Of a stretch of DNA of 64,000 nt, positions 1-64,000 are shown piece by piece; within the stretch, counting starts at the first letter, position 1; the number at the start of each line of letters is the position of its first letter. The notes under the pieces were generated by a model. That model ran no database searches and was not told the DNA's origin. It was given only the letters and a program-made list of their open reading frames with translations. This DNA comes from an uncultured Pelagibacteraceae bacterium (GTDB lineage: Bacteria > Pseudomonadota > Alphaproteobacteria > Pelagibacterales > Pelagibacteraceae): positions 62,001 to 126,000 of the forward strand of contig CACFAI010000001.1 in the NCBI GenBank assembly GCA_902564265.1, written 5' to 3'. Made by a program: the position numbers and the translations under genes.

Positions 1-769
1 TTACCGCTTTTGGTTTTTCGAAGTTAACAGCTCTTATATTGGATTGTTCGTGAAGAATGCCTAGTCTTTTTGCTACCTCTTGGTATGCATCAATTAAATT
101 TCCTAAATTATTTCTAAATCTATCTTTATCTAACTTTTTATCAGTTTTATTGTCCCACAATCTACATGTATCTGGACTAATCTCATCTGCCAGTAATATA
201 TCTGTTTTTCCGTTGTTCACAAATCTTCCAAACTCAACTTTAAAGTCTACAAGTTTAATACCAACCCCTCGAAACATTCCTACCATGAAATCATTTATCC
301 TTAGCAATTGTTTATCTATTTTTTCTATTTCTTTTTTAGTTGCCCAGTTAAAAGTATAGATATGCTCTTTTGATACCAGAGGATCTCCTAACTCATCATT
401 CTTTAAACAATATTCAATTAGCGGATCTTCTAAGATAGTGCCGTCTTCTATCCCAAGTCTTTTTGTAAGAGAGCCAGTTGCAATATTTCTAACAATAAAT
501 TCAATCGGAATAATTTCGACGTGTTTGATGAGCTGTTCTCTCATGTTAAGTCTTTTAATTAAATGATTTTTTATACCAACTTGATCTAAATTTAATAAAA
601 TATGTTCTGAAATTCTATTATTCAAAACACCTTTACCTTCAATTTTTGCCTTTTTTTGATTATTGAAAGCAGTTGCGTCATCTTTAAAGTGTTGAATTAC
701 AAAGTCCTTACTTTCAGTTGCAAAAATTACTTTTGCTTTTCCCTCATAAAGTTTTTTACCTTTTTTCAT
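1..769 (-). CDS. purC: SAICAR synthetase, 3' end cut by window edge
   Basis: Phosphoribosylaminoimidazole-succinocarboxamide synthase, the ATP-dependent step joining aspartate to CAIR in purine synthesis. I translated the minus strand from the ATG at 769-767; 256 codons stay open to the edge. Family motifs are visible: an N-terminal LYEGKAK segment, EFIVRNIATGSL, and LADEISPDTCRLWD near the C-terminal half. The family is usually about 240-255 residues, so the stop should lie just outside the window. The start codon shares one base with the purB stop (TAATG), so the two are probably translationally coupled in one purine operon. Confidence 0.95.
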   Translation of the reverse strand, partial: MKKGKKLYEGKAKVIFATESKDFVIQHFKDDATAFNNQKKAKIEGKGVLNNRISEHILLNLDQVGIKNHLIKRLNMREQLIKHVEIIPIEFIVRNIATGSLTKRLGIEDGTILEDPLIEYCLKNDELGDPLVSKEHIYTFNWATKKEIEKIDKQLLRINDFMVGMFRGVGIKLVDFKVEFGRFVNNGKTDILLADEISPDTCRLWDNKTDKKLDKDRFRNNLGNLIDAYQEVAKRLGILHEQSNIRAVNFEKPKAV

Positions 770-2061
770 TATTTAAACACTCTTCTAAAAATATAATTTA
801 CATTTTTTAAATGTTTTGAATATGTAAATACTTTTTTAATTTTTTTCTCTGGAATTAAAGATGTAATCGACTTATCTTTTTTAATCAATTCAATCAAATT
901 AGTATTTTTGTTAAAGCTATTAATTGCATGCGTTTGAATTTTTTTATAAGCCTTTTCTCTTGAAAGACCAACTTTTGTAAGTTCTAACATCATCTCCTGT
1001 GAAAAAATTACTCCTTTAGTTATATTAAGATTTTTCATCATATTTTTCGGATAAATAATCATATTATCCACAAGATTTGTAAGTCTAAATAAAGCAAAAT
1101 CTAAAGTAATATTAGCATCAGGGCCTATATTTCTCTCTACGCTAGAGTGAGATATATCTCGCTCGTGCCAAAGAGCAATATTTTCAAGTGCAGGAATAAC
1201 ACTACTTCTCACAAGTCTTGCAAGTCCTGTTAAATTTTCACTAAGTATTGGATTTTTTTTATGAGGCATTGCGGAAGATCCTTTTTGGCCTTTTGAAAAA
1301 AATTCTTGTAACTCATAAACCTCAGATCTTTGTAAATGCCTAATCTCAGTTGCAAACCTTTCAATTGATCCAGCTATAATTCCTAAAACAGAAAAATAAT
1401 ATGCATGTCTATCTCTTGGAATAATTTGTGTTGATATTGGTTCAGGCTTCAGTTTTAATTTTTTTGATACAAAAACTTCCACTCTTGGATCTATATTAGC
1501 AAAAGTTCCAACTGCCCCAGAAATAGCACAAGTTGAAACTTCATTTATAGCATTTTCTAATCTTTTTTTATTTCTTTTAAATTCTTCATAATAAGATGCC
1601 AGCTTTAAACCAAATGTAATTGGCTCTGCATGAATACCATGACTTCTTCCAATACACGGAGTCATTTTATGCTTAAAAGCTTTTTTTTTAATTACAGATA
1701 ATAATTTCTCTAAATCTTTCATTAAAAATTTTCCTGATTGGACTAATTGAATATTAAAACTCGTATCAAGAACATCTGACGAAGTCATACCTTGATGTAG
1801 ATATCTTGCTTTAATTCCTGCTTTCTCAGTAATTGAGGTTAGAAAAGCAATTATATCATGTTTTACTTTGCCTTCGATTTGATGAATTCTTTTGACGTTA
1901 ATTTTACCTCTTCGCTTGACTACAGAGGACACACCCTTGGGTATAATTTTCAGTTTTTCCATTGCCTGAGCCGCTGCTATTTCAACATCAAGCCATATTT
2001 TATATTTGTTTTCTTCTGACCAAATTTCTGTAAGTTCTTTTCTTGAATATCTCGATATCAT
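769..2061 (-). CDS. purB: Adenylosuccinate lyase
   Basis: 430 residues, normal for the family. The enzyme cleaves SAICAR to AICAR and adenylosuccinate to AMP. Visible motifs are TSSDVLDT (93-100), GRSHG with the general-acid histidine (138-142) and the fumarase/lyase superfamily signature SSAMPHKKNP (262-271), whose second serine is the catalytic base. The ATG overlaps the map stop by one base and its own stop overlaps the purC ATG by one base, giving a map-purB-purC chain on the minus strand. PurB acts directly after PurC, so pathway and gene order agree. Confidence 0.97.
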   Translation of the reverse strand: MISRYSRKELTEIWSEENKYKIWLDVEIAAAQAMEKLKIIPKGVSSVVKRRGKINVKRIHQIEGKVKHDIIAFLTSITEKAGIKARYLHQGMTSSDVLDTSFNIQLVQSGKFLMKDLEKLLSVIKKKAFKHKMTPCIGRSHGIHAEPITFGLKLASYYEEFKRNKKRLENAINEVSTCAISGAVGTFANIDPRVEVFVSKKLKLKPEPISTQIIPRDRHAYYFSVLGIIAGSIERFATEIRHLQRSEVYELQEFFSKGQKGSSAMPHKKNPILSENLTGLARLVRSSVIPALENIALWHERDISHSSVERNIGPDANITLDFALFRLTNLVDNMIIYPKNMMKNLNITKGVIFSQEMMLELTKVGLSREKAYKKIQTHAINSFNKNTNLIELIKKDKSITSLIPEKKIKKVFTYSKHLKNVNYIFRRVFK

Positions 2062-2834
2062 TAATTGTAAGGAGGCTCCTTATATCCTTTAGCAGATTCT
2101 GTAAAAATTTCATAACCATTTTCTGTAATCCCAACAGTATGCTCGAATTGCGCAGATAATGTTTTATCTTTTGTAACTGCTGTCCAACCATCATTTAAAA
2201 CTTTAGTATGATATTTTCCAGCATTTATCATGGGCTCAATAGTAAAAGTCATTCCTGGTTTTAACTCGACCCCGGTATCTTTTGAACCATAGTGAAGTAT
2301 ATTTGGCTCTTGATGAAAGTTTGTTCCTATTCCGTGACCACAAAAATCTCTTACAACAGAAAAACCATTTTTTTCTACGAAAGATTGTATCTCGTAACCA
2401 ATATCGCCAATTCTTTTTCCAGGCTTTAATATCTTAATTGCCTTGTTAAGAGACTCATAAGTAACGTTAATAAGTTTTTTTGATTTTACAGAAATATCGC
2501 CAACAGCATACATTCGACTTGTATCTCCATAGTGATCGTTAATTATAGCTGTTACATCTATATTTACAATATCTCCATCTTGAAGTGTTCTGTCACTAGG
2601 TATACCGTGGCAAACAACATGATTAAGGGAAGTACAAATTGATTTCTCAAATCCTCTATAAAATTGTGGAGCAGAGAAGCCACCGTTATCTCTTATAAAT
2701 TCATAACAAAGTTTATCAATTTGATTTGTAGCAGTTCCTTCTTTTACATAATCAGTAATCATATCTAAAGTTTTGGATGCTAGAGATCCAGCAGTCCTCA
2801 TCTTTTCAAATTTTTCTAAATAGTTATTCATCAA
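2061..2834 (-). CDS. map: Methionine aminopeptidase, type I
   Basis: Removes the initiator methionine from nascent proteins. It is 257 residues, with all the expected dinuclear metal-site residues in order: His76 (VCHGIPS), Asp93 (NIDV), Asp104 (GDTSRM), His167 (GHGIG), Glu200 (TIEPM) and Glu231 (FEHTV). It starts with two consecutive ATGs (2834 or 2831). The start region overlaps the end of sfsA by 8-11 bases, and the stop overlaps the purB ATG by one base. There is no N-terminal zinc-finger extension, as in other bacterial type Ia enzymes. Confidence 0.96.
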   Translation of the reverse strand: MMNNYLEKFEKMRTAGSLASKTLDMITDYVKEGTATNQIDKLCYEFIRDNGGFSAPQFYRGFEKSICTSLNHVVCHGIPSDRTLQDGDIVNIDVTAIINDHYGDTSRMYAVGDISVKSKKLINVTYESLNKAIKILKPGKRIGDIGYEIQSFVEKNGFSVVRDFCGHGIGTNFHQEPNILHYGSKDTGVELKPGMTFTIEPMINAGKYHTKVLNDGWTAVTKDKTLSAQFEHTVGITENGYEIFTESAKGYKEPPYN

Positions 2835-3510
2835 TAATATTTATTTTTTTTTCTATTTTGATTTCTTTATCGTTTAATCTACATCTATAAGCTAAAAATT
2901 TAACACCAATTTTTTTAACATTTAAATAATTCTTATAATATTCAGCATCGATATCTTTAGCTATTTTAAATTTATTTATACCCTCAATTTGAGTTAAAAA
3001 TAAGACATATGGTTTGTAGCCCTTTTTTGTTGATTCAGCTAATTTAATTAAATGTTTTGAGCCCCTGGTTGTTATAGCATCTGGAAATTCTGCAATGTCG
3101 TGATTTCTTAACAGGGTTACATTTTTTACCTCAAGTAAATTTTTATCACACAAGAAATCAAATCTAGTATCATCAGAATATTTAAATTCTGGTTTTATTT
3201 CTTTAATATTTTTAAACTCTTTAATTAAATTGTTATTTAAACCATCAAATACTATTTTGTTTGCTCTATGAGTATTAACACCAATCATACGCTTATTAGA
3301 CATGATCATTTCTAATGTAAATTTTAGTTTCCTTTTTGGATCGTTGTTTTTAGATACAAAGACTGTATTTCCTGGTTCTAAAAGACCCATCATTGAGCCA
3401 GTGTTAGGACAGTGTGCAGTAATCTTTGAATTATTTACTTTGATATCAACAAAAAATCTTTTATACCGCTTGATTAATTTGCCTTTGATCAAAGTATTGG
3501 TAAATTTCAT
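2824..3510 (-). CDS. sfsA: SfsA family DNA-binding / sugar fermentation stimulation protein
   Basis: A 228-residue protein beginning MKFTNTLIKGKLIKRYKRF, matching the usual SfsA N-terminus (short strand, then KRYKRFF). The HCPNTGSM segment and the later D-FLC-LEVKNVTL and FPDAITTRGSKHL segments are SfsA hallmarks and resemble a restriction-endonuclease-fold core. An upstream in-frame start (3612) would add 34 hydrophobic residues overlapping the divergent gene; I reject it because the family begins at the 3510 ATG. The divergent gene at 3533 starts only 22 bases away. The molecular role of SfsA is still poorly defined. Confidence 0.88.
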   Translation of the reverse strand: MKFTNTLIKGKLIKRYKRFFVDIKVNNSKITAHCPNTGSMMGLLEPGNTVFVSKNNDPKRKLKFTLEMIMSNKRMIGVNTHRANKIVFDGLNNNLIKEFKNIKEIKPEFKYSDDTRFDFLCDKNLLEVKNVTLLRNHDIAEFPDAITTRGSKHLIKLAESTKKGYKPYVLFLTQIEGINKFKIAKDIDAEYYKNYLNVKKIGVKFLAYRCRLNDKEIKIEKKINIIDE

Positions 3511-3532
3511 ATTTATTAATTTATATTTGTAT

Positions 3533-4285
3533 ATGAAAAATAAAAAAGAAATAAATGCGGGCATAATTATTATCGGAAATGAAGTTCTTTCTGGAAGAAC
3601 TAAAGATATCAATACAAGTACTTTGTCACTATGGTTGAATTCCTTGGGAGTTCAGGTAAAGGAAGTAAGAATAATTCCTGATATTGAAAAAGATATTATT
3701 GAAACAATAAATACTTTTAAAAAAAAATTTTCATATGTTTTTACATCAGGTGGAATAGGCCCAACTCACGATGACATAACTGCTGAATCGGTATCAAAAG
3801 CATTTAATATAGAGTATGGTTATCACAAGGAAGCTTTTTCGATATTGGAAAAATATTACAAACCAAGTGAATTTAGTGAAGGTAGAAAAAAAATGGCCAT
3901 GATGCCTATGACTGCTAAACTTATATTAAATCCAACGAGTGGTGCACCAGGATTTTATGTTGAAAATGTTTTCTCACTTCCAGGAGTTCCCTCAATCCTT
4001 AAATCAATGCTTGGAGGTTTAGATCATTTGATTACTGGTGGAGCACCTATTTTAAGTCACACAATAAATCTTAGAACTGTAGAAAGTGAAATTGCAAAAT
4101 CTTTAACCAAAGTTCAGAACAACAATCAAGATGTTGAGATTGGAAGCTATCCTTTTTTTCGTGCTGGAAAACTAGGTGTTTCTATTGTTGTAAGATCTAC
4201 CGATAAAGATAAAATTGATACTTGTAATAATGAAATTTTAAAATTTGTAGAAGAACAAAAAATTCAAATAGTAAACGAGGTATAA
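3533..4285 (+). CDS. CinA-type N-terminal domain protein (molybdopterin-binding fold, COG1058)
   Basis: 250 residues from the ATG at 3533, starting MKNKKEINAGIIIIGNEVLSG, the typical opening of the competence/damage-inducible CinA N-terminal domain. The GGIGPTHDD motif follows near residues 79-87. In CinA this domain is a nucleotide pyrophosphatase-like MoCF fold. The C-terminal nicotinamide-mononucleotide deamidase domain of full-length CinA (about 410 residues) is absent, so this is the short stand-alone form common in alphaproteobacteria. The stop overlaps the next ATG by one base. An upstream in-frame start at 3302 would lie antisense inside sfsA and is rejected. Confidence 0.88.
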   Translation: MKNKKEINAGIIIIGNEVLSGRTKDINTSTLSLWLNSLGVQVKEVRIIPDIEKDIIETINTFKKKFSYVFTSGGIGPTHDDITAESVSKAFNIEYGYHKEAFSILEKYYKPSEFSEGRKKMAMMPMTAKLILNPTSGAPGFYVENVFSLPGVPSILKSMLGGLDHLITGGAPILSHTINLRTVESEIAKSLTKVQNNNQDVEIGSYPFFRAGKLGVSIVVRSTDKDKIDTCNNEILKFVEEQKIQIVNEV

Positions 4286-4686
4286 TGTTATATTTTGCCT
4301 ATGGCAGTAACCTTCATCAAGAACAGATGAAAAGCAGATGTTCTGGCTGCAAATATTTAAAAAAATATATTCTTCAAGATTATCGATTAACTTTTAGAAG
4401 TGCTTTATGTGTAGCGGACATAGAGTATAAAAAAGGATCTAGTGTCCAAGGAGCTTTATATGAAATCACACATAAAGATGAATCTTGTTTAGATAAATAT
4501 GAAGACTTTCCTATTCTTTACAAAAAAATATTTTTCAAATATGAGGGCAAGGATGTAATGGCATATTCAATGGAAAATAAAACTCCATTTAAATATCCAA
4601 GTACAAGATACTTAAATATCATTAAACAAGGTTATAAAGATTGTGGTTTAGACACTAATTTTTTAATTAAAGCCTTAAAAGGTTAA
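4285..4686 (+). CDS. Gamma-glutamylcyclotransferase-fold protein (AIG2-like)
   Basis: 133 residues. The N-terminal LYFAYGSN (YGSN at 6-9) is the substrate-binding loop of the GGCT/AIG2 fold, and the segment GALYEI followed by LDKYEDFP supplies Glu73 at the position of the catalytic acid. Members release 5-oxoproline from gamma-glutamyl amines or peptides; the exact substrate here cannot be read from sequence. It overlaps the CinA-like gene by one base and is followed one base later by azlC, so it is probably co-transcribed with both. Confidence 0.85.
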   Translation: MLYFAYGSNLHQEQMKSRCSGCKYLKKYILQDYRLTFRSALCVADIEYKKGSSVQGALYEITHKDESCLDKYEDFPILYKKIFFKYEGKDVMAYSMENKTPFKYPSTRYLNIIKQGYKDCGLDTNFLIKALKG

Positions 4687-4687
4687 A

Positions 4688-5374
4688 ATGTTATCAAAAT
4701 TTCAAATCTTTAAGATAGGATTTTTTGACGTAGCACCACATTTGCTCTCAGTTATTCCATTTGGAATAATATTTGGCGCGATAGGTATTGAATTAGGTTT
4801 TGATCCAATCATGACTTATGCCACATCTTTAATTATATTTGGTGGCGCTTCACAAATTGTTTTTTTACAACTGTTATCAGGCGGAGCGTCACCTCTTATC
4901 GCCATCACTTCTGTTGGAGTAATAAATTCGAGACATTTATTATATGGAGCCGTTTTATCTGAATATCTAAACAAACTATCATTGATAAAAAAACTTTTTA
5001 TTTCCTATTTTATCGTTGATCAAGGTTTTGCAGTTTCTAATGTTTACTTAAAAAAAAATAGTGAACAAAGTTTTAATTATTACCACTTAATGGGATCTGG
5101 AATTACTCTTTGGCTTTGTTGGCAAATTGCTACAATTATAGGTATATTTTTAGGATCTATTGTTCCAGAAGAACTAGGATTAAAATTTGCTATTCCTTTA
5201 ACTTTTATTGCAATAATTATCAATGAATTAAGAAAGTTTGATCATTTAGCAGTAATGATTGTTTCAGGTTTAACAGCAACCTTTTTTTATAACGCACCAT
5301 TTAAATCTTATATTTTAATCTCGCCATTAATTGGCCTATTTGCAGCATTTCTAATATTAAAATTAAAAAAATGA
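4688..5374 (+). CDS. azlC: AzlC family branched-chain amino-acid exporter subunit
   Basis: A 228-residue multi-pass inner-membrane protein. Typical AzlC features are the early PFGIIFGAIGIELGF stretch, FGGASQIVFLQLL and NSRHLLYGA (the family RH-LYGA motif). AzlC pairs with the small AzlD protein to export branched-chain or related amino acids. The gene starts one base after the upstream GGCT-like gene and overlaps azlD by four bases (ATGA), which supports the pairing. Confidence 0.93.
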   Translation: MLSKFQIFKIGFFDVAPHLLSVIPFGIIFGAIGIELGFDPIMTYATSLIIFGGASQIVFLQLLSGGASPLIAITSVGVINSRHLLYGAVLSEYLNKLSLIKKLFISYFIVDQGFAVSNVYLKKNSEQSFNYYHLMGSGITLWLCWQIATIIGIFLGSIVPEELGLKFAIPLTFIAIIINELRKFDHLAVMIVSGLTATFFYNAPFKSYILISPLIGLFAAFLILKLKK

Positions 5375-5682
5375 CCTGGACTTCAATATTTATTGCAGGA
5401 TTTATTACTTATTTCACTAGAATGGGAATGATTACATTAATAGATAAAAATATTTTTAACGAAAATTTTAGAAAAATTTTAAATTATGTGCCCTCAGTTG
5501 TTTTTCCATCTATAATCTTCCCTGGCGTTCTTTTAGATGATTATGGGAGTTTGGTAACTCTTACGGATCCTAAAATTTATGGAGCTCTTACAGCGATAAT
5601 AATTGGATATTTTTCTAGAAATGTAATATTTACTATTATCTCAGGATTAACATCATACTGGTTATTAATATTCATTTTTTGA
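5371..5682 (+). CDS. azlD: AzlD family small exporter subunit
   Basis: A 103-residue hydrophobic protein with about four membrane segments and the AzlD opening FIAGFITYFTRMGM. It overlaps the azlC stop by four bases, the usual arrangement for this two-component exporter. AzlD is thought to assemble with AzlC in the inner membrane. It is the last gene of the 3533-5682 run; the 77 bases after it show no clear terminator hairpin. Confidence 0.9.
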   Translation: MTWTSIFIAGFITYFTRMGMITLIDKNIFNENFRKILNYVPSVVFPSIIFPGVLLDDYGSLVTLTDPKIYGALTAIIIGYFSRNVIFTIISGLTSYWLLIFIF

Positions 5683-5759
5683 AATCAGAGTTTAATAAAA
5701 GGAAAAATTATTTTGACCGTTAAAAAAAGCCAGAATAAGCAAATAATTGTATTAAATTA

Positions 5760-5966
5760 ATGTTCATTTCATCAAATATTATGTTATTCTTCCTTATGGG
5801 AAAAATAGTTGGTTATATTTTAATTGCAGCTGCATTCGCAGATTTTGGGTTATCTTACTTAGATATTAACTTAACTTATTTCTTACCCGACCAAATTTCA
5901 AAATTTACGCCACTATTTCTTGGAGGTTTAGGTTATCTCATACTAAAAGGCCAAGGAAAAGAGTAA
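5760..5966 (+). CDS. Small two-TM membrane protein, unknown
   Basis: 68 residues from the first ATG. The hydrophobic stretch GKIVGYILIAAAFADFGLSYL and a second near FTPLFLGGLGYLIL predict two membrane helices with a short polar tail. In-frame ATGs at 5781 and 5796 are also possible starts; the one at 5796 gives a 56-residue protein beginning MGKIVGYIL, which fits a compact two-helix protein better. I do not recognise a named family. A weak TTGACC box lies at 5713-5718 upstream. Confidence 0.6.
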   Translation: MFISSNIMLFFLMGKIVGYILIAAAFADFGLSYLDINLTYFLPDQISKFTPLFLGGLGYLILKGQGKE

Positions 5967-5995
5967 TAAATAATAACCTTTTTTAAATCGAATAA

Positions 5996-7225
5996 ATGAT
6001 AATCAAAATTTTGAGTGCAAAATCGAAAAAAGCTGTAGGGCTTCTAGCTATACTGGCGTCATTAGGAAGTTTTATTGCAGATGTACTTGAGCCATTAGCA
6101 CCATTCTCTAAATATATCTTTATTCTAGCTATACTTTTATTGATAATTTTCAGGTTATTAAACTTTTATAAAAAAGGTATCTATGAGAAATTTTCTTTTC
6201 TAATTATCTTTTTTTGGCTGGTTGCGATAATGAGTGGTGCTGTTTATTTTGCTAAACAAAATTCTTTTAAGAATGGTTTGTTTGCAAATCTATTCCCAAA
6301 AATCGAAGAGGTCCAAAGTGATTTTGGTATAATAGAAAAAGATTTAACAGATATAAAGACTACCACAGAAGAAATTAAAAAGGAGACCAAAGATATTACA
6401 AAAAAATTAGATGATATTGAGCAAAAAATTGATGGTGTTAATGTTGAAGAAAACATCAAAAAAATTGACTACAGCTTAATGTTTGGAGGTGAAGGAAGTG
6501 TGAGTATCAATTTACAACCCATGGAAACTGTAAGAGAATTTTTTTACTCAACAGATGACAAAAATTATATATCTCTAGGTTTTTCTGAGTCTATTGATCC
6601 TAGAACTGGTCTTTATTGGCCGCATAGTCAAATTTCTTTTCAGGAGTATAAGTTTGTAAAAAGAACTTTTTATGTAAAGTATTTAGATTTTAACAATAAT
6701 CCTAAAGGTCCATTTAAAATTGAATTAGATTTAAAAGATGAATTTCTAAAAAGTGAAAAAAAATGGATTAAAAGGTCGAAGTGGGTGAGTTGGGATTTAC
6801 GTGATAGATATTATAATTATAGCTTAAGGGGTGTATTAACATATAGATGTGCAATTAAAATAATGAAAATCCAAATTGATCAGGGAAAAGTAAATACAAT
6901 AAATTTTCCTTCTTGTGAAAATGAGTTTAAAGAACGCAGAAAAAACGCTTATTGGACCGCTGAAAGTGATTTTGAAGGAATGACTTTGTTTAAAGGAGCT
7001 CGTTTTTTAAAACCAGAAGTTTGGGGAGCAGATTACAAGTATGCTATTCCAGTTCCTAATACAAAATATATAATTTTTAACAACCACAGCCCTGAATATG
7101 AGGAGGCTTTAAAAAAATGGACTTATATTTATCATCCTGAAATGAAAAACATAAGAATTCAAATTATTTATTATGATGATGAAAGCTCTATTTTTAGGAG
7201 TTTCGATAATCCTATGCTTAATTAA
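5996..7225 (+). CDS. Membrane-anchored coiled-coil protein, unknown
   Basis: 409 residues. Three N-terminal hydrophobic helices (about 14-33, 38-57, 67-85) are followed by a heptad-like segment (about 105-150, rich in IEK/DIK/KKLDDIEQ), then a roughly 250-residue soluble domain rich in aromatic residues, with YWPHSQISFQEYKF and SKWVSWDLRDRYYNYSLRG. I recognise no catalytic motif or known family in that domain. It lies between small membrane-protein genes and is probably anchored with the C-terminal domain on one side of the inner membrane. The side cannot be decided reliably here. Confidence 0.8.
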   Translation: MIIKILSAKSKKAVGLLAILASLGSFIADVLEPLAPFSKYIFILAILLLIIFRLLNFYKKGIYEKFSFLIIFFWLVAIMSGAVYFAKQNSFKNGLFANLFPKIEEVQSDFGIIEKDLTDIKTTTEEIKKETKDITKKLDDIEQKIDGVNVEENIKKIDYSLMFGGEGSVSINLQPMETVREFFYSTDDKNYISLGFSESIDPRTGLYWPHSQISFQEYKFVKRTFYVKYLDFNNNPKGPFKIELDLKDEFLKSEKKWIKRSKWVSWDLRDRYYNYSLRGVLTYRCAIKIMKIQIDQGKVNTINFPSCENEFKERRKNAYWTAESDFEGMTLFKGARFLKPEVWGADYKYAIPVPNTKYIIFNNHSPEYEEALKKWTYIYHPEMKNIRIQIIYYDDESSIFRSFDNPMLN

Positions 7226-7264
7226 TTTACTTGAAATATAAATTATAATTGATACTTATTAGAT

Positions 7265-7624
7265 ATGGACTTTCAACAATCTATAGAAAAATGTTTAAAA
7301 AACTACGCCAACTTTAACGGTCGAGCTACAAGATCTGAGTATTGGTGGTTTATTCTCTTTGGCGTATTAGTAAGTTTAGGAACTACATTTATAGATTTTG
7401 TCATTGATAGCACTGGCAACTTTGTACTTTTTAATTCTATAGCTTCTCTAGCTTTATTAATTCCTCAGTTATCAGTTGGATGTCGAAGACTTCATGACAC
7501 TGGTAAGTCTGGTTGGTGGCAGTTGTTATACCTAACTATCATTGGAGGTATTGTGGTATTAGTTTGGTTAGTTACTGAGACAACTAAGAAAAAAAATCAT
7601 TTCGGTCCAGTTCCAAAAAAATAG
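7265..7624 (+). CDS. DUF805 inner-membrane protein (YhaH-like), copy 1
   Basis: 119 residues. Diagnostic DUF805 features are the opening NYANFNGRATRSEYWWF, the central PQLSVGCRRLHDTGKSGWW, four predicted membrane segments and the GPVPKK tail. The biochemical role of DUF805 proteins is not established. It is followed five bases later by the PrsW-type gene. A divergent second copy lies at 9639-10016 on the other strand. Confidence 0.92.
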   Translation: MDFQQSIEKCLKNYANFNGRATRSEYWWFILFGVLVSLGTTFIDFVIDSTGNFVLFNSIASLALLIPQLSVGCRRLHDTGKSGWWQLLYLTIIGGIVVLVWLVTETTKKKNHFGPVPKK

Positions 7625-7628
7625 CTAA

Positions 7629-8288
7629 TTGATTTTATTATCTTTAACTATAGCGCCTTCTCTTATTATACTACTTTATGTAACCCAGAGTGATCGTTTT
7701 CCAGAACCAACGGAAAAAATAATTAAAACATTTCTTTGGGGACTTGCAATCATTATACCAGCAGGTATTGCAAATGATCTTTTAATAAGTAATTGGAATA
7801 TCCTAAAAATTGATGTTTCAATTTCTCATTCTTTTTTATCAGCGGGACCTATTGAGGAGAGTTTAAAGTTTTTAATCCTTGTAACTATTATTGGAAAATA
7901 TAAAGATTATGATCATCCCGTAGATGGAATCGTCTACTGTGTTTGTTTATCTCAAGGTTTTGCGACTTTAGAAAATATTTATTATGTTTACTCGTTGTAT
8001 GGCGCATCATACGAAGTGGCTTTGTTAAGAGCTATATCAGCAGTTCCAGCGCATGCAATGTTTGGTGCAGTAATGGGAATTTTTTATTCTTATTATCTAT
8101 TGGCTAAAAAAAAAGAGGATAAAAATAATTTTTTCATATTATCAATCTTAATACCAATTATATTACATAGTTTTTATAATTATTTTATGCATGTAGCTCC
8201 AATTTTAGGGTTTATTTTAATAATTGTGGGTATTTATTACAGCTATAAGCAGTTTCAAAAATGGAATAGAAAAAAAATTAAAATTTAA
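7629..8288 (+). CDS. PrsW-type glutamic intramembrane protease family protein
   Basis: 219 residues from a TTG start, with about seven hydrophobic helices. The PrsW active-site pattern is complete: Glu76-Glu77 with Lys80 (PIEESLK), Glu115-Asn116 (FATLEN), His142 (VPAHAMFG) and His180 (IILHSFYNYF). PrsW in Bacillus cleaves an anti-sigma factor within the membrane; the substrate here is unknown and no obvious anti-sigma gene is in the window. It follows the DUF805 gene by four bases and overlaps the convergent orphan gene by 11 bases at the 3' end. The TTG is preferred because no ATG lies near the conserved N-terminus. Confidence 0.85.
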   Translation: MILLSLTIAPSLIILLYVTQSDRFPEPTEKIIKTFLWGLAIIIPAGIANDLLISNWNILKIDVSISHSFLSAGPIEESLKFLILVTIIGKYKDYDHPVDGIVYCVCLSQGFATLENIYYVYSLYGASYEVALLRAISAVPAHAMFGAVMGIFYSYYLLAKKKEDKNNFFILSILIPIILHSFYNYFMHVAPILGFILIIVGIYYSYKQFQKWNRKKIKI

Positions 8289-9642
8289 CTTTATTATCTT
8301 TCAATTTATTTTTTTTATCAGTGAATTTATAGCCCATAAGTTTTAAAATGTTATAGTGCTGTCTACTTATTGCAAGGTCATCAATCAAAGACTCAGTTAC
8401 TTTTCCTAATAAATGAGCCTCAATACCAACTTGTACACTAAAACTATATTTATTTGAAAAGAAAGAGCTATTACAATAGGAGCTATAACTAAACATATAC
8501 TCATTATTATTTGAGTCTAATAATCTAAAAGTAGTAGCATCCGCAACAGAGTTAACAAATCTTGGCAGTTCTTTTTGTTCTATTAATTGATTAACAACTT
8601 TTTTTGCAGCCACATAACAGATATCCCTGTCATCGTAAATTTGCTTAGAAAAGGCTACCACTCTTACTACAGGTTCAGGATTATCATTTTTATCTATTAT
8701 CTTTAAAGTATCGAAGTAATATCTTTCAAAAATGTCATTTTTTGCTTCAGGATTAAATTCATACCTAAAAATTGATACTTTTAATTTATCAAATTTTTGG
8801 TAAAAAAATTCAACAGTTGGATCCAATTTATCATTATCAATAATGTTATTTAAGTAATCGTTTTTAAAACTTAAAAACTTAATACCAAACAAGCTTGATC
8901 TTTTTCTGAGTAATTTTTCTCTCTGCAAATTTTCAGTTAAAAGGTTTATTGATTGTGTATCTTTTTCTATTTTAACAAAGCCTTGATCCAATAAAGATAA
9001 AATTTTATCATTATACGAGACTAATAACTCTGACGACTTTTTAAGAGAATTATTATGATTTTCGTTTAAAGAATAATTCAAAAGAGTTCTAAAATTTGAC
9101 AATTCCAACTGTAAAACTTTTAAATTTTCCTCTGATTGTAAAATTAAATTATTACATAATTGATCTTTATTAATTTTCATATTTTGAAGTTTATCACTTT
9201 CAATATCTGCCATATCCTCTTTTCCACATAAGTTTTTTATTTTCAAAATCGAAGTATTATATTTTTTTAAAAATGTTCTCATATTTTTAATCGCATAGGC
9301 AGAATAACTTTTCTGTTCAAAATAAATATTCTTATAATTTTGATATTCATCCCATGTAAATCGTTTTCCAAATGGGCCAGTTTTTTCTCCTGTCGCATTT
9401 TGTAAGGCGTATAAAATTGTATTGTAATGATCAAGAAGGCCTGCACCACATTTAGCGGCAACACATGTACTAAATGCATTTTCATGATCTCTTCTAAAGA
9501 TATGTTCATATTTTTCATATTCACGATTGTTCCACTCATTATAGATTAATTCAAAATCATTAGAAATTTTCTCAAAATTTGTAGAAGCATGTACGTTAAA
9601 AATAAAAAAAAAAGAAATTAGACTTGAGAAAAAAATTTTCAT
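8278..9642 (-). CDS. Secreted protein of unknown function, 454 residues
   Basis: The N-terminus MKIFFSSLISFFFIFNVHAS is a clear Sec signal peptide, with cleavage likely after HAS, so the product should be periplasmic or surface-exposed. The mature part is mostly helical in composition. Cysteines occur in a CVAAKCGAGLLDHY segment early on, and further Cys pairs near the C-terminus (DICYVAAKK, SYCNSSFF) could form disulfides. No known catalytic motif is recognised. Its start overlaps the stop of the DUF805 gene upstream on the same strand by four bases, so the two are probably co-transcribed. Confidence 0.82.
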   Translation of the reverse strand: MKIFFSSLISFFFIFNVHASTNFEKISNDFELIYNEWNNREYEKYEHIFRRDHENAFSTCVAAKCGAGLLDHYNTILYALQNATGEKTGPFGKRFTWDEYQNYKNIYFEQKSYSAYAIKNMRTFLKKYNTSILKIKNLCGKEDMADIESDKLQNMKINKDQLCNNLILQSEENLKVLQLELSNFRTLLNYSLNENHNNSLKKSSELLVSYNDKILSLLDQGFVKIEKDTQSINLLTENLQREKLLRKRSSLFGIKFLSFKNDYLNNIIDNDKLDPTVEFFYQKFDKLKVSIFRYEFNPEAKNDIFERYYFDTLKIIDKNDNPEPVVRVVAFSKQIYDDRDICYVAAKKVVNQLIEQKELPRFVNSVADATTFRLLDSNNNEYMFSYSSYCNSSFFSNKYSFSVQVGIEAHLLGKVTESLIDDLAISRQHYNILKLMGYKFTDKKNKLKDNKVKF

Positions 9643-10016
9643 GAAAAATCACTTAACATTTTTGGAATATTTCCATAACGGTTTTTATTTTGCTCACTGT
9701 TCGTGCACCACCATATTAATAGAGGGATCAATCCAATGATTGTAAAGGAAAGTAAGAACCACCATCCACTTTTTCCAGTATCATGTAATCTTCTTGTAAT
9801 TATGCTTAATTGAGGAATTAATGTGCCTAAATAAAAAATTCCACTAATCAAACCAATCTCCTCAGAATGGTAACCTAAAATCCATGTGTCGATAAAGTTC
9901 GTTAAAACATTTGCTAGAAAAATAAATAAAAAAAAATACCAAAATTCAGACCTATTCGATCTTCCGCTGAAATTAAAATAGTTTTTAAATGCCTTATCTA
10001 TTGCAAAACTTATCAT
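9639..10016 (-). CDS. DUF805 inner-membrane protein, copy 2
   Basis: 125 residues with the DUF805 pattern NYFNFSGRSNRSEFWYF, then PQLSIITRRLHDTGKSGWW, and a final GNIPK. It shares these motifs with the copy at 7265-7624 but differs clearly in the membrane helices, so the pair looks like old paralogs rather than a recent duplication. It is co-directional and overlapping with the secreted 454-residue gene. The divergent gene at 10040 starts only 23 bases away. Confidence 0.9.
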   Translation of the reverse strand: MISFAIDKAFKNYFNFSGRSNRSEFWYFFLFIFLANVLTNFIDTWILGYHSEEIGLISGIFYLGTLIPQLSIITRRLHDTGKSGWWFLLSFTIIGLIPLLIWWCTNSEQNKNRYGNIPKMLSDFS

Positions 10017-10039
10017 TAATACGTATAAATCATATTTTT

Positions 10040-10345
10040 ATGGCTTTTGCAGTAATAACATTTCAGAATAAAAAAACCAAGCAACTTAGAGAGGCTCCAA
10101 TAGGTTTCTCATGGACTAACTTTTTTTTCGGTTTTTTTGTTCCTTTATTTAGAAGTGATTGGAAGTGGGCTGCAATATTTTTCGTTTTAGGTTGGGTAAC
10201 TTTTGGATTTGCATGTTTTGTAACTGCTTTTTTTTATAACAAACTTTATACAGATGAATTGATTAGTAATGGTTTTAAAGTAAAATCATTAAATGGTGCT
10301 GATAAAAATTTGATTAAATTAAAATTAGGTCTTTCAAAACTATAA
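10040..10345 (+). CDS. Small membrane protein, DUF2628/HrgC-like
   Basis: 101 residues from the ATG at 10040. The segment EAPIGFSWTNFFFGFFVPLFRSDWKWA, followed by two more hydrophobic stretches, resembles small bacterial proteins labelled DUF2628 or HrgC, in which GFSWT-FFFG precedes membrane helices. An in-frame start at 9989 would overlap the divergent DUF805 coding region and add 17 residues not typical of the family. Function is unknown. The next gene begins three bases after its stop. Confidence 0.7.
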   Translation: MAFAVITFQNKKTKQLREAPIGFSWTNFFFGFFVPLFRSDWKWAAIFFVLGWVTFGFACFVTAFFYNKLYTDELISNGFKVKSLNGADKNLIKLKLGLSKL

Positions 10346-10348
10346 ATT

Positions 10349-11086
10349 TTGTTAAATTTTATTAAAGAAACTTTCAATAAGACGATAGTAGACTTAGAAA
10401 ATCCAAGAATTCTCAAAACAATAATATATTCAATTTTACTTACAACGATAATTGCAGTCTTAATTTTTATTTTATTTTACTATTTTCTATTTTCCTCGTT
10501 ATTCAATCTTTCAGACCCGTCAAATTTTGAAGAAGATGGAATTATATATTATTTTGTAAGTTTAAAAATTTTTTCAATATTATTAGGTGTAATCCAATTT
10601 TTCACTTCATGGATATTAGTTTCTTTAATATTAGTTCCTATAGGATCTATTATTTCGGGTTTATTTGCTGAGAAAATTTTTTTTGATGTTAAAGATATTC
10701 ATAACTATAAATGGAACAAAAAATTAAAAAAAAATTCATTTTATCTCTCAAATAAGTTTGCTGTTATCGCTGCCTGTAAAAGTTTTTTAATCAATATATT
10801 AATCTTACCCTTGTATCTATTACTACCAGTAGCTAATATTTTTATTTTTATTGCAATTAATGGTTTGCTGATTGGCAAAGAATTTTGTGGTAGTTTTTTA
10901 ATACAATTTTTTGAAAAAAGTCAAATTAAAGTAATTAATATTCATTTAGATAATAAGATTTATATTCTAGGAATATTTGTAGTAATTTTATATACAATTC
11001 CCATAATTAATTTATTAGCTCCCACAATAGCTAATTTATTATTTTCCCACTTGATTTTACAATCCAATAAAAGTACCTTCCGATAA
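10349..11086 (+). CDS. EI24 / CysZ-like integral membrane protein
   Basis: 245 residues starting with TTG; no ATG lies near. Several long hydrophobic helices surround the segment LPLYLLLPVANIFIFIAINGLLIGKEF, which matches the EI24-domain pattern (long helix, IN-LLIG-EF). Relatives include CysZ sulfate channels, but no sulfur-assimilation gene is nearby, so a sulfate role should not be assumed. It is probably co-transcribed with the preceding small membrane protein and possibly with the TM2 gene 17 bases downstream. Confidence 0.72.
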   Translation: MLNFIKETFNKTIVDLENPRILKTIIYSILLTTIIAVLIFILFYYFLFSSLFNLSDPSNFEEDGIIYYFVSLKIFSILLGVIQFFTSWILVSLILVPIGSIISGLFAEKIFFDVKDIHNYKWNKKLKKNSFYLSNKFAVIAACKSFLINILILPLYLLLPVANIFIFIAINGLLIGKEFCGSFLIQFFEKSQIKVINIHLDNKIYILGIFVVILYTIPIINLLAPTIANLLFSHLILQSNKSTFR

Positions 11087-11092
11087 AATAAG

Positions 11093-11098
11093 AGGAGA
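11093..11098 (+). promoter_or_regulatory. Strong ribosome-binding site of the TM2 gene
   Basis: AGGAGA, five bases before the ATG at 11104. Most genes in the window have weak or no Shine-Dalgarno sequence, so this and the one before secE stand out and support the chosen start. Confidence 0.7.
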
Positions 11099-11103
11099 AT
11101 ATT

Positions 11104-11304
11104 ATGCAAAAATCTAAAACAACAGCAGCCTTACTGGCTTTTTTCTTAGGATGTTTTGGCGTACATAGGTTCTATGTTGGCAAAGTTGGCACTGGCGTTG
11201 CACAAATATTTACATTTGGTGGACTTGGAATCTGGGCTTTGATTGATTTCATTATGATTTTAACCGGAAGTTTCACTGACGCTAACGGAAAAAAACTTAA
11301 GTAA
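11104..11304 (+). CDS. TM2-domain protein
   Basis: 66 residues consisting almost entirely of the TM2 domain: KSKTTAALLAFFLGCFGVHRFYVGK, then a glycine-rich turn and a second helix WALIDFIMILTGSFTDANGK. TM2 proteins are small two-helix membrane proteins of unclear function. It has an unusually good ribosome-binding site for this genome, AGGAGA at 11093-11098, five bases before the ATG. An A7/T11 tract after the stop (11304-11322) might serve as a weak transcription stop. Confidence 0.93.
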   Translation: MQKSKTTAALLAFFLGCFGVHRFYVGKVGTGVAQIFTFGGLGIWALIDFIMILTGSFTDANGKKLK

Positions 11305-11338
11305 AAAAATATTTTTTTTTTTACTATTTTTCTTAAAG

Positions 11339-11369
11339 ATGGAAGTGGTTTTTTCAGAACCACTTCCAT
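11339..11369 (+). repeat. Perfect 12-bp inverted repeat over the propeller-gene ATG
   Basis: Arms ATGGAAGTGGTT (11339-11350) and AACCACTTCCAT (11358-11369) are exactly complementary, with a 7-base loop. The first arm begins with the annotated start codon. No T-run follows on either strand, so it is not a classical terminator. In RNA it would bury the start codon. Confidence 0.85.
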
Positions 11370-13846
11370 TAATAAAAAACTATTCACCTTCTGACTATGG
11401 TGCACTAACTCAAAATTGGGGTGTAACTGAAGATAAAGACGGAAGAATATACTTTGCAAACAACAACGGCGTATTAATTTACGATGGACTTAACTGGAAG
11501 CTAATTAGTTTACCAAACTTTAAAAGTGCGAGATCAATTTCAACCGATAACAATGGCAATGTTATAGTTGGAAGCAGAGGTGAATTTGGTTTTATTAAAA
11601 TAGACAAAGAAAATAAGATTTCTTACAAAAGCCTTAGTAAAAGTCTTCCTAATTACAAATCTAACGCTGCCATATATGAAACTCATGTAATAGGTGAAGA
11701 TTTAATATTTTTTAGATCTTTCAAAAAATTATTTTTGGTTGAAAAACAAAAAGTAACTGTTTTGGACAATTCTTTTGATGAGCGAGTAGAAAGATCTTTT
11801 TTTACTAAAAAAAAATTATTTGTATTTATAAGAAACACTGGTTTATATAGTTTTAATAAAAAAAATAAAAAATTTGATTTTGTAAAAGAGTCACAATTTT
11901 TTAATACCAAGTCAAAAACTGTAAACGGATTTCACATTATTAACGATAAAAAATTGTATATTACAAGAAATTCAGGAATATATATTTCTGACAATAATGA
12001 ATTAAAGAAAATTGATTTTAAAAATAAGATTATTAATGAAACTACCATATATAGATCATATAAATTAAAAAATTCAAATATTGCATTAGCTACATATGAT
12101 GGAATTTTTATATTAAATAAATATCTTGAAATTATTGATCACTTAAATTCAGATAAAGGTATGAGATCAAATAATGTTAGGTCTTTATTTGAAGATTCAT
12201 CTGGAAACCTTTGGGCTGGACTTGATGACGGAATAGCAAAAATACTTATTAAATCCCAATTTAGATTTTATCCAAAATTATATTCTAAGACTGGTGGTAC
12301 TGTTTATGATTTAAATTTTTTTAATGATAATTTTTTTATCTCGTCTGCTACAGGTCTTAGAAAATTGAGTAGAAACATGGATGATTTAAGTGCTGAATTT
12401 ATTCCTGTAGCTAATGAAAATGTAAAAAGCCAAACTTGGAGTATTAAGCCATTAAATAATTCTTTGGTTATAGGACATTTGGGAGGTCTTGGAAGAATAG
12501 ATAAAGATGAAAAATATTACCAAATTGTTCCAAAAAAACTTACTGGAACTGTATATTCTCTTAAAAAATCTGAATTTCTAAAGGATAAATTTTTTGTAGG
12601 TTCAAGAAAAGGTTTATTCATTTTTGATAACAATTTTGAATTATCCCAAAAAGTTGAAAAAATAAAATCGTCTGTTTGGAGAATAGTGGAGTTACCAACT
12701 AGAAAGGAGGTGTGGGTTTTTAACGAAGGAAAAGGAATATTTAGAATAAAATTTGATGAAAATGAAAAAATTTCAGTTAATAAATATTCATCTAGTGATG
12801 GTTTACCATTTAACGATAAACTTTACATCTCAAAATATAAAGATAATTTGATAGTTGGAACGAAGTTGGGAACATACGAATTCGACTTCAATTATAATAG
12901 ATTTGTTAAAAGTGATATTTTTTCAGAAGAAGTATTAGGAAAAAATAAGCATTTAATTAGGCTTGTTTCAGTAAATGAAAAATATTTATTCCATACTGTT
13001 CATTACGAAAACTTTAAGCGTAATCAAAGATTTTATGAAATTGATAACGATAATATCAGCGAATTTTTAGTACCTGAAGTTTCAAAAAATGTTTTTGTTA
13101 AATACCACTTCTTAAATAAAGATAGAATTTTTTTTACAAGCAATGAAGGAGTGGCTATTTTTGATATTACAAAAAAAGAAATTGAAAGAAAGAGTAATAG
13201 TAAGGTTATATTTTCAAAAATTTTAGTAAACCAAAAGCCAATATTTTTTGGAGGAAATCAACAATCCTATGATAAAGAAGTTCACAGTATTAAAAGCGAG
13301 TTCGATTATAATGAAAATTCATTTGATTTCTATCTTTCAGCTACAGACTATTTAGATGAACAAAATAATTCTTTTAATGCGAATATCGTAAATTACAAAG
13401 AAAAAAATATCATTTTTTCAAATGATAGAAAATTTACTTACGAAAATTTACTTCCTGGTAAATATATTCTTGAAGTTAATTCAAAGAATGCCAGAAATAA
13501 AGATTTACCAGTCCTAAATTATGAATTTGTAATTAATAAACCTTGGTGGCAGACTGCTTATTTTTATATAGGTGAAATTATTTTTTTTATGATTTTGCTC
13601 TTTTTCACAATTATATCTAAACAAAACAATAAATCACAAAAATATGCAACTGCATTAACCTTTATCATGATCTTAATATTATTTGAGTATATTAATTATT
13701 TTTTAGACCCTCTTTTTTATAACCTGACCGGTGGAGTGCCAGTATTCAACATATTAAGTAAAGTGTTATTGGGGGTTTTATTGAAACCAATTGAAAATTT
13801 AGCTGACAGACTTCTTTTATTTTCGTCTCAATATCTCAAAAAATAA
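11339..13846 (+). CDS. Two-component-type beta-propeller sensor without a kinase domain
   Basis: 835 residues from the first ATG. The N-terminal NYSPSDYGALTQNWGVTEDKDGRIYFANNNGVLIYDG is the typical first Reg_prop blade, and further blades such as RSLFEDSSGNLWAGLDDGIAKI follow to about residue 600. A Y_Y_Y-like immunoglobulin fold comes next (about 640-740, ending ENLLPGKYILEVNSKNARN), then about three hydrophobic helices from 745 to 820. No histidine-kinase, GGDEF or HTH output domain follows. Codons just upstream of this ATG encode a signal-peptide-like stretch with no good start codon, and the ATG lies in a perfect hairpin, so the true N-terminus is uncertain. The propeller is expected to be periplasmic. 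Confidence 0.82.
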   Translation: MEVVFSEPLPLIKNYSPSDYGALTQNWGVTEDKDGRIYFANNNGVLIYDGLNWKLISLPNFKSARSISTDNNGNVIVGSRGEFGFIKIDKENKISYKSLSKSLPNYKSNAAIYETHVIGEDLIFFRSFKKLFLVEKQKVTVLDNSFDERVERSFFTKKKLFVFIRNTGLYSFNKKNKKFDFVKESQFFNTKSKTVNGFHIINDKKLYITRNSGIYISDNNELKKIDFKNKIINETTIYRSYKLKNSNIALATYDGIFILNKYLEIIDHLNSDKGMRSNNVRSLFEDSSGNLWAGLDDGIAKILIKSQFRFYPKLYSKTGGTVYDLNFFNDNFFISSATGLRKLSRNMDDLSAEFIPVANENVKSQTWSIKPLNNSLVIGHLGGLGRIDKDEKYYQIVPKKLTGTVYSLKKSEFLKDKFFVGSRKGLFIFDNNFELSQKVEKIKSSVWRIVELPTRKEVWVFNEGKGIFRIKFDENEKISVNKYSSSDGLPFNDKLYISKYKDNLIVGTKLGTYEFDFNYNRFVKSDIFSEEVLGKNKHLIRLVSVNEKYLFHTVHYENFKRNQRFYEIDNDNISEFLVPEVSKNVFVKYHFLNKDRIFFTSNEGVAIFDITKKEIERKSNSKVIFSKILVNQKPIFFGGNQQSYDKEVHSIKSEFDYNENSFDFYLSATDYLDEQNNSFNANIVNYKEKNIIFSNDRKFTYENLLPGKYILEVNSKNARNKDLPVLNYEFVINKPWWQTAYFYIGEIIFFMILLFFTIISKQNNKSQKYATALTFIMILILFEYINYFLDPLFYNLTGGVPVFNILSKVLLGVLLKPIENLADRLLLFSSQYLKK

Positions 13847-13854
13847 AATTATTT

Positions 13855-14310
13855 TTATTTCACTGATATTTTTAGGTTTTTGATTTTTTCTTCTAGCAAA
13901 GTTATTGCTTTATGTATTTTGTCCTTTTCAGTCTTGCTTAAAGAGGCACCTAAGTCACTTTTAGGATCGAATGCAGAGTCTGTTAAGTCCATTATGTCAC
14001 CTAAACGCCCCCCAATATTCATTAAAATCGAATTAATATTTTCAAAGTAATTAGTTTGATTCATAATTGCATGTAAGTTTGTACTTATAGCGTCATATAG
14101 TGGTGTACCTTTTGATTTTTTTAATAGTAATTCATCTATACTAATCGCATCATTGATTGATAATGTATGATTATTATCATCTGGATCTCCACATTTAAAA
14201 AAATGTGATTTACTTTTATTTGTAGCAGTTTTTAGTTCTGCATCAGTTAAATTTTTAAGTGCATTTTGTAGTGCAAACTCAATCGTGTTGGGTTTTCTTA
14301 GTTTTGTCAT
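13855..14310 (-). CDS. Possible DNA-binding regulator resembling phage CII-type proteins
   Basis: 151 residues, no signal peptide or membrane segment. The stretch NKSKSHFFKCGDPDDNNHTLSINDAISIDELLLKKSKGTPL has the spacing of alphaproteobacterial proteins with a short helix-turn-helix followed by DPDD-H-L---DAI-LD, often annotated as phage regulatory CII-like. This is recognition by pattern only. It is convergent with the propeller gene (8-base gap) and 82 bases from the small-exported-protein run, with a TATAAA box at 14360-14365 between. If the call is right, it is the only phage-related gene in the window. Confidence 0.6.
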   Translation of the reverse strand: MTKLRKPNTIEFALQNALKNLTDAELKTATNKSKSHFFKCGDPDDNNHTLSINDAISIDELLLKKSKGTPLYDAISTNLHAIMNQTNYFENINSILMNIGGRLGDIMDLTDSAFDPKSDLGASLSKTEKDKIHKAITLLEEKIKNLKISVK

Positions 14311-14392
14311 TTAATTATTTATATCATTTTAAGTGAAAAATATAACTAACTATTTCACTATAAAATCAAAAAAAATTTCCTAAATTGAAAGT

Positions 14393-14683
14393 ATGTATAA
14401 GACACTAAAGTTAATCATATTTGCGTATATGATTTATTCTTCAGTTTTAGTAACTTTTGGCTATGCTAGAGATTATGAAAAAGGTAAACAAATAATAAAT
14501 AGTATAGTTAGTGAAGATTGTAAAAAAAACAAAAAATGCATTAACTCCATTTTTGAGTCAGAACTAAAAAATTCGACACATATTTTTCTTTTAGGTGCAC
14601 TTGATAAAATTGAAAATTATTTACCAGCTTTTATAAATGAATTTAAATTAGATATTCAAAGGAATTTAGATGTTAAACTTTAA
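14393..14683 (+). CDS. Small exported protein, unknown
   Basis: 96 residues. A hydrophobic N-terminus (KLIIFAYMIYSSVLVTFGYA) predicts a signal peptide with cleavage near YA-RD. The short mature part has two cysteines spaced CKKNKKC and an amphipathic C-terminal half. No family recognised. Its end overlaps the next gene by 14 bases, suggesting co-translation in a run of four small exported proteins. Confidence 0.65.
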   Translation: MYKTLKLIIFAYMIYSSVLVTFGYARDYEKGKQIINSIVSEDCKKNKKCINSIFESELKNSTHIFLLGALDKIENYLPAFINEFKLDIQRNLDVKL

Positions 14684-14933
14684 AAAAATTTCATTAGTTG
14701 TGCTTTTACTGTCTTTAATTAGCTTTAATAATCTAAATGCAAGAACAGTTTGTAACTACAAAGTGACCACTATTACAGAAAACAATGTAATTAAGGGTCA
14801 CAGAGAAGTAAAAAATTGCGAGGAAACAAAAATAACAGGAGAAAAATTTAGCTTCGTAGAGTCTGTTTTATCAAGTCCGCAATATGAAACAACTTTAATT
14901 CTAATGTTAAGTTTAGTTTTAGAGGCTATATAA
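14670..14933 (+). CDS. Small exported protein with C-terminal hydrophobic tail, unknown
   Basis: 87 residues. The signal peptide KKISLVVLLLSLISFNNLNA ends at a probable AR cleavage point. Two cysteines (TVCNYK, KNCEET) could form one disulfide, and the last 15 residues (TLILMLSLVLEAI) are hydrophobic enough to act as a membrane anchor. It overlaps the preceding gene by 14 bases. No known family. Confidence 0.65.
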   Translation: MLNFKKISLVVLLLSLISFNNLNARTVCNYKVTTITENNVIKGHREVKNCEETKITGEKFSFVESVLSSPQYETTLILMLSLVLEAI

Positions 14934-14956
14934 ATAAAAAAAGAAAGGAAAAAAAA

Positions 14957-15394
14957 ATGAAATATATGTTAGTAGTTTTATTAGTATTTCTTTCAGCTTG
15001 TTCAAAAGATTATGCTGAAAAGAAAACAATAATTAACAATAGTAATGATTTGTTGAAACTTAATGCAGAAATTTGCAATAAGTTTAAAAGTGACCAGTCC
15101 AAAACTTATGGCTGTGGATCTGGTTTAAGCTCAGATTTAGAGGTTTCAAAAACTAAATCATTGCTTAATGCAAAAGTAAACGTCGCTGATGTTGTCGGTT
15201 CTTCGATTTTGAAAAGTGAAAAACAAACTAGAACAGAGAACAAAAAGGGTGTTAATAGCAAATATCAAACTGTTGAAGAAAATAAGATATTAGAGACATC
15301 TTTGAATAATTATAAGGTTGTTTTTACTAAAACTTTTAAACAAGGTGATAAATTTAGAACGTATACGGTAATAAAATATGAAACAAAAACTTAA
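14957..15394 (+). CDS. Lipoprotein, unknown
   Basis: 145 residues. The N-terminus MLVVLLVFLSACSKDY carries a lipobox (LSAC, lipid-modified Cys15), so it should be membrane-attached. The mature region is charged and Lys/Asn-rich with an internal CNKFKSDQSKTYGCGSGL cysteine pair. An AAGAAAGGAAA purine-rich stretch before the ATG may act as a weak ribosome-binding site. It overlaps the next gene by 17 bases. Confidence 0.75.
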   Translation: MKYMLVVLLVFLSACSKDYAEKKTIINNSNDLLKLNAEICNKFKSDQSKTYGCGSGLSSDLEVSKTKSLLNAKVNVADVVGSSILKSEKQTRTENKKGVNSKYQTVEENKILETSLNNYKVVFTKTFKQGDKFRTYTVIKYETKT

Positions 15395-15617
15395 AAGTAT
15401 ATTATTTATTATTTTCCTTATTTTATTTAATAATAATATTCTTTTGGCAGCGAATGATAAAAATCATTTAAACCATTTTAGGATAAATGTTTCTAAATGG
15501 ATGTTTAATGAGTGGAATAAGACCGTTGAGTATCAAAAGAATGAATTTATTCAAATGAAATCTCAGGCAGAAAATACAAAAAAGAAAATATATAAGATCT
15601 TCACTAATTCTAAATAG
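15378..15617 (+). CDS. Small exported protein, unknown
   Basis: 79 residues with a signal peptide (LKSILFIIFLILFNNNILLAA) and a short, basic, tryptophan-containing mature part of about 54 residues. It starts inside the preceding lipoprotein gene (17-base overlap) and ends the four-gene run 14393-15617. The 83 bases after it contain a short CTAGT/ACTAG inverted repeat (15630-15644) and AT-rich promoter-like sequence. Confidence 0.6.
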   Translation: MKQKLKSILFIIFLILFNNNILLAANDKNHLNHFRINVSKWMFNEWNKTVEYQKNEFIQMKSQAENTKKKIYKIFTNSK

Positions 15618-15700
15618 TATTTTTTTAAACTAGTAAAAAACTAGAAATCAGTGAGATATAATTATATAGTAACTCTATATATTTGTGCCTTGGGAAATTG

Positions 15701-16270
15701 ATGAAAGCTAAATTACACCAGATATTGTTGAAAAACATATTAACCTTAGTATTAATTGTTATATTTAACTCACAGGTTAAAGCTGTCGAAAACTGGGAAA
15801 TAGAAAAAGTATTAAATAACGAGTTTATTTCTGTTTCTACTCATGGAACCGTTACTCACGGAGATAAATATCGTTTATTAATAAGTACCAAAGGTAACTG
15901 TGATATTGTAGAGGACACGTTTACATTTTATACTATGGCTAATCATCCAGAAATTTTAGATATAGTCAAAAAAAAAGTTGGACTTGAGGCTTTTGGAAAT
16001 AAAATATTAGCTGATATAAAAAGTTCAAGTAAATTTCTAGGTGGACATATGGTTTGGATAACAACTGGCTTATATAAAATAGATGATCATATAAAGTTTT
16101 TAGAAAATAAAGATGAGCTTAATGTAAAACTAATGATTGTTTTTAAAGATTTTGAAAAGAAAACTTTTTGGCAGGCTGAAGAAATGTTTGATATTAATTC
16201 CAATAACTGGAATTTAAAAAATGTATCAGAGGCTCTTAGAGAAGGTCAAAAATTGTGTTTAAATAAATAG
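15701..16270 (+). CDS. Exported protein, unknown
   Basis: 189 residues from the ATG at 15701. A basic N-terminus followed by KNILTLVLIVIFNSQVKA predicts a signal peptide cleaved before VENWE. The mature domain contains an invariant-looking single Cys (KGNCDIVEDTFTFYT) and a C-terminal EGQKLCLNK, so one disulfide is possible. An upstream TTG at 15683 would add six residues and is less likely. No family recognised. Confidence 0.7.
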   Translation: MKAKLHQILLKNILTLVLIVIFNSQVKAVENWEIEKVLNNEFISVSTHGTVTHGDKYRLLISTKGNCDIVEDTFTFYTMANHPEILDIVKKKVGLEAFGNKILADIKSSSKFLGGHMVWITTGLYKIDDHIKFLENKDELNVKLMIVFKDFEKKTFWQAEEMFDINSNNWNLKNVSEALREGQKLCLNK

Positions 16271-16341
16271 AAAATAGGATTTTATAGGAGAACTTGCACC
16301 AGACTTTCGCACAGAGAGATAAATTTATGTTATATTAAACA

Positions 16342-16560
16342 ATGAAAAATTTTAATGGTTTTATAATTATAGCAATATCTATAATTGTAGGAGCAATTAT
16401 AATTGCTATACCTATTTATAAGAAATCATTCTCATCTTTAGATCATTGTTATAATAAAGTTTATAAATCTGAATTAAAAAATTCGCCTGAATATTATTCA
16501 AAAGAAACATCTGAGTCATGGGCAGCTAGAAAAGCTAGAAGACAATGTACAAGAAATTAA
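16342..16560 (+). CDS. Small single-TM protein, unknown
   Basis: 72 residues: one N-terminal membrane helix (GFIIIAISIIVGAIIIAIPIY) followed by a basic, mostly hydrophilic tail with two cysteines (DHCYNK, RRQCTRN). A TATATT hexamer lies at 16331-16336, only five bases before the ATG, so the transcript could be leaderless, though no convincing -35 is seen. No known family. Confidence 0.55.
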   Translation: MKNFNGFIIIAISIIVGAIIIAIPIYKKSFSSLDHCYNKVYKSELKNSPEYYSKETSESWAARKARRQCTRN

Positions 16561-16601
16561 AAAATAATGTCTTTTTTTAAAAAAAAATCAAAGAAACGCT
16601 A

Positions 16602-17120
16602 ATGAAAAAACTCCTAAGTATTATGATTTTAAGTTTATTTTTCTCAAATAGTACTTCTGCTGTTGAAAGAGATTTTCGATCTGTAGCTAAAGTTGATGGT
16701 GAAACTTACTTATTAGACTATAACTCTATAAAGGCTGGTGAGGGTAATGAAATAAAATATATACAATTAATATCTTTTAAAAAAAATCAAGTCACATCAG
16801 ATGGAAAAAAATATTTATCGGTTCAAATGTATATGAAAGCAAGATGTAATGAAAACATGATCACACCTTATTTACTACAGTATTATGATGTAAAAATGGA
16901 GGATGGCAATACTATGAAGGGAAACGTTGTAAGATCAGCAAAGTGGGGAGGTGATTGGCAAAGTCCCAATGTTGGAACAGCTTACCATATTGTTTTCCAA
17001 GAAGCTTGTAGAGCTTGGTCCCCTGATCAAGAATTGTCAGAGGAAGACAAAAAATTAAAAAAGGAATTGGAAGAAGCTGTTAAAGAATTGGAAAAATTAA
17101 GAAAGAAAATGAATCCTTAA
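16602..17120 (+). CDS. Exported protein, possibly surface-adhesin-E-like fold
   Basis: 172 residues. The signal peptide KKLLSIMILSLFFSNSTSA precedes a domain RDFRSVAKVDGETYLLDYNSIKAGEG, later MKARCNEN and ending VFQEACRAWS. The order (Tyr-Leu-Asp-Tyr strand, a mid Cys and a late Cys) resembles small surface-adhesin E-type proteins. The last 30 residues (SEEDKKLKKELEEAVKELEK...) form a charged coiled-coil-like tail. The fold assignment is tentative; export is well supported. Confidence 0.7.
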   Translation: MKKLLSIMILSLFFSNSTSAVERDFRSVAKVDGETYLLDYNSIKAGEGNEIKYIQLISFKKNQVTSDGKKYLSVQMYMKARCNENMITPYLLQYYDVKMEDGNTMKGNVVRSAKWGGDWQSPNVGTAYHIVFQEACRAWSPDQELSEEDKKLKKELEEAVKELEKLRKKMNP

Positions 17121-17217
17121 TAATTTCTCGGAAATAGAGAGATAAAATAAAAAAAATTTACTTATTCATCTTGTTCAATTATAAATATTAGCATAAACAC
17201 TTATGAAAATAACAGAT

Positions 17218-17303
17218 GCCCTCGTGGTGAAATTGGTAGACACAAAGGACTTAAAATCCTTGCCCTTTTGGGAGTGCCAGTTCGAGTCTGGCCGAGGGCA
17301 CCA
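17218..17303 (+). tRNA. tRNA-Leu (UAA)
   Basis: 86 bases with the acceptor pair GCCCTCG/CGAGGGC and an encoded CCA at 17301-17303. The anticodon stem AAGGA/TCCTT encloses a loop with anticodon TAA. The long variable arm (GCCC...GGG) is typical of leucine tRNAs, and the T-loop GTTCGAGTC is intact. It lies six bases before nadK, so nadK may be co-transcribed with it. A weak promoter-like pair (TTGTTC 17171-17176, TAAACA 17194-17199) precedes it. Confidence 0.98.
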
Positions 17304-17308
17304 TTAAA

Positions 17309-18079
17309 GTGAGTAGAATAAAAATTATTTCTGATAAAAATATTAAATCATCAAAAATAAAAAAATCTTTAGTCAAAATATTAAAAAAAAATATAGTTAA
17401 GAGAATAAATTTATCAATCGTTATAGGTGGAGATGGTTTTATGCTTCAAACTCTTAAAAAGAATAAAAATTCAAAAAAACTTTTTTATGGAATAAATTCT
17501 GGAAATTATGGTTTCTTAATGAATAAATATTCCTCAAAAAATGTAGTAAAAAATTTATTAAGAGCTAAAATGATTTCAATTTCACCATTAGAAATGACTG
17601 TCACTGATAAAAACAATCAAATTAAAAAACATATTGCTATTAATGAAGTATCAATTTTACGTCAAAGTAGGCAGGCTGCCTCTTTATCAATCAATCAGGG
17701 GTCAAAACAAATAATTAAAAAGCTAGTTTCAGATGGAGTACTTGTATCAACTCCAGCAGGAAGTACCGCTTATAATCTTTCAGTTCATGGACCTATTTTA
17801 AGTTTAAATTCAAAAAAATTATCTATTTCACCTATAAGTGCTTTTAGACCTAGAAGGTGGAAAGGGAAGATAATCGGCGATAAAACTAAAATAATTATAA
17901 AAAATCTGAACCCAAAGAAACGACCAATAAGTTCTGTAGCAGACAATATTGAAGTAAGAAATGCAAAAAAAATAGTTGTTAAAACAAATAAGAAAATAAA
18001 ATTTAATCTTCTTTATGATCAAAATAGAAGCTTACAAAATAAAATTAAGATTGAACAATTGAGAAGAGAAACATCTTAA
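17309..18079 (+). CDS. nadK: NAD kinase
   Basis: 256 residues from a GTG start. It phosphorylates NAD to NADP. The GGDGFML motif (Gly40-Gly41-Asp42-Gly43) is the kinase catalytic loop, and NEVSILR with TPAGSTAYNLSVHGPIL are the conserved substrate-binding segments. Length is slightly short but normal for alphaproteobacteria. It begins five bases after the tRNA-Leu CCA end, so it is probably expressed from the tRNA promoter and released by tRNA processing. The next gene begins four bases after its stop. Confidence 0.95.
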   Translation: MSRIKIISDKNIKSSKIKKSLVKILKKNIVKRINLSIVIGGDGFMLQTLKKNKNSKKLFYGINSGNYGFLMNKYSSKNVVKNLLRAKMISISPLEMTVTDKNNQIKKHIAINEVSILRQSRQAASLSINQGSKQIIKKLVSDGVLVSTPAGSTAYNLSVHGPILSLNSKKLSISPISAFRPRRWKGKIIGDKTKIIIKNLNPKKRPISSVADNIEVRNAKKIVVKTNKKIKFNLLYDQNRSLQNKIKIEQLRRETS

Positions 18080-18083
18080 TCAA

Positions 18084-18344
18084 ATGAAATTATCAAAATT
18101 CATATTTCTGTTACTATTACTTTCTTCTTGTGCAGGACAAACTTGGACTCATCAAAGTGGAGATAACTCAAAATTAAGTTTAGATAAGAATTTTTGTGAT
18201 AGTTTTGCGGATTCTCGTTATCCAATTTATCTTTGTAGGAACCCGCTTATGTGTGCACCAGATGAGACAAGCAAAGTGATATCAAGCATTGCTGAAAATA
18301 ATGCTGCCTTTAGAAATTGCATGTATGGAAAAGGCTATAATTAA
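18084..18344 (+). CDS. Small lipoprotein with terminal R-x-C-M-x-x-x-G motif
   Basis: 86 residues with a clear lipobox (LLLLLSSC-AGQ). The mature part has several cysteines (FCDSF, YLCRNPLMC) and ends FRNCMYGKGYN. The ending resembles that of the lipoprotein at 21707-21985 (YRKCMINRGHS), suggesting one small family. Function unknown; expected to be anchored in the outer or inner membrane. Confidence 0.75.
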   Translation: MKLSKFIFLLLLLSSCAGQTWTHQSGDNSKLSLDKNFCDSFADSRYPIYLCRNPLMCAPDETSKVISSIAENNAAFRNCMYGKGYN

Positions 18345-18386
18345 AGATAGTTATTAATAATTAATTATTTACTCTTCATTAACACT

Positions 18387-18881
18387 ATGTTTAGATTGTT
18401 GATGTCAAAAATTGATGTTTGGGAAAAGTATAGGCACGAGTCTCAACAAACTATTTGCATAATTGGTGTACTTATTCTCTCAGCAAAACTATGTAAAGCT
18501 GATGGCCATTTCAGTGAAATAGAAGAAGAAGAAATACTTAAAATTATTCCACACGAACCTCAACAAAAAAAAATATTAATTAGAATTCTAGAAGAAGCTT
18601 ACAATGATCCTAATCCAATTGAAAATGATGCAAAAAATTTAAAAGGATTACTTAAGGATGAACACCCAGAATTTTTAGAATTTATAATTGCAGTATTATA
18701 TAAATTGGCACATACAGATCGTGTTTACTCTGAATCTGAAGATGAAGATATTAGATCAGTTGCAAATATTTTTGGGATTACAAAAGGTTTTTTTAATCAA
18801 ACTCAAGAATGTATAAAAAATTATTTTAACAAAGCTACATCATCATTAAAAAAAGAAAAAAAGGGAAATGTAAATGCCTAA
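18387..18881 (+). CDS. TerB-like domain protein
   Basis: 164 residues, all helical and soluble. Two TerB-type acidic helix-loop segments are visible: LSAKLCKADGHFSEIEEEEI (31-50) and KLAHTDRVYSESEDEDI (106-122), the paired metal-binding-like pattern of tellurite-resistance TerB and DjlA N-terminal domains. In known systems TerB-fold proteins sit at the membrane and link to other partners. The gene overlaps the next one by eight bases, and that one encodes a large membrane coiled-coil protein, an obvious partner. An in-frame ATG at 18402 is an alternative start. Confidence 0.8.
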   Translation: MFRLLMSKIDVWEKYRHESQQTICIIGVLILSAKLCKADGHFSEIEEEEILKIIPHEPQQKKILIRILEEAYNDPNPIENDAKNLKGLLKDEHPEFLEFIIAVLYKLAHTDRVYSESEDEDIRSVANIFGITKGFFNQTQECIKNYFNKATSSLKKEKKGNVNA

Positions 18882-20733
18882 TCTAGATAACATATTTAAT
18901 AAATTCTTCCCTCAATCGCAAACAGGTTCAAAAGGAAAATTCTTAATCAGAATGGCTTGGGCTATAGAAATTATGGTTGCAGTAATAGGTGTTTGTATTG
19001 GTTTGATAATGATCTTTGGATCAAAACAAGTTGATGGTGAACAAGTTCAAACTGCAGCAGATCTAGCTAAATACAATGTTACTTTAAATGACTTTACAAT
19101 AGGATTGATTTTTTTAATTGTTGCTGTCGTTGAATTAACTAAAATTCCTTTAGCTAATGCAGTTTATTATTCTGTAAGATTTTTTTGGAGAGTTGTTTTT
19201 TTAATTGCACTCATTTTAGTTAACGTTTCTACATTTGAGACTATAGTTACTGGTTTTGAAAGAATAAATAGAGATAGAACTAAAATAGTTGATCAACTTA
19301 TAGTCGATTACAATAATGTAAAAACCAAAATAGAAAATTTAAGTGAAAATGCTAGAGTTTCAGATTTAGATGAAGATATAGAAAAATTAATAAAACAAAG
19401 ATCAGAAATAAATAAACAAATTAACGAGATAATGGTTGCTGATCAAACATTAATTCAAGACATCAAAGAAAGTGGCAGTAATCAGGATACAATAAAACAA
19501 TTAACAGAAGAAATTAATCAATTAAATACTGATATAAAAGATTTGAGGAAAGAAAATTCGGAATTACCAGCTAAAAAGAAAAAAGTAGGAATTCTTGGTT
19601 CAAATTCTAGTGAAATTAATAAACAAATTGATCTTAATAATAAAACAATTGAACAATATGTAAAAGATAAAAAATTCAAGGAGAAAAGGAGAGACGAGCT
19701 AATAAGAGCTTCAAGTAAAAATAATGAAGGTAGAATAAATACAATTAAAGAAGGAACTAACTCAAAAATAAAACCTTTGAATGATCAATTAGCAATTATT
19801 GCATCAAAAATTAAAAAACTTGAGGCGAGACAGGCAAAATTTAATATAAGTGAAGAAGAAAAAGACCGTCAATTGGAACAATTAGAAAACGATAAGTTAA
19901 AACTTATTGATCAGATTGATAAACTTGCACCCGATAATCAGGTATTTAGAGTTGCAACATGGTTAAAAGGCTGGTTCATAGTTGATTACAATAAAGAAAT
20001 AGAGAAAATTAATCTTCAGATTTTTGAATTACAACAACAAAAAGTCGATTCAATAACTGAAAAAAGTTGGTTTGATAATCTATTTTCAATATTTAATAAA
20101 AATAGCGAATTGGACAATGAGGCTATAGATAAACAAATATCAAGATTAGAAAAACAAATATTAGGCTTTGAAAAGAAAATTAGAAGAGAAGAAGGTATGG
20201 TTGAAGAGTCTGTTTATGCAGATTTACCTCGAGGCGCAATAACTGCGGCTTTCTGGTTATGGTTTGGAGTATTAAGTTTCATAATTTCTGTAACTGGTAC
20301 AATGTTAGCTTTTGCAAGTTTAGTATTGTTAGATCCAAGATTACATGTAATTAGAAATAAAAAAACGGCTTATTGGAAAGGTGTTTCAATAAGACTTTCT
20401 AAATTCTTTGTATTATTAAATAAATTTATCTGGGGCAGAATTAAAAGGTTTAGGGATCCAAATGTTAAAATTGTTGAAAAAAAAGTTGAGGTAGAAAAAG
20501 TTGTCGAAAAAATAGTTGAAAAACCTGTTGAGGTAGAAAAGATTGTTGAAAAAATTGTTGAGAAACCTGTTGAGGTAGAAAAAATTGTAATAAAGGAAGT
20601 AGAAGTTCCTAAAGAAATTGAAACACTAAGAAAAGAAATGGTTTATGTTCCATTACCAACTGATGATGAGGAATTATTAAAAAAAGGACCATTTAAAGCA
20701 CCTAACTACGATAAAGATAAGAAGAAAAAATAA
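18874..20733 (+). CDS. Large membrane coiled-coil protein with VEK-repeat tail, unknown
   Basis: 619 residues. Three N-terminal hydrophobic segments (about 28-48, 73-90, 104-125) are followed by a long coiled coil (about 130-400, rich in EIN/QLNTDIKDL/KLIDQIDKL heptads), one or two more helices (about 453-486, ITAAFWLWFGVLSFIISVTG) and a charged tail. The tail carries three 14-residue units of the KPVEVEKIVEKIVE type (residues 536-577). I recognise no named family. It overlaps the TerB-like gene by eight bases and the next gene by one base, forming a three-gene unit. The architecture suggests a scaffold spanning the membrane with a long rod. Confidence 0.82.
   Translation: MPNLDNIFNKFFPQSQTGSKGKFLIRMAWAIEIMVAVIGVCIGLIMIFGSKQVDGEQVQTAADLAKYNVTLNDFTIGLIFLIVAVVELTKIPLANAVYYSVRFFWRVVFLIALILVNVSTFETIVTGFERINRDRTKIVDQLIVDYNNVKTKIENLSENARVSDLDEDIEKLIKQRSEINKQINEIMVADQTLIQDIKESGSNQDTIKQLTEEINQLNTDIKDLRKENSELPAKKKKVGILGSNSSEINKQIDLNNKTIEQYVKDKKFKEKRRDELIRASSKNNEGRINTIKEGTNSKIKPLNDQLAIIASKIKKLEARQAKFNISEEEKDRQLEQLENDKLKLIDQIDKLAPDNQVFRVATWLKGWFIVDYNKEIEKINLQIFELQQQKVDSITEKSWFDNLFSIFNKNSELDNEAIDKQISRLEKQILGFEKKIRREEGMVEESVYADLPRGAITAAFWLWFGVLSFIISVTGTMLAFASLVLLDPRLHVIRNKKTAYWKGVSIRLSKFFVLLNKFIWGRIKRFRDPNVKIVEKKVEVEKVVEKIVEKPVEVEKIVEKIVEKPVEVEKIVIKEVEVPKEIETLRKEMVYVPLPTDDEELLKKGPFKAPNYDKDKKKK
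20479..20604 (+). repeat. Three tandem 42-bp units encoding a 14-residue VEK repeat
   Basis: Units at 20479-20520, 20521-20562 and 20563-20604 encode KKVEVEKVVEKIVE, KPVEVEKIVEKIVE and a partly diverged KPVEVEKIVIKEVE. The 18-base string beginning AAACCTGTTGAGG recurs exactly 42 bases apart, so the second and third units are nearly identical at the DNA level. Confidence 0.85.
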
Positions 20734-21251
20734 TGGTCCACAGAATTTACGAAACAACTACTCATGACTTCAATCCAGTTAATGAATATATTGATGAAAA
20801 AGCAAGATTAAGAAGAACTAAAAGCACATGGCGATACACTAAAGCTCTTGCATTATTTCTTTTAGCATTTGGCTTATTTCTTATTTTAGCAGCGTATGCT
20901 TATCATATTTTTAAAAAGCCACATCCAATAGAGAAAATTTTAAGCAATAAAAATAATATCTCTGAAAAAGAAGTTGATGGTGAGATAATTAATTATAATT
21001 CTACCACTCACCAATTTGACTCATACGAAACTGATGATGGCATTTCTATAACAACAAGAAGAAAATATTCAACAACTAAAGATTTACTTGAAAAAACCGG
21101 TAATTACAAAGAGGATTGTTACCTAAGAAAAAATAATATCGTAATTGAATATAAAAATAATTTAGATGATCAAACAGATAATCTAAATCTTATGAATTTA
21201 AGTAAAAGTTCAGCAAAAGATTTAGAGAAATATTGTAAATATACAAAATAA
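20733..21251 (+). CDS. Single-TM protein, third gene of the TerB module
   Basis: 172 residues. A basic N-terminal cytoplasmic-looking part (about 45 residues) precedes one membrane helix (LALFLLAFGLFLILAAYAYHIF, about 49-70), then a polar domain with two cysteines (EDCYLRK, EKYCKYTK). By the positive-inside rule the C-terminal domain is probably periplasmic. The start overlaps the stop of the coiled-coil gene (TAATG), so it is very likely translated with it. No family recognised. Confidence 0.75.
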   Translation: MVHRIYETTTHDFNPVNEYIDEKARLRRTKSTWRYTKALALFLLAFGLFLILAAYAYHIFKKPHPIEKILSNKNNISEKEVDGEIINYNSTTHQFDSYETDDGISITTRRKYSTTKDLLEKTGNYKEDCYLRKNNIVIEYKNNLDDQTDNLNLMNLSKSSAKDLEKYCKYTK

Positions 21252-21291
21252 AAAATTTGTTAGATCAAATAGGAAAGGAAACCGATTAAAT

Positions 21292-21588
21292 ATGAAAAAA
21301 ATTTTTCTAATTTTAGCTTTTTCATTTGCAATTTTTAATATTTGCCAAAGTAAGATAAGTAAAGTTTATTATAATGAGCTGTATGATGGTTGTATGGAAG
21401 AAGCAATTAAAGCAAATCGTGGTTTCAAAGTTACAAAAGAATATTGCAAATGCTCGGCAGATCATTTCGATGATAATTATAATGATACAGAATTAGTCAA
21501 ACTAGTACAACATGAGGGTGGAGCTGCATACTATGATGTAATTAACTTTGTCATTAATAAATGTAAAAAAAAAATTGGGTTACAATAA
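21292..21588 (+). CDS. Small exported four-cysteine protein, unknown
   Basis: 98 residues. The signal peptide KKIFLILAFSFAIFNICQS is followed by a small mature domain with cysteines in DGCMEEA, EYCKCSADHF and NKCKKKI, enough for two disulfides. An AGGAAAGGAAA purine stretch precedes the ATG. It follows the TerB module by 40 bases and could belong to the same transcript. Confidence 0.7.
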   Translation: MKKIFLILAFSFAIFNICQSKISKVYYNELYDGCMEEAIKANRGFKVTKEYCKCSADHFDDNYNDTELVKLVQHEGGAAYYDVINFVINKCKKKIGLQ

Positions 21589-21671
21589 GCGTTGATACAT
21601 TTATGTTTTAGAAACTTTTCAATTCAGCTTTAATAAATCGACTATAAATCAAATACATTTAAAAATCATGA

Positions 21672-21700
21672 TTGTGTCAAGATAAAGGATTTGGTAAACT
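21672..21700 (+). promoter_or_regulatory. Promoter-like pair for a possibly leaderless lipoprotein gene
   Basis: TTGTGT (21672-21677) and TAAACT (21695-21700) are separated by 17 bases. The next gene's ATG is at 21707, about where transcription would start, so the mRNA could be leaderless. AT-rich DNA makes chance matches likely. Confidence 0.4.
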
Positions 21701-21706
21701 TGGATT

Positions 21707-21985
21707 ATGAAAAAAATATTTTTGATTACCCTGTTTTTTGGACTACTAACATCATGTGCTAGCTACAAACCTATCGTGGATACTGGTGGAAGATCAGGGA
21801 CATTTAATGAGGATAAAGCAAAAGAAATAAGTAATGATCTCCAGCATTGCAAACAGATGGCTAAAGACAATACTAGCTTAGGAAGTAATATAAGTTTCTG
21901 GCTGTTATCTCCAACTGCCCAAACACAATACGAAGACATTTATAGAAAATGTATGATTAATCGTGGTCATAGTGTTTTGAATTAA
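21707..21985 (+). CDS. Small lipoprotein with terminal R-x-C-M-x-x-x-G motif
   Basis: 92 residues. The lipobox LLTSC-ASYKP marks Cys17 for lipidation. The mature part contains DLQHCKQMAKD and ends YEDIYRKCMINRGHSVLN. The same ending pattern is in the lipoprotein at 18084-18344. The region between (NTSLGSN...LLSPTAQ) is short and weakly hydrophobic. Function unknown; such small lipoproteins are common in marine alphaproteobacteria. Confidence 0.78.
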   Translation: MKKIFLITLFFGLLTSCASYKPIVDTGGRSGTFNEDKAKEISNDLQHCKQMAKDNTSLGSNISFWLLSPTAQTQYEDIYRKCMINRGHSVLN

Positions 21986-22026
21986 TTTAGTATGGTCTCA
22001 CTCTTGGCATAGTGATAGTGTTTCTT

Positions 22027-22623
22027 ATGGATAAATTAATTTTAGCAGTGAGCGTTCCATTAATGCTTATGAATGGATTTGGTGGAATCGCAGCTTTCAT
22101 TTGGTTAGTGATACTTGGAGATTATTGGTTTTTAATTGGTGCAGGTTTCATAGCTCTTTTATTTAGTTCTTTTGGTTTAGGTTTAATAATGCTTCCTTCA
22201 ACAGCTATTCAATTTGCTGGAATTAAATTAATTGAAAAAAAACAAAACGTAATTGGATATATATTTATGTATTTGGGAAACTTACTTCTTCTAGCAGCTT
22301 TTTCAGTTTGGATACTTTATGTATATAATTTTGGTTTAGCAAATGTTCAAAGAGAGGCACATTTGTTTCCTGTTATGCTTTGGTGCTACGGAGTTGCTAC
22401 TGGTCCAATTTTTTGGATGGCGAGTAAAGAAAGACAAAGTGGAGGTAGAACTGAGGGGACTGATGTCATGTCTTTTTTTATTTCAATAGGGTGTTTCGCT
22501 ATGACATTTTTAATTTCATTTTTTGATACTAGTCTATTTAATGCAATGTTAGTTTTCATCATATGTGTATTTCTAAGTATTAACTTATTATTTTATGAAG
22601 CCTATAAAGAATTAAAAGGTTAG
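22027..22623 (+). CDS. Polytopic membrane protein, unknown
   Basis: 198 residues from the ATG at 22027; a GTG at 22012 would add five residues. About six hydrophobic helices with short loops, including LILAVSVPLMLMNGFGGIAAF and IFMYLGNLLLLAAFSVWILY. A polar loop KERQSGGRTEGTD sits between helices four and five. No transporter signature is recognised. The stop lies directly before the next ATG (TAGATG), so the two are probably co-transcribed. Confidence 0.7.
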   Translation: MDKLILAVSVPLMLMNGFGGIAAFIWLVILGDYWFLIGAGFIALLFSSFGLGLIMLPSTAIQFAGIKLIEKKQNVIGYIFMYLGNLLLLAAFSVWILYVYNFGLANVQREAHLFPVMLWCYGVATGPIFWMASKERQSGGRTEGTDVMSFFISIGCFAMTFLISFFDTSLFNAMLVFIICVFLSINLLFYEAYKELKG

Positions 22624-23043
22624 ATGAAAAAACTTTTAGGGATCGTGGCTCTGGGTTTGCTGTTATCTGCATGCAGCTCAAAAGACCACAATCTAAAATT
22701 TGAAGTCATTCAACTGTATTGTTTAGATAAAGGTGATTTATCTAAAGAAATCATATTCAATTATAAAATTTTAAATAATTATGAAAAAGATATTAAATAT
22801 ATAGATGCTCACATTGTTGTTAAAGATCTATTTGGTAAAAAATTAATAAAGTACAATATTTTAAGAAAAGCATTTGTAGAGTCAAATAGTTCAAAACTTT
22901 TTAAAGCAGGAAAAGATGTAACTTTTAGCAATGAATGTTCAAAACTCAAAGATGTTAATTTTGACGATATGCAAATAGATTTCATTGTAAAACAAATTGC
23001 ATTTGATGATAATAGTGTGGTTAAGCTTAATAGCTTTTTTTAA
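22624..23043 (+). CDS. Lipoprotein, unknown
   Basis: 139 residues with a textbook lipobox (GLLLSAC-SSKD). The mature part is a small beta-rich-looking domain with two further cysteines (LYCLDKGD, NECSKLK). It follows the polytopic membrane gene without a gap. The 104 bases after it hold only a small inverted repeat before tRNA-Thr on the other strand. Confidence 0.72.
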   Translation: MKKLLGIVALGLLLSACSSKDHNLKFEVIQLYCLDKGDLSKEIIFNYKILNNYEKDIKYIDAHIVVKDLFGKKLIKYNILRKAFVESNSSKLFKAGKDVTFSNECSKLKDVNFDDMQIDFIVKQIAFDDNSVVKLNSFF

Positions 23044-23084
23044 TAATGATCGCTTGATTGGTCTACAAATCCGTCCACACTCTG

Positions 23085-23101
23085 ACCACACTTATTGTGG
23101 T
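23085..23101. repeat. Small inverted repeat ACCACA/TGTGGT
   Basis: A 6-bp stem with a 5-base loop, 42 bases after a lipoprotein stop and 47 bases from the tRNA-Thr 3' end. CCACACT also occurs twice as a direct repeat here. No T-run follows on either strand, so terminator activity is doubtful. Confidence 0.45.
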
Positions 23102-23147
23102 AAGAATAGCTTTTGCATAAATTATTTTGATGAAAAAGTAAGTGAAG

Positions 23148-23223
23148 TGGTGCCCCCGCACGGACTCGAACCGCGGACCTATTGATTACAAATCAATTGC
23201 TCTACCAGCTGAGCTACAAGGGC
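23148..23223 (-). tRNA. tRNA-Thr (UGU)
   Basis: 76 bases on the minus strand with encoded CCA (23148-23150 complement). The acceptor GCCCTTG/CGGGGGC pairs with two G-U wobbles, the anticodon stem ATTGA/TCAAT encloses anticodon TGT, and the GTTCGAGTC T-loop is present. In many proteobacteria a tRNA-Thr sits in the tRNA-Tyr/Gly/tuf cluster; here it is 2.4 kb away on the other strand. Confidence 0.98.
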
Positions 23224-23312
23224 ATTGATCGATCTTTTATAACAAAATTATAATAAATTCTATTTCTAATTTATATTTAATTTTTTGATTAATTTGATAT
23301 TTGTAAATAAAT

Positions 23313-24704
23313 ATGAACCATAAGATATATTTTGGTGATAAAATTTTCTTTTTTTTTTTATTATTTCTTGGAATTTTTACAATTTTTTATCAGATTAATT
23401 TTGAGGATTTATGGTTAGATGAAGTAAGCTCATTCTGGATTGCTGACCCAAATTTATCTTACCCTGAAACAATAGCTAGACATAATGAAACAGATTACCA
23501 TAATCCAGTTCTATTTAATTTAGTATTAAAATACTTTTTTAAAATTTTTGGATACACACCCGATATAGCAAGATATTTGACATTATTTTTTGGATCTCTC
23601 TCGTTTATTTTCATTGGATTAATTTCGTATCAAGAAAAAAAAAATAATTACTTTCTTTTAACCACTTTTCTCGCTTGCGTTAGTATTTATATAATCAAAT
23701 ATTCTCAAGAATTACGACCATACTCTCTTTTATTATTAACCAGTTCTTTAAACATCTTTTTTTATTTGAGATTGCTCAAAGAAGATAAAAAAATAGTTGA
23801 TATTATTTTGTTTATAATTTTTTCAGTGATTAATTATTCAGTAAATCCATTTTCGCTAATAATTTTTTTTTCACAAATTACATATACGTTTTATCGTTAT
23901 TTGTTATTCAGCAACAAATACAAAAATTTTTCAATCTTTTATTTAATTATTTTGATTATTTATCTATTTTTAAATTATAAATATATTTCCTATCAAATTT
24001 CATTTGATAATTACATGCTTTCTCATGACATTAAAAATGTTTTTGATGGATTTTATTTTCCTAGATTTTTTGGTTCAAAGATTATGGGTTATTTTTATTT
24101 GATTTTGTTAATGTTCTTAATCATTAAAAGTAGTAAAATTTTTTTACTAAGAGAAAATAATTACATGTTTTTTTTAATCTTAATTTTTTTTTCTTATCTT
24201 TTACCTTTAGGTTATGCAATAATTCGGACACCAGTTTTTCATGATAGGTATATAATATTTATTCTAATACCAATTTTTGCTCTTATCACTTTTTTAATTA
24301 GCGAAATACACAATAAAAAATTAAAGATTTTTTTAATATCTTTCCTTACTATTATGACTTTATCTAATCATTATATTGAAATTTTTAAAAGAATAAATAC
24401 AAAACCAGAATTTAAAAAAACTTTAAATTATATTAATGACAGTAATACAAATGTTGTTGTTTTTGATTTTGGTGGTAACTCTTTTCTATTTAGTAACTAT
24501 ATAAAGAATATGAATAATCAGAAATTTTCTAAATTGATTTTTGTAGAAAAAAACGATTTTAAAAATCAAAATACAGATTTTTGGTTTATCTGTTATTCAA
24601 CTGATCCAAATTTTAAATGCGTACCTAAAAATATAAAAAATAATAAATTAATTGACACTAAAAAAAATTTGCATGTAGAGGCAAAGCTGTATCTTGTAGA
24701 CTAA
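23313..24704 (+). CDS. Glycosyltransferase family 39-like integral membrane protein
   Basis: 463 residues with about ten membrane helices. The N-terminal loop DLWLDEVSSFWIA carries the Asp-Glu pair typical of PMT/ArnT-type (GT39/GT83) enzymes that move a sugar from a polyprenyl-phosphate donor, and HNPVLFNLVLKYFFKIFG follows as in that superfamily. The acceptor is unknown; a cell-envelope glycan or protein is likely. Its stop overlaps the convergent rlmB stop by four bases. The gene is extremely AT-rich even for this window. Confidence 0.78.
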   Translation: MNHKIYFGDKIFFFFLLFLGIFTIFYQINFEDLWLDEVSSFWIADPNLSYPETIARHNETDYHNPVLFNLVLKYFFKIFGYTPDIARYLTLFFGSLSFIFIGLISYQEKKNNYFLLTTFLACVSIYIIKYSQELRPYSLLLLTSSLNIFFYLRLLKEDKKIVDIILFIIFSVINYSVNPFSLIIFFSQITYTFYRYLLFSNKYKNFSIFYLIILIIYLFLNYKYISYQISFDNYMLSHDIKNVFDGFYFPRFFGSKIMGYFYLILLMFLIIKSSKIFLLRENNYMFFLILIFFSYLLPLGYAIIRTPVFHDRYIIFILIPIFALITFLISEIHNKKLKIFLISFLTIMTLSNHYIEIFKRINTKPEFKKTLNYINDSNTNVVVFDFGGNSFLFSNYIKNMNNQKFSKLIFVEKNDFKNQNTDFWFICYSTDPNFKCVPKNIKNNKLIDTKKNLHVEAKLYLVD

Positions 24705-25441
24705 TCTCTTTTCAAGCTACTTAAATGATGGAAAATAATTGCAGCAGAGTTAGATATATTTAAACTTTCAATTTTATTATTAATGTTTATCTTTACAAAA
24801 AAATCCACATACTTCTCAGTTTTTTGATTGAGACCAAATCCCTCAGATCCAAAAAGTAGAACATTATTTCCTTTCCAATTTTTTTCTGTAAATACTTCTT
24901 TTGATTTATTATCAAATCCGTAAACCCAAAAATTCTTTTCCCTTAAATATTTCAAAGTTGAATTTATATTTGAAACTTTAAAAATATTCATGTGTTCAAT
25001 AGCACCACTGCTTGCTTTATACATAGTTTTACTTGTTTCTGGAAAAATTCTTTCTTGAACAATTAAACCGTCGATTTTAAAACTTGCTGCGCTTCTTATA
25101 ACTGAACCAATATTTCTTGGATCTGTAACGTTTTGAAGGCAAGCTAAGGTTATATTTTTTTTTAAATTTATTAATTCTTTCAAAGAATTATTTATCAATG
25201 GCTCAACCTCAGCAACATAACCTTGATGAAGTATTTGCTCATTTTTACAATATTTATCCAGTTCTTTTTTAGTCTTAAAAAAAACTTTTACATTTTTAAG
25301 TAAGTTAATATTTTGATTTTCTCTGTTAATACTTTTTTTGCTTTCCTCAGTTAAAAATATTCTTAAGACTTTTCTATTAGGATTTTTGAGGGCTTCTGTT
25401 ACAGGGTGTTTTCCGACTATAAAAAAATTTGAATTTGTCAT
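24701..25441 (-). CDS. rlmB: 23S rRNA 2'-O-methyltransferase, RlmB type
   Basis: 246 residues of the SpoU/TrmH family. The N-terminal substrate-binding part opens FFIVGKHPVTEALKNPNRKV, and the SPOUT methyltransferase domain has its three motifs: NVTDPRNIGSVIRSAASF, LLFGSEGFGLN and LNISNSAAIIFHHL. In E. coli RlmB methylates G2251 in the 23S P-loop. RlmB is preferred over TrmH because of the N-terminal extension and order. Divergent from the tRNA-Tyr/tuf unit, with 131 bases between. Confidence 0.88.
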   Translation of the reverse strand: MTNSNFFIVGKHPVTEALKNPNRKVLRIFLTEESKKSINRENQNINLLKNVKVFFKTKKELDKYCKNEQILHQGYVAEVEPLINNSLKELINLKKNITLACLQNVTDPRNIGSVIRSAASFKIDGLIVQERIFPETSKTMYKASSGAIEHMNIFKVSNINSTLKYLREKNFWVYGFDNKSKEVFTEKNWKGNNVLLFGSEGFGLNQKTEKYVDFFVKININNKIESLNISNSAAIIFHHLSSLKRD

Positions 25442-25492
25442 TTTTTTCCCATTTTTACTTAATTTTTTAGTATTTTCTTATTATTTCACATA

Positions 25493-25520
25493 TTGCAATT
25501 GTTTAATAAAAATATATAAA
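25493..25520 (+). promoter_or_regulatory. Promoter of the tRNA-Tyr/tRNA-Gly/tuf unit
   Basis: TTGCAA (25493-25498) and TATAAA (25515-25520) with a 16-base spacer, upstream of tRNA-Tyr. It is the best promoter-like match in the 131-base gap after rlmB and would start RNA near 25527. Confidence 0.6.
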
Positions 25521-25521
25521 A

Positions 25522-25554
25522 CCCCTGTTGTTTAAAGGTTTTTTGAACAAGGGG
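25522..25554 (+). promoter_or_regulatory. Leader hairpin before tRNA-Tyr
   Basis: CCCCT pairs with AGGGG and, past a two-base bulge, TGTTTAAA pairs with TTTGAACA, giving about 13 base pairs around a short loop. It lies between the promoter and the tRNA 5' end, overlapping the predicted start site. A processing signal or a structured start region are both possible. Confidence 0.5.
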
Positions 25555-25572
25555 ACGCTTTCCCCTATTTTA

Positions 25573-25658
<86 letters not shown>

Positions 25659-25699
25659 CTCAAAAAAATTTTTAGCAATTGGAGTGTTAACTTGGTTTT

Positions 25700-25773
25700 G
25701 CGGGTGTAGTTCAATGGTAGAACGCTAGCCTTCCAAGCTGGATGTAAGGGTTCGATTCCCTTTACCCGCTCCA
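25700..25773 (+). tRNA. tRNA-Gly (UCC)
   Basis: 74 bases, acceptor GCGGGTG/TACCCGC (one G-U pair), encoded CCA at 25771-25773, anticodon TCC in the loop CTTCCAA, and T-loop GTTCGATTC. It sits 37 bases before tuf, so the tRNAs and tuf are probably one transcript cut by tRNA-processing enzymes. Confidence 0.98.
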
Positions 25774-25810
25774 AATTAAATTAAAACAAAAAGTAAAGTA
25801 AGGATAAAGA

Positions 25811-27001
25811 ATGTCGAAAGAAAAATTTAATAGAAGTAAACCACATTGTAATATTGGTACAATTGGACACGTAGACCATGGTAAAACAACTTTAACCGCG
25901 GCTATAACAAAAGTATTATCTGAAAAAGGTGGTGCTCAATTCACAGCTTATGATCAGATTGATAAAGCCCCTGAAGAAAAGGAGAGAGGTATTACGATTT
26001 CAACTGCTCACGTTGAATACGAAACTGATAAAAGACACTACGCACACGTAGACTGTCCGGGTCATGCTGACTATGTAAAAAATATGATTACTGGTGCAGC
26101 GCAAATGGACGGAGCAATTTTAGTTGTAAATGCTGCTGATGGACCGATGCCACAAACAAAAGAACACATACTTTTAGCAAGACAAGTTGGTGTTCCAGCA
26201 ATTGTAGTTTTCTTAAATAAAGTCGATCAAGTTGATGATAAAGAAATGATAGACTTAGTTGAGGAGGAGATTAAAGAATTATTAACATCTTATAAGTTTC
26301 CTGGAGACAAGACTCCAATAATTAAAGGATCTGCTCTAGCAGCTGTAGAAGGTAAAGATGATGCAATAGGTAAGAATGCAATTATGGAACTTATGAAAGC
26401 TGTAGATGATTTTATTCCTCAACCTGATAGACCAAAAGATAAACCTTTTTTAATGCCTGTTGAAGACGTTTTCTCAATTTCTGGTAGAGGTACAGTTGTT
26501 ACAGGTAGAGTGGAACAGGGTGTTGTTAAAACTGGAGAAGAAATTGAAATAGTAGGTATCAGGGACACTAAAAAATCAGTTTGTACTGGAGTAGAAATGT
26601 TCAGAAAAATTTTAGATACTGGAGAAGCTGGAGACAACATCGGTGCATTATTAAGAGGTGTTGAAAGAACTGATGTGGAAAGAGGTCAGGTGCTATGTAA
26701 ACCAGGATCAGTAACTCCACACACAAAATTTGAAGCTCAGGCGTATGTTTTGAAAAAAGAAGAGGGTGGAAGACATACTCCTTTCTTTACAAAATATAGA
26801 CCGCAGTTTTATTTTAGAACTACAGACGTTACCGGAGAGGTAGAATTACCGTCAGGAACTGAAATGGTGATGCCAGGTGATGATGCCAAGTTTACAGTTA
26901 AATTAATTACACCAATTGCTATGAGTGAAAAACTAAATTTTGCAATTAGAGAAGGTGGAAGAACTGTAGGTGCAGGAGTAGTTACGAAAATTATAGAGTA
27001 A
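25811..27001 (+). CDS. tuf: Elongation factor Tu
   Basis: 396 residues, full length. It delivers aminoacyl-tRNA to the ribosome in a GTP-dependent way. Motifs: P-loop GHVDHGKT (19-26), effector region [23 protein letters not shown] and NKVD; domains 2 and 3 follow, ending [14 protein letters not shown]. An AAGGA ribosome-binding site lies at 25800-25804. It is the only tuf in the window; the usual second site between fusA and rpsJ is empty. Codon use is less AT-biased than in the accessory region, as expected for a highly expressed gene. Confidence 0.99.
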
Positions 27002-27009
27002 ACTCCCTT

Positions 27010-27085
27010 AGGAGTGTAGCTCAATTGGTAGAGCGCCGGTCTCCAAAACCGGAGGTTGGGGGTTCGATTCCCTCCGCTCCTGCCA
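27010..27085 (+). tRNA. tRNA-Trp (CCA)
   Basis: 76 bases, acceptor AGGAGTG/CGCTCCT, discriminator G and encoded CCA (27083-27085). The anticodon stem CCGGT/ACCGG encloses CTCCAAA with anticodon CCA. It lies eight bases after the tuf stop and 19 bases before secE, so it separates the tuf and secE messages after processing. Confidence 0.98.
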
Positions 27086-27104
27086 AAATTAGGAGAATGA
27101 TATA

Positions 27105-27296
27105 ATGAAAAACCCATTAAAGTTTTTTCAAGAAGTAAAACAAGAGGCTTTCAAAGTTACATGGCCAACTGGAAAAGAAACTATCCAAGGAACTATAATG
27201 GTTGCGATAATGGCAATAATTGCTTCATTATTTTTTTTGTTAATTGATCAATTTTATAAATTTTTTTTAGATATTATATTAAACATAGGGATTTAA
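27105..27296 (+). CDS. secE: Protein translocase subunit SecE
   Basis: 63 residues, the single-helix bacterial form. It stabilises SecY in the inner-membrane translocon. The conserved amphipathic part VKQEAFKVTWPTGKETIQGT precedes one membrane helix (VAIMAIIASLFFLLIDQFYKF). AGGAG at 27091-27095 is a clear ribosome-binding site, rare in this window. Its stop overlaps nusG by one base; secE-nusG is the usual bacterial pair. Confidence 0.95.
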   Translation: MKNPLKFFQEVKQEAFKVTWPTGKETIQGTIMVAIMAIIASLFFLLIDQFYKFFLDIILNIGI

Positions 27297-27826
27297 TGAA
27301 AAACTGGTACATTATTCAATCTCATTCAAGCTTCGAAAATAAGGTAGCTCAATTAATTAAAGAGGAAGCTGATAAGGCTAAAATAGCCGATAAATTTGAG
27401 GAAATTGTAGTTCCAACTCATGACGTAACTGAAGTAAAAAGAGGAAAAAGAGTTCAAAGAAAAAAGAAGTATTTTCCTGGATATGTGTTAATTAAAAGCG
27501 AAATGGATAATAGTATTTATCATATGATTAAAGGAATAAAAAAAGTAAGTGGATTTCTAGGGAGTAAGGGCGTACCTGTTCCAGTATCTGACAAGGAAAT
27601 AGAAAAAATTTTAGGTCAAATAAAAGATGGAGTTGCGCAATCGAAATCAACAATAGATTATTCTGTGGGAGAAAAAGTTCAAGTAGTAGACGGTCCTTTT
27701 GCATCTTTTTCTGGAATGATCGAAGATATTGATGAAGAGAAATCAAGAGTAAAAGTTTCAGTATCTATTTTTGGAAGACCAACACCGGTAGATTTAGAAT
27801 TTAATCAGATTGAAAAGGTAAGCTAA
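27296..27826 (+). CDS. nusG: Transcription antitermination protein NusG
   Basis: 176 residues: an N-terminal NGN domain ([14 protein letters not shown] at the start, [14 protein letters not shown] in the RNA-polymerase-binding part) and a C-terminal KOW domain ([23 protein letters not shown], about 123-145). It links RNA polymerase to the ribosome and Rho. Start and stop both overlap neighbours by one base (secE, rplK), suggesting coupled translation. Confidence 0.98.
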
Positions 27827-28254
27827 TGGCAAAAAAAGAAATAAGTGGATATGTAAAACTACAAATAAATGGTGGCCAAGCTAATCCTGCTCCACCTGTT
27901 GGGCCAGCTTTAGGTCAAAGAGGTATTAACATAATGGAATTTTGTAAAGCATTTAATGAAAAAACAAAAAACTTTATGGGCAAACCGGTCCCTGTTGTAA
28001 TTACTGTTTATAAAGACAAAAAATTTGATTTTATAATAAAGTCACCTCCAGCATCACACTTCATTAAAGAAGCAGCAAAATTAAAAAGTGGTTCACAAGA
28101 ACCTGGAAGAAATATCGTTGCATCAATTACAAAAAAACAGGCTGAAGAAATAGCTAAAAAGAAGATGGTTGATCTAAACGCTCATGATTTAGAAGAAGCT
28201 GTTAAAATAATAGCAGGTTCTGCTAGATCTATGGGTATTGAGGTAAAAGATTAA
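27826..28254 (+). CDS. rplK: 50S ribosomal protein L11
   Basis: 142 residues, full length. It binds the GTPase-associated region of 23S rRNA. The N-terminal [29 protein letters not shown] is the near-invariant proline-rich hinge, and the C-terminal RNA-binding domain ends with [13 protein letters not shown]. It overlaps nusG and rplA by one base each. Confidence 0.99.
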
Positions 28255-28943
28255 TGAGTTCAAAAAGATTTAAAAAGCTTCCAAAAAATACGAATACTTT
28301 AAAGGCTGAGCCTATAAATAATTTGCTATCTAAAGTTAAGGAAAATTGTAATACAAAGTTTGATGAGTCTCTAGATATAAATATTTTAATTAACAATAAA
28401 CAAAAGAAAAATGAAATAAACTTAAGATCTATGGTTAATCTTCCAAGTGGAACAGGTAAAAAAGTAAAAGTTGCTGTTGTTTGTGAAGAAAGTAAGTTAA
28501 AAGAAGCTAAAGACTCAGGAGCAGATTTAGTTGGAGGTGATGATTTAATTGAAAAAATCAAAAATGGAGAGATGAATTTCGAAAAATTAATTTGCTCATC
28601 ATCTATGATGATAAAATTATCTAAACTAGGAAAAGTTCTAGGACCTAAAGGATTAATGCCAAATCCAAAACTAGGAACTGTTACAGACAAAATTGGTGAA
28701 GCAGTTAAGAACGCAAAAGCAGGTCAAGTTGAATTAAAAAATGATAAAGACGGCAATATTGGTTTAAGTATAGGAAAAAAATCTTTTTCTGATGATAAAC
28801 TTATCAAAAATTTCAATGCAGTAATCAGTTCACTTGAGAAAGAAAAGTCAAACCTTATAGTTAAAGGAGATTTAATCAAATCTACTTATATTACATCTAC
28901 AATGGGTGTTTCATACAAGATAAAATTAGAAAAGAGTTTTTAA
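28254..28943 (+). CDS. rplA: 50S ribosomal protein L1
   Basis: 229 residues, the normal length. It forms the mobile L1 stalk near the E site. Conserved features are GTGKKVKVAV, the LGKVLGPKGLMPNPKLGTVT stretch and the final STMGVSYKI. In other bacteria L1 represses the rplKA message; no separate L1-like target is obvious here because rplK is fused to nusG by one-base overlaps. The rplJ start codon follows two bases after its stop. Confidence 0.99.
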   Translation: MSSKRFKKLPKNTNTLKAEPINNLLSKVKENCNTKFDESLDINILINNKQKKNEINLRSMVNLPSGTGKKVKVAVVCEESKLKEAKDSGADLVGGDDLIEKIKNGEMNFEKLICSSSMMIKLSKLGKVLGPKGLMPNPKLGTVTDKIGEAVKNAKAGQVELKNDKDGNIGLSIGKKSFSDDKLIKNFNAVISSLEKEKSNLIVKGDLIKSTYITSTMGVSYKIKLEKSF

Positions 28944-28945
28944 TT

Positions 28946-29455
28946 ATGATGAGCAAAGAAAAAAAACAGGTTTATATTAGCGAAATGTCTTCGCAGCTAG
29001 ACAAAGCTGAAGCTGTTATTGTTGCTCATTATCAAGGTTTAACAGTTAAACAACTTGATGAATTAAGAAAAAAAATGCGTGAACATGGAATACAATTTAA
29101 AATTACAAAAAATAGAATTACAAAATTAGCACTGGAAAAGACGAGCAGAAAAGATTTATCAAATTTATTCTCTGGGCCTACAGCTGTTGCAATGTCAGAT
29201 GACGCAATAACTTCAGCAAAAATTCTAACTAATTTTTCAAAAGAGAATCAAAATCTAAAAATTCTTGGTGGTATAATGGGTAAAGACCTATTAGATGTTG
29301 CGGGTGTTAAAAATATTGCAACTTTGCCGACCTTAGATGAGGCTAGAGCAAAAATCGTTGGTATTTTAAGCTCTCCAGCACAAAAAATCGCAAGTATTTT
29401 GCTTGCACCCGGCTCAAAAATCGCTATTTTAGCGCTCGAAAAATCAAAAAAATAA
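28946..29455 (+). CDS. rplJ: 50S ribosomal protein L10
   Basis: 169 residues. It forms the base of the L7/L12 stalk. The N-terminal AEAVIVAHYQGLTVKQLDELRKKMREHG and ITKNRITKLAL segments match the rRNA-binding domain, and the C-terminal helix that binds L7/L12 dimers is present (about 135-169). Two consecutive ATGs (28946, 28949) are both possible starts. rplL follows 17 bases later, the usual pairing for autoregulation by L10-L7/L12. Confidence 0.98.
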   Translation: MMSKEKKQVYISEMSSQLDKAEAVIVAHYQGLTVKQLDELRKKMREHGIQFKITKNRITKLALEKTSRKDLSNLFSGPTAVAMSDDAITSAKILTNFSKENQNLKILGGIMGKDLLDVAGVKNIATLPTLDEARAKIVGILSSPAQKIASILLAPGSKIAILALEKSKK

Positions 29456-29472
29456 CTTAGGACATATTTGTT

Positions 29473-29847
29473 ATGGCGGACTTAAATAAAATCATAGACG
29501 AACTATCTAAACTGACTGTTGTAGAGGCAGCAGAACTATCAAAGCAACTTGAGGAAAAATGGGGTGTTACAGCAGCAGCAGCAGTAGCAGCACCAGCAGC
29601 AGGAGCAGCAGCTGGAGGAGCACCTGCAGAAGAGAAAAATGAATTTACGGTTGTATTAGCTTCAGCAGGGGATAAAAAAATTAACGTTATTAAAGAAGTT
29701 AGAGCAGTTACAGCACTTGGTTTAAAAGAAGCTAAAGACTTAGTTGAGGGTGCACCAAAAGAAATAAAATCTGGTGTAAGCAAAAAAGATGCCGAAGAGA
29801 TGAAGAAAAAACTTGAGGCAGCTGGCGCTAAAGTAGAGCTTAAATAA
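29473..29847 (+). CDS. rplL: 50S ribosomal protein L7/L12
   Basis: 124 residues: N-terminal dimerisation domain ([26 protein letters not shown]), a flexible hinge very rich in alanine and glycine (about residues 33-54), and the factor-binding C-terminal domain ([24 protein letters not shown]). The hinge DNA is a run of GCA-type codons (about 29572-29628), a local GC-rich patch. It is present in several copies per ribosome, but one gene suffices. Confidence 0.99.
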
Positions 29848-29866
29848 AGAATTAAAAAATTATAGG

Positions 29867-29888
29867 CTGTTTTAGTTTTTTAAAGCAG
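29867..29888 (+). promoter_or_regulatory. Hairpin between rplL and rpoB
   Basis: CTGTTTTA (29867-29874) pairs with TAAAGCAG (29881-29888), one G-U pair, six-base loop, ten bases before the rpoB ATG. No T-run follows, so it is not a simple terminator. Its place matches the rplL-rpoB attenuator/RNase III region known from enterobacteria; function here is inferred. Confidence 0.5.
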
Positions 29889-29897
29889 TTGGAATAA

Positions 29898-32800
29898 ATG
29901 CAATTATCTTTTACTAAAAAAAAAAATATTAGAAAAAATTTTGGGAAATTAAAAGAAAGTTTATCAATACCTAATCTAATCGAAGTCCAAAAAAATTCTT
30001 ATAAAGAGTTAACAGAATTTAAAGAAGATGTAGCTCCACAATTCATAAAAGGCTTTGATCGAGTATTCAAAGGTATTTTTCCAATAGAGGATCTTAATGA
30101 TAAGGCGACACTAGAATACATAAGTTATAAACTAGAGAAACCAAAATTTGATGTTGAGGAGTGCATACAGAGAGGACTCACTTATTCATCAGCATTAAAA
30201 TGTAATCTACGTTTAGTTGTTTATGAAATAAATCAAGAAAATAACACTAAAGATATTTTATCTGCAAAAGAACAAGAAGTTTACATGGGTGAAGTTCCTA
30301 TGATGACAAATAGTGGTACCTTTATTACTAATGGAGTGCAGAGAGTTGTAGTTAATCAAATGCACAGAAGTCCGGGGGTATTTTTTGACCACGATAAAGG
30401 TAAATCACATGCTAGTGGAAAATTATTATTCAATTGCAGGGTTATACCTAATAGAGGGTCATGGCTTGATTTTGAATTTGACGTAAAAGATTTATTATAC
30501 TTTAGAGTTGATCGTAAAAAAAAAATACTTGTTTCAACATTGCTACTAGCTCTTGGTTTTAATAAAAGTGATATAGTTAAAGAATTTTACGAAAAAGAAA
30601 TTTATACCTATGACGAAAAAGAAAAAAAATGGAAAACGAAGTTTAATCCTGAAAATTATAAGTCTAAGAATTTTACTGAGGAGATAATTGACGCCAAAAA
30701 TAAAAAAATTATTATTAAAAAAGGTGAAAAGGTTAACTTTTTAAAAGCAAAGAAATTAGCTTCTGATGGTCTTAAAGAAATTTATGTTTCTAATAATTAT
30801 CTTTTAGGTAAATACTTAATTAAAGATGTTAAAATTGGTGAGGACGAATTTAAGGTAGGTTCAGAACTTAATGAAACAATAATAGAAAAATTTATAGAAG
30901 CCAAAATATTTTCTCTAGAACTTGCATATACCAATACTATTAATAAAGGTCCGTACCTTTTACTAACATTATTTAATGATAAGAATAATTCAAAAAATGA
31001 TGCAATTAATGAAATTTATAAAGTTTTAAGACCTGGAGAACCACCAACAATAGAAATAGCAACACAAATATTTAACAATCTTTTTTTTAGCTCAGATAGA
31101 TACGACCTTTCAGATGTCGGAAGAGTAAAACTTAATTCCAGACTGAGTTTAGATTGTTCAGACAAAATTACGATTTTAAGAACTGATGATGTGTTGGCAA
31201 TTATAAAAAAAATGCTTGATTTAAGAGATGGTAAAGATGAAGTTGATGATATTGACCATTTAGGAAATAGAAGAGTAAGATCTGTTGGTGAATTAGTTGA
31301 GAACCAAGCAAGAATTGGCGTTTACAGAATGGAAAGAGCAATTAAGGAAAAGATGACTACACTTGATATAGAGTCAGCAATGCCTCAAGACTTAATTAAT
31401 GCAAAACCATTGACAATTTCTTTAAAAGATTTTTTTGCAACATCACAATTATCTCAATTTATGGATCAAACAAATCCTTTATCTGAGATTACTCACAAAA
31501 GAAGAGTCTCAGCCCTAGGGCCTGGTGGTTTGACAAGAGAAAGAGCTGGTTTTGAAGTAAGAGATGTTCATCCAACTCATTACGGAAGGATTTGTCCAAT
31601 CGAAACACCTGAGGGACCAAATATTGGATTGATCAATAGTTTATCAACATACTCGAAGATTAATAAATATGGTTTTATAGAGTCTCCCTATAGAAAAGTA
31701 GTTAATGGAGTTGTTCAGGAAAAAATAGAATATTTATCAGCAATGGAAGAAACAAAATTCACTATTGCACAAGCCAATTCAAAAGTTGATAAAAATGGAA
31801 AATTTACCGAGGATTTAGTATCAAGTAGGCAAAATTTAAATTTTATTTTATCTAAACCTGAAAATATTGATTATATAGACGTATCTCCAAAACAACTTGT
31901 GTCAGTAGCCGCTTCCCTTATACCATTCTTGGAAAATGATGATGCTAACAGAGCTCTTATGGGATCTAACATGATGAGACAAGCTGTACCTCTTTTAAAA
32001 CCGGAGTCACCTTTAGTTGGCACAGGTATAGAAAGTGATGTAGCATTAGACTCAGGTGTAACAATTGTCGCTAAAAGAGACGGTGTAGTTGATAAAATTG
32101 ATGGAAAAAGAATTGTAATTAAAGCAACAAGTGAGACTGATTTTTCTAAATCAGGTGTTGATATTTATAATTTACAAAAATTTAAAAGATCAAATCAAAA
32201 TACTTGTATAAATCAGAAACCTTTAGTTAGAGTAGGTGATAAAGTTAAACGTGGCGATATAATTGCCGACGGTCCTTCAACAAAAATCGGTGAATTAGCA
32301 CTTGGAAAAAATGTTACAGTAGCATTTATGCCTTGGCAAGGATACAATTTCGAGGACTCAATATTGATTTCAGAGAGGTGCGTGACAGACGATGTGTTTA
32401 CCTCAGTTCATATCGAAGAATATGAAGTAATGGCAAGGGACACAAAACTTGGTGAAGAGGATATAACTAGAGATATACCAAATGTAAACGAGGAAGCGTT
32501 AAAAAATTTAGATGAGTCTGGAATTGTTTATATTGGCGCAGAAGTCAAACCAGGGGATATATTGGTCGGTAAAGTTACTCCAAAGGGCGACACAGCATCT
32601 GGACCTGAAGAAAAATTATTAAGATCTATTTTTGGTGAAAAAGCTATTGATGTTACAGACACTTCGTTAAAAATGCCAAGTGGTAGTGGAGGTATAATAG
32701 TTGATGTGAGAGTTTTTAACCGTCATGGTATAGAAAAGGATGAGAGATCAATTACAATTGAAAGAGCTGAAATAGACTTAGTTCAACAAGACAAGTTAGT

Positions 32801-33980
32801 AGAGGAAGAAATTCTAGAAAGAAGCATAAAACAAAGAGCAGCTCAAATCTTATCAGGAATACAAATTTCAAAAAAAATTAAAAACCTTAATCAAGGAGAT
32901 AAAATTGATCAAAATAATATAAATGAAATACCTATCTCTGAAATTTTTAAAATAGATATTAAAGACTCTAATAAAAATGAAATATTAGAAAAACTAAGAG
33001 AGCAATATCAGAATGCAATCCAGGATATTAAAGAAAGATTTGAGGATAAGGTTCTTAAGATAAGACAAGGTGACGATTTGTTACCAAGTGTTATGAAAAT
33101 GGTAAAAGTTTTTGTGGCAATAAAAAGAAGATTAAGACCAGGAGATAAAATGTCAGGAAGGCATGGCAATAAAGGAGTAGTTAGTAAAATTGTACCTGTA
33201 GAAGATATGCCTTACAGAGAGAATGGAAAACCTGTTGACATTGTTTTAAATCCTTTGGGTGTACCAAGTAGAATGAATGTAGGTCAGATTTTAGAAACAC
33301 ATTTAGGTTGGGCTTGCACAGAACTAGGAGATAAATTGAAAAATCTGATAAATGAAAACCAAAAAAAATTAGAAATGTCACAAAAAATAAAAGATTTTTT
33401 AAAATCTGTTTATGGAAAAGAAATATTGGAAAATTCAATTGAAAAATTATCCAAGAATGAATTTTCAGACTTATGTGAAAATCTAATGAGCGGTGTTCCA
33501 ATTTCAACACCTGTTTTCGATGGAGCTAAAGAAAAAGATGTAACAGAGATGCTTGATTTGGCCAAACTACCTATGACTGGCCAAACTTCTTTGTGGGATG
33601 GAAGAACAGGTGAAAAATTTGATAGAGATGTAACAGTTGGTACTATATATATGTTAAAATTACATCATCTTGTTGAAGATAAAATTCATGCAAGATCTAC
33701 AGGTCCTTATAGTTTAGTAACACAACAACCGCTAGGAGGAAAAGCTCAACTTGGTGGTCAAAGGTTTGGAGAAATGGAAGTTTGGGCTTTAGAAGCATAT
33801 GGTGCTTCTTACACTCTTCAAGAAATACTTACAGTTAAATCTGATGATGTAGCTGGTAGAGTCAAAGTTTATGAAACAATAGTTAAAGGAGAGGAAAATT
33901 TTGAATCAGGAATACCTGAGTCTTTTAACGTATTAGTTAAAGAGATAAAATCTTTGGCATTAAATGTTGAGCTAAATTAA
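29898..33980 (+). CDS. rpoB: RNA polymerase beta subunit
   Basis: 1360 residues, full length for alphaproteobacteria. Conserved blocks are [22 protein letters not shown], the rifampicin-region [21 protein letters not shown] (about 517-537) with the usual Gln, Asp, His and Ser contacts of sensitive enzymes, [34 protein letters not shown], and the C-terminal [24 protein letters not shown]. It is preceded by a 50-base gap with a hairpin and followed by rpoC after two bases. It is not fused to rpoC. Confidence 0.99.
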
Positions 33981-33982
33981 TT

Positions 33983-36900
33983 ATGAAAAAACAACTCAAA
34001 GATCTTTTTAAAAATACTGAGATATCAGACTCTCAGAATTTTAATAGTATTAAAATTTCATTAGCAAGTCCTGAAAAAATAAAGTCGTGGACATATGGTG
34101 AAATAAAAAAACCTGAAACAATAAATTACAGAACATTTAGACCAGAAAAAGATGGACTTTTCTGTGCAAGGATTTTTGGACCAATCAAAGATTATGAATG
34201 TTTGTGTGGAAAATATAAAAGAATGAAGTTCAGGGGTATTATCTGTGAAAAATGTGGTGTTGAAGTTACTAAATCGAATGTCAGACGTGAAAGGATGGGA
34301 CATATTAATCTTGCTACACCGGTAGCGCATATTTGGTTCCTTAAATCTCTTCCTAGTAGAATTTCTTTAGCAATTGATATGAAACTCAAAGAAGTTGAAA
34401 GAGTTCTTTATTTCGAAAATTTTATCGTTATTGAACCTGGTCTAACTGGTTTAAAAAAGAACCAACTACTGTCAGAGGATGAATTAATAAAATATCAAAA
34501 TGAGCATGGTGATGAATCATTTACAGCAGGTATTGGAGCCGAGGCAATATTAGAAATACTTAAAAATATAAATTTAGAACAAGAAAGGGAAATTTTAGTA
34601 AAAAATATCAATGAAACTAAGTCTAAAGTTTCAGAAGAGAGATCAATTAAAAGATTAAAGTTAATAGACTCATTTATTAAGACAGGCAACAAACCTGAAT
34701 GGATGATTTTAACAGTTATACCTGTTATACCACCAGAATTAAGACCTTTAGTACCATTAGATGGAGGCAGATTTGCTACTTCAGACTTAAATGATTTATA
34801 TAGAAGAGTAATTAATAGAAATAATCGTCTTAAAAGATTAATGGATTTAAAGGCACCGGATATAATTGTGCGAAATGAAAAAAGAATGTTGCAAGAGTCT
34901 GTTGATGCGCTCTTCGACAATGGAAGAAGAGGAAGAGTAATTACTGGAACAGGAAAACGTCCACTTAAATCTTTAGCAGAGATGCTTAAAGGTAAACAAG
35001 GTAGGTTTAGACAGAATCTTTTAGGAAAAAGGGTAGATTATTCAGGAAGATCAGTAATAGTAGTTGGTCCAGATTTAAAACTTCATGAATGTGGTTTGCC
35101 AAAAAAAATGGCATTAGAATTATTCAAACCGTTCTTATACGCAAGACTTAATAAACTTGGGTTAGCTTCAACAATTAAACAGGCAAAGAAGTTGGTCGAA
35201 AAAGAGACTAATGCTGTTTGGGACGCTTTAGAAGTAATTGTAAGAGAACACCCGGTTATTCTTAATAGAGCGCCGACACTTCATAGGTTAGGTGTACAGG
35301 CTTTTGAACCTAAATTGATAGAGGGAGATGCAATTGAATTGCACCCACTTACTTGTGCCGCATTTAATGCAGATTTTGACGGAGATCAAATGGCGGTGCA
35401 CATTCCTTTAAGTTTAGAGGCTCAACTTGAAGCTAGAGTTTTGATGATGTCTACAAATAATATTTTAAGTCCATCAAATGGCAAACCAATTATAGTTCCC
35501 AGCCAAGATATGATACTTGGAATTTATTATTTATCTCTCCCTCCATACCAAGAAAAGAAAATTGAAGGGTACTTTGTTAACGAATCTGAAATTGAGCAAG
35601 GTCTAGAATCAGGAAAAATAAAAATACACTCAAGAATTATATCAAGGTTTGAGACGGTTGATGAAAAAGGTAACAAAAAATTTGAAAAACATACGAGCAC
35701 AGCCGGTAGATTCTTGTTAGCTAATCTTCTACCTAAAGATAAAGATATAAAATTCTCTTTAATTGACAGAGTTTTACCTAAAAAGGTCGTTTCGGAAATA
35801 ATTGATTTTGTATTTAGATACACAGGTCAAAAAAGCACCGTTATTTTCTGTGATAAACTAAAAGACTTAGGATTTAAGCATGCATTTAAAGCAGGTATTT
35901 CATTCGGTAAAGATGACTTGATTATTCCAGATAATAAAGAGCAATTGATCGATGAAACCAAACAATTAATCAAAGATTACGAAAATCAATATTCCGAGGG
36001 ATTAATAACTAGAGGTGAAAAATATAACAAAGTAGTTGATGCTTGGTCTAAATGCACTGATAAAGTTGCATCTGAAATGATGAAGAGAATATCGGCAACA
36101 AATAAGTCTGATAAAGGATTAGATATTAATTCTGTCTTTATGATGGCGGACTCTGGTGCAAGAGGATCTGCTGCTCAAATGAAACAATTAGCTGGAATGA
36201 GGGGTTTAATCGCAAAACCATCAGGTGAGATTATTGAGTCACCAATTACATCTAATTTTAAGGAGGGTTTGACAGCTCTAGAATATTTTAATTCTACTCA
36301 CGGTGCTAGAAAAGGATTGGCTGACACAGCTTTAAAAACTGCTAATTCAGGTTATTTGACAAGAAGATTATGTGATGTTGCTCAAGATTTAACTGTAACT
36401 AAAAAGGATTGTGACTGTAAAAGTCGAGGAAGTATAAATTTATCTGAAATTATTGAGGGGGGAAATATAATAGTAAGTTTATCAGAAAGAGCTTTGGGAC
36501 GTGTTGCAGCAGCAGATGTAAAAAACCCAATAACAGGCGACGTTATAATTAAAAAGGGTGAAATGATTAACGAGTCTGGTTGTGAAAAAATAGATGCCGC
36601 AGGTGTAAAATCAATTAAAGTATACTCAGTTATTACTTGTGGATCAAAAGTTGGTGTTTGTGCAATGAGTTATGGTAGAGATCTCTCAAGAGGCAAAATG
36701 GTTAATGTTGGAGAAGCAATTGGTATGATCTCCGCACAGTCAATAGGTGAACCAGGAACCCAATTAACAATGAGAACTTTTCACGTTGGAGGAACAGCAT
36801 CAATTAAACAAGACTCTCAAATTGTAAGTAAAAGTGATGGTGTTTTAAAGATAATCAATACAAATTTATTAGAAGACTCCAAGAAAAATTTAATTGTTAT

Positions 36901-38155
36901 GGGTAGAAATACACAATTAAGTTTAGAAGATGAAAAAGGTATGCAAATCGCTGTATACAAAGTTCCATATGGTTCAAAACTATTTTTCAAAAATGAAGAT
37001 AAGGTTAAGAAAAATTCAAAAATTTGCGAGTGGGATCCTTATACAACACCTGTAATTGCAGAAAAAAGTGGAATAGCAAATTTTGTGGATTTAATTGATG
37101 GAGTTTCACTCTCCGAAACACTCGATGAAACTACTGGTATTTCATCTAAATCTGTAATTGACTGGAGATCTCAATCAAAAAATACAGATTTAAAACCTAG
37201 AATAACATTAAGAGATGAAAAAGGTAATGTTATTAAAAAAGCGGATGACAATGAAGCGAGATATTATCTCGTACCTGATTCAATCCTTTCAGTTCAAGAT
37301 GGACAAAAAATATTTGCTGGCGATGTTATAGCTCGTTTGCCTAAAGAAACATCTAAGACAAAAGATATCACTGGAGGTTTACCTAGAGTAGCTGAACTTT
37401 TCGAAGCACGTAAAGCAAAAGACAGTGCCATTATTGCAGAAAATAATGGAAAAGTGATTTTTGGTAAAGAAGTTCGAGGTAAACAAAGAGTTTCAATTGT
37501 CTCATCAAATGGAGAAAGTTCAAACTATTTAATTCCAAAAGGAAAACATATTAATTTCAACCAAGGGGAAGAAATTAAAAAAGGAGAATATTTATTAGAT
37601 GGACAACCTTTACCACATGATATTTTGAGAATATTAGGTATTGAAGAATTAACTGAATATTTTGTGAACCAAGTACAAGAAGTTTATAGATTACAGGGAG
37701 TTATAATAAATGATAAACATATAGAAACAATATTAAGACAAATGTTGAAAAAAATTGAAATTAAAACATCTGGTGACTCAGATTTATTACCTGGAGAAGT
37801 TATCGATAGGTTCAAATTTGATGAAATGAATGAACGACTTAAAAAAGATGGGAAAAAACCAGCCACTGGCGAGAGAGTTCTAATGGGTATTACTAAAGCA
37901 TCCTTACAAACTGACTCGTTTATCTCTGCCGCCTCATTTCAGGAGACAACACGAGTTCTTACTGACGCAGCAATCAGAGGTAAGGTTGACACATTAGTTG
38001 GATTAAAAGAAAATGTGATAGTTGGTAGGTTAGTTCCTGCAGGAACAGGCTCGATTAAGAACAAGTGGAACAAAAAAGCCCTTGATGATGACCAAAAATT
38101 CATTGCTGAGCAAGAAAAGATCGAACAGCCTGAAACCCCTGTAAATCAACAATAA
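33983..38155 (+). CDS. rpoC: RNA polymerase beta' subunit
   Basis: 1390 residues. The catalytic loop NADFDGDQM gives the magnesium ligands Asp464, Asp466 and Asp468. An N-terminal zinc-binding group ([11 protein letters not shown]...CEKCG) and a second Cys cluster (DCDCKSRG...[10 protein letters not shown]) are intact. The bridge-helix/trigger-loop parts ([45 protein letters not shown]) are conserved. The acidic C-terminal end ([13 protein letters not shown]) is short. A 147-base gap with promoter and leader follows before rpsL. Confidence 0.99.
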
Positions 38156-38181
38156 TTTAGCATTAAATTCCTCATTTTAGT

Positions 38182-38209
38182 TTGACAAATTACAAAACTA
38201 TAGTATTTT
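38182..38209 (+). promoter_or_regulatory. Promoter of the rpsL (str) group
   Basis: A perfect TTGACA (38182-38187) and TATTTT (38204-38209) with a 16-base spacer, inside the 147-base gap between rpoC and rpsL. It predicts a transcript start near 38216, leaving an 87-base leader. Confidence 0.65.
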
Positions 38210-38215
38210 CACCAA

Positions 38216-38302
38216 GAATTTTGGTTGGAATGTAGTGCCCTTGTAGCACTAAACGCTACCATTCACAGGTCACTAGAGTATTTCTTCCAAAAAATAATTA
38301 TT
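38216..38302 (+). promoter_or_regulatory. Structured leader before rpsL
   Basis: GAATG-TAGTG (38228-38237) pairs with CGCTA-C-CATTC (38254-38264) as a ten-base-pair stem with one bulged C. TTTTGG (38219-38224) can pair with CCAAAA (38287-38292), closing the leader. No clear Shine-Dalgarno sequence lies before the rpsL ATG. A ribosomal-protein or growth-control target is possible. Confidence 0.5.
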
Positions 38303-38674
38303 ATGCCGACAATTAACCAATTGCTAAGAAAAAAAAGAATTAAACCTAAGGCAAGGGATAGAGTCCCTGCTTTAGAGAAATCTCCACAGAAGAGAGGTGT
38401 CTGTGTAAAAGTTTACACAACCACACCAAAAAAACCCAACTCAGCCTTGAGAAAAGTTGCAAGGGTAAGACTTTCAAACGGTCACGAAGTAACTTCGTAT
38501 ATTCCTGGTGAAGGTCACAATCTTCAAGAACACTCAGTTGTTTTAATAAGAGGTGGTAGAGTAAAAGATTTGCCAGGAGTTCGATATCATATCTTAAGAG
38601 GTAATCTAGACACCCAAGGTGTGACGGGAAGAAAACAACAAAGATCTAAATACGGAGCAAAAAAAGGTAAGTAA
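38303..38674 (+). CDS. rpsL: 30S ribosomal protein S12
   Basis: 123 residues from the ATG at 38303 ([12 protein letters not shown]). It takes part in decoding at the A site. The loop [17 protein letters not shown] keeps the lysine typical of streptomycin-sensitive proteins, and [28 protein letters not shown] is intact. An in-frame start at 38225 would run through the structured leader and adds residues not found in S12, so it is rejected. rpsG follows after two bases. Confidence 0.98.
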
Positions 38675-38676
38675 AA

Positions 38677-39147
38677 ATGTCTAGAAAAAAAAGTGCTCCA
38701 AAAAAACTCAATGTTGTTGATCCAAAATACAAGTCAGTAATTATTCCAAAACTAATAAATTCACTAATGTATGATGGAAAAAAAACTATTGCTGAAAAAA
38801 TTGTTTATGATGCAATAGACAAAATTAAATCTAAATCAAAAGATGAGCCAATTACAGTTTTTAACCAAGCAATAAGTAATATTAAACCAACTGTAGAGGT
38901 AAGATCTAGAAGAGTTGGTGGAGCTACTTACCAAGTTCCCGTAGAAGTAAAAGCAAAAAGATCGCAAGCTCTTGCAATAAGATGGTTAATAGACGCCTCA
39001 AGAAAAAGAAAAGATAAAAAAATGTCTGATAAAATTTTTAATGAAATTTTTGATGCTTATCAAAATAGAGGTTCAGCAATTAAAAAGAAAGAGGATACAC
39101 ATAAAATGGCGGAGTCAAACAAAGCCTTTGCTCATTTTAGATGGTAA
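38677..39147 (+). CDS. rpsG: 30S ribosomal protein S7
   Basis: 156 residues. It organises the 3' major domain of 16S rRNA. Conserved segments are [40 protein letters not shown] and [11 protein letters not shown]. In E. coli S7 represses the str message; the rpsL-rpsG gap here is only two bases, so that kind of site cannot lie there. fusA begins six bases later. Confidence 0.98.
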
Positions 39148-39153
39148 GAAAAC

Positions 39154-41238
39154 ATGCCTAGAACTCATAAGTTAAATATGTATAGAAACATTGGTATCAT
39201 GGCACACATTGATGCTGGTAAAACAACTACGACTGAGAGAATTCTTTATTATACAGGAAAGAGTCATAAGATTGGAGAAGTTCACGATGGCGCAGCAACT
39301 ATGGACTGGATGGAACAAGAACAAGAAAGAGGTATTACAATTACCTCGGCTGCTACAACGTGTTTTTGGAGAGATCATAGAATAAATATTATTGATACAC
39401 CAGGACACGTTGATTTTACAATTGAAGTAGAAAGATCATTAAAAGTATTAGATGGTGCTGTAGCGGTTTTCGATGGTGTAGCTGGAGTAGAACCACAGTC
39501 TGAAACAGTATGGAGACAAGCTGATAAATATAAAGTTCCAAGAATTTGTTTTGTAAACAAATTAGACAGAACTGGTGCTGATTTTTTTAGATGTGTAGAT
39601 ATGATTAAAGATAGATTAGGGGCTAAACCTATGGTGATGCAAATTCCTATTGGAATTGAATCATCATTACAAGGTGTTGTTGATCTAGTAAAAATGAAAG
39701 CGATTGTATGGAAAAATGAAGATTTAGGAGCCGCATGGGAAGAAAAAGAAATTCCAGAAGATTTAAAAGAAATTTGTGAAAAATATAGACAAGAATTAGT
39801 TGAGTCAGCTGTAGAGCAGGATGAAAAACTAATGGAAAGTTATTTAAACGGTGATCAAATTAAAAACGAAGATTTAATTAAATGTGTGAGAAAAGGATGT
39901 CTAAATTTTGATTTTGTTCCAGTTCTGACTGGATCTGCATTTAAAAATAAAGGGGTTCAACCATTACTGGATGCTGTAGTTGATTATTTACCAAGCCCAG
40001 AAGATATTGGCTCAATTAAAGGAACAAAACCTGGATCAGAGGATGTTGTTGAAATGAAGTTTGAAGATAGCGCTCCTTTTTCAGCTCTTGCATTTAAAGT
40101 TGCAAATGATCCATTTGTTGGATCTTTAACATTTATTAGAATTTATTCAGGAACAGTTAAATCAGGTACTGGAATTTATAATACTTCAAAGGATAAAGAA
40201 GAAAGAGTCGGACGAATGCTTTTAATGCACGCAAACTCAAGAGAAGACATAAAAGAAGCTAATGCTGGTGATATTGTTGCTCTAGCTGGCTTAAAATATA
40301 CAATTACTGGACACACTTTAGCTAATGAGGAAAGCCCAGTTTTATTAGAACCTATGGAATTTCCAGATCCAGTTATTGAAATTGCTGTTGAGCCTAAGAC
40401 TAAAGGAGATCAAGAAAAAATGGGAGAAGCTTTAGGCAGATTAGCCAAAGAAGATCCATCTTTTAGAGTTACTTCTGATGAAGAGTCTGGACAAACAATC
40501 ATCAAAGGCATGGGAGAGCTTCATTTAGATATAATCGTAGATAGGATGAAAAGAGAATTTAAAGTAGAGGCAAACGTTGGTGCTCCTCAGGTAGCTTATA
40601 GAGAAACAATACTTAAACAATCAGAATTTGATTACACACACAAAAAACAAAGTGGTGGTGCTGGTCAATTTGCTAGAGTGAAACTCTCAATTGAACCTTT
40701 AGAACCTGGCAAAGGTAGAGAAGTAGAAAGTAAAATCAAAGGTGGTGCTATTCCAAAAGAATTTATACCAGGCGTTGAAAAAGGTATTGAAAGTGTCTCT
40801 GACAGCGGAATATTAGCTGGATTCCCGATTATTGATTACAAAGTAACAATCCTAGATGGATTGCATCACGATGTCGATTCAAGTGTTCTAGCTTTTGAAT
40901 TAGCTTCAAGACAATGTTTTAAAGAAGCTTGTAACAGAGCAACTTTAAAATTACTTGAACCAATTATGAGAGTCGAAGTTGTAACACCTGAGGATTATAT
41001 GGGTGACGTGATAGGTGACCTTAACAGTAGACGAGGACAGATAAACACTCAAGAACAGAGAGGTAATGCTACAGTAATTACTGCAATGGTTCCATTAGCA
41101 AATATGTTTGGATATATAAATGCTCTAAGATCTATGTCTCAAGGAAGAGCACAATACTCAATGTTCTTCGATCACTATGATAAAGTTCCGCAAAATGTTC
41201 AAGATGAAGTTACAAAAAAGACAGGTTCAAATGGATAA
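39154..41238 (+). CDS. fusA: Elongation factor G
   Basis: 694 residues, full length. It drives ribosomal translocation with GTP. The G domain has [19 protein letters not shown] (P-loop), [11 protein letters not shown] and [15 protein letters not shown]; domains II-V follow, with [18 protein letters not shown] and the domain [11 protein letters not shown]. Its last eight bases overlap the rpsJ start. No tuf gene follows, unlike in E. coli. Confidence 0.99.
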
Positions 41239-41539
41239 ACAAAACATTAGAATAAAATTAAGAGCCTACGATAATAAAGTATTGGATCAATCAACTGAAG
41301 AAATAGTTAATACAGTTAAAAGAACTGGTGCAAATATTAAAGGACCAATACCGTTACCAACTAAAATAGAAAGATATACTGTTTTAAGATCACCTCATAT
41401 TGATAAAAAAAGTCGAGAACAATTCGAAACAAGAACTCACAAAAGATTAATAGATATTATAGAGCCAACACCTCAAACTGTTGAAGCTTTGATGAAACTA
41501 GATTTAGCATCAGGTGTAGACGTGGAGATTAAAATATGA
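41231..41539 (+). CDS. rpsJ: 30S ribosomal protein S10
   Basis: 102 residues from the ATG at 41231 ([20 protein letters not shown]), the usual S10 start. The central [36 protein letters not shown] is near-invariant. It overlaps the fusA end by eight bases and rplC by four. An in-frame start at 41177 lies inside fusA and is rejected. S10 (NusE) also binds NusB/NusG in antitermination. Confidence 0.98.
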
Positions 41540-42249
41540 TTCAGGAAATTGGACTTATTGGAAAGAAAATTGGTATGACGAGGGAATTTTATAAATCTGG
41601 GCAGTCGGTGCCTGTCACAGCTGTCAAAATTGATAAAGGAAGGATAATTCAATTAATTTCAAAAGATCAAAGAGGGTATAATGCTATTCAAGTTGGATTT
41701 GGAAAAATTAAAAATTCAAAACTTTCAAAACAAATGAAGGGTTTCTTCTCAAAAAAAAATACTGAGCCTAAAAAAATTTTAAAAGAATTTAGGGTATCTA
41801 AATTAGATAATTATAAAGAAGGCAATGAACTTGGATTAGAGATCTTTAAAGACGCAAAATTTGTTGATGTTCGTTCAAAAACAATTGGTAAAGGATTTGC
41901 TGGAGCAATGAAAAGACATAATTTTGGAGGTCTTAGAGCGTCACATGGTGTTTCAATTTCTCATAGAGCACATGGTTCAACTGGTCAAAACCAAGATCCA
42001 GGTAAAGTTTTTAAAGGAAAGAAAATGGCAGGCCATATGGGAAGCAAAATGCGTACTAAACAAAATATTGAAATTATCAAAACTGATTTAGAAAATGATA
42101 TTATGTATTTAAAAGGCTCAATTCCTGGTTCAAGAAATACAGAAGTCTTAGTTAAACAATCAGTTAAGAATACAAGAAAACTCACTATGTTAGAAAAAAT
42201 TGAGAAAATGGAAAAATTGAAAAAAGTTCCAGAAAAGAAGAAAAAATAA
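41536..42249 (+). CDS. rplC: 50S ribosomal protein L3
   Basis: 237 residues. An early assembly protein near the peptidyl-transferase centre. Family signatures: [13 protein letters not shown] at the start and [38 protein letters not shown], containing the Gln that is methylated in other bacteria. The tail is long and lysine-rich ([15 protein letters not shown]), about 25 residues beyond the E. coli protein. rplD follows with no gap. Confidence 0.97.
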
Positions 42250-42873
42250 ATGAAAATTGAAAAAATAAATCTTGAAGGAAAAAAAGGCTCAGTTGAAGTT
42301 AAAGATTCAATCTTTTCTTCAAAAATCAATGAGAAATTAATCAGCTCTGTAATTTACAAGACTAACGCTAATTACAAAGGAAGAAGCTCCAAAACAAAAC
42401 AAAAGAATGAAATTATTGGATCTACTTCAAAAATCTACGCACAAAAAGGAACAGGTAATGCAAGACACGCTAGTAGAAAAGCTCCAATTTTCGTAGGTGG
42501 TGGTATAGCTCATGGTCCAAAAGGAAGAAATAGTTATAAAACTAGAAAATTGAACAAAAATGAAAAGAGACAGAGTATTAGCTCTATTCTATCAAAAAAA
42601 TTTAAACTCAAAGAGGTAATTGTTTTCGATGACTTCTCTAAAGAAATAAAAAAAACAAAAGAAATGGACAAAATTTTGAAAAAGTTTGATGCTAAGAACT
42701 CAATTTTGATTTTAGATAAAAATTCTAAAGATAAAATATTTAGAGCTACAAAAAATATTCCTAACGTTAAATGTACAGATATAGGTCATTTCAGTGCTTA
42801 TGATATTTTAAAATTTAAAAAAATTATTTTTACAGAAACATCGGTTAAAGAATTGGAGAAAAGGTATAATTAA
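42250..42873 (+). CDS. rplD: 50S ribosomal protein L4
   Basis: 207 residues. Lines the exit tunnel. Conserved: NYKGRSSKTKQKNEIIGSTSKIYAQKGTGNARHASRKAPIFVGGGIAHGPKGR, the extended tunnel loop, and a Rossmann-like C-terminal part. In E. coli L4 represses the S10 message; no separate S10 leader exists here because rpsJ overlaps fusA. It overlaps rplW by one base. Confidence 0.97.
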   Translation: MKIEKINLEGKKGSVEVKDSIFSSKINEKLISSVIYKTNANYKGRSSKTKQKNEIIGSTSKIYAQKGTGNARHASRKAPIFVGGGIAHGPKGRNSYKTRKLNKNEKRQSISSILSKKFKLKEVIVFDDFSKEIKKTKEMDKILKKFDAKNSILILDKNSKDKIFRATKNIPNVKCTDIGHFSAYDILKFKKIIFTETSVKELEKRYN

Positions 42874-43166
42874 TGAATAAAGTAAGCTTATACGATACAA
42901 TAATTTCCCCAGTTATTACTGAGAAGTCTTCAAACATGTCTACCCAAAATAAAGTTGTTTTTAAAGTTAGGGATGACGCTAACAAAAAAACTTTAAAGAA
43001 AAATATTGAAAAAATTTTTAAAGTTAACGTAGTAAAAGTGAATATTATTAACAAAAAATCTATTTTGAAATTTACTAGAGGCAGAAATAGTAGAGTCAAA
43101 GGTTACAAAAAAGCAGTGATTACATTAAAAAAAGGTCAAACCATTGATCTAACAACAGGAATATAA
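42873..43166 (+). CDS. rplW: 50S ribosomal protein L23
   Basis: 97 residues. It sits at the tunnel exit and docks trigger factor and SRP. Features: ISPVITEKSSNMSTQNKVVFKVRDDANKKTLKKNIEKIFKVNV and the RGRNSRVKGYKKAVITL loop. One-base overlap with rplD; one base before rplB. Confidence 0.97.
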   Translation: MNKVSLYDTIISPVITEKSSNMSTQNKVVFKVRDDANKKTLKKNIEKIFKVNVVKVNIINKKSILKFTRGRNSRVKGYKKAVITLKKGQTIDLTTGI

Positions 43167-43167
43167 A

Positions 43168-44001
43168 ATGGCATTAAAAACATTTAAACCGTATACCAAA
43201 TCTGTGAGAGGAACTATTCTTGTTGATAGAAAAAATCTTTGGAAAGGTAAACCATTTAAACCTTTAACATCAGTAAAAAATTCATCAAGTGGAAGAAATA
43301 ATCTTGGAAGAATAACTGCTAGAAATGTTGGTGGTGGACATAAGCAAAAATATAGAAATGTTGATTTTTATAGAAAAAAATTTGGTGAAAAAGCTGAGGT
43401 AGAAAGAATTGAATACGATCCTAACAGATCATGTCATATAATGTTAGTTAAATTTCCTGATGGTGAGAGATATTACTATTTAGCGCCAAAAGAGATTAAA
43501 GTCGGTGATAAAATCTCAAATGGACCAAATTCTGAAATCAAAGTAGGAAATTGCTTACCATTATCTGAAATACCGGTGGGTATTGATATACATAATGTAG
43601 AAATTAATCCTGGTGGTGGTGGAAAAATTGCAAGATCTGCAGGAACATCCGTTTCTATTTCAGGTAATGATGGGAGTTATTCAATTGTTAAGATGGCATC
43701 AGGAGAGGTTAGAAGAATTGACTCCAGAGCAATGGCCACTATTGGAGTTCTTTCAAACCCTGATCAAAAAAATATTAAGATTGGTAAAGCTGGTAGATCA
43801 AGATGGCTTGGTAGAAGACCACACACAAGAGGTGTTGTAATGAATCCAGTTGATCACCCTCACGGCGGTGGTGAAGGTAAATCTGCTGGTGGTAGACACC
43901 CCGTCTCTAGAAAAGGCCAATCTGCAAAAGGTTTGAAAACAAGAGATAATAAAAGAACAGATAAATTTATAATTCGAAGAAGAAAGAAAAAGAAAGGTTG
44001 A
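43168..44001 (+). CDS. rplB: 50S ribosomal protein L2
   Basis: 277 residues. Needed for subunit joining and the peptidyl-transferase region. Conserved [22 protein letters not shown] near residue 50, the central [21 protein letters not shown] and the C-terminal [15 protein letters not shown] with its key histidine. A poly-basic end ([10 protein letters not shown]) is usual. Adjacent to rpsS with a one-base gap. Confidence 0.98.
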
Positions 44002-44002
44002 A

Positions 44003-44308
44003 ATGACTAGATCAGTTTGGAAAGGTCCATTTGTTGAAGAAAGCTTAATTAAAAAAGCTGAAAAACAAAAAAATGAGTCTGGTAAAAAGCCTATTAAAAC
44101 TTGGTCAAGAAAATCAACGATAATTCCAGATTTCGTTGGTTTAAGTTTTTTAATTTATAATGGTAAAAAGTTTATCCCACTTACTGTATCTGAGGACATG
44201 GTTGGCCATAAATTTGGAGAATTTGCACCAACAAGACAATTTTTTGGTCATACACCAGCTGATAAAAAAGCCAAGGCCGAAGAAACTAAACCTGAAGAGA
44301 AGAAATAA
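44003..44308 (+). CDS. rpsS: 30S ribosomal protein S19
   Basis: 101 residues, about nine longer than E. coli S19. Conserved core: [46 protein letters not shown] and [13 protein letters not shown]. The tail ([16 protein letters not shown]) is a charged lysine/glutamate extension. Two bases before rplV. Confidence 0.97.
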
Positions 44309-44310
44309 AA

Positions 44311-44706
44311 ATGAGTAAAAAGGATAAAAAAGAAACAAATTTAGTAAGGTCAGTAAATAAAAATATTAGATCTAGTACTAGAAAGCTTAATCCAATTTTA
44401 AAAGGTATTGTTGGAAAAAAAGTTGATTTAGCGATCAGAGATCTTGATTTTTCAAATAAAAGAATATGTAAGGATATCAAAAAAACTTTATCTTCAGCTA
44501 TTGCAAATGCAGAGAACAATTTTCAATATGATATTGATAAACTTTTTATTAAAGAAGCTTACTGCGGTAAACAAATTACCATGAAAAGATTTAGACCAAG
44601 AGCAAAAGGAAGAGCGGCTCCAATCTTAAAACCATATTCAAATTTAACAATTATATTATCGGAAAAATTACAAACTAAAGAGGTTAAAGATGGGACAAAA
44701 GGTTAA
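44311..44706 (+). CDS. rplV: 50S ribosomal protein L22
   Basis: 131 residues, with about 20 extra basic N-terminal residues before the usual start region [34 protein letters not shown]. The beta-hairpin [36 protein letters not shown] enters the exit tunnel. It overlaps rpsC by 17 bases, the longest overlap in the ribosomal array. Confidence 0.96.
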
Positions 44707-45349
44707 TCCTGTAGGTTTAAGACTTGGAGTCAATAGAGGATGGGACTCCGTTTGGTATGCAAAAAAAAAGGATTTCGGTAAATTTTTAATCGAAGACTTT
44801 AAAATAAGAGAATATATTAAAAAAAACGTCATTAACTCTGGGGTTTCAAAAGTAATGATAGAAAGAACCTCAAAAAAATGTTTTGTAACAATTTATACTT
44901 CAAGACCTGGTTTTGTAATCGGTAAAAAGGGAAGTGATATTGAAAAGATCAAAGAAAAACTATCTAGACTAACTACAAATGAGGTAAATCTTAATATTAA
45001 AGAAGTAAAAAAACCAGAGACAAACAGTTATTTAGTTGCTGAAAATATATCCCAACAGCTGGTTAAAAGAATTTCATATAGAAGAGCTATGAAGAGAGCT
45101 ATGCAGTCTGCATTAAGATTAGGAGCAAAGGGCATAAAAGTATCTGTAAGTGGGAGATTAGGTGGAAACGAAATTGCAAGGACAGAATGGCTAAGAGATG
45201 GAAGTATTCCTTCCCACACTCTAAGGGCAGACATAGATTATGCAGAAGCGGAAGCTTTAACTACGTATGGAATTATTGGTATAAAAGTTTGGATATATAA
45301 AGGTGAAATTTTTACGAAAGAATTTAGTCAGGAAACAAACAAGAGATAA
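44690..45349 (+). CDS. rpsC: 30S ribosomal protein S3
   Basis: 219 residues. Part of the mRNA entry channel. [24 protein letters not shown] is the standard start. The KH domain has [20 protein letters not shown], and [43 protein letters not shown] is near-invariant. It starts 17 bases before the end of rplV, so translation is probably coupled. Confidence 0.98.
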
Positions 45350-45351
45350 CT

Positions 45352-45762
45352 ATGCTACAACCAACTAGAACAAAATTTAGAAAAGCTCATAAAGGTCGTA
45401 TCCATGGAAATGCGTCTAGATGCAATAAAATGAATTATGGTTCCTTTGGACTAAAAGCATTGCAGCCAGATAGAGTAATTTCTAAACAAATAGAGGCGGC
45501 TAGAGTTGCACTAACAAGACATATGAAAAGACAAGGTAGAGTTTGGACAAGGGTTTTTCCAAATATACCTGTTTCAAAAAAACCAACTGAAGTTAGAATG
45601 GGAAAAGGTAAAGGTTCACCGGAATTTTGGGCATGTAGAGTTAAACCAGGAAGAATTTTATTTGAGGTAGACGGCGTATCCGAACAAATAGCAAAAGAGG
45701 CACTATATAAAGCTTCTGCAAAACTACCAATTAAAACTAAGTTCATAAGAAGGATCTCATAA
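45352..45762 (+). CDS. rplP: 50S ribosomal protein L16
   Basis: 136 residues, normal length. Contacts A-site tRNA. Conserved: [54 protein letters not shown] and the KLPIKTKFI ending. Two bases after rpsC; one-base overlap with rpmC. Confidence 0.98.
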
Positions 45763-45953
45763 TGAAGAAAAATGAAATAAAAAAATTTACCAAGGATCAA
45801 GCGTTGAAAAATTTAGATAAGCTTAAAAAAGATTTGTTTAATTTGAGATTTCAAAAAATAAACGGACAACTTACAAATCCGTCTAAAATATCTCAAACTA
45901 AAAAAGACATTTCAAGAATGAAAACTCTTATTGGAAGGAAAAAAAGTGCCTAA
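45762..45953 (+). CDS. rpmC: 50S ribosomal protein L29
   Basis: 63 residues, two-helix protein near the tunnel exit. The conserved LKKDLFNLRFQKINGQLTNPSKI is present. One-base overlap with rplP; its last eight bases overlap the GTG start of rpsQ. Confidence 0.96.
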   Translation: MKKNEIKKFTKDQALKNLDKLKKDLFNLRFQKINGQLTNPSKISQTKKDISRMKTLIGRKKSA

Positions 45954-46182
45954 AAAAATACTAAGCGGAATTGTAGTGAGTGATAAACCAAATAAGACAA
46001 TAACAGTTATTGTTGAAAGAAAATATCAACATCCTACTTTGAAAAAAGTCGTAAAAGTAAGAAAAAAATTTAGTGCGCATGATGAAAATAATAAATTTAA
46101 AAATGGAGACAAAGTTAAGATAATTGAATGTAGACCATATTCAAAAACAAAAAAATTTGAAGTACTAGGAGAAAATAAATGA
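45946..46182 (+). CDS. rpsQ: 30S ribosomal protein S17
   Basis: 78 residues from the GTG at 45946 ([20 protein letters not shown]). This start is preferred over a TTG at 45931 because S17 proteins begin at this point. The OB-fold core [25 protein letters not shown] and [13 protein letters not shown] are conserved. Overlaps rplN by four bases. Confidence 0.95.
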
Positions 46183-46547
46183 TACAGGTGCAAACAGAAC
46201 TATTTGTAGCAGATAATACAGGTGCAAAAAAAATTGAGTGCATAAAAGTACTTGGAGGCTCAAAAAGAAGATACGCTAGCATTGGTGATACAATTGTTGT
46301 TGCTGTAAAGGAAGCTATCCCTAAAGGCAAAGTTAAAAAAGGTTCAGTTCATAAAGCTGTAGTTGTTAGAGTAAAAAAAGGAATTCACAGAGATGATGGA
46401 TCAAAAGTAAGATTTGATAACAATGCTGCTGTTTTGACAGATGACAAAGGTGAACCTATCGGAACTAGGATTTTTGGACCAGTCACAAGAGAATTAAGAA
46501 GTAGAGGACAAATGAAAATAATATCATTAGCTCCGGAGGTAATATAA
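46179..46547 (+). CDS. rplN: 50S ribosomal protein L14
   Basis: 122 residues, the invariant L14 length. [27 protein letters not shown] and [37 protein letters not shown] match the family closely. Directly followed by rplX without a gap. Confidence 0.99.
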
Positions 46548-46790
46548 ATGATCAAGAAAGGCTCAAATGTCAAAGTAATTGTTGGAAAAGATAAAAACAA
46601 AACAGGTGAGATTATAGAATTAGATAGAAAGAGAAATAGAGCAAAGATTAAAGGAATAAACATGATAAAAAAACATCTTAAAACTACAAAAGAAAGAAAA
46701 GGTGGAATAGTTGATAAAGAAAATTTTGTTCATTTATCAAATCTAAAATTGGATCAAAAACAAGATAAAAAAAAGGCAGTTAAAAAATGA
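46548..46790 (+). CDS. rplX: 50S ribosomal protein L24
   Basis: 80 residues, shorter than the roughly 100 of E. coli; the C-terminal part is reduced to a lysine-rich tail (QDKKKAVKK). The KOW-type core [41 protein letters not shown] is intact, and [17 protein letters not shown] follows. Overlaps rplE by four bases. Confidence 0.95.
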
Positions 46791-47341
46791 TACCAAGATT
46801 AAAAACATTATATCACAAAGAAGTTAAAACCATGCTTAAAGAAAAATATGGTTTTAAAAATCTTAACATGGCACCAAAATTTGAAAAAGTTGTTTTGAAT
46901 ATGGGTCTAGGAATAGACGGAAACGATTCAAAAATATTTAAATCCTGCGAAGAGGATTTAGCTAAAATTGCGGGACAAAAACCAGTTTCAACAAAATTTA
47001 AAAAATCCATTTCAAATTTTAAAACACGTAAAGATACGAAAGCTGGACTTAAGGTCACTTTAAGAAAAAACAAAATGTATGAATTTATAGATAGACTTGT
47101 AAACATTGCGCTTCCAAGAATAAAAGATTTTAGAGGACTTTCCTCAAAAGGTTTTGATAAGTTTGGAAATTTTACCTTTGGTGTAAAGGAACATATAATA
47201 TTTCCCGAAGTTAATTTTGACAAGGTTGATAAGATAAGAGGTTTAGATATTACAATAGTAATTAAATCAAACTCTAAAGAACATAGCTTAGAATTATTAA
47301 AAAAATTTAATTTTCCATTTAGAGAAGAAAGGAGCAACTAA
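46787..47341 (+). CDS. rplE: 50S ribosomal protein L5
   Basis: 184 residues. Binds 5S rRNA. Conserved: [65 protein letters not shown] and LGLDITI-type ending ([14 protein letters not shown]). Start overlaps rplX by four bases, stop overlaps rpsN by one. Confidence 0.98.
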
Positions 47342-47646
47342 TGGCTAAACTGAGTTCAATAAATAAAAATAATAGAAGAAGAAAAATGTCAGACAGATTT
47401 TATGCAAAAAGAAAAAAACTAAAACTAATTATAATGAATAAAAAATTACCTTTAGAAGAAAGGTTCAAAGCTCAACAAAAATTATCAAAATTACCAAGAA
47501 ATTCGGCAAAGAATAGAGTAAGAAATAGATGTGAAATCACAGGTAGACCACATGGTGTCTACAGAAAATTAAGAATATCAAGAATAGCTCTTAGGCAACT
47601 AGGTCTGCAGGGTAAAATTCCTGGTATGATAAAATCAAGTTGGTAG
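47341..47646 (+). CDS. rpsN: 30S ribosomal protein S14, zinc-free type
   Basis: 101 residues, the long form with only one cysteine (NRCEITGRPHGVYRKLRISRIALRQLGLQGKIPG) and no zinc-binding pair, as in most proteobacteria. It overlaps rplE by one base. The 13 bases to rpsH are one of the few gaps in this group. Confidence 0.98.
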   Translation: MAKLSSINKNNRRRKMSDRFYAKRKKLKLIIMNKKLPLEERFKAQQKLSKLPRNSAKNRVRNRCEITGRPHGVYRKLRISRIALRQLGLQGKIPGMIKSSW

Positions 47647-47659
47647 AAAGGGCAGTTAT

Positions 47660-48055
47660 ATGAGTTTAACAGATCCAATAGGAGATATGCTAGCGAGAAT
47701 AAAAAACTCGCAATTAAGAAATCATAAAAAAGTAGAAATGCCTTCATCAAATTTTAAGATGAAGATTGCAGATGTTTTAAAAAATGAAGGTTATATTAAT
47801 GGGTTTAATGTTGATAAAAATGATAACAAACAAGTTTTAATTATTGATCTAAAGTATAATTCTGGTTCTCCAGTAATTAGTGTAATAGAGAGAATATCAA
47901 AACCGGGTAGAAGAGTTTTTTCAAGCGCGGAAAGCTTACCAAAAATTAATAATGGTTTGGGAATTGCAATTATATCTACGCCAAAAGGTGTAATGACAGA
48001 TATTGATGCAAGAAAACAAAAAGTTGGTGGCGAAATAATTTGTAAGGTATTTTAA
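47660..48055 (+). CDS. rpsH: 30S ribosomal protein S8
   Basis: 131 residues. MSLTDPIGDMLARIKNSQLRNHKKVEMPSSNFKMKIADVLKNEGYI is the typical N-terminal domain, and NNGLGIAIISTPKGVMTDIDARKQKVGGEIICKVF the rRNA-binding end. In E. coli S8 regulates the spc message at rplE; whether it does so here is unknown. One-base overlap with rplF. Confidence 0.98.
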   Translation: MSLTDPIGDMLARIKNSQLRNHKKVEMPSSNFKMKIADVLKNEGYINGFNVDKNDNKQVLIIDLKYNSGSPVISVIERISKPGRRVFSSAESLPKINNGLGIAIISTPKGVMTDIDARKQKVGGEIICKVF

Positions 48056-48594
48056 TGTCAAAAATAGGTAAAATAAGTATTAATATTCCAGAGAAAGTCA
48101 AAGTTGCTTTAGCAGGATCAGACATCAATATAGAAGGTCCTTTGGGTAAACAAAAGTTGAAAATTAATTTAGAGATGTTTGATTTTAAAATTGATGATGG
48201 TAAAAATGTTTCAATTAAGCCAAAGAAACTAGATGATGATACTAAAAGACTATGGGGCATGAACAGAAGTCTAATAAATAATGCAATAATAGGCACTAGC
48301 GTAGGTTTTGAAAAAATACTTGAGTTAAGTGGTGTAGGTTACAGAGCAGCATTAAAAGGAAAACAATTAAATCTTCAACTAGGTTTTAGCCATGATATTA
48401 ATTTTGATATTCCTGAAGATGTAAAAATTTTAGTCGAAAAACAAACAACAATTAAAATATCAGGCGTTGACAAACAAAAAGTTGGAATGATTGCATCAAA
48501 GATTAAATCTTTTAGACCACCTGAGCCTTATAAAGGAAAGGGAATTAAAGAAAAAGGACAATATATTTTAAGGAAAGAGGGTAAAAAGAAATAA
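48055..48594 (+). CDS. rplF: 50S ribosomal protein L6
   Basis: 179 residues. Two-domain protein close to the sarcin-ricin loop. The end [26 protein letters not shown] is characteristic, and the N-terminal [14 protein letters not shown] is usual. One-base overlaps with both neighbours. Confidence 0.98.
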
Positions 48595-48950
48595 TGAAAT
48601 TAAGCACTTTACAGAGAAAAAAATTCAGAGTGAGAAATAAGCTTAAGGGTAATTCTAGAAATGATCGTTACAGATTAAGCGTATCTAGAAGTTTAAAAAA
48701 TATATCTGCACAAATAATTGATGATGCAAACAGCAAGACTATTCTATCAGCCTCATCTAATGAAAAAGGTATGAAATCTGCAAATAAGGTAAATAAAACC
48801 GAACTTTCAAAACTGGTTGCTGAGAAATTGGCTAAAAAAGCAGGGGAAAAAAATATCAAGAAAATTTATTTTGATAGAGGTCAATTTAAGTACCACGGAA
48901 GAGTAAAGATTTTTGCTGAAACATTAAGAAAAAACGGAATGGAATTTTAG
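48594..48950 (+). CDS. rplR: 50S ribosomal protein L18
   Basis: 118 residues. Binds 5S rRNA with L5. Conserved [20 protein letters not shown] and the C-terminal [27 protein letters not shown]. One base before rpsE. Confidence 0.98.
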
Positions 48951-48951
48951 T

Positions 48952-49452
48952 ATGTCTAAAGAAAATGAATTCATAGAAAAACTTGTTCACGTAAACAGAA
49001 TTACAAAAGTTGTTAAAGGTGGTAGAAGATTTGGTTTTTCTGCATTAGTAGTTGTTGGAAATCAAAGTGGAAAAATTGGTATTGCGCATGCAAAATCAAA
49101 ACAAGTTCCCGATGCCATAAAAAAAGCTAATGAAATGGCTAGAAGAAATTTAATTCAAATACCTTTAAGAGAGGGAAGAACTATTCATCATGATGTTTCT
49201 GGTAAAGATGGTGCTGGAAAAATCAAAATGAGAGCAGCGCCAAAAGGAACAGGTATTATTGCCGGTGGACCGGTAAGAGCTGTATGTGAAGTGCTAGGTA
49301 TTAAAGACATTGTTGCTAAATCATTAGGAACTGCAAACCCTCATAATGTTATCAGAGCATGTCTTAAAGCTTTAAAAAAACAAAATTCACCAAAACAAAT
49401 ATCAATTATAAGAAACAAGAAAATTTCAGAAATAATAGAAAAAAGAGGATAA
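48952..49452 (+). CDS. rpsE: 30S ribosomal protein S5
   Basis: 166 residues, normal. Takes part in decoding accuracy. Features: [40 protein letters not shown] and [41 protein letters not shown]. Its stop overlaps the rplO start by one base, so the usual rpmD (L30) gene between them is absent. Confidence 0.98.
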
Positions 49453-49907
49453 TGATGCTTAATGGTTTGACTAAACTGAAAACAAAAAAAATTAGAGTTG
49501 GAAGAGGTATTGGATCTGGAAAAGGCAAAACTTCTGGTAGAGGTGTTAAAGGTCAAAAATCAAGATCTGGTGTTGCAATTAAAAGTTTTGAAGGTGGCCA
49601 AATGCCTTTATATAGAAGATTACCTAAAAGAGGTTTTAATTCATTCAATAAAAGCAAAATAGGAAAATTAAATTTAGGCGATTTGCAACAGCTTATAGAG
49701 TCTAAAAGAATAAAATCATCTGAAAAGATAGATATAAAATATTTACATAGTTCTAAAATTATAAAAAAAAAATATGAAAAAATTAAGATACTTGGTCAGG
49801 GTGAAATAAAAGATAAGCTAAATTTAGAAGTTCATTATTTATCTAATTCGGCAAAAGAAAAACTTTCAAAGAACGGCTCAACAATTAAAATTTTAGAGAG
49901 CAAATAA
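49452..49907 (+). CDS. rplO: 50S ribosomal protein L15
   Basis: 151 residues. Late assembly protein. The glycine/lysine-rich N-terminal KIRVGRGIGSGKGKTSGRGVKGQKSRSG and GGQMPLYRRLPKRGF are diagnostic. Two adjacent ATGs (49452, 49455); the second gives the usual MLNGLTKL. Overlaps rpsE by one base. Confidence 0.97.
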   Translation: MMLNGLTKLKTKKIRVGRGIGSGKGKTSGRGVKGQKSRSGVAIKSFEGGQMPLYRRLPKRGFNSFNKSKIGKLNLGDLQQLIESKRIKSSEKIDIKYLHSSKIIKKKYEKIKILGQGEIKDKLNLEVHYLSNSAKEKLSKNGSTIKILESK

Positions 49908-49917
49908 ATAAAATCAT

Positions 49918-51198
49918 ATGAGTACAATGACACAAAATAACGATTTAAGAAATCGTATAATTTTTACTATATTTATCTTAGCAGTTTACAGATTTGGAAC
50001 ATTTGTTCCTTTGCCGGGTATAGACCCTGATCAGTTAAAAATTATGATGGAAGGAAATCAAAAAGGTTTACTTGGCATGTTTAATGTTTTTGCAGGTGGT
50101 GCAGTAAGCCGTATGGCAATATTTGCTTTAGGAATAATGCCTTATATCTCATCTTCTATTATAGTTCAATTACTCACAGGGGTTTCTGATTATTTTAAAA
50201 ATTTAAAAAGCCAGGGGACAATCGGAAGACAAAAAATTACACAAATTACAAGGTATGGAACAGTTCTTTTAGCAACTATTCAAGGTTATGGTTTATCAGT
50301 TGGATTAGAGTCATCAGAAAATTTAGTTATTAATCCTGGTATTTTTTTTAAAGTTACTACTGTTACAACTATTGTAGCTGGTACTATTTTTTTAATGTGG
50401 TTGGGTGAACAAATTACTCAAAGAGGAATAGGTAATGGAATTTCATTAATCATTTTTTCTGGTATTGTTGCAGAAATACCAAGGGCTTTAGTTACAACAT
50501 TTGAGTTAGGAAGAACAGGTGCAATATCATCAGCTATGATAATTTTTATTTTCATTTTATTAATAGCTACAATTATGTTCATTGTGTTTATGGAGAGAGC
50601 TTTAAGAAAAATACTAATAAATTATCCTAAGAGGCAGATGGGCAATAAAATGTATGGAGGAGATTCTTCTCATCTTCCTTTAAAAATAAACACGGCGGGT
50701 GTGATACCTGCAATTTTTGCTTCAGCTTTATTACTGTTGCCTGCTACTCTTACAAATTTTAATATCACTGAGAATGATAACGTATCATCTTTTTTATCCT
50801 TTTTTTCACAAGGCCAGCCTCTCTATATGATTTTATATGCTTCAGGAATAATCTTCTTCACTTTCTTTTATACTTCACTTGTATTCAACCCAGATGAAAC
50901 TGCTGAGAATTTAAGAAAATATGGCGGCTTTATACCAGGGATTAGGCCAGGTGAAAGTACAGCAAGATACATTGAGGAAATTTTAACAAGACTTACAACA
51001 ATTGGAGCATTATACTTAGCCTTAGTTTGTTTAATGCCAGAATTTTTAATTGCAAACTACCCCATACCCTTTTATTTAGGTGGTGCCTCTGTCTTAATTG
51101 TTGTGGTTGTAGCAATTGACACAGTAACCCAAATCCAAACAAGATTAATGAGCGCGCAGTACGAACAACTTATTAAAAAAACTAAATTTGGAAGATAG
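49918..51198 (+). CDS. secY: Protein translocase subunit SecY
   Basis: 426 residues with ten membrane helices, the pore of the Sec system. Conserved GTFVPLPGIDP near the start, GNGISLIIFSGI, and the large cytoplasmic loop YPKRQMGNKMYGGDSSHLPLKINTAGVIPAIFAS, used for ribosome and SecA contact. The partner secE is 23 kb upstream in the same array. adk follows after two bases; rpmJ (L36), often next in other bacteria, is not here. Confidence 0.98.
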   Translation: MSTMTQNNDLRNRIIFTIFILAVYRFGTFVPLPGIDPDQLKIMMEGNQKGLLGMFNVFAGGAVSRMAIFALGIMPYISSSIIVQLLTGVSDYFKNLKSQGTIGRQKITQITRYGTVLLATIQGYGLSVGLESSENLVINPGIFFKVTTVTTIVAGTIFLMWLGEQITQRGIGNGISLIIFSGIVAEIPRALVTTFELGRTGAISSAMIIFIFILLIATIMFIVFMERALRKILINYPKRQMGNKMYGGDSSHLPLKINTAGVIPAIFASALLLLPATLTNFNITENDNVSSFLSFFSQGQPLYMILYASGIIFFTFFYTSLVFNPDETAENLRKYGGFIPGIRPGESTARYIEEILTRLTTIGALYLALVCLMPEFLIANYPIPFYLGGASVLIVVVVAIDTVTQIQTRLMSAQYEQLIKKTKFGR

Positions 51199-51200
51199 TA

Positions 51201-51764
51201 GTGAATATAATTTTATTTGGTCCTCCAGGTGCAGGTAAAGGTACCCAAGCAAAATTTCTTGTTAAAATATTAAAAAATTTCCAAGTTTCAACAGGAGATA
51301 TGTTGAGGGACGAAATCAAAAAAGACACAGAAATTGGTAAGAAAATTATAAGTTATATGAATGAAGGTAAATTCGTTGACGATGAGATTGTAAATAATCT
51401 TATGAAAAAAATAGTTTTTGACTCTTCCAAAAAAGGAAAGTTAATTTTTGATGGCTATCCAAGAACTATTAAACAAGCTAAAAATTTAGATTTATTATTA
51501 ACAGAGTCTAAACAACAAATTGATTTTGTTTTCTTTTTAAATGTAAATAAAGAAACCATAATTAAAAGAATTGAAAGAAGGAAAGTTGAAGAAAAAAGAG
51601 GAGATGATGACCTAGCTACAATTCTTAAAAGATACGACACATATTTAAAAACCACCTCGCCAGTATTAGATTATTATTCATCTAAACAAAACTTTTATAA
51701 GCTTGATGGAAACCAAGAAATTGATCAAATAAACCAGCAAATCAAGGGCTTTTTAAAGTTATAA
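51201..51764 (+). CDS. adk: Adenylate kinase, short-lid form
   Basis: 187 residues from a GTG start two bases after secY. It balances ATP, ADP and AMP. P-loop GPPGAGKGTQA (7-17), AMP-binding STGDMLRDE and FDGYPRT are intact. The lid is short (RRKVEEKRGDDDLATILKRYDTY), without the zinc-binding insertion of long forms, as is typical of alphaproteobacteria. Confidence 0.97.
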   Translation: MNIILFGPPGAGKGTQAKFLVKILKNFQVSTGDMLRDEIKKDTEIGKKIISYMNEGKFVDDEIVNNLMKKIVFDSSKKGKLIFDGYPRTIKQAKNLDLLLTESKQQIDFVFFLNVNKETIIKRIERRKVEEKRGDDDLATILKRYDTYLKTTSPVLDYYSSKQNFYKLDGNQEIDQINQQIKGFLKL

Positions 51765-51768
51765 AAAG

Positions 51769-51796
51769 TTGACTTTAAATTTTCATCTTATATAAA
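51769..51796 (+). promoter_or_regulatory. Promoter of the rpsM-rplQ (alpha) group
   Basis: TTGACT (51769-51774) and TATAAA (51791-51796) with a 16-base spacer, inside the 54-base gap after adk. It predicts a start near 51803 and a leader of about 16 bases before rpsM. Confidence 0.6.
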
Positions 51797-51818
51797 AGGC
51801 TAAATTTTATCTCAAAAT

Positions 51819-52202
51819 ATGGCTCGAATTGCAGGTGTAAATATCCCACAGAATAAAATCGTCCAAATTGGACTTACGTATATTTATGGTATAGGGAATA
51901 AGTTTTCTAAACAAATCTGTAAGGAATTAGAAATACCAAAATCAAAAAGAGTTAATGAACTTACTGACGACCAAATTCTAAAAATTAGAGAATATATTGA
52001 CCAGCATTTTACAGTTGAAGGAGATTTAAGAAGAGAAAATTCAATAAGCATAAAAAGATTAATTGATCTTGCATGTTATAGAGGTTTTCGACATAAAAAA
52101 AAGTTACCTGTAAGAGGACAAAGAACCAGATGTAATGCTAGAACAAGAAAAGGTAAAGCAATTGCTATCGCAGGTAAAAAATTAACACCATTAAAGAAAT
52201 AG
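51819..52202 (+). CDS. rpsM: 30S ribosomal protein S13
   Basis: 127 residues. Head protein contacting L5. [26 protein letters not shown] at the start and [26 protein letters not shown] near the end are diagnostic. Preceded by a promoter-like pair; no L36 gene lies between secY/adk and rpsM. Confidence 0.98.
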
Positions 52203-52208
52203 TTTCAA

Positions 52209-52655
52209 ATGGCTGATAAAAAAAAAGTAGAAAAAAAAGTTGATGAAAAATCAGAAGTTAAATCAGTTAAAAAAAGTTCATATTCTAAAAAGAAAAAAGT
52301 AAAAAAAAATATAGTTAATGGAATAGCTTATGTTCAGTCCACTTTTAATAATACAATTGTATCAATAGCTGATACACAAGGTAATGTCGTATCCTGGGCA
52401 TCTGCTGGACAAAAGGGTTTTAAGGGTTCCAGAAAATCAACACCCTATGCAGCACAAATAGCAGCAGACTCAGCTGCGTCAAAAGCTTTAGAGTATGGTA
52501 TGAAAACTTTAACAGTTGAAATTAAAGGACCAGGTTCAGGGAGAGAAACAGCTTTGCGCGCATTACAAGCAAGAGGTTTTAAAATTTTATCTATTAAAGA
52601 TACAACACCAATGCCTCATAATGGAACAAGACCACCAAAAAAAAGGAGAGTTTAA
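52209..52655 (+). CDS. rpsK: 30S ribosomal protein S11
   Basis: 148 residues, about 20 more than E. coli, because of a lysine/serine-rich N-terminal extension (residues 1-35: [20 protein letters not shown]...). The core [31 protein letters not shown] and [17 protein letters not shown] is conserved. Six bases after rpsM; one-base overlap with rpoA. Confidence 0.97.
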
Positions 52656-53683
52656 TGGAAACAGCTAATGTAAATTTAAAAAATTGGAAATCATTAATTA
52701 AACCTGGAAAGTTGGACATTAATTTAAATGATGATAAATCATACGCAAAAATTATTGCTGAACCACTTGAAAAGGGTTACGGTTTAACTTTAGGTAACTC
52801 ACTAAGAAGAATTTTATTGTCTTCAATTAGAGGTACTGCTGTGACAGCAATTCAAATTGATGGAGTACTTCATGAATTTACTTCTATTAAAGGTGTGAGA
52901 GAAGATGTGACTGATATTGTTCTTAATGTTAAGTCTTTAGCATTAAAAAGTACCTCTGAGGGTTCAAAAAAATTAGTGTTAGATGCAAAAGGCCCAGGAG
53001 TAATCAAAGCATCTGATATAACAAAAATTAATGAAGTAGAAATTTTAAATCCAGACTTGGTAATTTGTAATTTAGATGAAAATACAAATTTCCATATGGA
53101 GATGACAATAGGTAATGGCAAAGGTTATGTACCAGCTGAACTTAACAAACCAGATGAACCACCATTAGGTCTTATACCTATAGACTCTCTTTTTAGTCCA
53201 GTTAAAAAAGTTTCATATTCAGTTAGCACTGCTAGAGAAGGTAAAGCTTTAGACTATGATAAATTAACAATGGAAATAGAAACTAATGGTTCTATCTCTG
53301 CAGAAGATGCATTAGCGTATTCGGCTAGAATTTTTCAAGATCAATTAGGAATGTTTGTTAATTTTGATGAACCTCAAGAAGTTACTATTACAGAAAAACC
53401 AAGCGAACCAGAATTTAACAAAAACTTGTTAAGAAAAGTTGACGAGTTAGAGCTTTCTGTAAGGTCAATGAACTGTTTAAAGAATGATAATATTATTTAT
53501 ATAGGAGATTTAGTTCAAAAGTCAGAGGGAGAAATGCTGAGAACACCAAACTTTGGTAGAAAATCGCTTAACGAGATTAAGGAAGTTTTAAATGGAATGT
53601 CACTTTATTTAGGTATGGAAATACCTAATTGGCCACCTGACAACATAGCTGAATTATCTAAAAAGTTAGAGGAAAGTATTTAA
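52655..53683 (+). CDS. rpoA: RNA polymerase alpha subunit
   Basis: 342 residues. The N-terminal assembly domain has [25 protein letters not shown]; the C-terminal domain ([49 protein letters not shown]) has the helix-hairpin-helix that binds UP elements and activators. rpsD, which sits before rpoA in E. coli, is absent here, as in other alphaproteobacteria. Confidence 0.99.
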
Positions 53684-53685
53684 TA

Positions 53686-54126
53686 ATGAGACATAGATTA
53701 GGTTATAAAAAACTTAACAGAACATCTGAGCATAGAAAAGCGTTGATAAAGAATATGCTTAATAATTTAATTAAATATGAGCAAATTATTACAACTTTAC
53801 CCAAAGCAAAAGTTCTAAAGCCGCAAGCTGATAAAATTATAACTTTAGGTAAGAAAAAAAATCTACAAAATACAAGAAGATTAGTATCTCAACTTCAGGA
53901 CAAAACGAACGCAAATAAAGTTATAAAAACTTTATCAAAAAGATATGAAAAAAGATCTGGGGGATATACAAGAATTGTAAAAGCTGGATTTAGACATGGT
54001 GATAATGCACCATTAGCTGTAATAGAATTTGTAGATAGAGACGTTGAAGCAAAAAGAAAATTTAAGAAAAAGAAATCACAAGACAAACCTGCTAAGACAG
54101 AGGAAAAAAAATCAGCTACAGCATAA
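53686..54126 (+). CDS. rplQ: 50S ribosomal protein L17
   Basis: 146 residues. The conserved part (MRHRLGYKKLNRTSEHRKALIKNMLNNLIKYEQIITTLPKAK) is standard; the C-terminal 30 residues (RDVEAKRKFKKKKSQDKPAKTEEKK) are a lysine-rich extension. Two bases after rpoA and seven before the pseudouridine synthase gene. It is the last ribosomal protein of the array. Confidence 0.97.
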   Translation: MRHRLGYKKLNRTSEHRKALIKNMLNNLIKYEQIITTLPKAKVLKPQADKIITLGKKKNLQNTRRLVSQLQDKTNANKVIKTLSKRYEKRSGGYTRIVKAGFRHGDNAPLAVIEFVDRDVEAKRKFKKKKSQDKPAKTEEKKSATA

Positions 54127-54133
54127 CTAGATA

Positions 54134-55051
54134 ATGAATAAGTCCTATATTATTAAGGAAATTTATTCAGGTATGCGTTTAGATAGATGGATAAGAAATA
54201 ACATAGCTTCTCTACCACAATCATTAATCGAAAGATCTCTAAGAAAAGGTAAAATTAAAGTTAATATTAAAAAAGTAAATAGTTCCTATAAATTAAAAAC
54301 AGGAGACAAAATTAATTTTTTCAATTTTAATTTTGAAGTTAATAAACACAAGATATTAAATAAAAAATTTTCTCCAACTTCAGAACTCTTAAAAGTTCAT
54401 GAGAACAGAATATTGGAAAATAATGATGATTTTATCGTAATAGACAAAAGCCCAGGTGTACCGGTTCAAGGTGGAACAAAATCAAAAAAAAACTTAATAG
54501 ATATACTTGCGTCTAGTGAATTTTTTAAGGATACAAAACCCTTTCCAGTTCATAGATTGGACAAGGAAACATCTGGCATAATGATTATTTCTAAAAATCA
54601 TAATTCAGCAAGATTATTAACAAGTTTATTTAGACTAAGAAAAATTCATAAAACTTATTTAGCCGTATGTCACGGTCATATAAGTAAAAAAAAGGGTGAA
54701 TTAAAAAATGAACTTATAACGTTTGAAAATGATAAAAAGAAAATTGAGAAAGCAATTACTTATTATAAAGTTCTCTCCGAAACAAATTCAACTTCATTTC
54801 TTGAGCTTAAACCAGTAACAGGAAGAAAACATCAGCTAAGAAAACAATTAGCATTAATAAATAATCCAATTGTCGGAGATAAAAAATATATTCTATCAAA
54901 TAAAAAAATTAAAAGTGACAAAAACCTTATGTTACATGCTTATTCATTGAAATTTTATATTAATAATAAAAAATTCTTTTATAAAGCAAATCCACCTGCC
55001 GCGTTTAACAAGTATTTTAATAAAAAAAAACTTAATATTTTAAATTTTTAA
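54134..55051 (+). CDS. rluC: 23S rRNA pseudouridine synthase, RluC/RluD type
   Basis: 305 residues. An N-terminal S4 RNA-binding domain (about 10-60: GMRLDRWIRNNIASLPQSLIERSLRKGKIKVN) precedes the catalytic domain with PVHRLDKETSGIMI (His140-Arg141-Leu142-Asp143; Asp143 is the nucleophile). RluC makes three pseudouridines in 23S rRNA in E. coli; a RluD role cannot be excluded. It follows rplQ by seven bases and converges with lipB, the two stop regions overlapping by 20 bases. Confidence 0.88.
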   Translation: MNKSYIIKEIYSGMRLDRWIRNNIASLPQSLIERSLRKGKIKVNIKKVNSSYKLKTGDKINFFNFNFEVNKHKILNKKFSPTSELLKVHENRILENNDDFIVIDKSPGVPVQGGTKSKKNLIDILASSEFFKDTKPFPVHRLDKETSGIMIISKNHNSARLLTSLFRLRKIHKTYLAVCHGHISKKKGELKNELITFENDKKKIEKAITYYKVLSETNSTSFLELKPVTGRKHQLRKQLALINNPIVGDKKYILSNKKIKSDKNLMLHAYSLKFYINNKKFFYKANPPAAFNKYFNKKKLNILNF

Positions 55052-55646
55052 TAAGATTTATTTTAAGTCTGTTAATTATTTTATCTTTTGAAATTTTTTT
55101 AAAATTATCTATTTTTGAAATACCTTTATCTGAAATGCCACAAGGTATTATTTTTTTATAACTATTTAAATTGTTTGAAAGGTTTAATGAAAATCCATGA
55201 AATGCAATCCATTTCTTTACTCGAAAACCTATTGCTGCAATTTTTTTTTCTTCTTTTTTATCTAAAACCCAAATACCTATATTTTTCCTATCACTGAAAG
55301 AACTTATCTTAAAATCTTTTAAAGTCTCTATAATGGAATTTTCAATAGCAGTTATAAATTTTCTTATGTCTTTTTTTCTTTTAGAGATATCTAAAACAAA
55401 ATAGCAAATTAACTGACCTGGTCCGTGCCACGTTATTTTCCCACCTCTATTAGTTTTAACTATTTTTACACTTTTATCTAAAACATCTTTTTGGTTAAAG
55501 TTTACGCCACATGTATAAACAGACTTGTGTTCTAAGAACCAAACTAATTCTTCATTTTTATTCTGATAAACTTGATGAACTCTTTCATCGAGATATTCAA
55601 TAGCTTCTTCATATTTTACTGGTTTTTTTGATATTTTGATCTCCAT
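55032..55646 (-). CDS. lipB: Octanoyltransferase
   Basis: 204 residues. It transfers octanoate from acyl-carrier protein to lipoyl domains, the first step of lipoate synthesis. The motif RGGKITWHGPGQ (67-78) and the catalytic pair Lys135 and Cys169 (IPCGI) are present, at the same positions as in E. coli. The gene overlaps rluC by 20 bases convergently and is divergent from mgtE with 67 bases between. Confidence 0.95.
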   Translation of the reverse strand: MEIKISKKPVKYEEAIEYLDERVHQVYQNKNEELVWFLEHKSVYTCGVNFNQKDVLDKSVKIVKTNRGGKITWHGPGQLICYFVLDISKRKKDIRKFITAIENSIIETLKDFKISSFSDRKNIGIWVLDKKEEKKIAAIGFRVKKWIAFHGFSLNLSNNLNSYKKIIPCGISDKGISKIDNFKKISKDKIINRLKINLIKNLKY

Positions 55647-55713
55647 AAGAATTTAAAAATTGTATTATATTTAATTTGCATTAATAGTTCTAATAATTTT
55701 TATAGGATTTAAA

Positions 55714-57093
55714 ATGAGCAATTTAAAAAAAAAAATCGATAAAAAAGTAAACTTTGAATTTAATAGAGAATATATCAAAGTAATTGAAGAAAAAATTCAA
55801 AAAAATGATGTAAATTTTATTACTAATTCTTTTAGAGAAATGCACCCCGCTGATGCAGCAGACATTATTGAACATCTAAGTCAAGACGATAGAGAAAATC
55901 TTATCAAATTAAATAATTTTAAATTAGATCCGGAATTATTCGTTGAATTAAATGAAAACATTCAATCTGAAATTATAAAATTACTATCGACCGCTTCAAT
56001 AATATTCATTCTCAAAAACCTAGAGTCTGATGATGCTATAAAGATATTAGAAAATATTGAAGAAAAAAGTAAAAATGAAATTTTAAGTTCTTTACCTCCT
56101 AAAGATAGATTTGCCTTATTAGAAAGTTTAAGTTATCCCGAAGACTCTGCTGCACGTATTATGCAAAGAGAATTTACAGCTATTCCAAGTAATTGGTCCG
56201 TCGGACAAACAATTGATTATTTAAGAGAAAATAAAGATCTGCCTGAACAGTTTTTAGAAATTTATATTATCGATAATGAATTTAAACCTCTTGGAACTGT
56301 CCCTTCGTCAAAAGTTTTAAGAACACCTCGTGAAACTAAAATGGTTGAAATTATGCTGGAGTCTCAAGTTATTATTCCAGTTGACATGGACAGAGAAGAA
56401 GTCGGAAGACTTTTCGAAAATTACAATCTTAATTCAGCAGCTGTGATTGATAAAACAAAAAAATTAGTTGGTATGATTACTAGTGACGACATATTAACTG
56501 TTCTTAAAGAAGAAGCAGAGGAAGATACTTTAAGGTTAGCTGGTGTTGGTGATGAAGAAATTACTGATGGTGTAATAAAAAAAACACAAAGACGATTTAA
56601 TTGGCTCTTACTAAATCTTTTTACGGCCTTTTTAGCAACTTGGGTTATTAGTAAATTTGGTGCAACTATTGAACAAATGGTTGCTCTAGCCTTTTTAATG
56701 CCAATAGTAGCTTCAATGGGTGGTAATGCTGGAATGCAAACGCTGGCTGTAACTATTCGTGGTATAGCTACAAATGATTTAACAAATAGTAACTTTTTAA
56801 AAATTGTTTTAAAAGAATTTAATATTGGAGTTCTAAACGGAATTATTTTTGCAATAATAAGTGCGTTAATAGTTCAACTTTGGTTTAAAGATTATGTTTT
56901 ATCCATAATCATTTCTATTTCGATGATATTAAATATGATTGTCGCTGGCTTGTTTGGCATTTTAATTCCGGTGACATTAAAAAAACTTAATATTGATCCA
57001 GCGATAGCATCAAGCGTGTTTGTAACAACTGTTACAGATGTGATTGGTTTTTTATCCTTTTTAGGTATTGGCGCGTATTTCTTTTACGGTTAA
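55714..57093 (+). CDS. mgtE: Magnesium transporter MgtE
   Basis: 459 residues. Order: N-terminal MgtE_N helical domain (about 40-140, with MHPADAADIIEHL), paired CBS domains (about 145-265), and a five-helix membrane domain (about 290-459) with the PIVASMGGNAGMQTLAVTIRG selectivity region. MgtE is a Mg2+ channel closed by high internal magnesium through the CBS part. Its stop overlaps the panC stop by four bases. Confidence 0.96.
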   Translation: MSNLKKKIDKKVNFEFNREYIKVIEEKIQKNDVNFITNSFREMHPADAADIIEHLSQDDRENLIKLNNFKLDPELFVELNENIQSEIIKLLSTASIIFILKNLESDDAIKILENIEEKSKNEILSSLPPKDRFALLESLSYPEDSAARIMQREFTAIPSNWSVGQTIDYLRENKDLPEQFLEIYIIDNEFKPLGTVPSSKVLRTPRETKMVEIMLESQVIIPVDMDREEVGRLFENYNLNSAAVIDKTKKLVGMITSDDILTVLKEEAEEDTLRLAGVGDEEITDGVIKKTQRRFNWLLLNLFTAFLATWVISKFGATIEQMVALAFLMPIVASMGGNAGMQTLAVTIRGIATNDLTNSNFLKIVLKEFNIGVLNGIIFAIISALIVQLWFKDYVLSIIISISMILNMIVAGLFGILIPVTLKKLNIDPAIASSVFVTTVTDVIGFLSFLGIGAYFFYG

Positions 57094-57890
57094 AAATTAT
57101 CAATTAATCTCACTTTCTTAATATAAAAACATACAAAGAGTTTTAAATTTTTTTTGTTAAAAACTGGACTAAGATTATTTTTGTTTCTCAATTCTAAATA
57201 TTCAATTTTAATATTACTATTGCTTTTTATGCTTTGAAGTAAATAAGTTTTTTGAATATTTTTTTTAATATTTTTGAACACATTAATTATCTCTCTCGTA
57301 AATTTTTGCGCTATTATAATACTTTTGTTATCAAGTAATTTATTTCTAGATGAGTAGGGTAGTGAACTACTCATTCTAATAGTTTTACATAAAACAACTT
57401 TTGTTTTAAATCTTTTTTTTACGAAATTTTTGATCAAGAAATATTGTTGAAAATCTTTTTCCCCTAGAAAAATCTTTTTAACCTTAAGATCTTTTAAAAA
57501 TTTATTTATAACAGCCAAAACTCCTTCAAAATGTCCTGGTCGATATTTACCGCATAATACCTTGTATTTTTTGTTAATACTAATTTTTTTTGGGGTTTTT
57601 TTTGAGTAAATTTCTTTTACGTTTGGTATCAGAACATAGTCTACTTTAAGCTTCCTTAAAATTTTTATGTCTTTATCTAATGTTCTTGGGTAATTTTTAT
57701 AATCAGTCTTCCGGTTAAATTGTGACGGATTAATGAATATACTTACTAGGGTTTTGTCACATGTTTTTTGGCAATTCCTAACTAAACTAATATGTCCTTT
57801 ATGTAAACTGCCCATTGTTGGGACAAATCCTATACTTGCCTTAAAATTAACTTCTTTATTAAGTTTATTAATACTTTTAAAAATAATCAT
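57090..57890 (-). CDS. panC: Pantothenate synthetase
   Basis: 266 residues. It joins pantoate and beta-alanine using ATP. VPTMGSLHKGHISLVRN has the HIGH-type pair (His30, His33), and the later RMSSSLPYSSRNKLL corresponds to the KMSKS-like and substrate-binding loop. The C-terminal domain is shorter than in E. coli (about 283). It is divergent from galU with 29 bases between, and lies convergent with mgtE. Confidence 0.95.
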   Translation of the reverse strand: MIIFKSINKLNKEVNFKASIGFVPTMGSLHKGHISLVRNCQKTCDKTLVSIFINPSQFNRKTDYKNYPRTLDKDIKILRKLKVDYVLIPNVKEIYSKKTPKKISINKKYKVLCGKYRPGHFEGVLAVINKFLKDLKVKKIFLGEKDFQQYFLIKNFVKKRFKTKVVLCKTIRMSSSLPYSSRNKLLDNKSIIIAQKFTREIINVFKNIKKNIQKTYLLQSIKSNSNIKIEYLELRNKNNLSPVFNKKNLKLFVCFYIKKVRLIDNF

Positions 57891-57919
57891 TTATGGTAAT
57901 TGAGTTAGTATAAGATTTT

Positions 57920-58735
57920 ATGATTAAACAAGCAATAATACCTTTGGCTGGTTTAGGCACAAGACTTTTACCTTTAACTAGCGTTTTTGCAAAAGAATTA
58001 TTACCTATCAATGGGAAACCCGGAATTCAATATATTTTGGACGAATGTATTGAAGCAGGAATAAAAGAAGTTGTCTTTATTATTTCAAAAAAAAAACAAA
58101 TGATAAAAAATTATTTTTATAATGACAGTTTTTATAAGAAAATTATAAACAAAAAAAAGGATCCAAGAATTATAAAAGAATATAAACAAATCTTGAAATA
58201 TAAAAAAATGATTAAATTTGTGTATCAAAACAAACCCCTTGGGACTGGTGATGCAGTTTTAAAGACAAAAAAATATATTAAAGATAAATTTTTCTTAATG
58301 TTATTACCTGATGACTTAATTATAAAAAAAAATTGCTCTAAATCTATGATCAACATACATAGTCGGTACAAATCTTCTGTTATGGCAAGTATGAATGTAA
58401 ATAAAAAAACAGTTTCAAGATGGGGCATATTTAAATTAAGCAAAAGGTTAGATAAGAACAATTATTTAATTAAAGATGTTGTTGAAAAACCATCTATTGC
58501 AAACGCTCCATCAAACAAAGCGGTCATTGGAAGGTATATTTTACCTAAGAAAATATTTTCTAAATTATCAAAACAAAAACCAGGAAAAGGTGGTGAAATT
58601 CACATTACCGATGCTATTCAATCTTTGATTTACGATAACAATAAGTTTATTGCTCATAATTTTTCAGGCAAATACTTAGATTGTGGAAGTATGAATGGTT
58701 ATATTGAATCTACTTTGGAGATAGCTAAATCATGA
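57920..58735 (+). CDS. galU: UTP-glucose-1-phosphate uridylyltransferase
   Basis: 271 residues. It makes UDP-glucose. Nucleotidyltransferase motifs: LAGLGTRLLPLTSVFAKELLPINGKPGIQY at the N-terminus, MLLPDDLII, and VEKPS further on. The stop region overlaps the ugd ATG by four bases, so enzyme and next enzyme are translated together. A TATAAG hexamer at 57909-57914 is five bases before the ATG, so the transcript may be leaderless. Confidence 0.96.
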   Translation: MIKQAIIPLAGLGTRLLPLTSVFAKELLPINGKPGIQYILDECIEAGIKEVVFIISKKKQMIKNYFYNDSFYKKIINKKKDPRIIKEYKQILKYKKMIKFVYQNKPLGTGDAVLKTKKYIKDKFFLMLLPDDLIIKKNCSKSMINIHSRYKSSVMASMNVNKKTVSRWGIFKLSKRLDKNNYLIKDVVEKPSIANAPSNKAVIGRYILPKKIFSKLSKQKPGKGGEIHITDAIQSLIYDNNKFIAHNFSGKYLDCGSMNGYIESTLEIAKS

Positions 58736-60030
58736 AATTATGTATGATAGGAACTGGCTATGTAGGATTAGTTAGCGGTGTATGTTTTGCAGATTTAGGT
58801 AATGAAGTTATTTGCGTAGATAAAGATTTAAATAAGATTAATTCCCTTAAAAAAGGAAAAGTTCCAATTTATGAACCTGGACTTTCAGAACTAGTAATTA
58901 AAAACTATAGAAATAAGAGATTAAATTTTTCAACAGATTTAAAAAAATCTGTCAAAGAGTCTGACATAATTTTCATTTGCGTTGGAACGCCTACAAAAAA
59001 AGGAGGGAGCTCAGCAGATTTAAGTCAAATCTACAATGTAATTAAAGAAATAAGCACCTCAATTAAAAGTTTTAAAATTATTATAACGAAATCAACTGTC
59101 CCGGTGACCACAGGTGATGAAATTGAAAAAATTCTTTCAAGAAAAAACAACAAAAAAAAATTTTCAGTAGTCTCAAATCCAGAATTTTTAAGAGAAGGTG
59201 AGGCGATAAGAGATTTTACTTACCCAGATAGAGTTGTGATTGGAACGAATGATAAAAAGGCTGGTAAAATTTTGAAAAATCTTTATAGCCCGTTGATTTC
59301 TAAAGGAGCGTCATATTTGCAAACATCTAGAAGAGCAGCGGAATTGATCAAATACGCCTCTAACGCTTTCTTAGCTACTAAAATAACCTTTATTAATGAA
59401 ATAGCAAATTTGTGCGAAAAAACTGGCATTAATGTAGAAGATATATCGATAGGAATGGGTCTAGATAAAAGAATAGGTAGCAGATTTCTCAGAGCAGGTC
59501 CTGCTTATGGTGGATCTTGTTTTCCAAAAGATACAAAAGCAATTATTTCAACTGCTGACAAATTTAAAACTAACTTATCAGTAGTAAAATCTGTGATTAA
59601 ATCTAATGATAATAGATCTAAAATTTTATTAGATCGAATTTATCGAATGTTAAATAAAAAGATAAAGAATAAAAAGATAACTTTTTTAGGCGTAACATTT
59701 AAAGCAAATACTGATGATATGAGAGACTCCTCAAGTCTTAAAATGATACCGTGGTTATCTAAAAAAGGAGCAATAATAAAATATTTTGATCCAACAGGTT
59801 ACAAAAATGAATTTTCAAAACTAAAAAATGTCACCAATAAAGCATCAATTAGAGATGCCGTCCAAAGTGCAGATCTTGTTATTCTACACACAGAATGGAA
59901 TGATTTTAAATCAATAAATTTTAAAAACTTAGTTAAAGGTAAAAAGTTTATAATTTTTGATATGAGAAATTTGTATTCCTCTTCAAAAATCAAGCAGCAA
60001 GGTTTTAAGTATTATAGTGTTGGAAAATAA
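58732..60030 (+). CDS. ugd: UDP-glucose 6-dehydrogenase
   Basis: 432 residues. It oxidises UDP-glucose twice to UDP-glucuronate. N-terminal GTGYVGLVSGVCFADLG binds NAD, and Cys263 in GGSCFPKDTKA is the catalytic thiol. The C-terminal UDP-binding domain has FLGVTFKANTDDMRDSSSLKMIPWL. Together with galU it supplies UDP-glucuronate for envelope glycans. It ends three bases before the convergent RidA-like gene. Confidence 0.96.
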   Translation: MKLCMIGTGYVGLVSGVCFADLGNEVICVDKDLNKINSLKKGKVPIYEPGLSELVIKNYRNKRLNFSTDLKKSVKESDIIFICVGTPTKKGGSSADLSQIYNVIKEISTSIKSFKIIITKSTVPVTTGDEIEKILSRKNNKKKFSVVSNPEFLREGEAIRDFTYPDRVVIGTNDKKAGKILKNLYSPLISKGASYLQTSRRAAELIKYASNAFLATKITFINEIANLCEKTGINVEDISIGMGLDKRIGSRFLRAGPAYGGSCFPKDTKAIISTADKFKTNLSVVKSVIKSNDNRSKILLDRIYRMLNKKIKNKKITFLGVTFKANTDDMRDSSSLKMIPWLSKKGAIIKYFDPTGYKNEFSKLKNVTNKASIRDAVQSADLVILHTEWNDFKSINFKNLVKGKKFIIFDMRNLYSSSKIKQQGFKYYSVGK

Positions 60031-60033
60031 AAT

Positions 60034-60495
60034 TTATTTCAACTCAAAAATTGCATCTACTTCTACTGAAACACCTAATGGTAAACTATTTGTACTTATA
60101 GCAGCTCTGGTATGCATTCCAGCTTCACCAAATACTGATGCTATTAGATCTGATGCACCATTTAACACTTTCGGTTGATCTATAAATTCATCTGTTGAAT
60201 TAACAAATCCTGTAAGCTTTACACACGATTTAACTTTTGATAAATCATTGCCACAAGCTTTTTTTACTTGCGCAATAATACTTAACGCACATCTTTTAGC
60301 TGCATTATAACCTGCATCTGTGTCTAAATCTTTTCCAACTTTCCCTTTGATTAACTGACCAGTTTCATCGATAGAAATTTGTCCGGATATAAATAACATT
60401 TTTCCAGAAACTTTTGTTGCAACATAATTTCCAACAGGTGCTTTTGCCTCAGGAAGATTTATTTTCAATTCCTTTAATTTATCATCATAACTCAT
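60034..60495 (-). CDS. RidA/YjgF-family protein
   Basis: 153 residues, the longer YjgF-type form rather than the roughly 130-residue RidA. Core pattern LFISGQISIDETGQLIKGKVGKDLDTDAGYNAAKRCALSIIAQVKKACG and MHTRAAISTNSLPLGVSVEVDAIFEL with the Arg and Glu pair used by enamine/imine deaminases. Whether it deaminates 2-aminoacrylate or does something else cannot be told from sequence. It overlaps the topA stop by four bases (ATGA). Confidence 0.9.
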   Translation of the reverse strand: MSYDDKLKELKINLPEAKAPVGNYVATKVSGKMLFISGQISIDETGQLIKGKVGKDLDTDAGYNAAKRCALSIIAQVKKACGNDLSKVKSCVKLTGFVNSTDEFIDQPKVLNGASDLIASVFGEAGMHTRAAISTNSLPLGVSVEVDAIFELK

Positions 60496-63053
60496 TTTGA
60501 TTTCCTTTTTTTTGATTTTTTAGTTTTATCGTATTCTTTCCGTTTCTCAATCAATATCAAAGCTTCTTCCATTGTCAATTCTGTTGGATCCTTTTCTTCA
60601 GGTATTGTTGCATTGAGAGATTTATATTTTATGTAAGGCCCATATTGACCCTTCATAACTCTTACAGGTTTTTTGTCTTCAGGATGTTCACCTAAATCTT
60701 TAATCATTGATGAGGACATTCTTCCGGGTTTTGCTTCAGATATTAAAGTTATAGCTCTGTTTAAACCAATTGAAAATAATTCATCTACACTTTCAATTCT
60801 TGCGGATTTATTTTCACACTTTAAGTATGGTCCAAATCTACCGACGTTTACTGTAATTTCTTTTCCAATATCTGGATGAGTACCTAAAATTTTAGGTAGG
60901 GAGCATAGATATTTTGCTTTTTCTAAATTTATATTTTCTATATCTAACCCTTTAGGAATTGATACATTTTTTAAATTATTTTCCTCTTTTTTTGTTTTTC
61001 TTTTTTTTGTTTTTACTATTTCATCCTCTAATAATTCGTATTGTAAATAAGGACCAAATCTTCCATTTTTTAAATAAATTTCTTTATCATTATCGTTTTT
61101 ACCAATTAATTTAGGTTCTGCTAAATTTATTTGTTGAGATGCTTTAATTTTTGAAAGTGGCCTTGTAAACTTACATTCTGGATAGTTAGAACACCCAATA
61201 AACGCACCTCCTCTAAAGCTATTTTTCAAACTTAATGTACCATTAGAGCATAACTTGCAGGATCTGTCGATTTTACCATCATCATTTGTATAAAATATTA
61301 AATTACCCAAGCTTTCATTAAGCATATCCAGAACTTCTCTAGTTCTTATTTCTTTCACAGACGAGACATTTTTATTAAAATCTTTCCAGAATTGATCTAG
61401 TACACTTAACCAATTTTCTTTTCCTGAAGTTATTTCATCTAATTGATCTTCTAATTTTGCAGTAAAGTCATAATCAACATATTTCGTAAAAAGTTTTTCA
61501 AGGAATGCGGATAAAAGTTTTCCTCTGTCAGTTGGGAAAAATCTTTTATTAACAATGTCTGCATAACCTCTATTAGATATTACCGAAATAATGCTTGCGT
61601 ATGTAGAGGGTCGACCGATACCTAATTCCTCTAATTTTTTAACTAAACTAGCCTCAGAATATCTTGGAGGTGGTTGAGTAAAGTGTTGTTCATCTATAAA
61701 ATCAGATATATTCACTTCTCCTTTTTCTACTTTTGGTAAAATATTTTCATCGTTGTTGTCATCATCTAAATTAATTACCTTCATAAAACCATCAAACACT
61801 ATCGTTGAACCCGATGACTTAAAGATATGTTCATTGTTATTTGATTCAATAATAATTGTTTTTCTATCAAATTTTGCTGGTGTCATTTGTGAAGATAGAG
61901 CTCTTGACCAAATCAAGTTGTATAATTTATTTTGATCTGAGCTTAAATACTTTTTCATTTTTTCAGGTGTATTACTTATTTCTGTTGGTCTTATAGCCTC
62001 ATGAGCTTCTTGCGCATTTTTTGCCTTTTTACCCGAGTAATTAATTGGTTGATCAGGTAAATATTCATTACCAAAGTTATCACTTATGAAGTTTCTAAAA
62101 ACTGGCAAAGCTTCTTTAGATATATTGGTACCATCTGTTCGCATGTAAGTGATTAATCCCTTAGTTTCACCTTCAATTTCAATACCCTGATACAGCCTTT
62201 GAGCAATTTGCATTGTTCTTGAGGCACCAAAACCAAGCTTACTTGAAGCTGACTGCTGTAATGTTGAAGTTGTAAAAGGTCCAGAAGGATTTCTAGAATA
62301 TATTTTTGATGTAATATCTGTAATTTTATATTTATCGTTTTTTATTTTTTCTATTGCTTGATTAATATCGTTTTTATTTTTGAAACTAAACTTTTCAATT
62401 TTTTTATTTTCAATTTGAAAAATATTTGATGTTATTAAATTTCCATCACTTGTTTTAAAATTTACTTTTAAAGACCAAAATTCTTCAGGCTTAAAAATTT
62501 CGATTTCATGTTCTCTTTCGGTTAAAAGTCTCAGAGCAACAGATTGTACTCTACCTGCTGATTTAGACCCCGGGAGTTTAGTCCAAAGTATGGGGGAAAT
62601 ATTAAAACCTACTAAATAATCTAAGGCCCGTCTTGCCATGTAAGCATTTACAAGATCAGATTCTATTTCTCTTGGATTTTCTATTCCATTTGTGACTGCC
62701 TTTTTAGTTATCTCATTAAAAACAACTCTCTCAATTTTTTTGTCCTTGAGTAGTTTTTTTTCATTTAAAAATTCTTTAACATGCCATGCAATTGCTTCAC
62801 CTTCTCTGTCAGGGTCTGTAGCAAGTATTATTTTTTTAGATTCTTTTGCTACATCAGAAATTTCTTTTAAATATTTTTTAGAAAAACTATCAATTTCCCA
62901 AATCATCTTAAATTCATTTTCAGGATCTACTGAGCCATTCTTAGATGGAAGATCTCTAATATGTCCATAACTAGCGAGGACTGTATAATCATTTCCTAGA
63001 TATTTATTTATTGTTTTTGCTTTAGCGGGACTTTCAACAATTACTAGATTCAT
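60492..63053 (-). CDS. topA: DNA topoisomerase I
   Basis: 853 residues. It relaxes negative supercoils. The Toprim domain (VIVESPAKAKTINKYLG, then ATDPDREGEAIAWH) lies at the N-terminus; Tyr303 (LITYMRTDGT) is the DNA-linking tyrosine. A four-Cys zinc finger (CKLCSNGTLSLKNSFRGGAFIGCSNYPEC) is followed by three Topoisom_I C-terminal repeats (GRFGPYLQYE, GRFGPYLKCE, GQYGPYIKYK). Followed by the RidA-like gene through an ATGA overlap. Confidence 0.98.
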   Translation of the reverse strand: MNLVIVESPAKAKTINKYLGNDYTVLASYGHIRDLPSKNGSVDPENEFKMIWEIDSFSKKYLKEISDVAKESKKIILATDPDREGEAIAWHVKEFLNEKKLLKDKKIERVVFNEITKKAVTNGIENPREIESDLVNAYMARRALDYLVGFNISPILWTKLPGSKSAGRVQSVALRLLTEREHEIEIFKPEEFWSLKVNFKTSDGNLITSNIFQIENKKIEKFSFKNKNDINQAIEKIKNDKYKITDITSKIYSRNPSGPFTTSTLQQSASSKLGFGASRTMQIAQRLYQGIEIEGETKGLITYMRTDGTNISKEALPVFRNFISDNFGNEYLPDQPINYSGKKAKNAQEAHEAIRPTEISNTPEKMKKYLSSDQNKLYNLIWSRALSSQMTPAKFDRKTIIIESNNNEHIFKSSGSTIVFDGFMKVINLDDDNNDENILPKVEKGEVNISDFIDEQHFTQPPPRYSEASLVKKLEELGIGRPSTYASIISVISNRGYADIVNKRFFPTDRGKLLSAFLEKLFTKYVDYDFTAKLEDQLDEITSGKENWLSVLDQFWKDFNKNVSSVKEIRTREVLDMLNESLGNLIFYTNDDGKIDRSCKLCSNGTLSLKNSFRGGAFIGCSNYPECKFTRPLSKIKASQQINLAEPKLIGKNDNDKEIYLKNGRFGPYLQYELLEDEIVKTKKRKTKKEENNLKNVSIPKGLDIENINLEKAKYLCSLPKILGTHPDIGKEITVNVGRFGPYLKCENKSARIESVDELFSIGLNRAITLISEAKPGRMSSSMIKDLGEHPEDKKPVRVMKGQYGPYIKYKSLNATIPEEKDPTELTMEEALILIEKRKEYDKTKKSKKRKSK

Positions 63054-63089
63054 GTAAACAAAAAATCATAAATAAGATTGATAGTCAAA

Positions 63090-63677
63090 TTAATAAATTT
63101 TTGATTTAGATTCTGTATTATTTCTCAAGCGTTTTATATTTTCTCTATGTGTGAAAAAAATCAAAATGAACATCATAAAGTAAAAATAGTAGTCAGAATT
63201 AGAATTATAAAAAAACTGAAAAATTGGAATTGTTAAACTTGCAAGAAGAGAACTTAATGATGAAAATTTAAAGAGTATAAAAATAGAAATCCAGACGACT
63301 CCAAAAATTAAAGCAGTAAAAATATCCAAACAACAAAGAATTCCAAGATAAGATGCAACACCTTTACCACCTTTAAATTTTAACCAAATAGGGAAGACGT
63401 GTCCTATAAAAATTGACAATGCAGATATATACAAATAATCGTTCATGAAAAATTTTATATATAAAATTGGAAGAACAGCTTTTAATATATCGAGAACCAA
63501 AGTTGAGTAACCTAAAATTTTGTTACCAGATCTCAATACATTTGTTGCACCAATATTACCAGATCCTATTTCACGGATATCTTTTTTTAAAAAAATTTTA
63601 GTTAAAAGTAATCCAAAGGGTATGGATCCAAATAAATAACTCACTAGTATAATTAAAAATAACTCAAAATTTAACAT
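63090..63677 (-). CDS. plsY: Glycerol-3-phosphate acyltransferase PlsY
   Basis: 195 residues, five or more membrane helices. It uses acyl-phosphate to make lysophosphatidate, the first phospholipid step. The three PlsY motifs are visible: FGSIPFG, GSGNIGATNVLR and FKGGKGVASYLG. The start overlaps the upstream dihydroorotase stop by seven bases. 36 bases separate it from topA. Confidence 0.96.
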   Translation of the reverse strand: MLNFELFLIILVSYLFGSIPFGLLLTKIFLKKDIREIGSGNIGATNVLRSGNKILGYSTLVLDILKAVLPILYIKFFMNDYLYISALSIFIGHVFPIWLKFKGGKGVASYLGILCCLDIFTALIFGVVWISIFILFKFSSLSSLLASLTIPIFQFFYNSNSDYYFYFMMFILIFFTHRENIKRLRNNTESKSKIY

Positions 63678-64000
63678 TTATATAGTTCTATACCTTTAAT
63701 ATATGTATTAAGCACTTTACCTTGAAGTTTTTTATCTTCTATGCATGTATTTTTAGATTTACTTATCATATTTTCTTTTTTTACTATCCATGGTTTAAAT
63801 AAATCAACTATACAAAAGTCAGCATCATTTCCTATAGATAAACTTCCTTTATCTATCTTTAATATTTTTGCAGGATTACTTGTTAAACACTGAATTATTT
63901 TAGATAGTTTTAAAGACTCATTGTGAAATAACTCTAAGGCGAGGGATAATAAGGTTTCTATACCTGATGCTCCAGTTGCAGCTTGTGAGAATGTTAATCT
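63671..64000 (-). CDS. pyrC: Dihydroorotase, 5' end cut by window edge
   Basis: The last 109 codons of a dihydroorotase on the minus strand, open from the right edge to the TAA at 63673-63671. Typical C-terminal features are ATGASGIETLLSLALELFHN and NPAKILKIDKGSLSIGNDADFCIVDLFKPW, where G-SLSIGNDADF-IVDL is the amidohydrolase composite-barrel strand. The upstream part, with the metal ligands, is outside the window, so catalytic competence (PyrC versus the inactive PyrX form) cannot be judged. It overlaps plsY by seven bases. Confidence 0.85.
   Translation of the reverse strand, partial: RLTFSQAATGASGIETLLSLALELFHNESLKLSKIIQCLTSNPAKILKIDKGSLSIGNDADFCIVDLFKPWIVKKENMISKSKNTCIEDKKLQGKVLNTYIKGIELYKC

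Follow-up and report, generated by a model that had tools for sequence, protein, structure and literature searches.

Gene organization of the locus

The locus analysed here raises the question of what a TerB protein does when its gene overlaps one for a membrane protein with a long coiled coil, followed by one for a protein with a single membrane segment. It lies in a 64,000-nucleotide stretch of an uncultured Pelagibacteraceae genome (the window). Gene A (18387..18881, + strand) encodes a TerB protein of 164 aa predicted to be cytosolic, gene B (18874..20733, +) a predicted inner-membrane coiled-coil protein of 619 aa, and gene C (20733..21251, +) a predicted bitopic protein of 172 aa. The overlap is 8 bases between A and B (18874-18881) and 1 base between B and C (position 20733), as the original prediction had said; its word "giant" overstated a protein of 619 aa. 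Since A, B, and C are conserved in dozens of loci, chance ORFs can be excluded. A promoter scan of the triad locus gave scores no better than those of shuffled sequences, and no terminator was found there. The named relatives of the locus are Pelagibacterales (SAR11). The host genome (0.92 Mb) is 79% complete, and thus absences of genes from it are provisional.

Protein A

Protein A matched the Pfam TerB family PF05099 (E 1.2e-9, 39 bits against a cut-off of 24.4) and, by profile, the solved TerB structures 2ou3 and 2jxu. In an alignment of 20 relatives, D39, G40, E46, and E118 were invariant and D111 was near-invariant. The paired acidic pattern read from the single sequence is thus confirmed. 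The best matches of the nearest relatives to A were longer proteins of the DjlA type, which combine TerB with a J domain (for one match, the J domain was read from its sequence). However, A is TerB only, with no further family recognised in it by Pfam, NCBIfam, PADLOC, or PHROGs, and the NCBIfam DjlA model scored it far below the cut-off (16.6 against 162 bits).

TerB is also what the triad has in common with the ter operon (terZABCDE). We found no match to the TerD/TerE/TerZ family (PF02342) in the 79% complete host genome, and the two matches to the TerC family (PF03741) are on contigs C2 and C4, while the triad is on C1. The absence of terC, terD, and terZ from the window stands, and a tellurite context for this TerB is unsupported, as neither terD nor terC is linked.

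Protein B

Protein B has four hydrophobic segments by hydropathy, in line with the several TM segments expected. The membrane module with TM1, TM2, and TM3 (18955..19248, +; alignment, hydropathy, and model) carries the invariant residues E32, E87, T89, K90, I91, P92, T120, and E122. It is followed by a coiled-coil hairpin predicted to be periplasmic (19249..20229, +; model, hydropathy, and pairwise comparisons), TM4 (20230..20331, +; model and hydropathy), and a predicted cytosolic tail (20332..20730, +; charge count after TM4, conservation, and repeats). The repeat tail noticed earlier is real and consists of V-E-K repeats (about 20446-20613, +), with the conserved motif KExVYVPLPTDDPELLKKGP near the tail end (about 20629-20691, +; alignment). 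In the AlphaFold2 model (mean pLDDT 73, with a low-confidence tail), long helices span residues 103 to 440, and those between TM3 and TM4 cover residues 103-157, 160-199, 204-237, 244-322, and 327-354. The coiled coil is therefore present as predicted, with a length of about 330 rather than about 270 residues. It measured 328-344 residues in 15 of 22 sequences (full range 278-404), at a median identity near 21%.

After TM4, there are 12 K/R against 2 D/E residues. This excess puts the tail inside the cell, and a tail inside together with three TM segments before the coil puts the coil outside. We infer from these features that the coil is periplasmic and the tail cytosolic, and a cytosolic TerB associated with a membrane partner, as first proposed, is consistent with this predicted topology.

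No family match to B was found in Pfam, NCBIfam, or PHROGs, nor by sequence among solved structures, which agrees with the claim that B is outside the well-described families. The membrane module alone and the tail alone also gave no match as profile queries. The fold search with the B model returned generic antiparallel coiled coils only, such as an SMC arm (best Z 11.4, which is ordinary for long helices; the missing fold match is no proof of a new fold). A kinship to LmuB or SMC was rejected. The PADLOC match to LmuB (E 4e-9) covers only the coil (residues 147-445), and Lamassu LmuB and SMC proteins have an ATPase head besides the coil, whereas no ATPase domain was found in B with Pfam.

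Searches of phages found no relative of B or C. The IMG/VR matches to B were mostly V-E-K low complexity, except for a membrane-module match on a 191 kb contig (L110:7836-9362), a B relative whose tail resembles the cytosolic tail of B. Two weak genome matches (L149 and L151), which resemble ABC permeases, were left out. Meanwhile, three genomes (L148, L152, and L153) have B relatives with neither A nor C nearby, and these lack the conserved tail end, as read from their sequences. In this small sample, the missing tail fits a tail that would link B to its partners.

Protein C

Protein C has one TM segment by hydropathy, as proposed, and the cysteines of its probable periplasmic domain (20931..21248, +; AlphaFold2 model and pairwise comparisons), C129 and C168, are invariant in the alignment. 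The pLDDT of residues 91-170 is mostly above 87. The family consists of a conserved 60-residue N-terminus and TM segment, a coil of very variable length, and a C-terminal two-cysteine domain, with a total of 171 to 826 aa. C had no family match in Pfam, NCBIfam, or PHROGs, and the fold search gave no convincing match for the outer domain (best Z 3.6 for that part). In Rhizobiales, the position of C is occupied by a single-TM protein with PAN domains, which are normally extracytoplasmic; for that of Microvirga, kinship to C is supported (E 1.6e-7). In one C of 564 aa (L082:9770-11461), the N-terminus, TM segment, and coil run into glycosyltransferase-like sequence and the two-cysteine domain is gone.

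Distribution and linkage of the three genes

B is present in 15 of 397 genomes of the order, including the host genome, and in none of the 60 nearest relatives. For the 28 relative loci compared (L074-L101), each count is restricted to those long enough to show the neighbour. Of 26 such loci, 25 have A upstream of B, and all of 24 have C downstream of B; the exception for A is L098, with B, C, and an SNase gene and no A. In two of the A-B loci, a 152-aa coil-less relative of B, which is the membrane module alone, stands between A and B (L087:7542-8000 and L088; also L065:7396-7854).

Other arrangements were found in more distant Alphaproteobacteria. Marivita (L103) has an SNase gene, B, C, and a convergent TerB gene above the PF05099 cut-off. 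A third alphaproteobacterial lineage (G660, locus L150) has B, C (own-profile match, E 3.2e-23), and a convergent TerB-like gene, which scored 23.1 bits with PF05099, just under the cut-off of 24.4, and E 3.7e-6 with our own profile. Marivita sequences had been included in the own profiles, and thus only G660 is an independent profile test of the two. The three genes do stay together in relatives, as the original prediction required.

Short overlaps favour staying together, and A, B, and C might be unrelated neighbours kept side by side by descent only. However, the genomic site of the triad varies within the order, and in Marivita and G660 its genes are arranged in another way. This in the main refutes linkage by descent only, which we consider extremely improbable. 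The triad is a co-inherited module and, judged against open-access papers, probably an undescribed one, although an earlier description is possible.

Genomic site of the triad

The triad is cargo between nadK (17309..18079, +) on the left and an rlmB-like RNA methyltransferase gene (24701..25441, -) on the right. In three genomes that lack the triad (G011, G009, and G017), nadK and rlmB are direct neighbours, about 120-130 bases apart, and in four others (G008, G004, G005, and G016) other genes lie between them. Downstream of nadK, G016 has a methyl-directed restriction enzyme (E 1.9e-30) and G015 a type IIG restriction enzyme (E 3.3e-264), where rlmB is beyond the stretch examined. The remaining contents of the site were sugar genes and housekeeping-like genes, and therefore it is a general variable region and not only a defence island. 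The window has tRNA-Leu and tRNA-Thr genes next to this site and within it.

At another genomic site, the triad is bordered by a TerC-family gene that has an SDR gene as its neighbour (L074:11780-12376 and L071:13401-13976). This TerC-family gene looks like a core flank and not a part of the module. In addition, a 151-aa gene of the window (13855-14310, -), with no Pfam match, has a relative near the L065 triad (2002-2469).

Exchange of predicted periplasmic segments

Three pairs of close loci share 92-100% identity in the membrane and cytosolic portions of B and C. The identity of the predicted periplasmic part fell to 36-62% for C in all three pairs and to 50-81% for B in two of them. For instance, between the window and L074, amino acid identity was 80% for A; 98%, 50%, and 98% for the N-terminal part, coil, and C-terminal part of B; and 92% and 36% for the N-terminus and outer part of C. 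For this pair, the synonymous test gives little support by itself (p=0.036), and the NG86 dS of the coil is possibly inflated by poor alignment; the claim of exchange therefore rests on L085/L086 and L094/L095.

Between L085 and L086, nucleotide identity was 94-99% in A and the start of B, 95-99% in the B tail, and 91-100% in the gene after C, but 76-87% in the coil and 61-81% in the outer part of C. Counted at identical residues, synonymous differences amounted to 52/201 for the coil and 16/286 for the flanks (p=2.6e-10), and the test for outer C gave p=1.4e-8. Between L094 and L095, identity was 97% for A, 100% for the whole of B, 100% for the C N-terminus, and 62% for outer C, and synonymous differences were 28/82 in outer C against 15/505 in B (p=4e-16); identity is lower further downstream too, so that only the left edge is sharp. 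Divergence of the coil was not seen in the close pairs L074/L075 and L087/L088.

A raised synonymous difference argues for replacement by a diverged allele and not only for fast protein change. The synonymous differences thus point to local exchange of the outer segments, and this segmental exchange of the predicted periplasmic parts of B and C is what is new here. Since only the periplasmic faces are swapped between close strains, the partner they recognise would be fast-changing.

Another reading is that the triad serves in competition, with outward domains that are polymorphic like those of toxins or receptors. In C, the outer part changes and the N-terminus and TM segment are kept, and an additional gene stands after C in L095 but not in L094. 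However, the variable part of C can still be aligned as a single family with two cysteines, and C is not followed by a constant immunity gene; the next gene differs between loci and is sometimes absent on that strand. We regard such a system as quite improbable. Three loci (L065:10380-15185, L087, and L088) carry seven related genes in tandem after C, which encode exported proteins of about 190-210 aa (IEGISIGDSLLDYF); the one member examined (L087:11107-11673) had no Pfam match.

Recurrent neighbours

A gene for a small lipoprotein of 86 aa (18084..18344, +), an accessory with the lipobox-like start LLLLSSC, precedes A in the window, and a relative is directly upstream of A in 11 of the 28 relative loci. 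An SNase gene is at most one gene away from the triad in 10 of 28 (L078, L081, L083, L089, L090, L091, L092, L094, L095, and L098). The background in the relatives is about one SNase gene per genome, and several triad genomes have a second copy exactly beside the triad. The triad-linked SNases keep the D-[GA]-D-T and R...D-[TA]-P-E motifs and a signal-peptide-like start. SNase genes are absent beside the triad of the window and many other copies, and thus SNase is not obligatory. In five genomes of the second family (G040, G044, G048, G051, and G055), a core SNase gene lies about 3 kb from a djlA-like gene.

These SNase neighbours are one reason to consider a structural or transport machine across the periplasm, such as a tether or a system for uptake of extracellular DNA or nutrients, with SNase digesting DNA for phosphorus. 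The hairpin is long enough for the periplasm, its length is narrowly distributed, and the membrane module of B has invariant E and K residues. However, no known transporter or porin partner recurs beside the triad, and swapped outer parts are less expected for a nutrient machine, which makes this reading unlikely in our judgement.

PrsW, trypsin-like proteases, and Sel1 proteins lie beside some copies of the triad. The first two, together with the TerB fold of A, would suit an envelope-stress or metal-response module, in which the periplasmic parts sense damage and TerB relays the signal, as proposed for Ter systems. However, no terD was found in the genome, its terC genes are unlinked, and a sensor of general stress would not have to be a rare cargo whose outer parts are exchanged locally. 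We doubt this explanation to the same degree as the transport machine.

In two distant relatives, defence genes are close by: CBASS genes at a distance of up to about 2 kb in Mesorhizobium, and a McrBC pair up to about 5 kb from B in G660.

Comparison with known defence systems

Three defence systems, Shango, Bunzi, and Dionysus, contain TerB (PMC10250203, PMC10952713, PMC12926258). Shango, found in a variable hotspot, shares TerB with the triad, but it pairs TerB with an ATPase and a DEAD/DEAH helicase (PMC10250203). The triad has no such gene: none was found in B or C with Pfam and NCBIfam, or among the recurring neighbour clusters compared.

SNIPE is a membrane nuclease that acts at genome entry (PMC13190303). 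It shares with the triad the membrane location, a conserved core with a variable region (the adapter in SNIPE), and the idea of a nuclease. However, SNIPE is a single protein with DUF4041 and a GIY-YIG nuclease (PMC13190303), whereas the nuclease linked to the triad, when present, is a separate exported SNase. Neither DUF4041 nor GIY-YIG was matched in the triad proteins with Pfam or PADLOC.

The layout of the triad resembles yet another system. In Zorya, ZorAB consists of a multi-TM protein with a long coil and a single-TM partner, as do B and C. The B coil, in contrast to ZorAB, is predicted to be periplasmic, between TM3 and TM4. With sequence profiles only, B, its membrane module, and C had no Pfam match, neither to the MotA/ExbB domain of ZorA nor to a ZorB-type partner, and PADLOC reported no Zorya.

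Proposed function

The predicted topology and the shared inheritance of the genes point to a single envelope complex, with TerB on its cytosolic side. We think it very probable that A, B, and C form one envelope module, reaching from the cytosol through the inner membrane to the periplasm. B would be anchored in the inner membrane by four helices, and its antiparallel hairpin between TM3 and TM4 would reach into the periplasm, with an arm of about 165 residues, which would measure roughly 24 nm when fully straight. The B tail, with its V-E-K repeats and VPLPTDDPE motif, would lie in the cytosol with TerB as its likely docking partner, and C would span the membrane once beside B, with a probable disulfide in its periplasmic domain. 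A physical complex of A, B, and C and the docking of TerB on the B tail are what we infer from this arrangement. The module moves as cargo, often with an exported nuclease or lipoprotein. Its periplasmic faces may recognise something fast-changing, most likely phage entry components, and recognition may be passed through the membrane to TerB or to the exported nuclease.

Defence at phage DNA entry is favoured by the cargo status, the restriction enzymes at the same site in sister genomes, the CBASS and McrBC genes near two distant relatives, and TerB in known defences. Several observations stand against it. SNase is not constant beside the triad, PADLOC 2023 gave no match for A or C and matched only the coil of B, defence genes were seen near the triad in just two distant relatives, and B occurs alone in three genomes. 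Surface proteins under different pressures, such as grazers or ligands, could likewise exchange their exposed parts. On balance, we hold an envelope module that defends at phage DNA entry to be a tentative reading, with somewhat less than an even chance. The fuller picture, in which a new envelope immune complex with a periplasmic coil as ruler and exchangeable recognition faces detects the entry of phage DNA and acts through TerB and often also through an exported nuclease, is possible and rather doubtful.

SAR11 bacteria belong to the most common cells of the ocean, and to our knowledge few of their defences against abundant phages have been recognised. The exchange of outward parts hints at an arms race, for example in defence against viruses. 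Two unnamed protein families with TerB, carried as moving cargo and with changing outer faces, are a concrete candidate for a SAR11 defence, and the triad offers a setting for testing the role of TerB at membranes.
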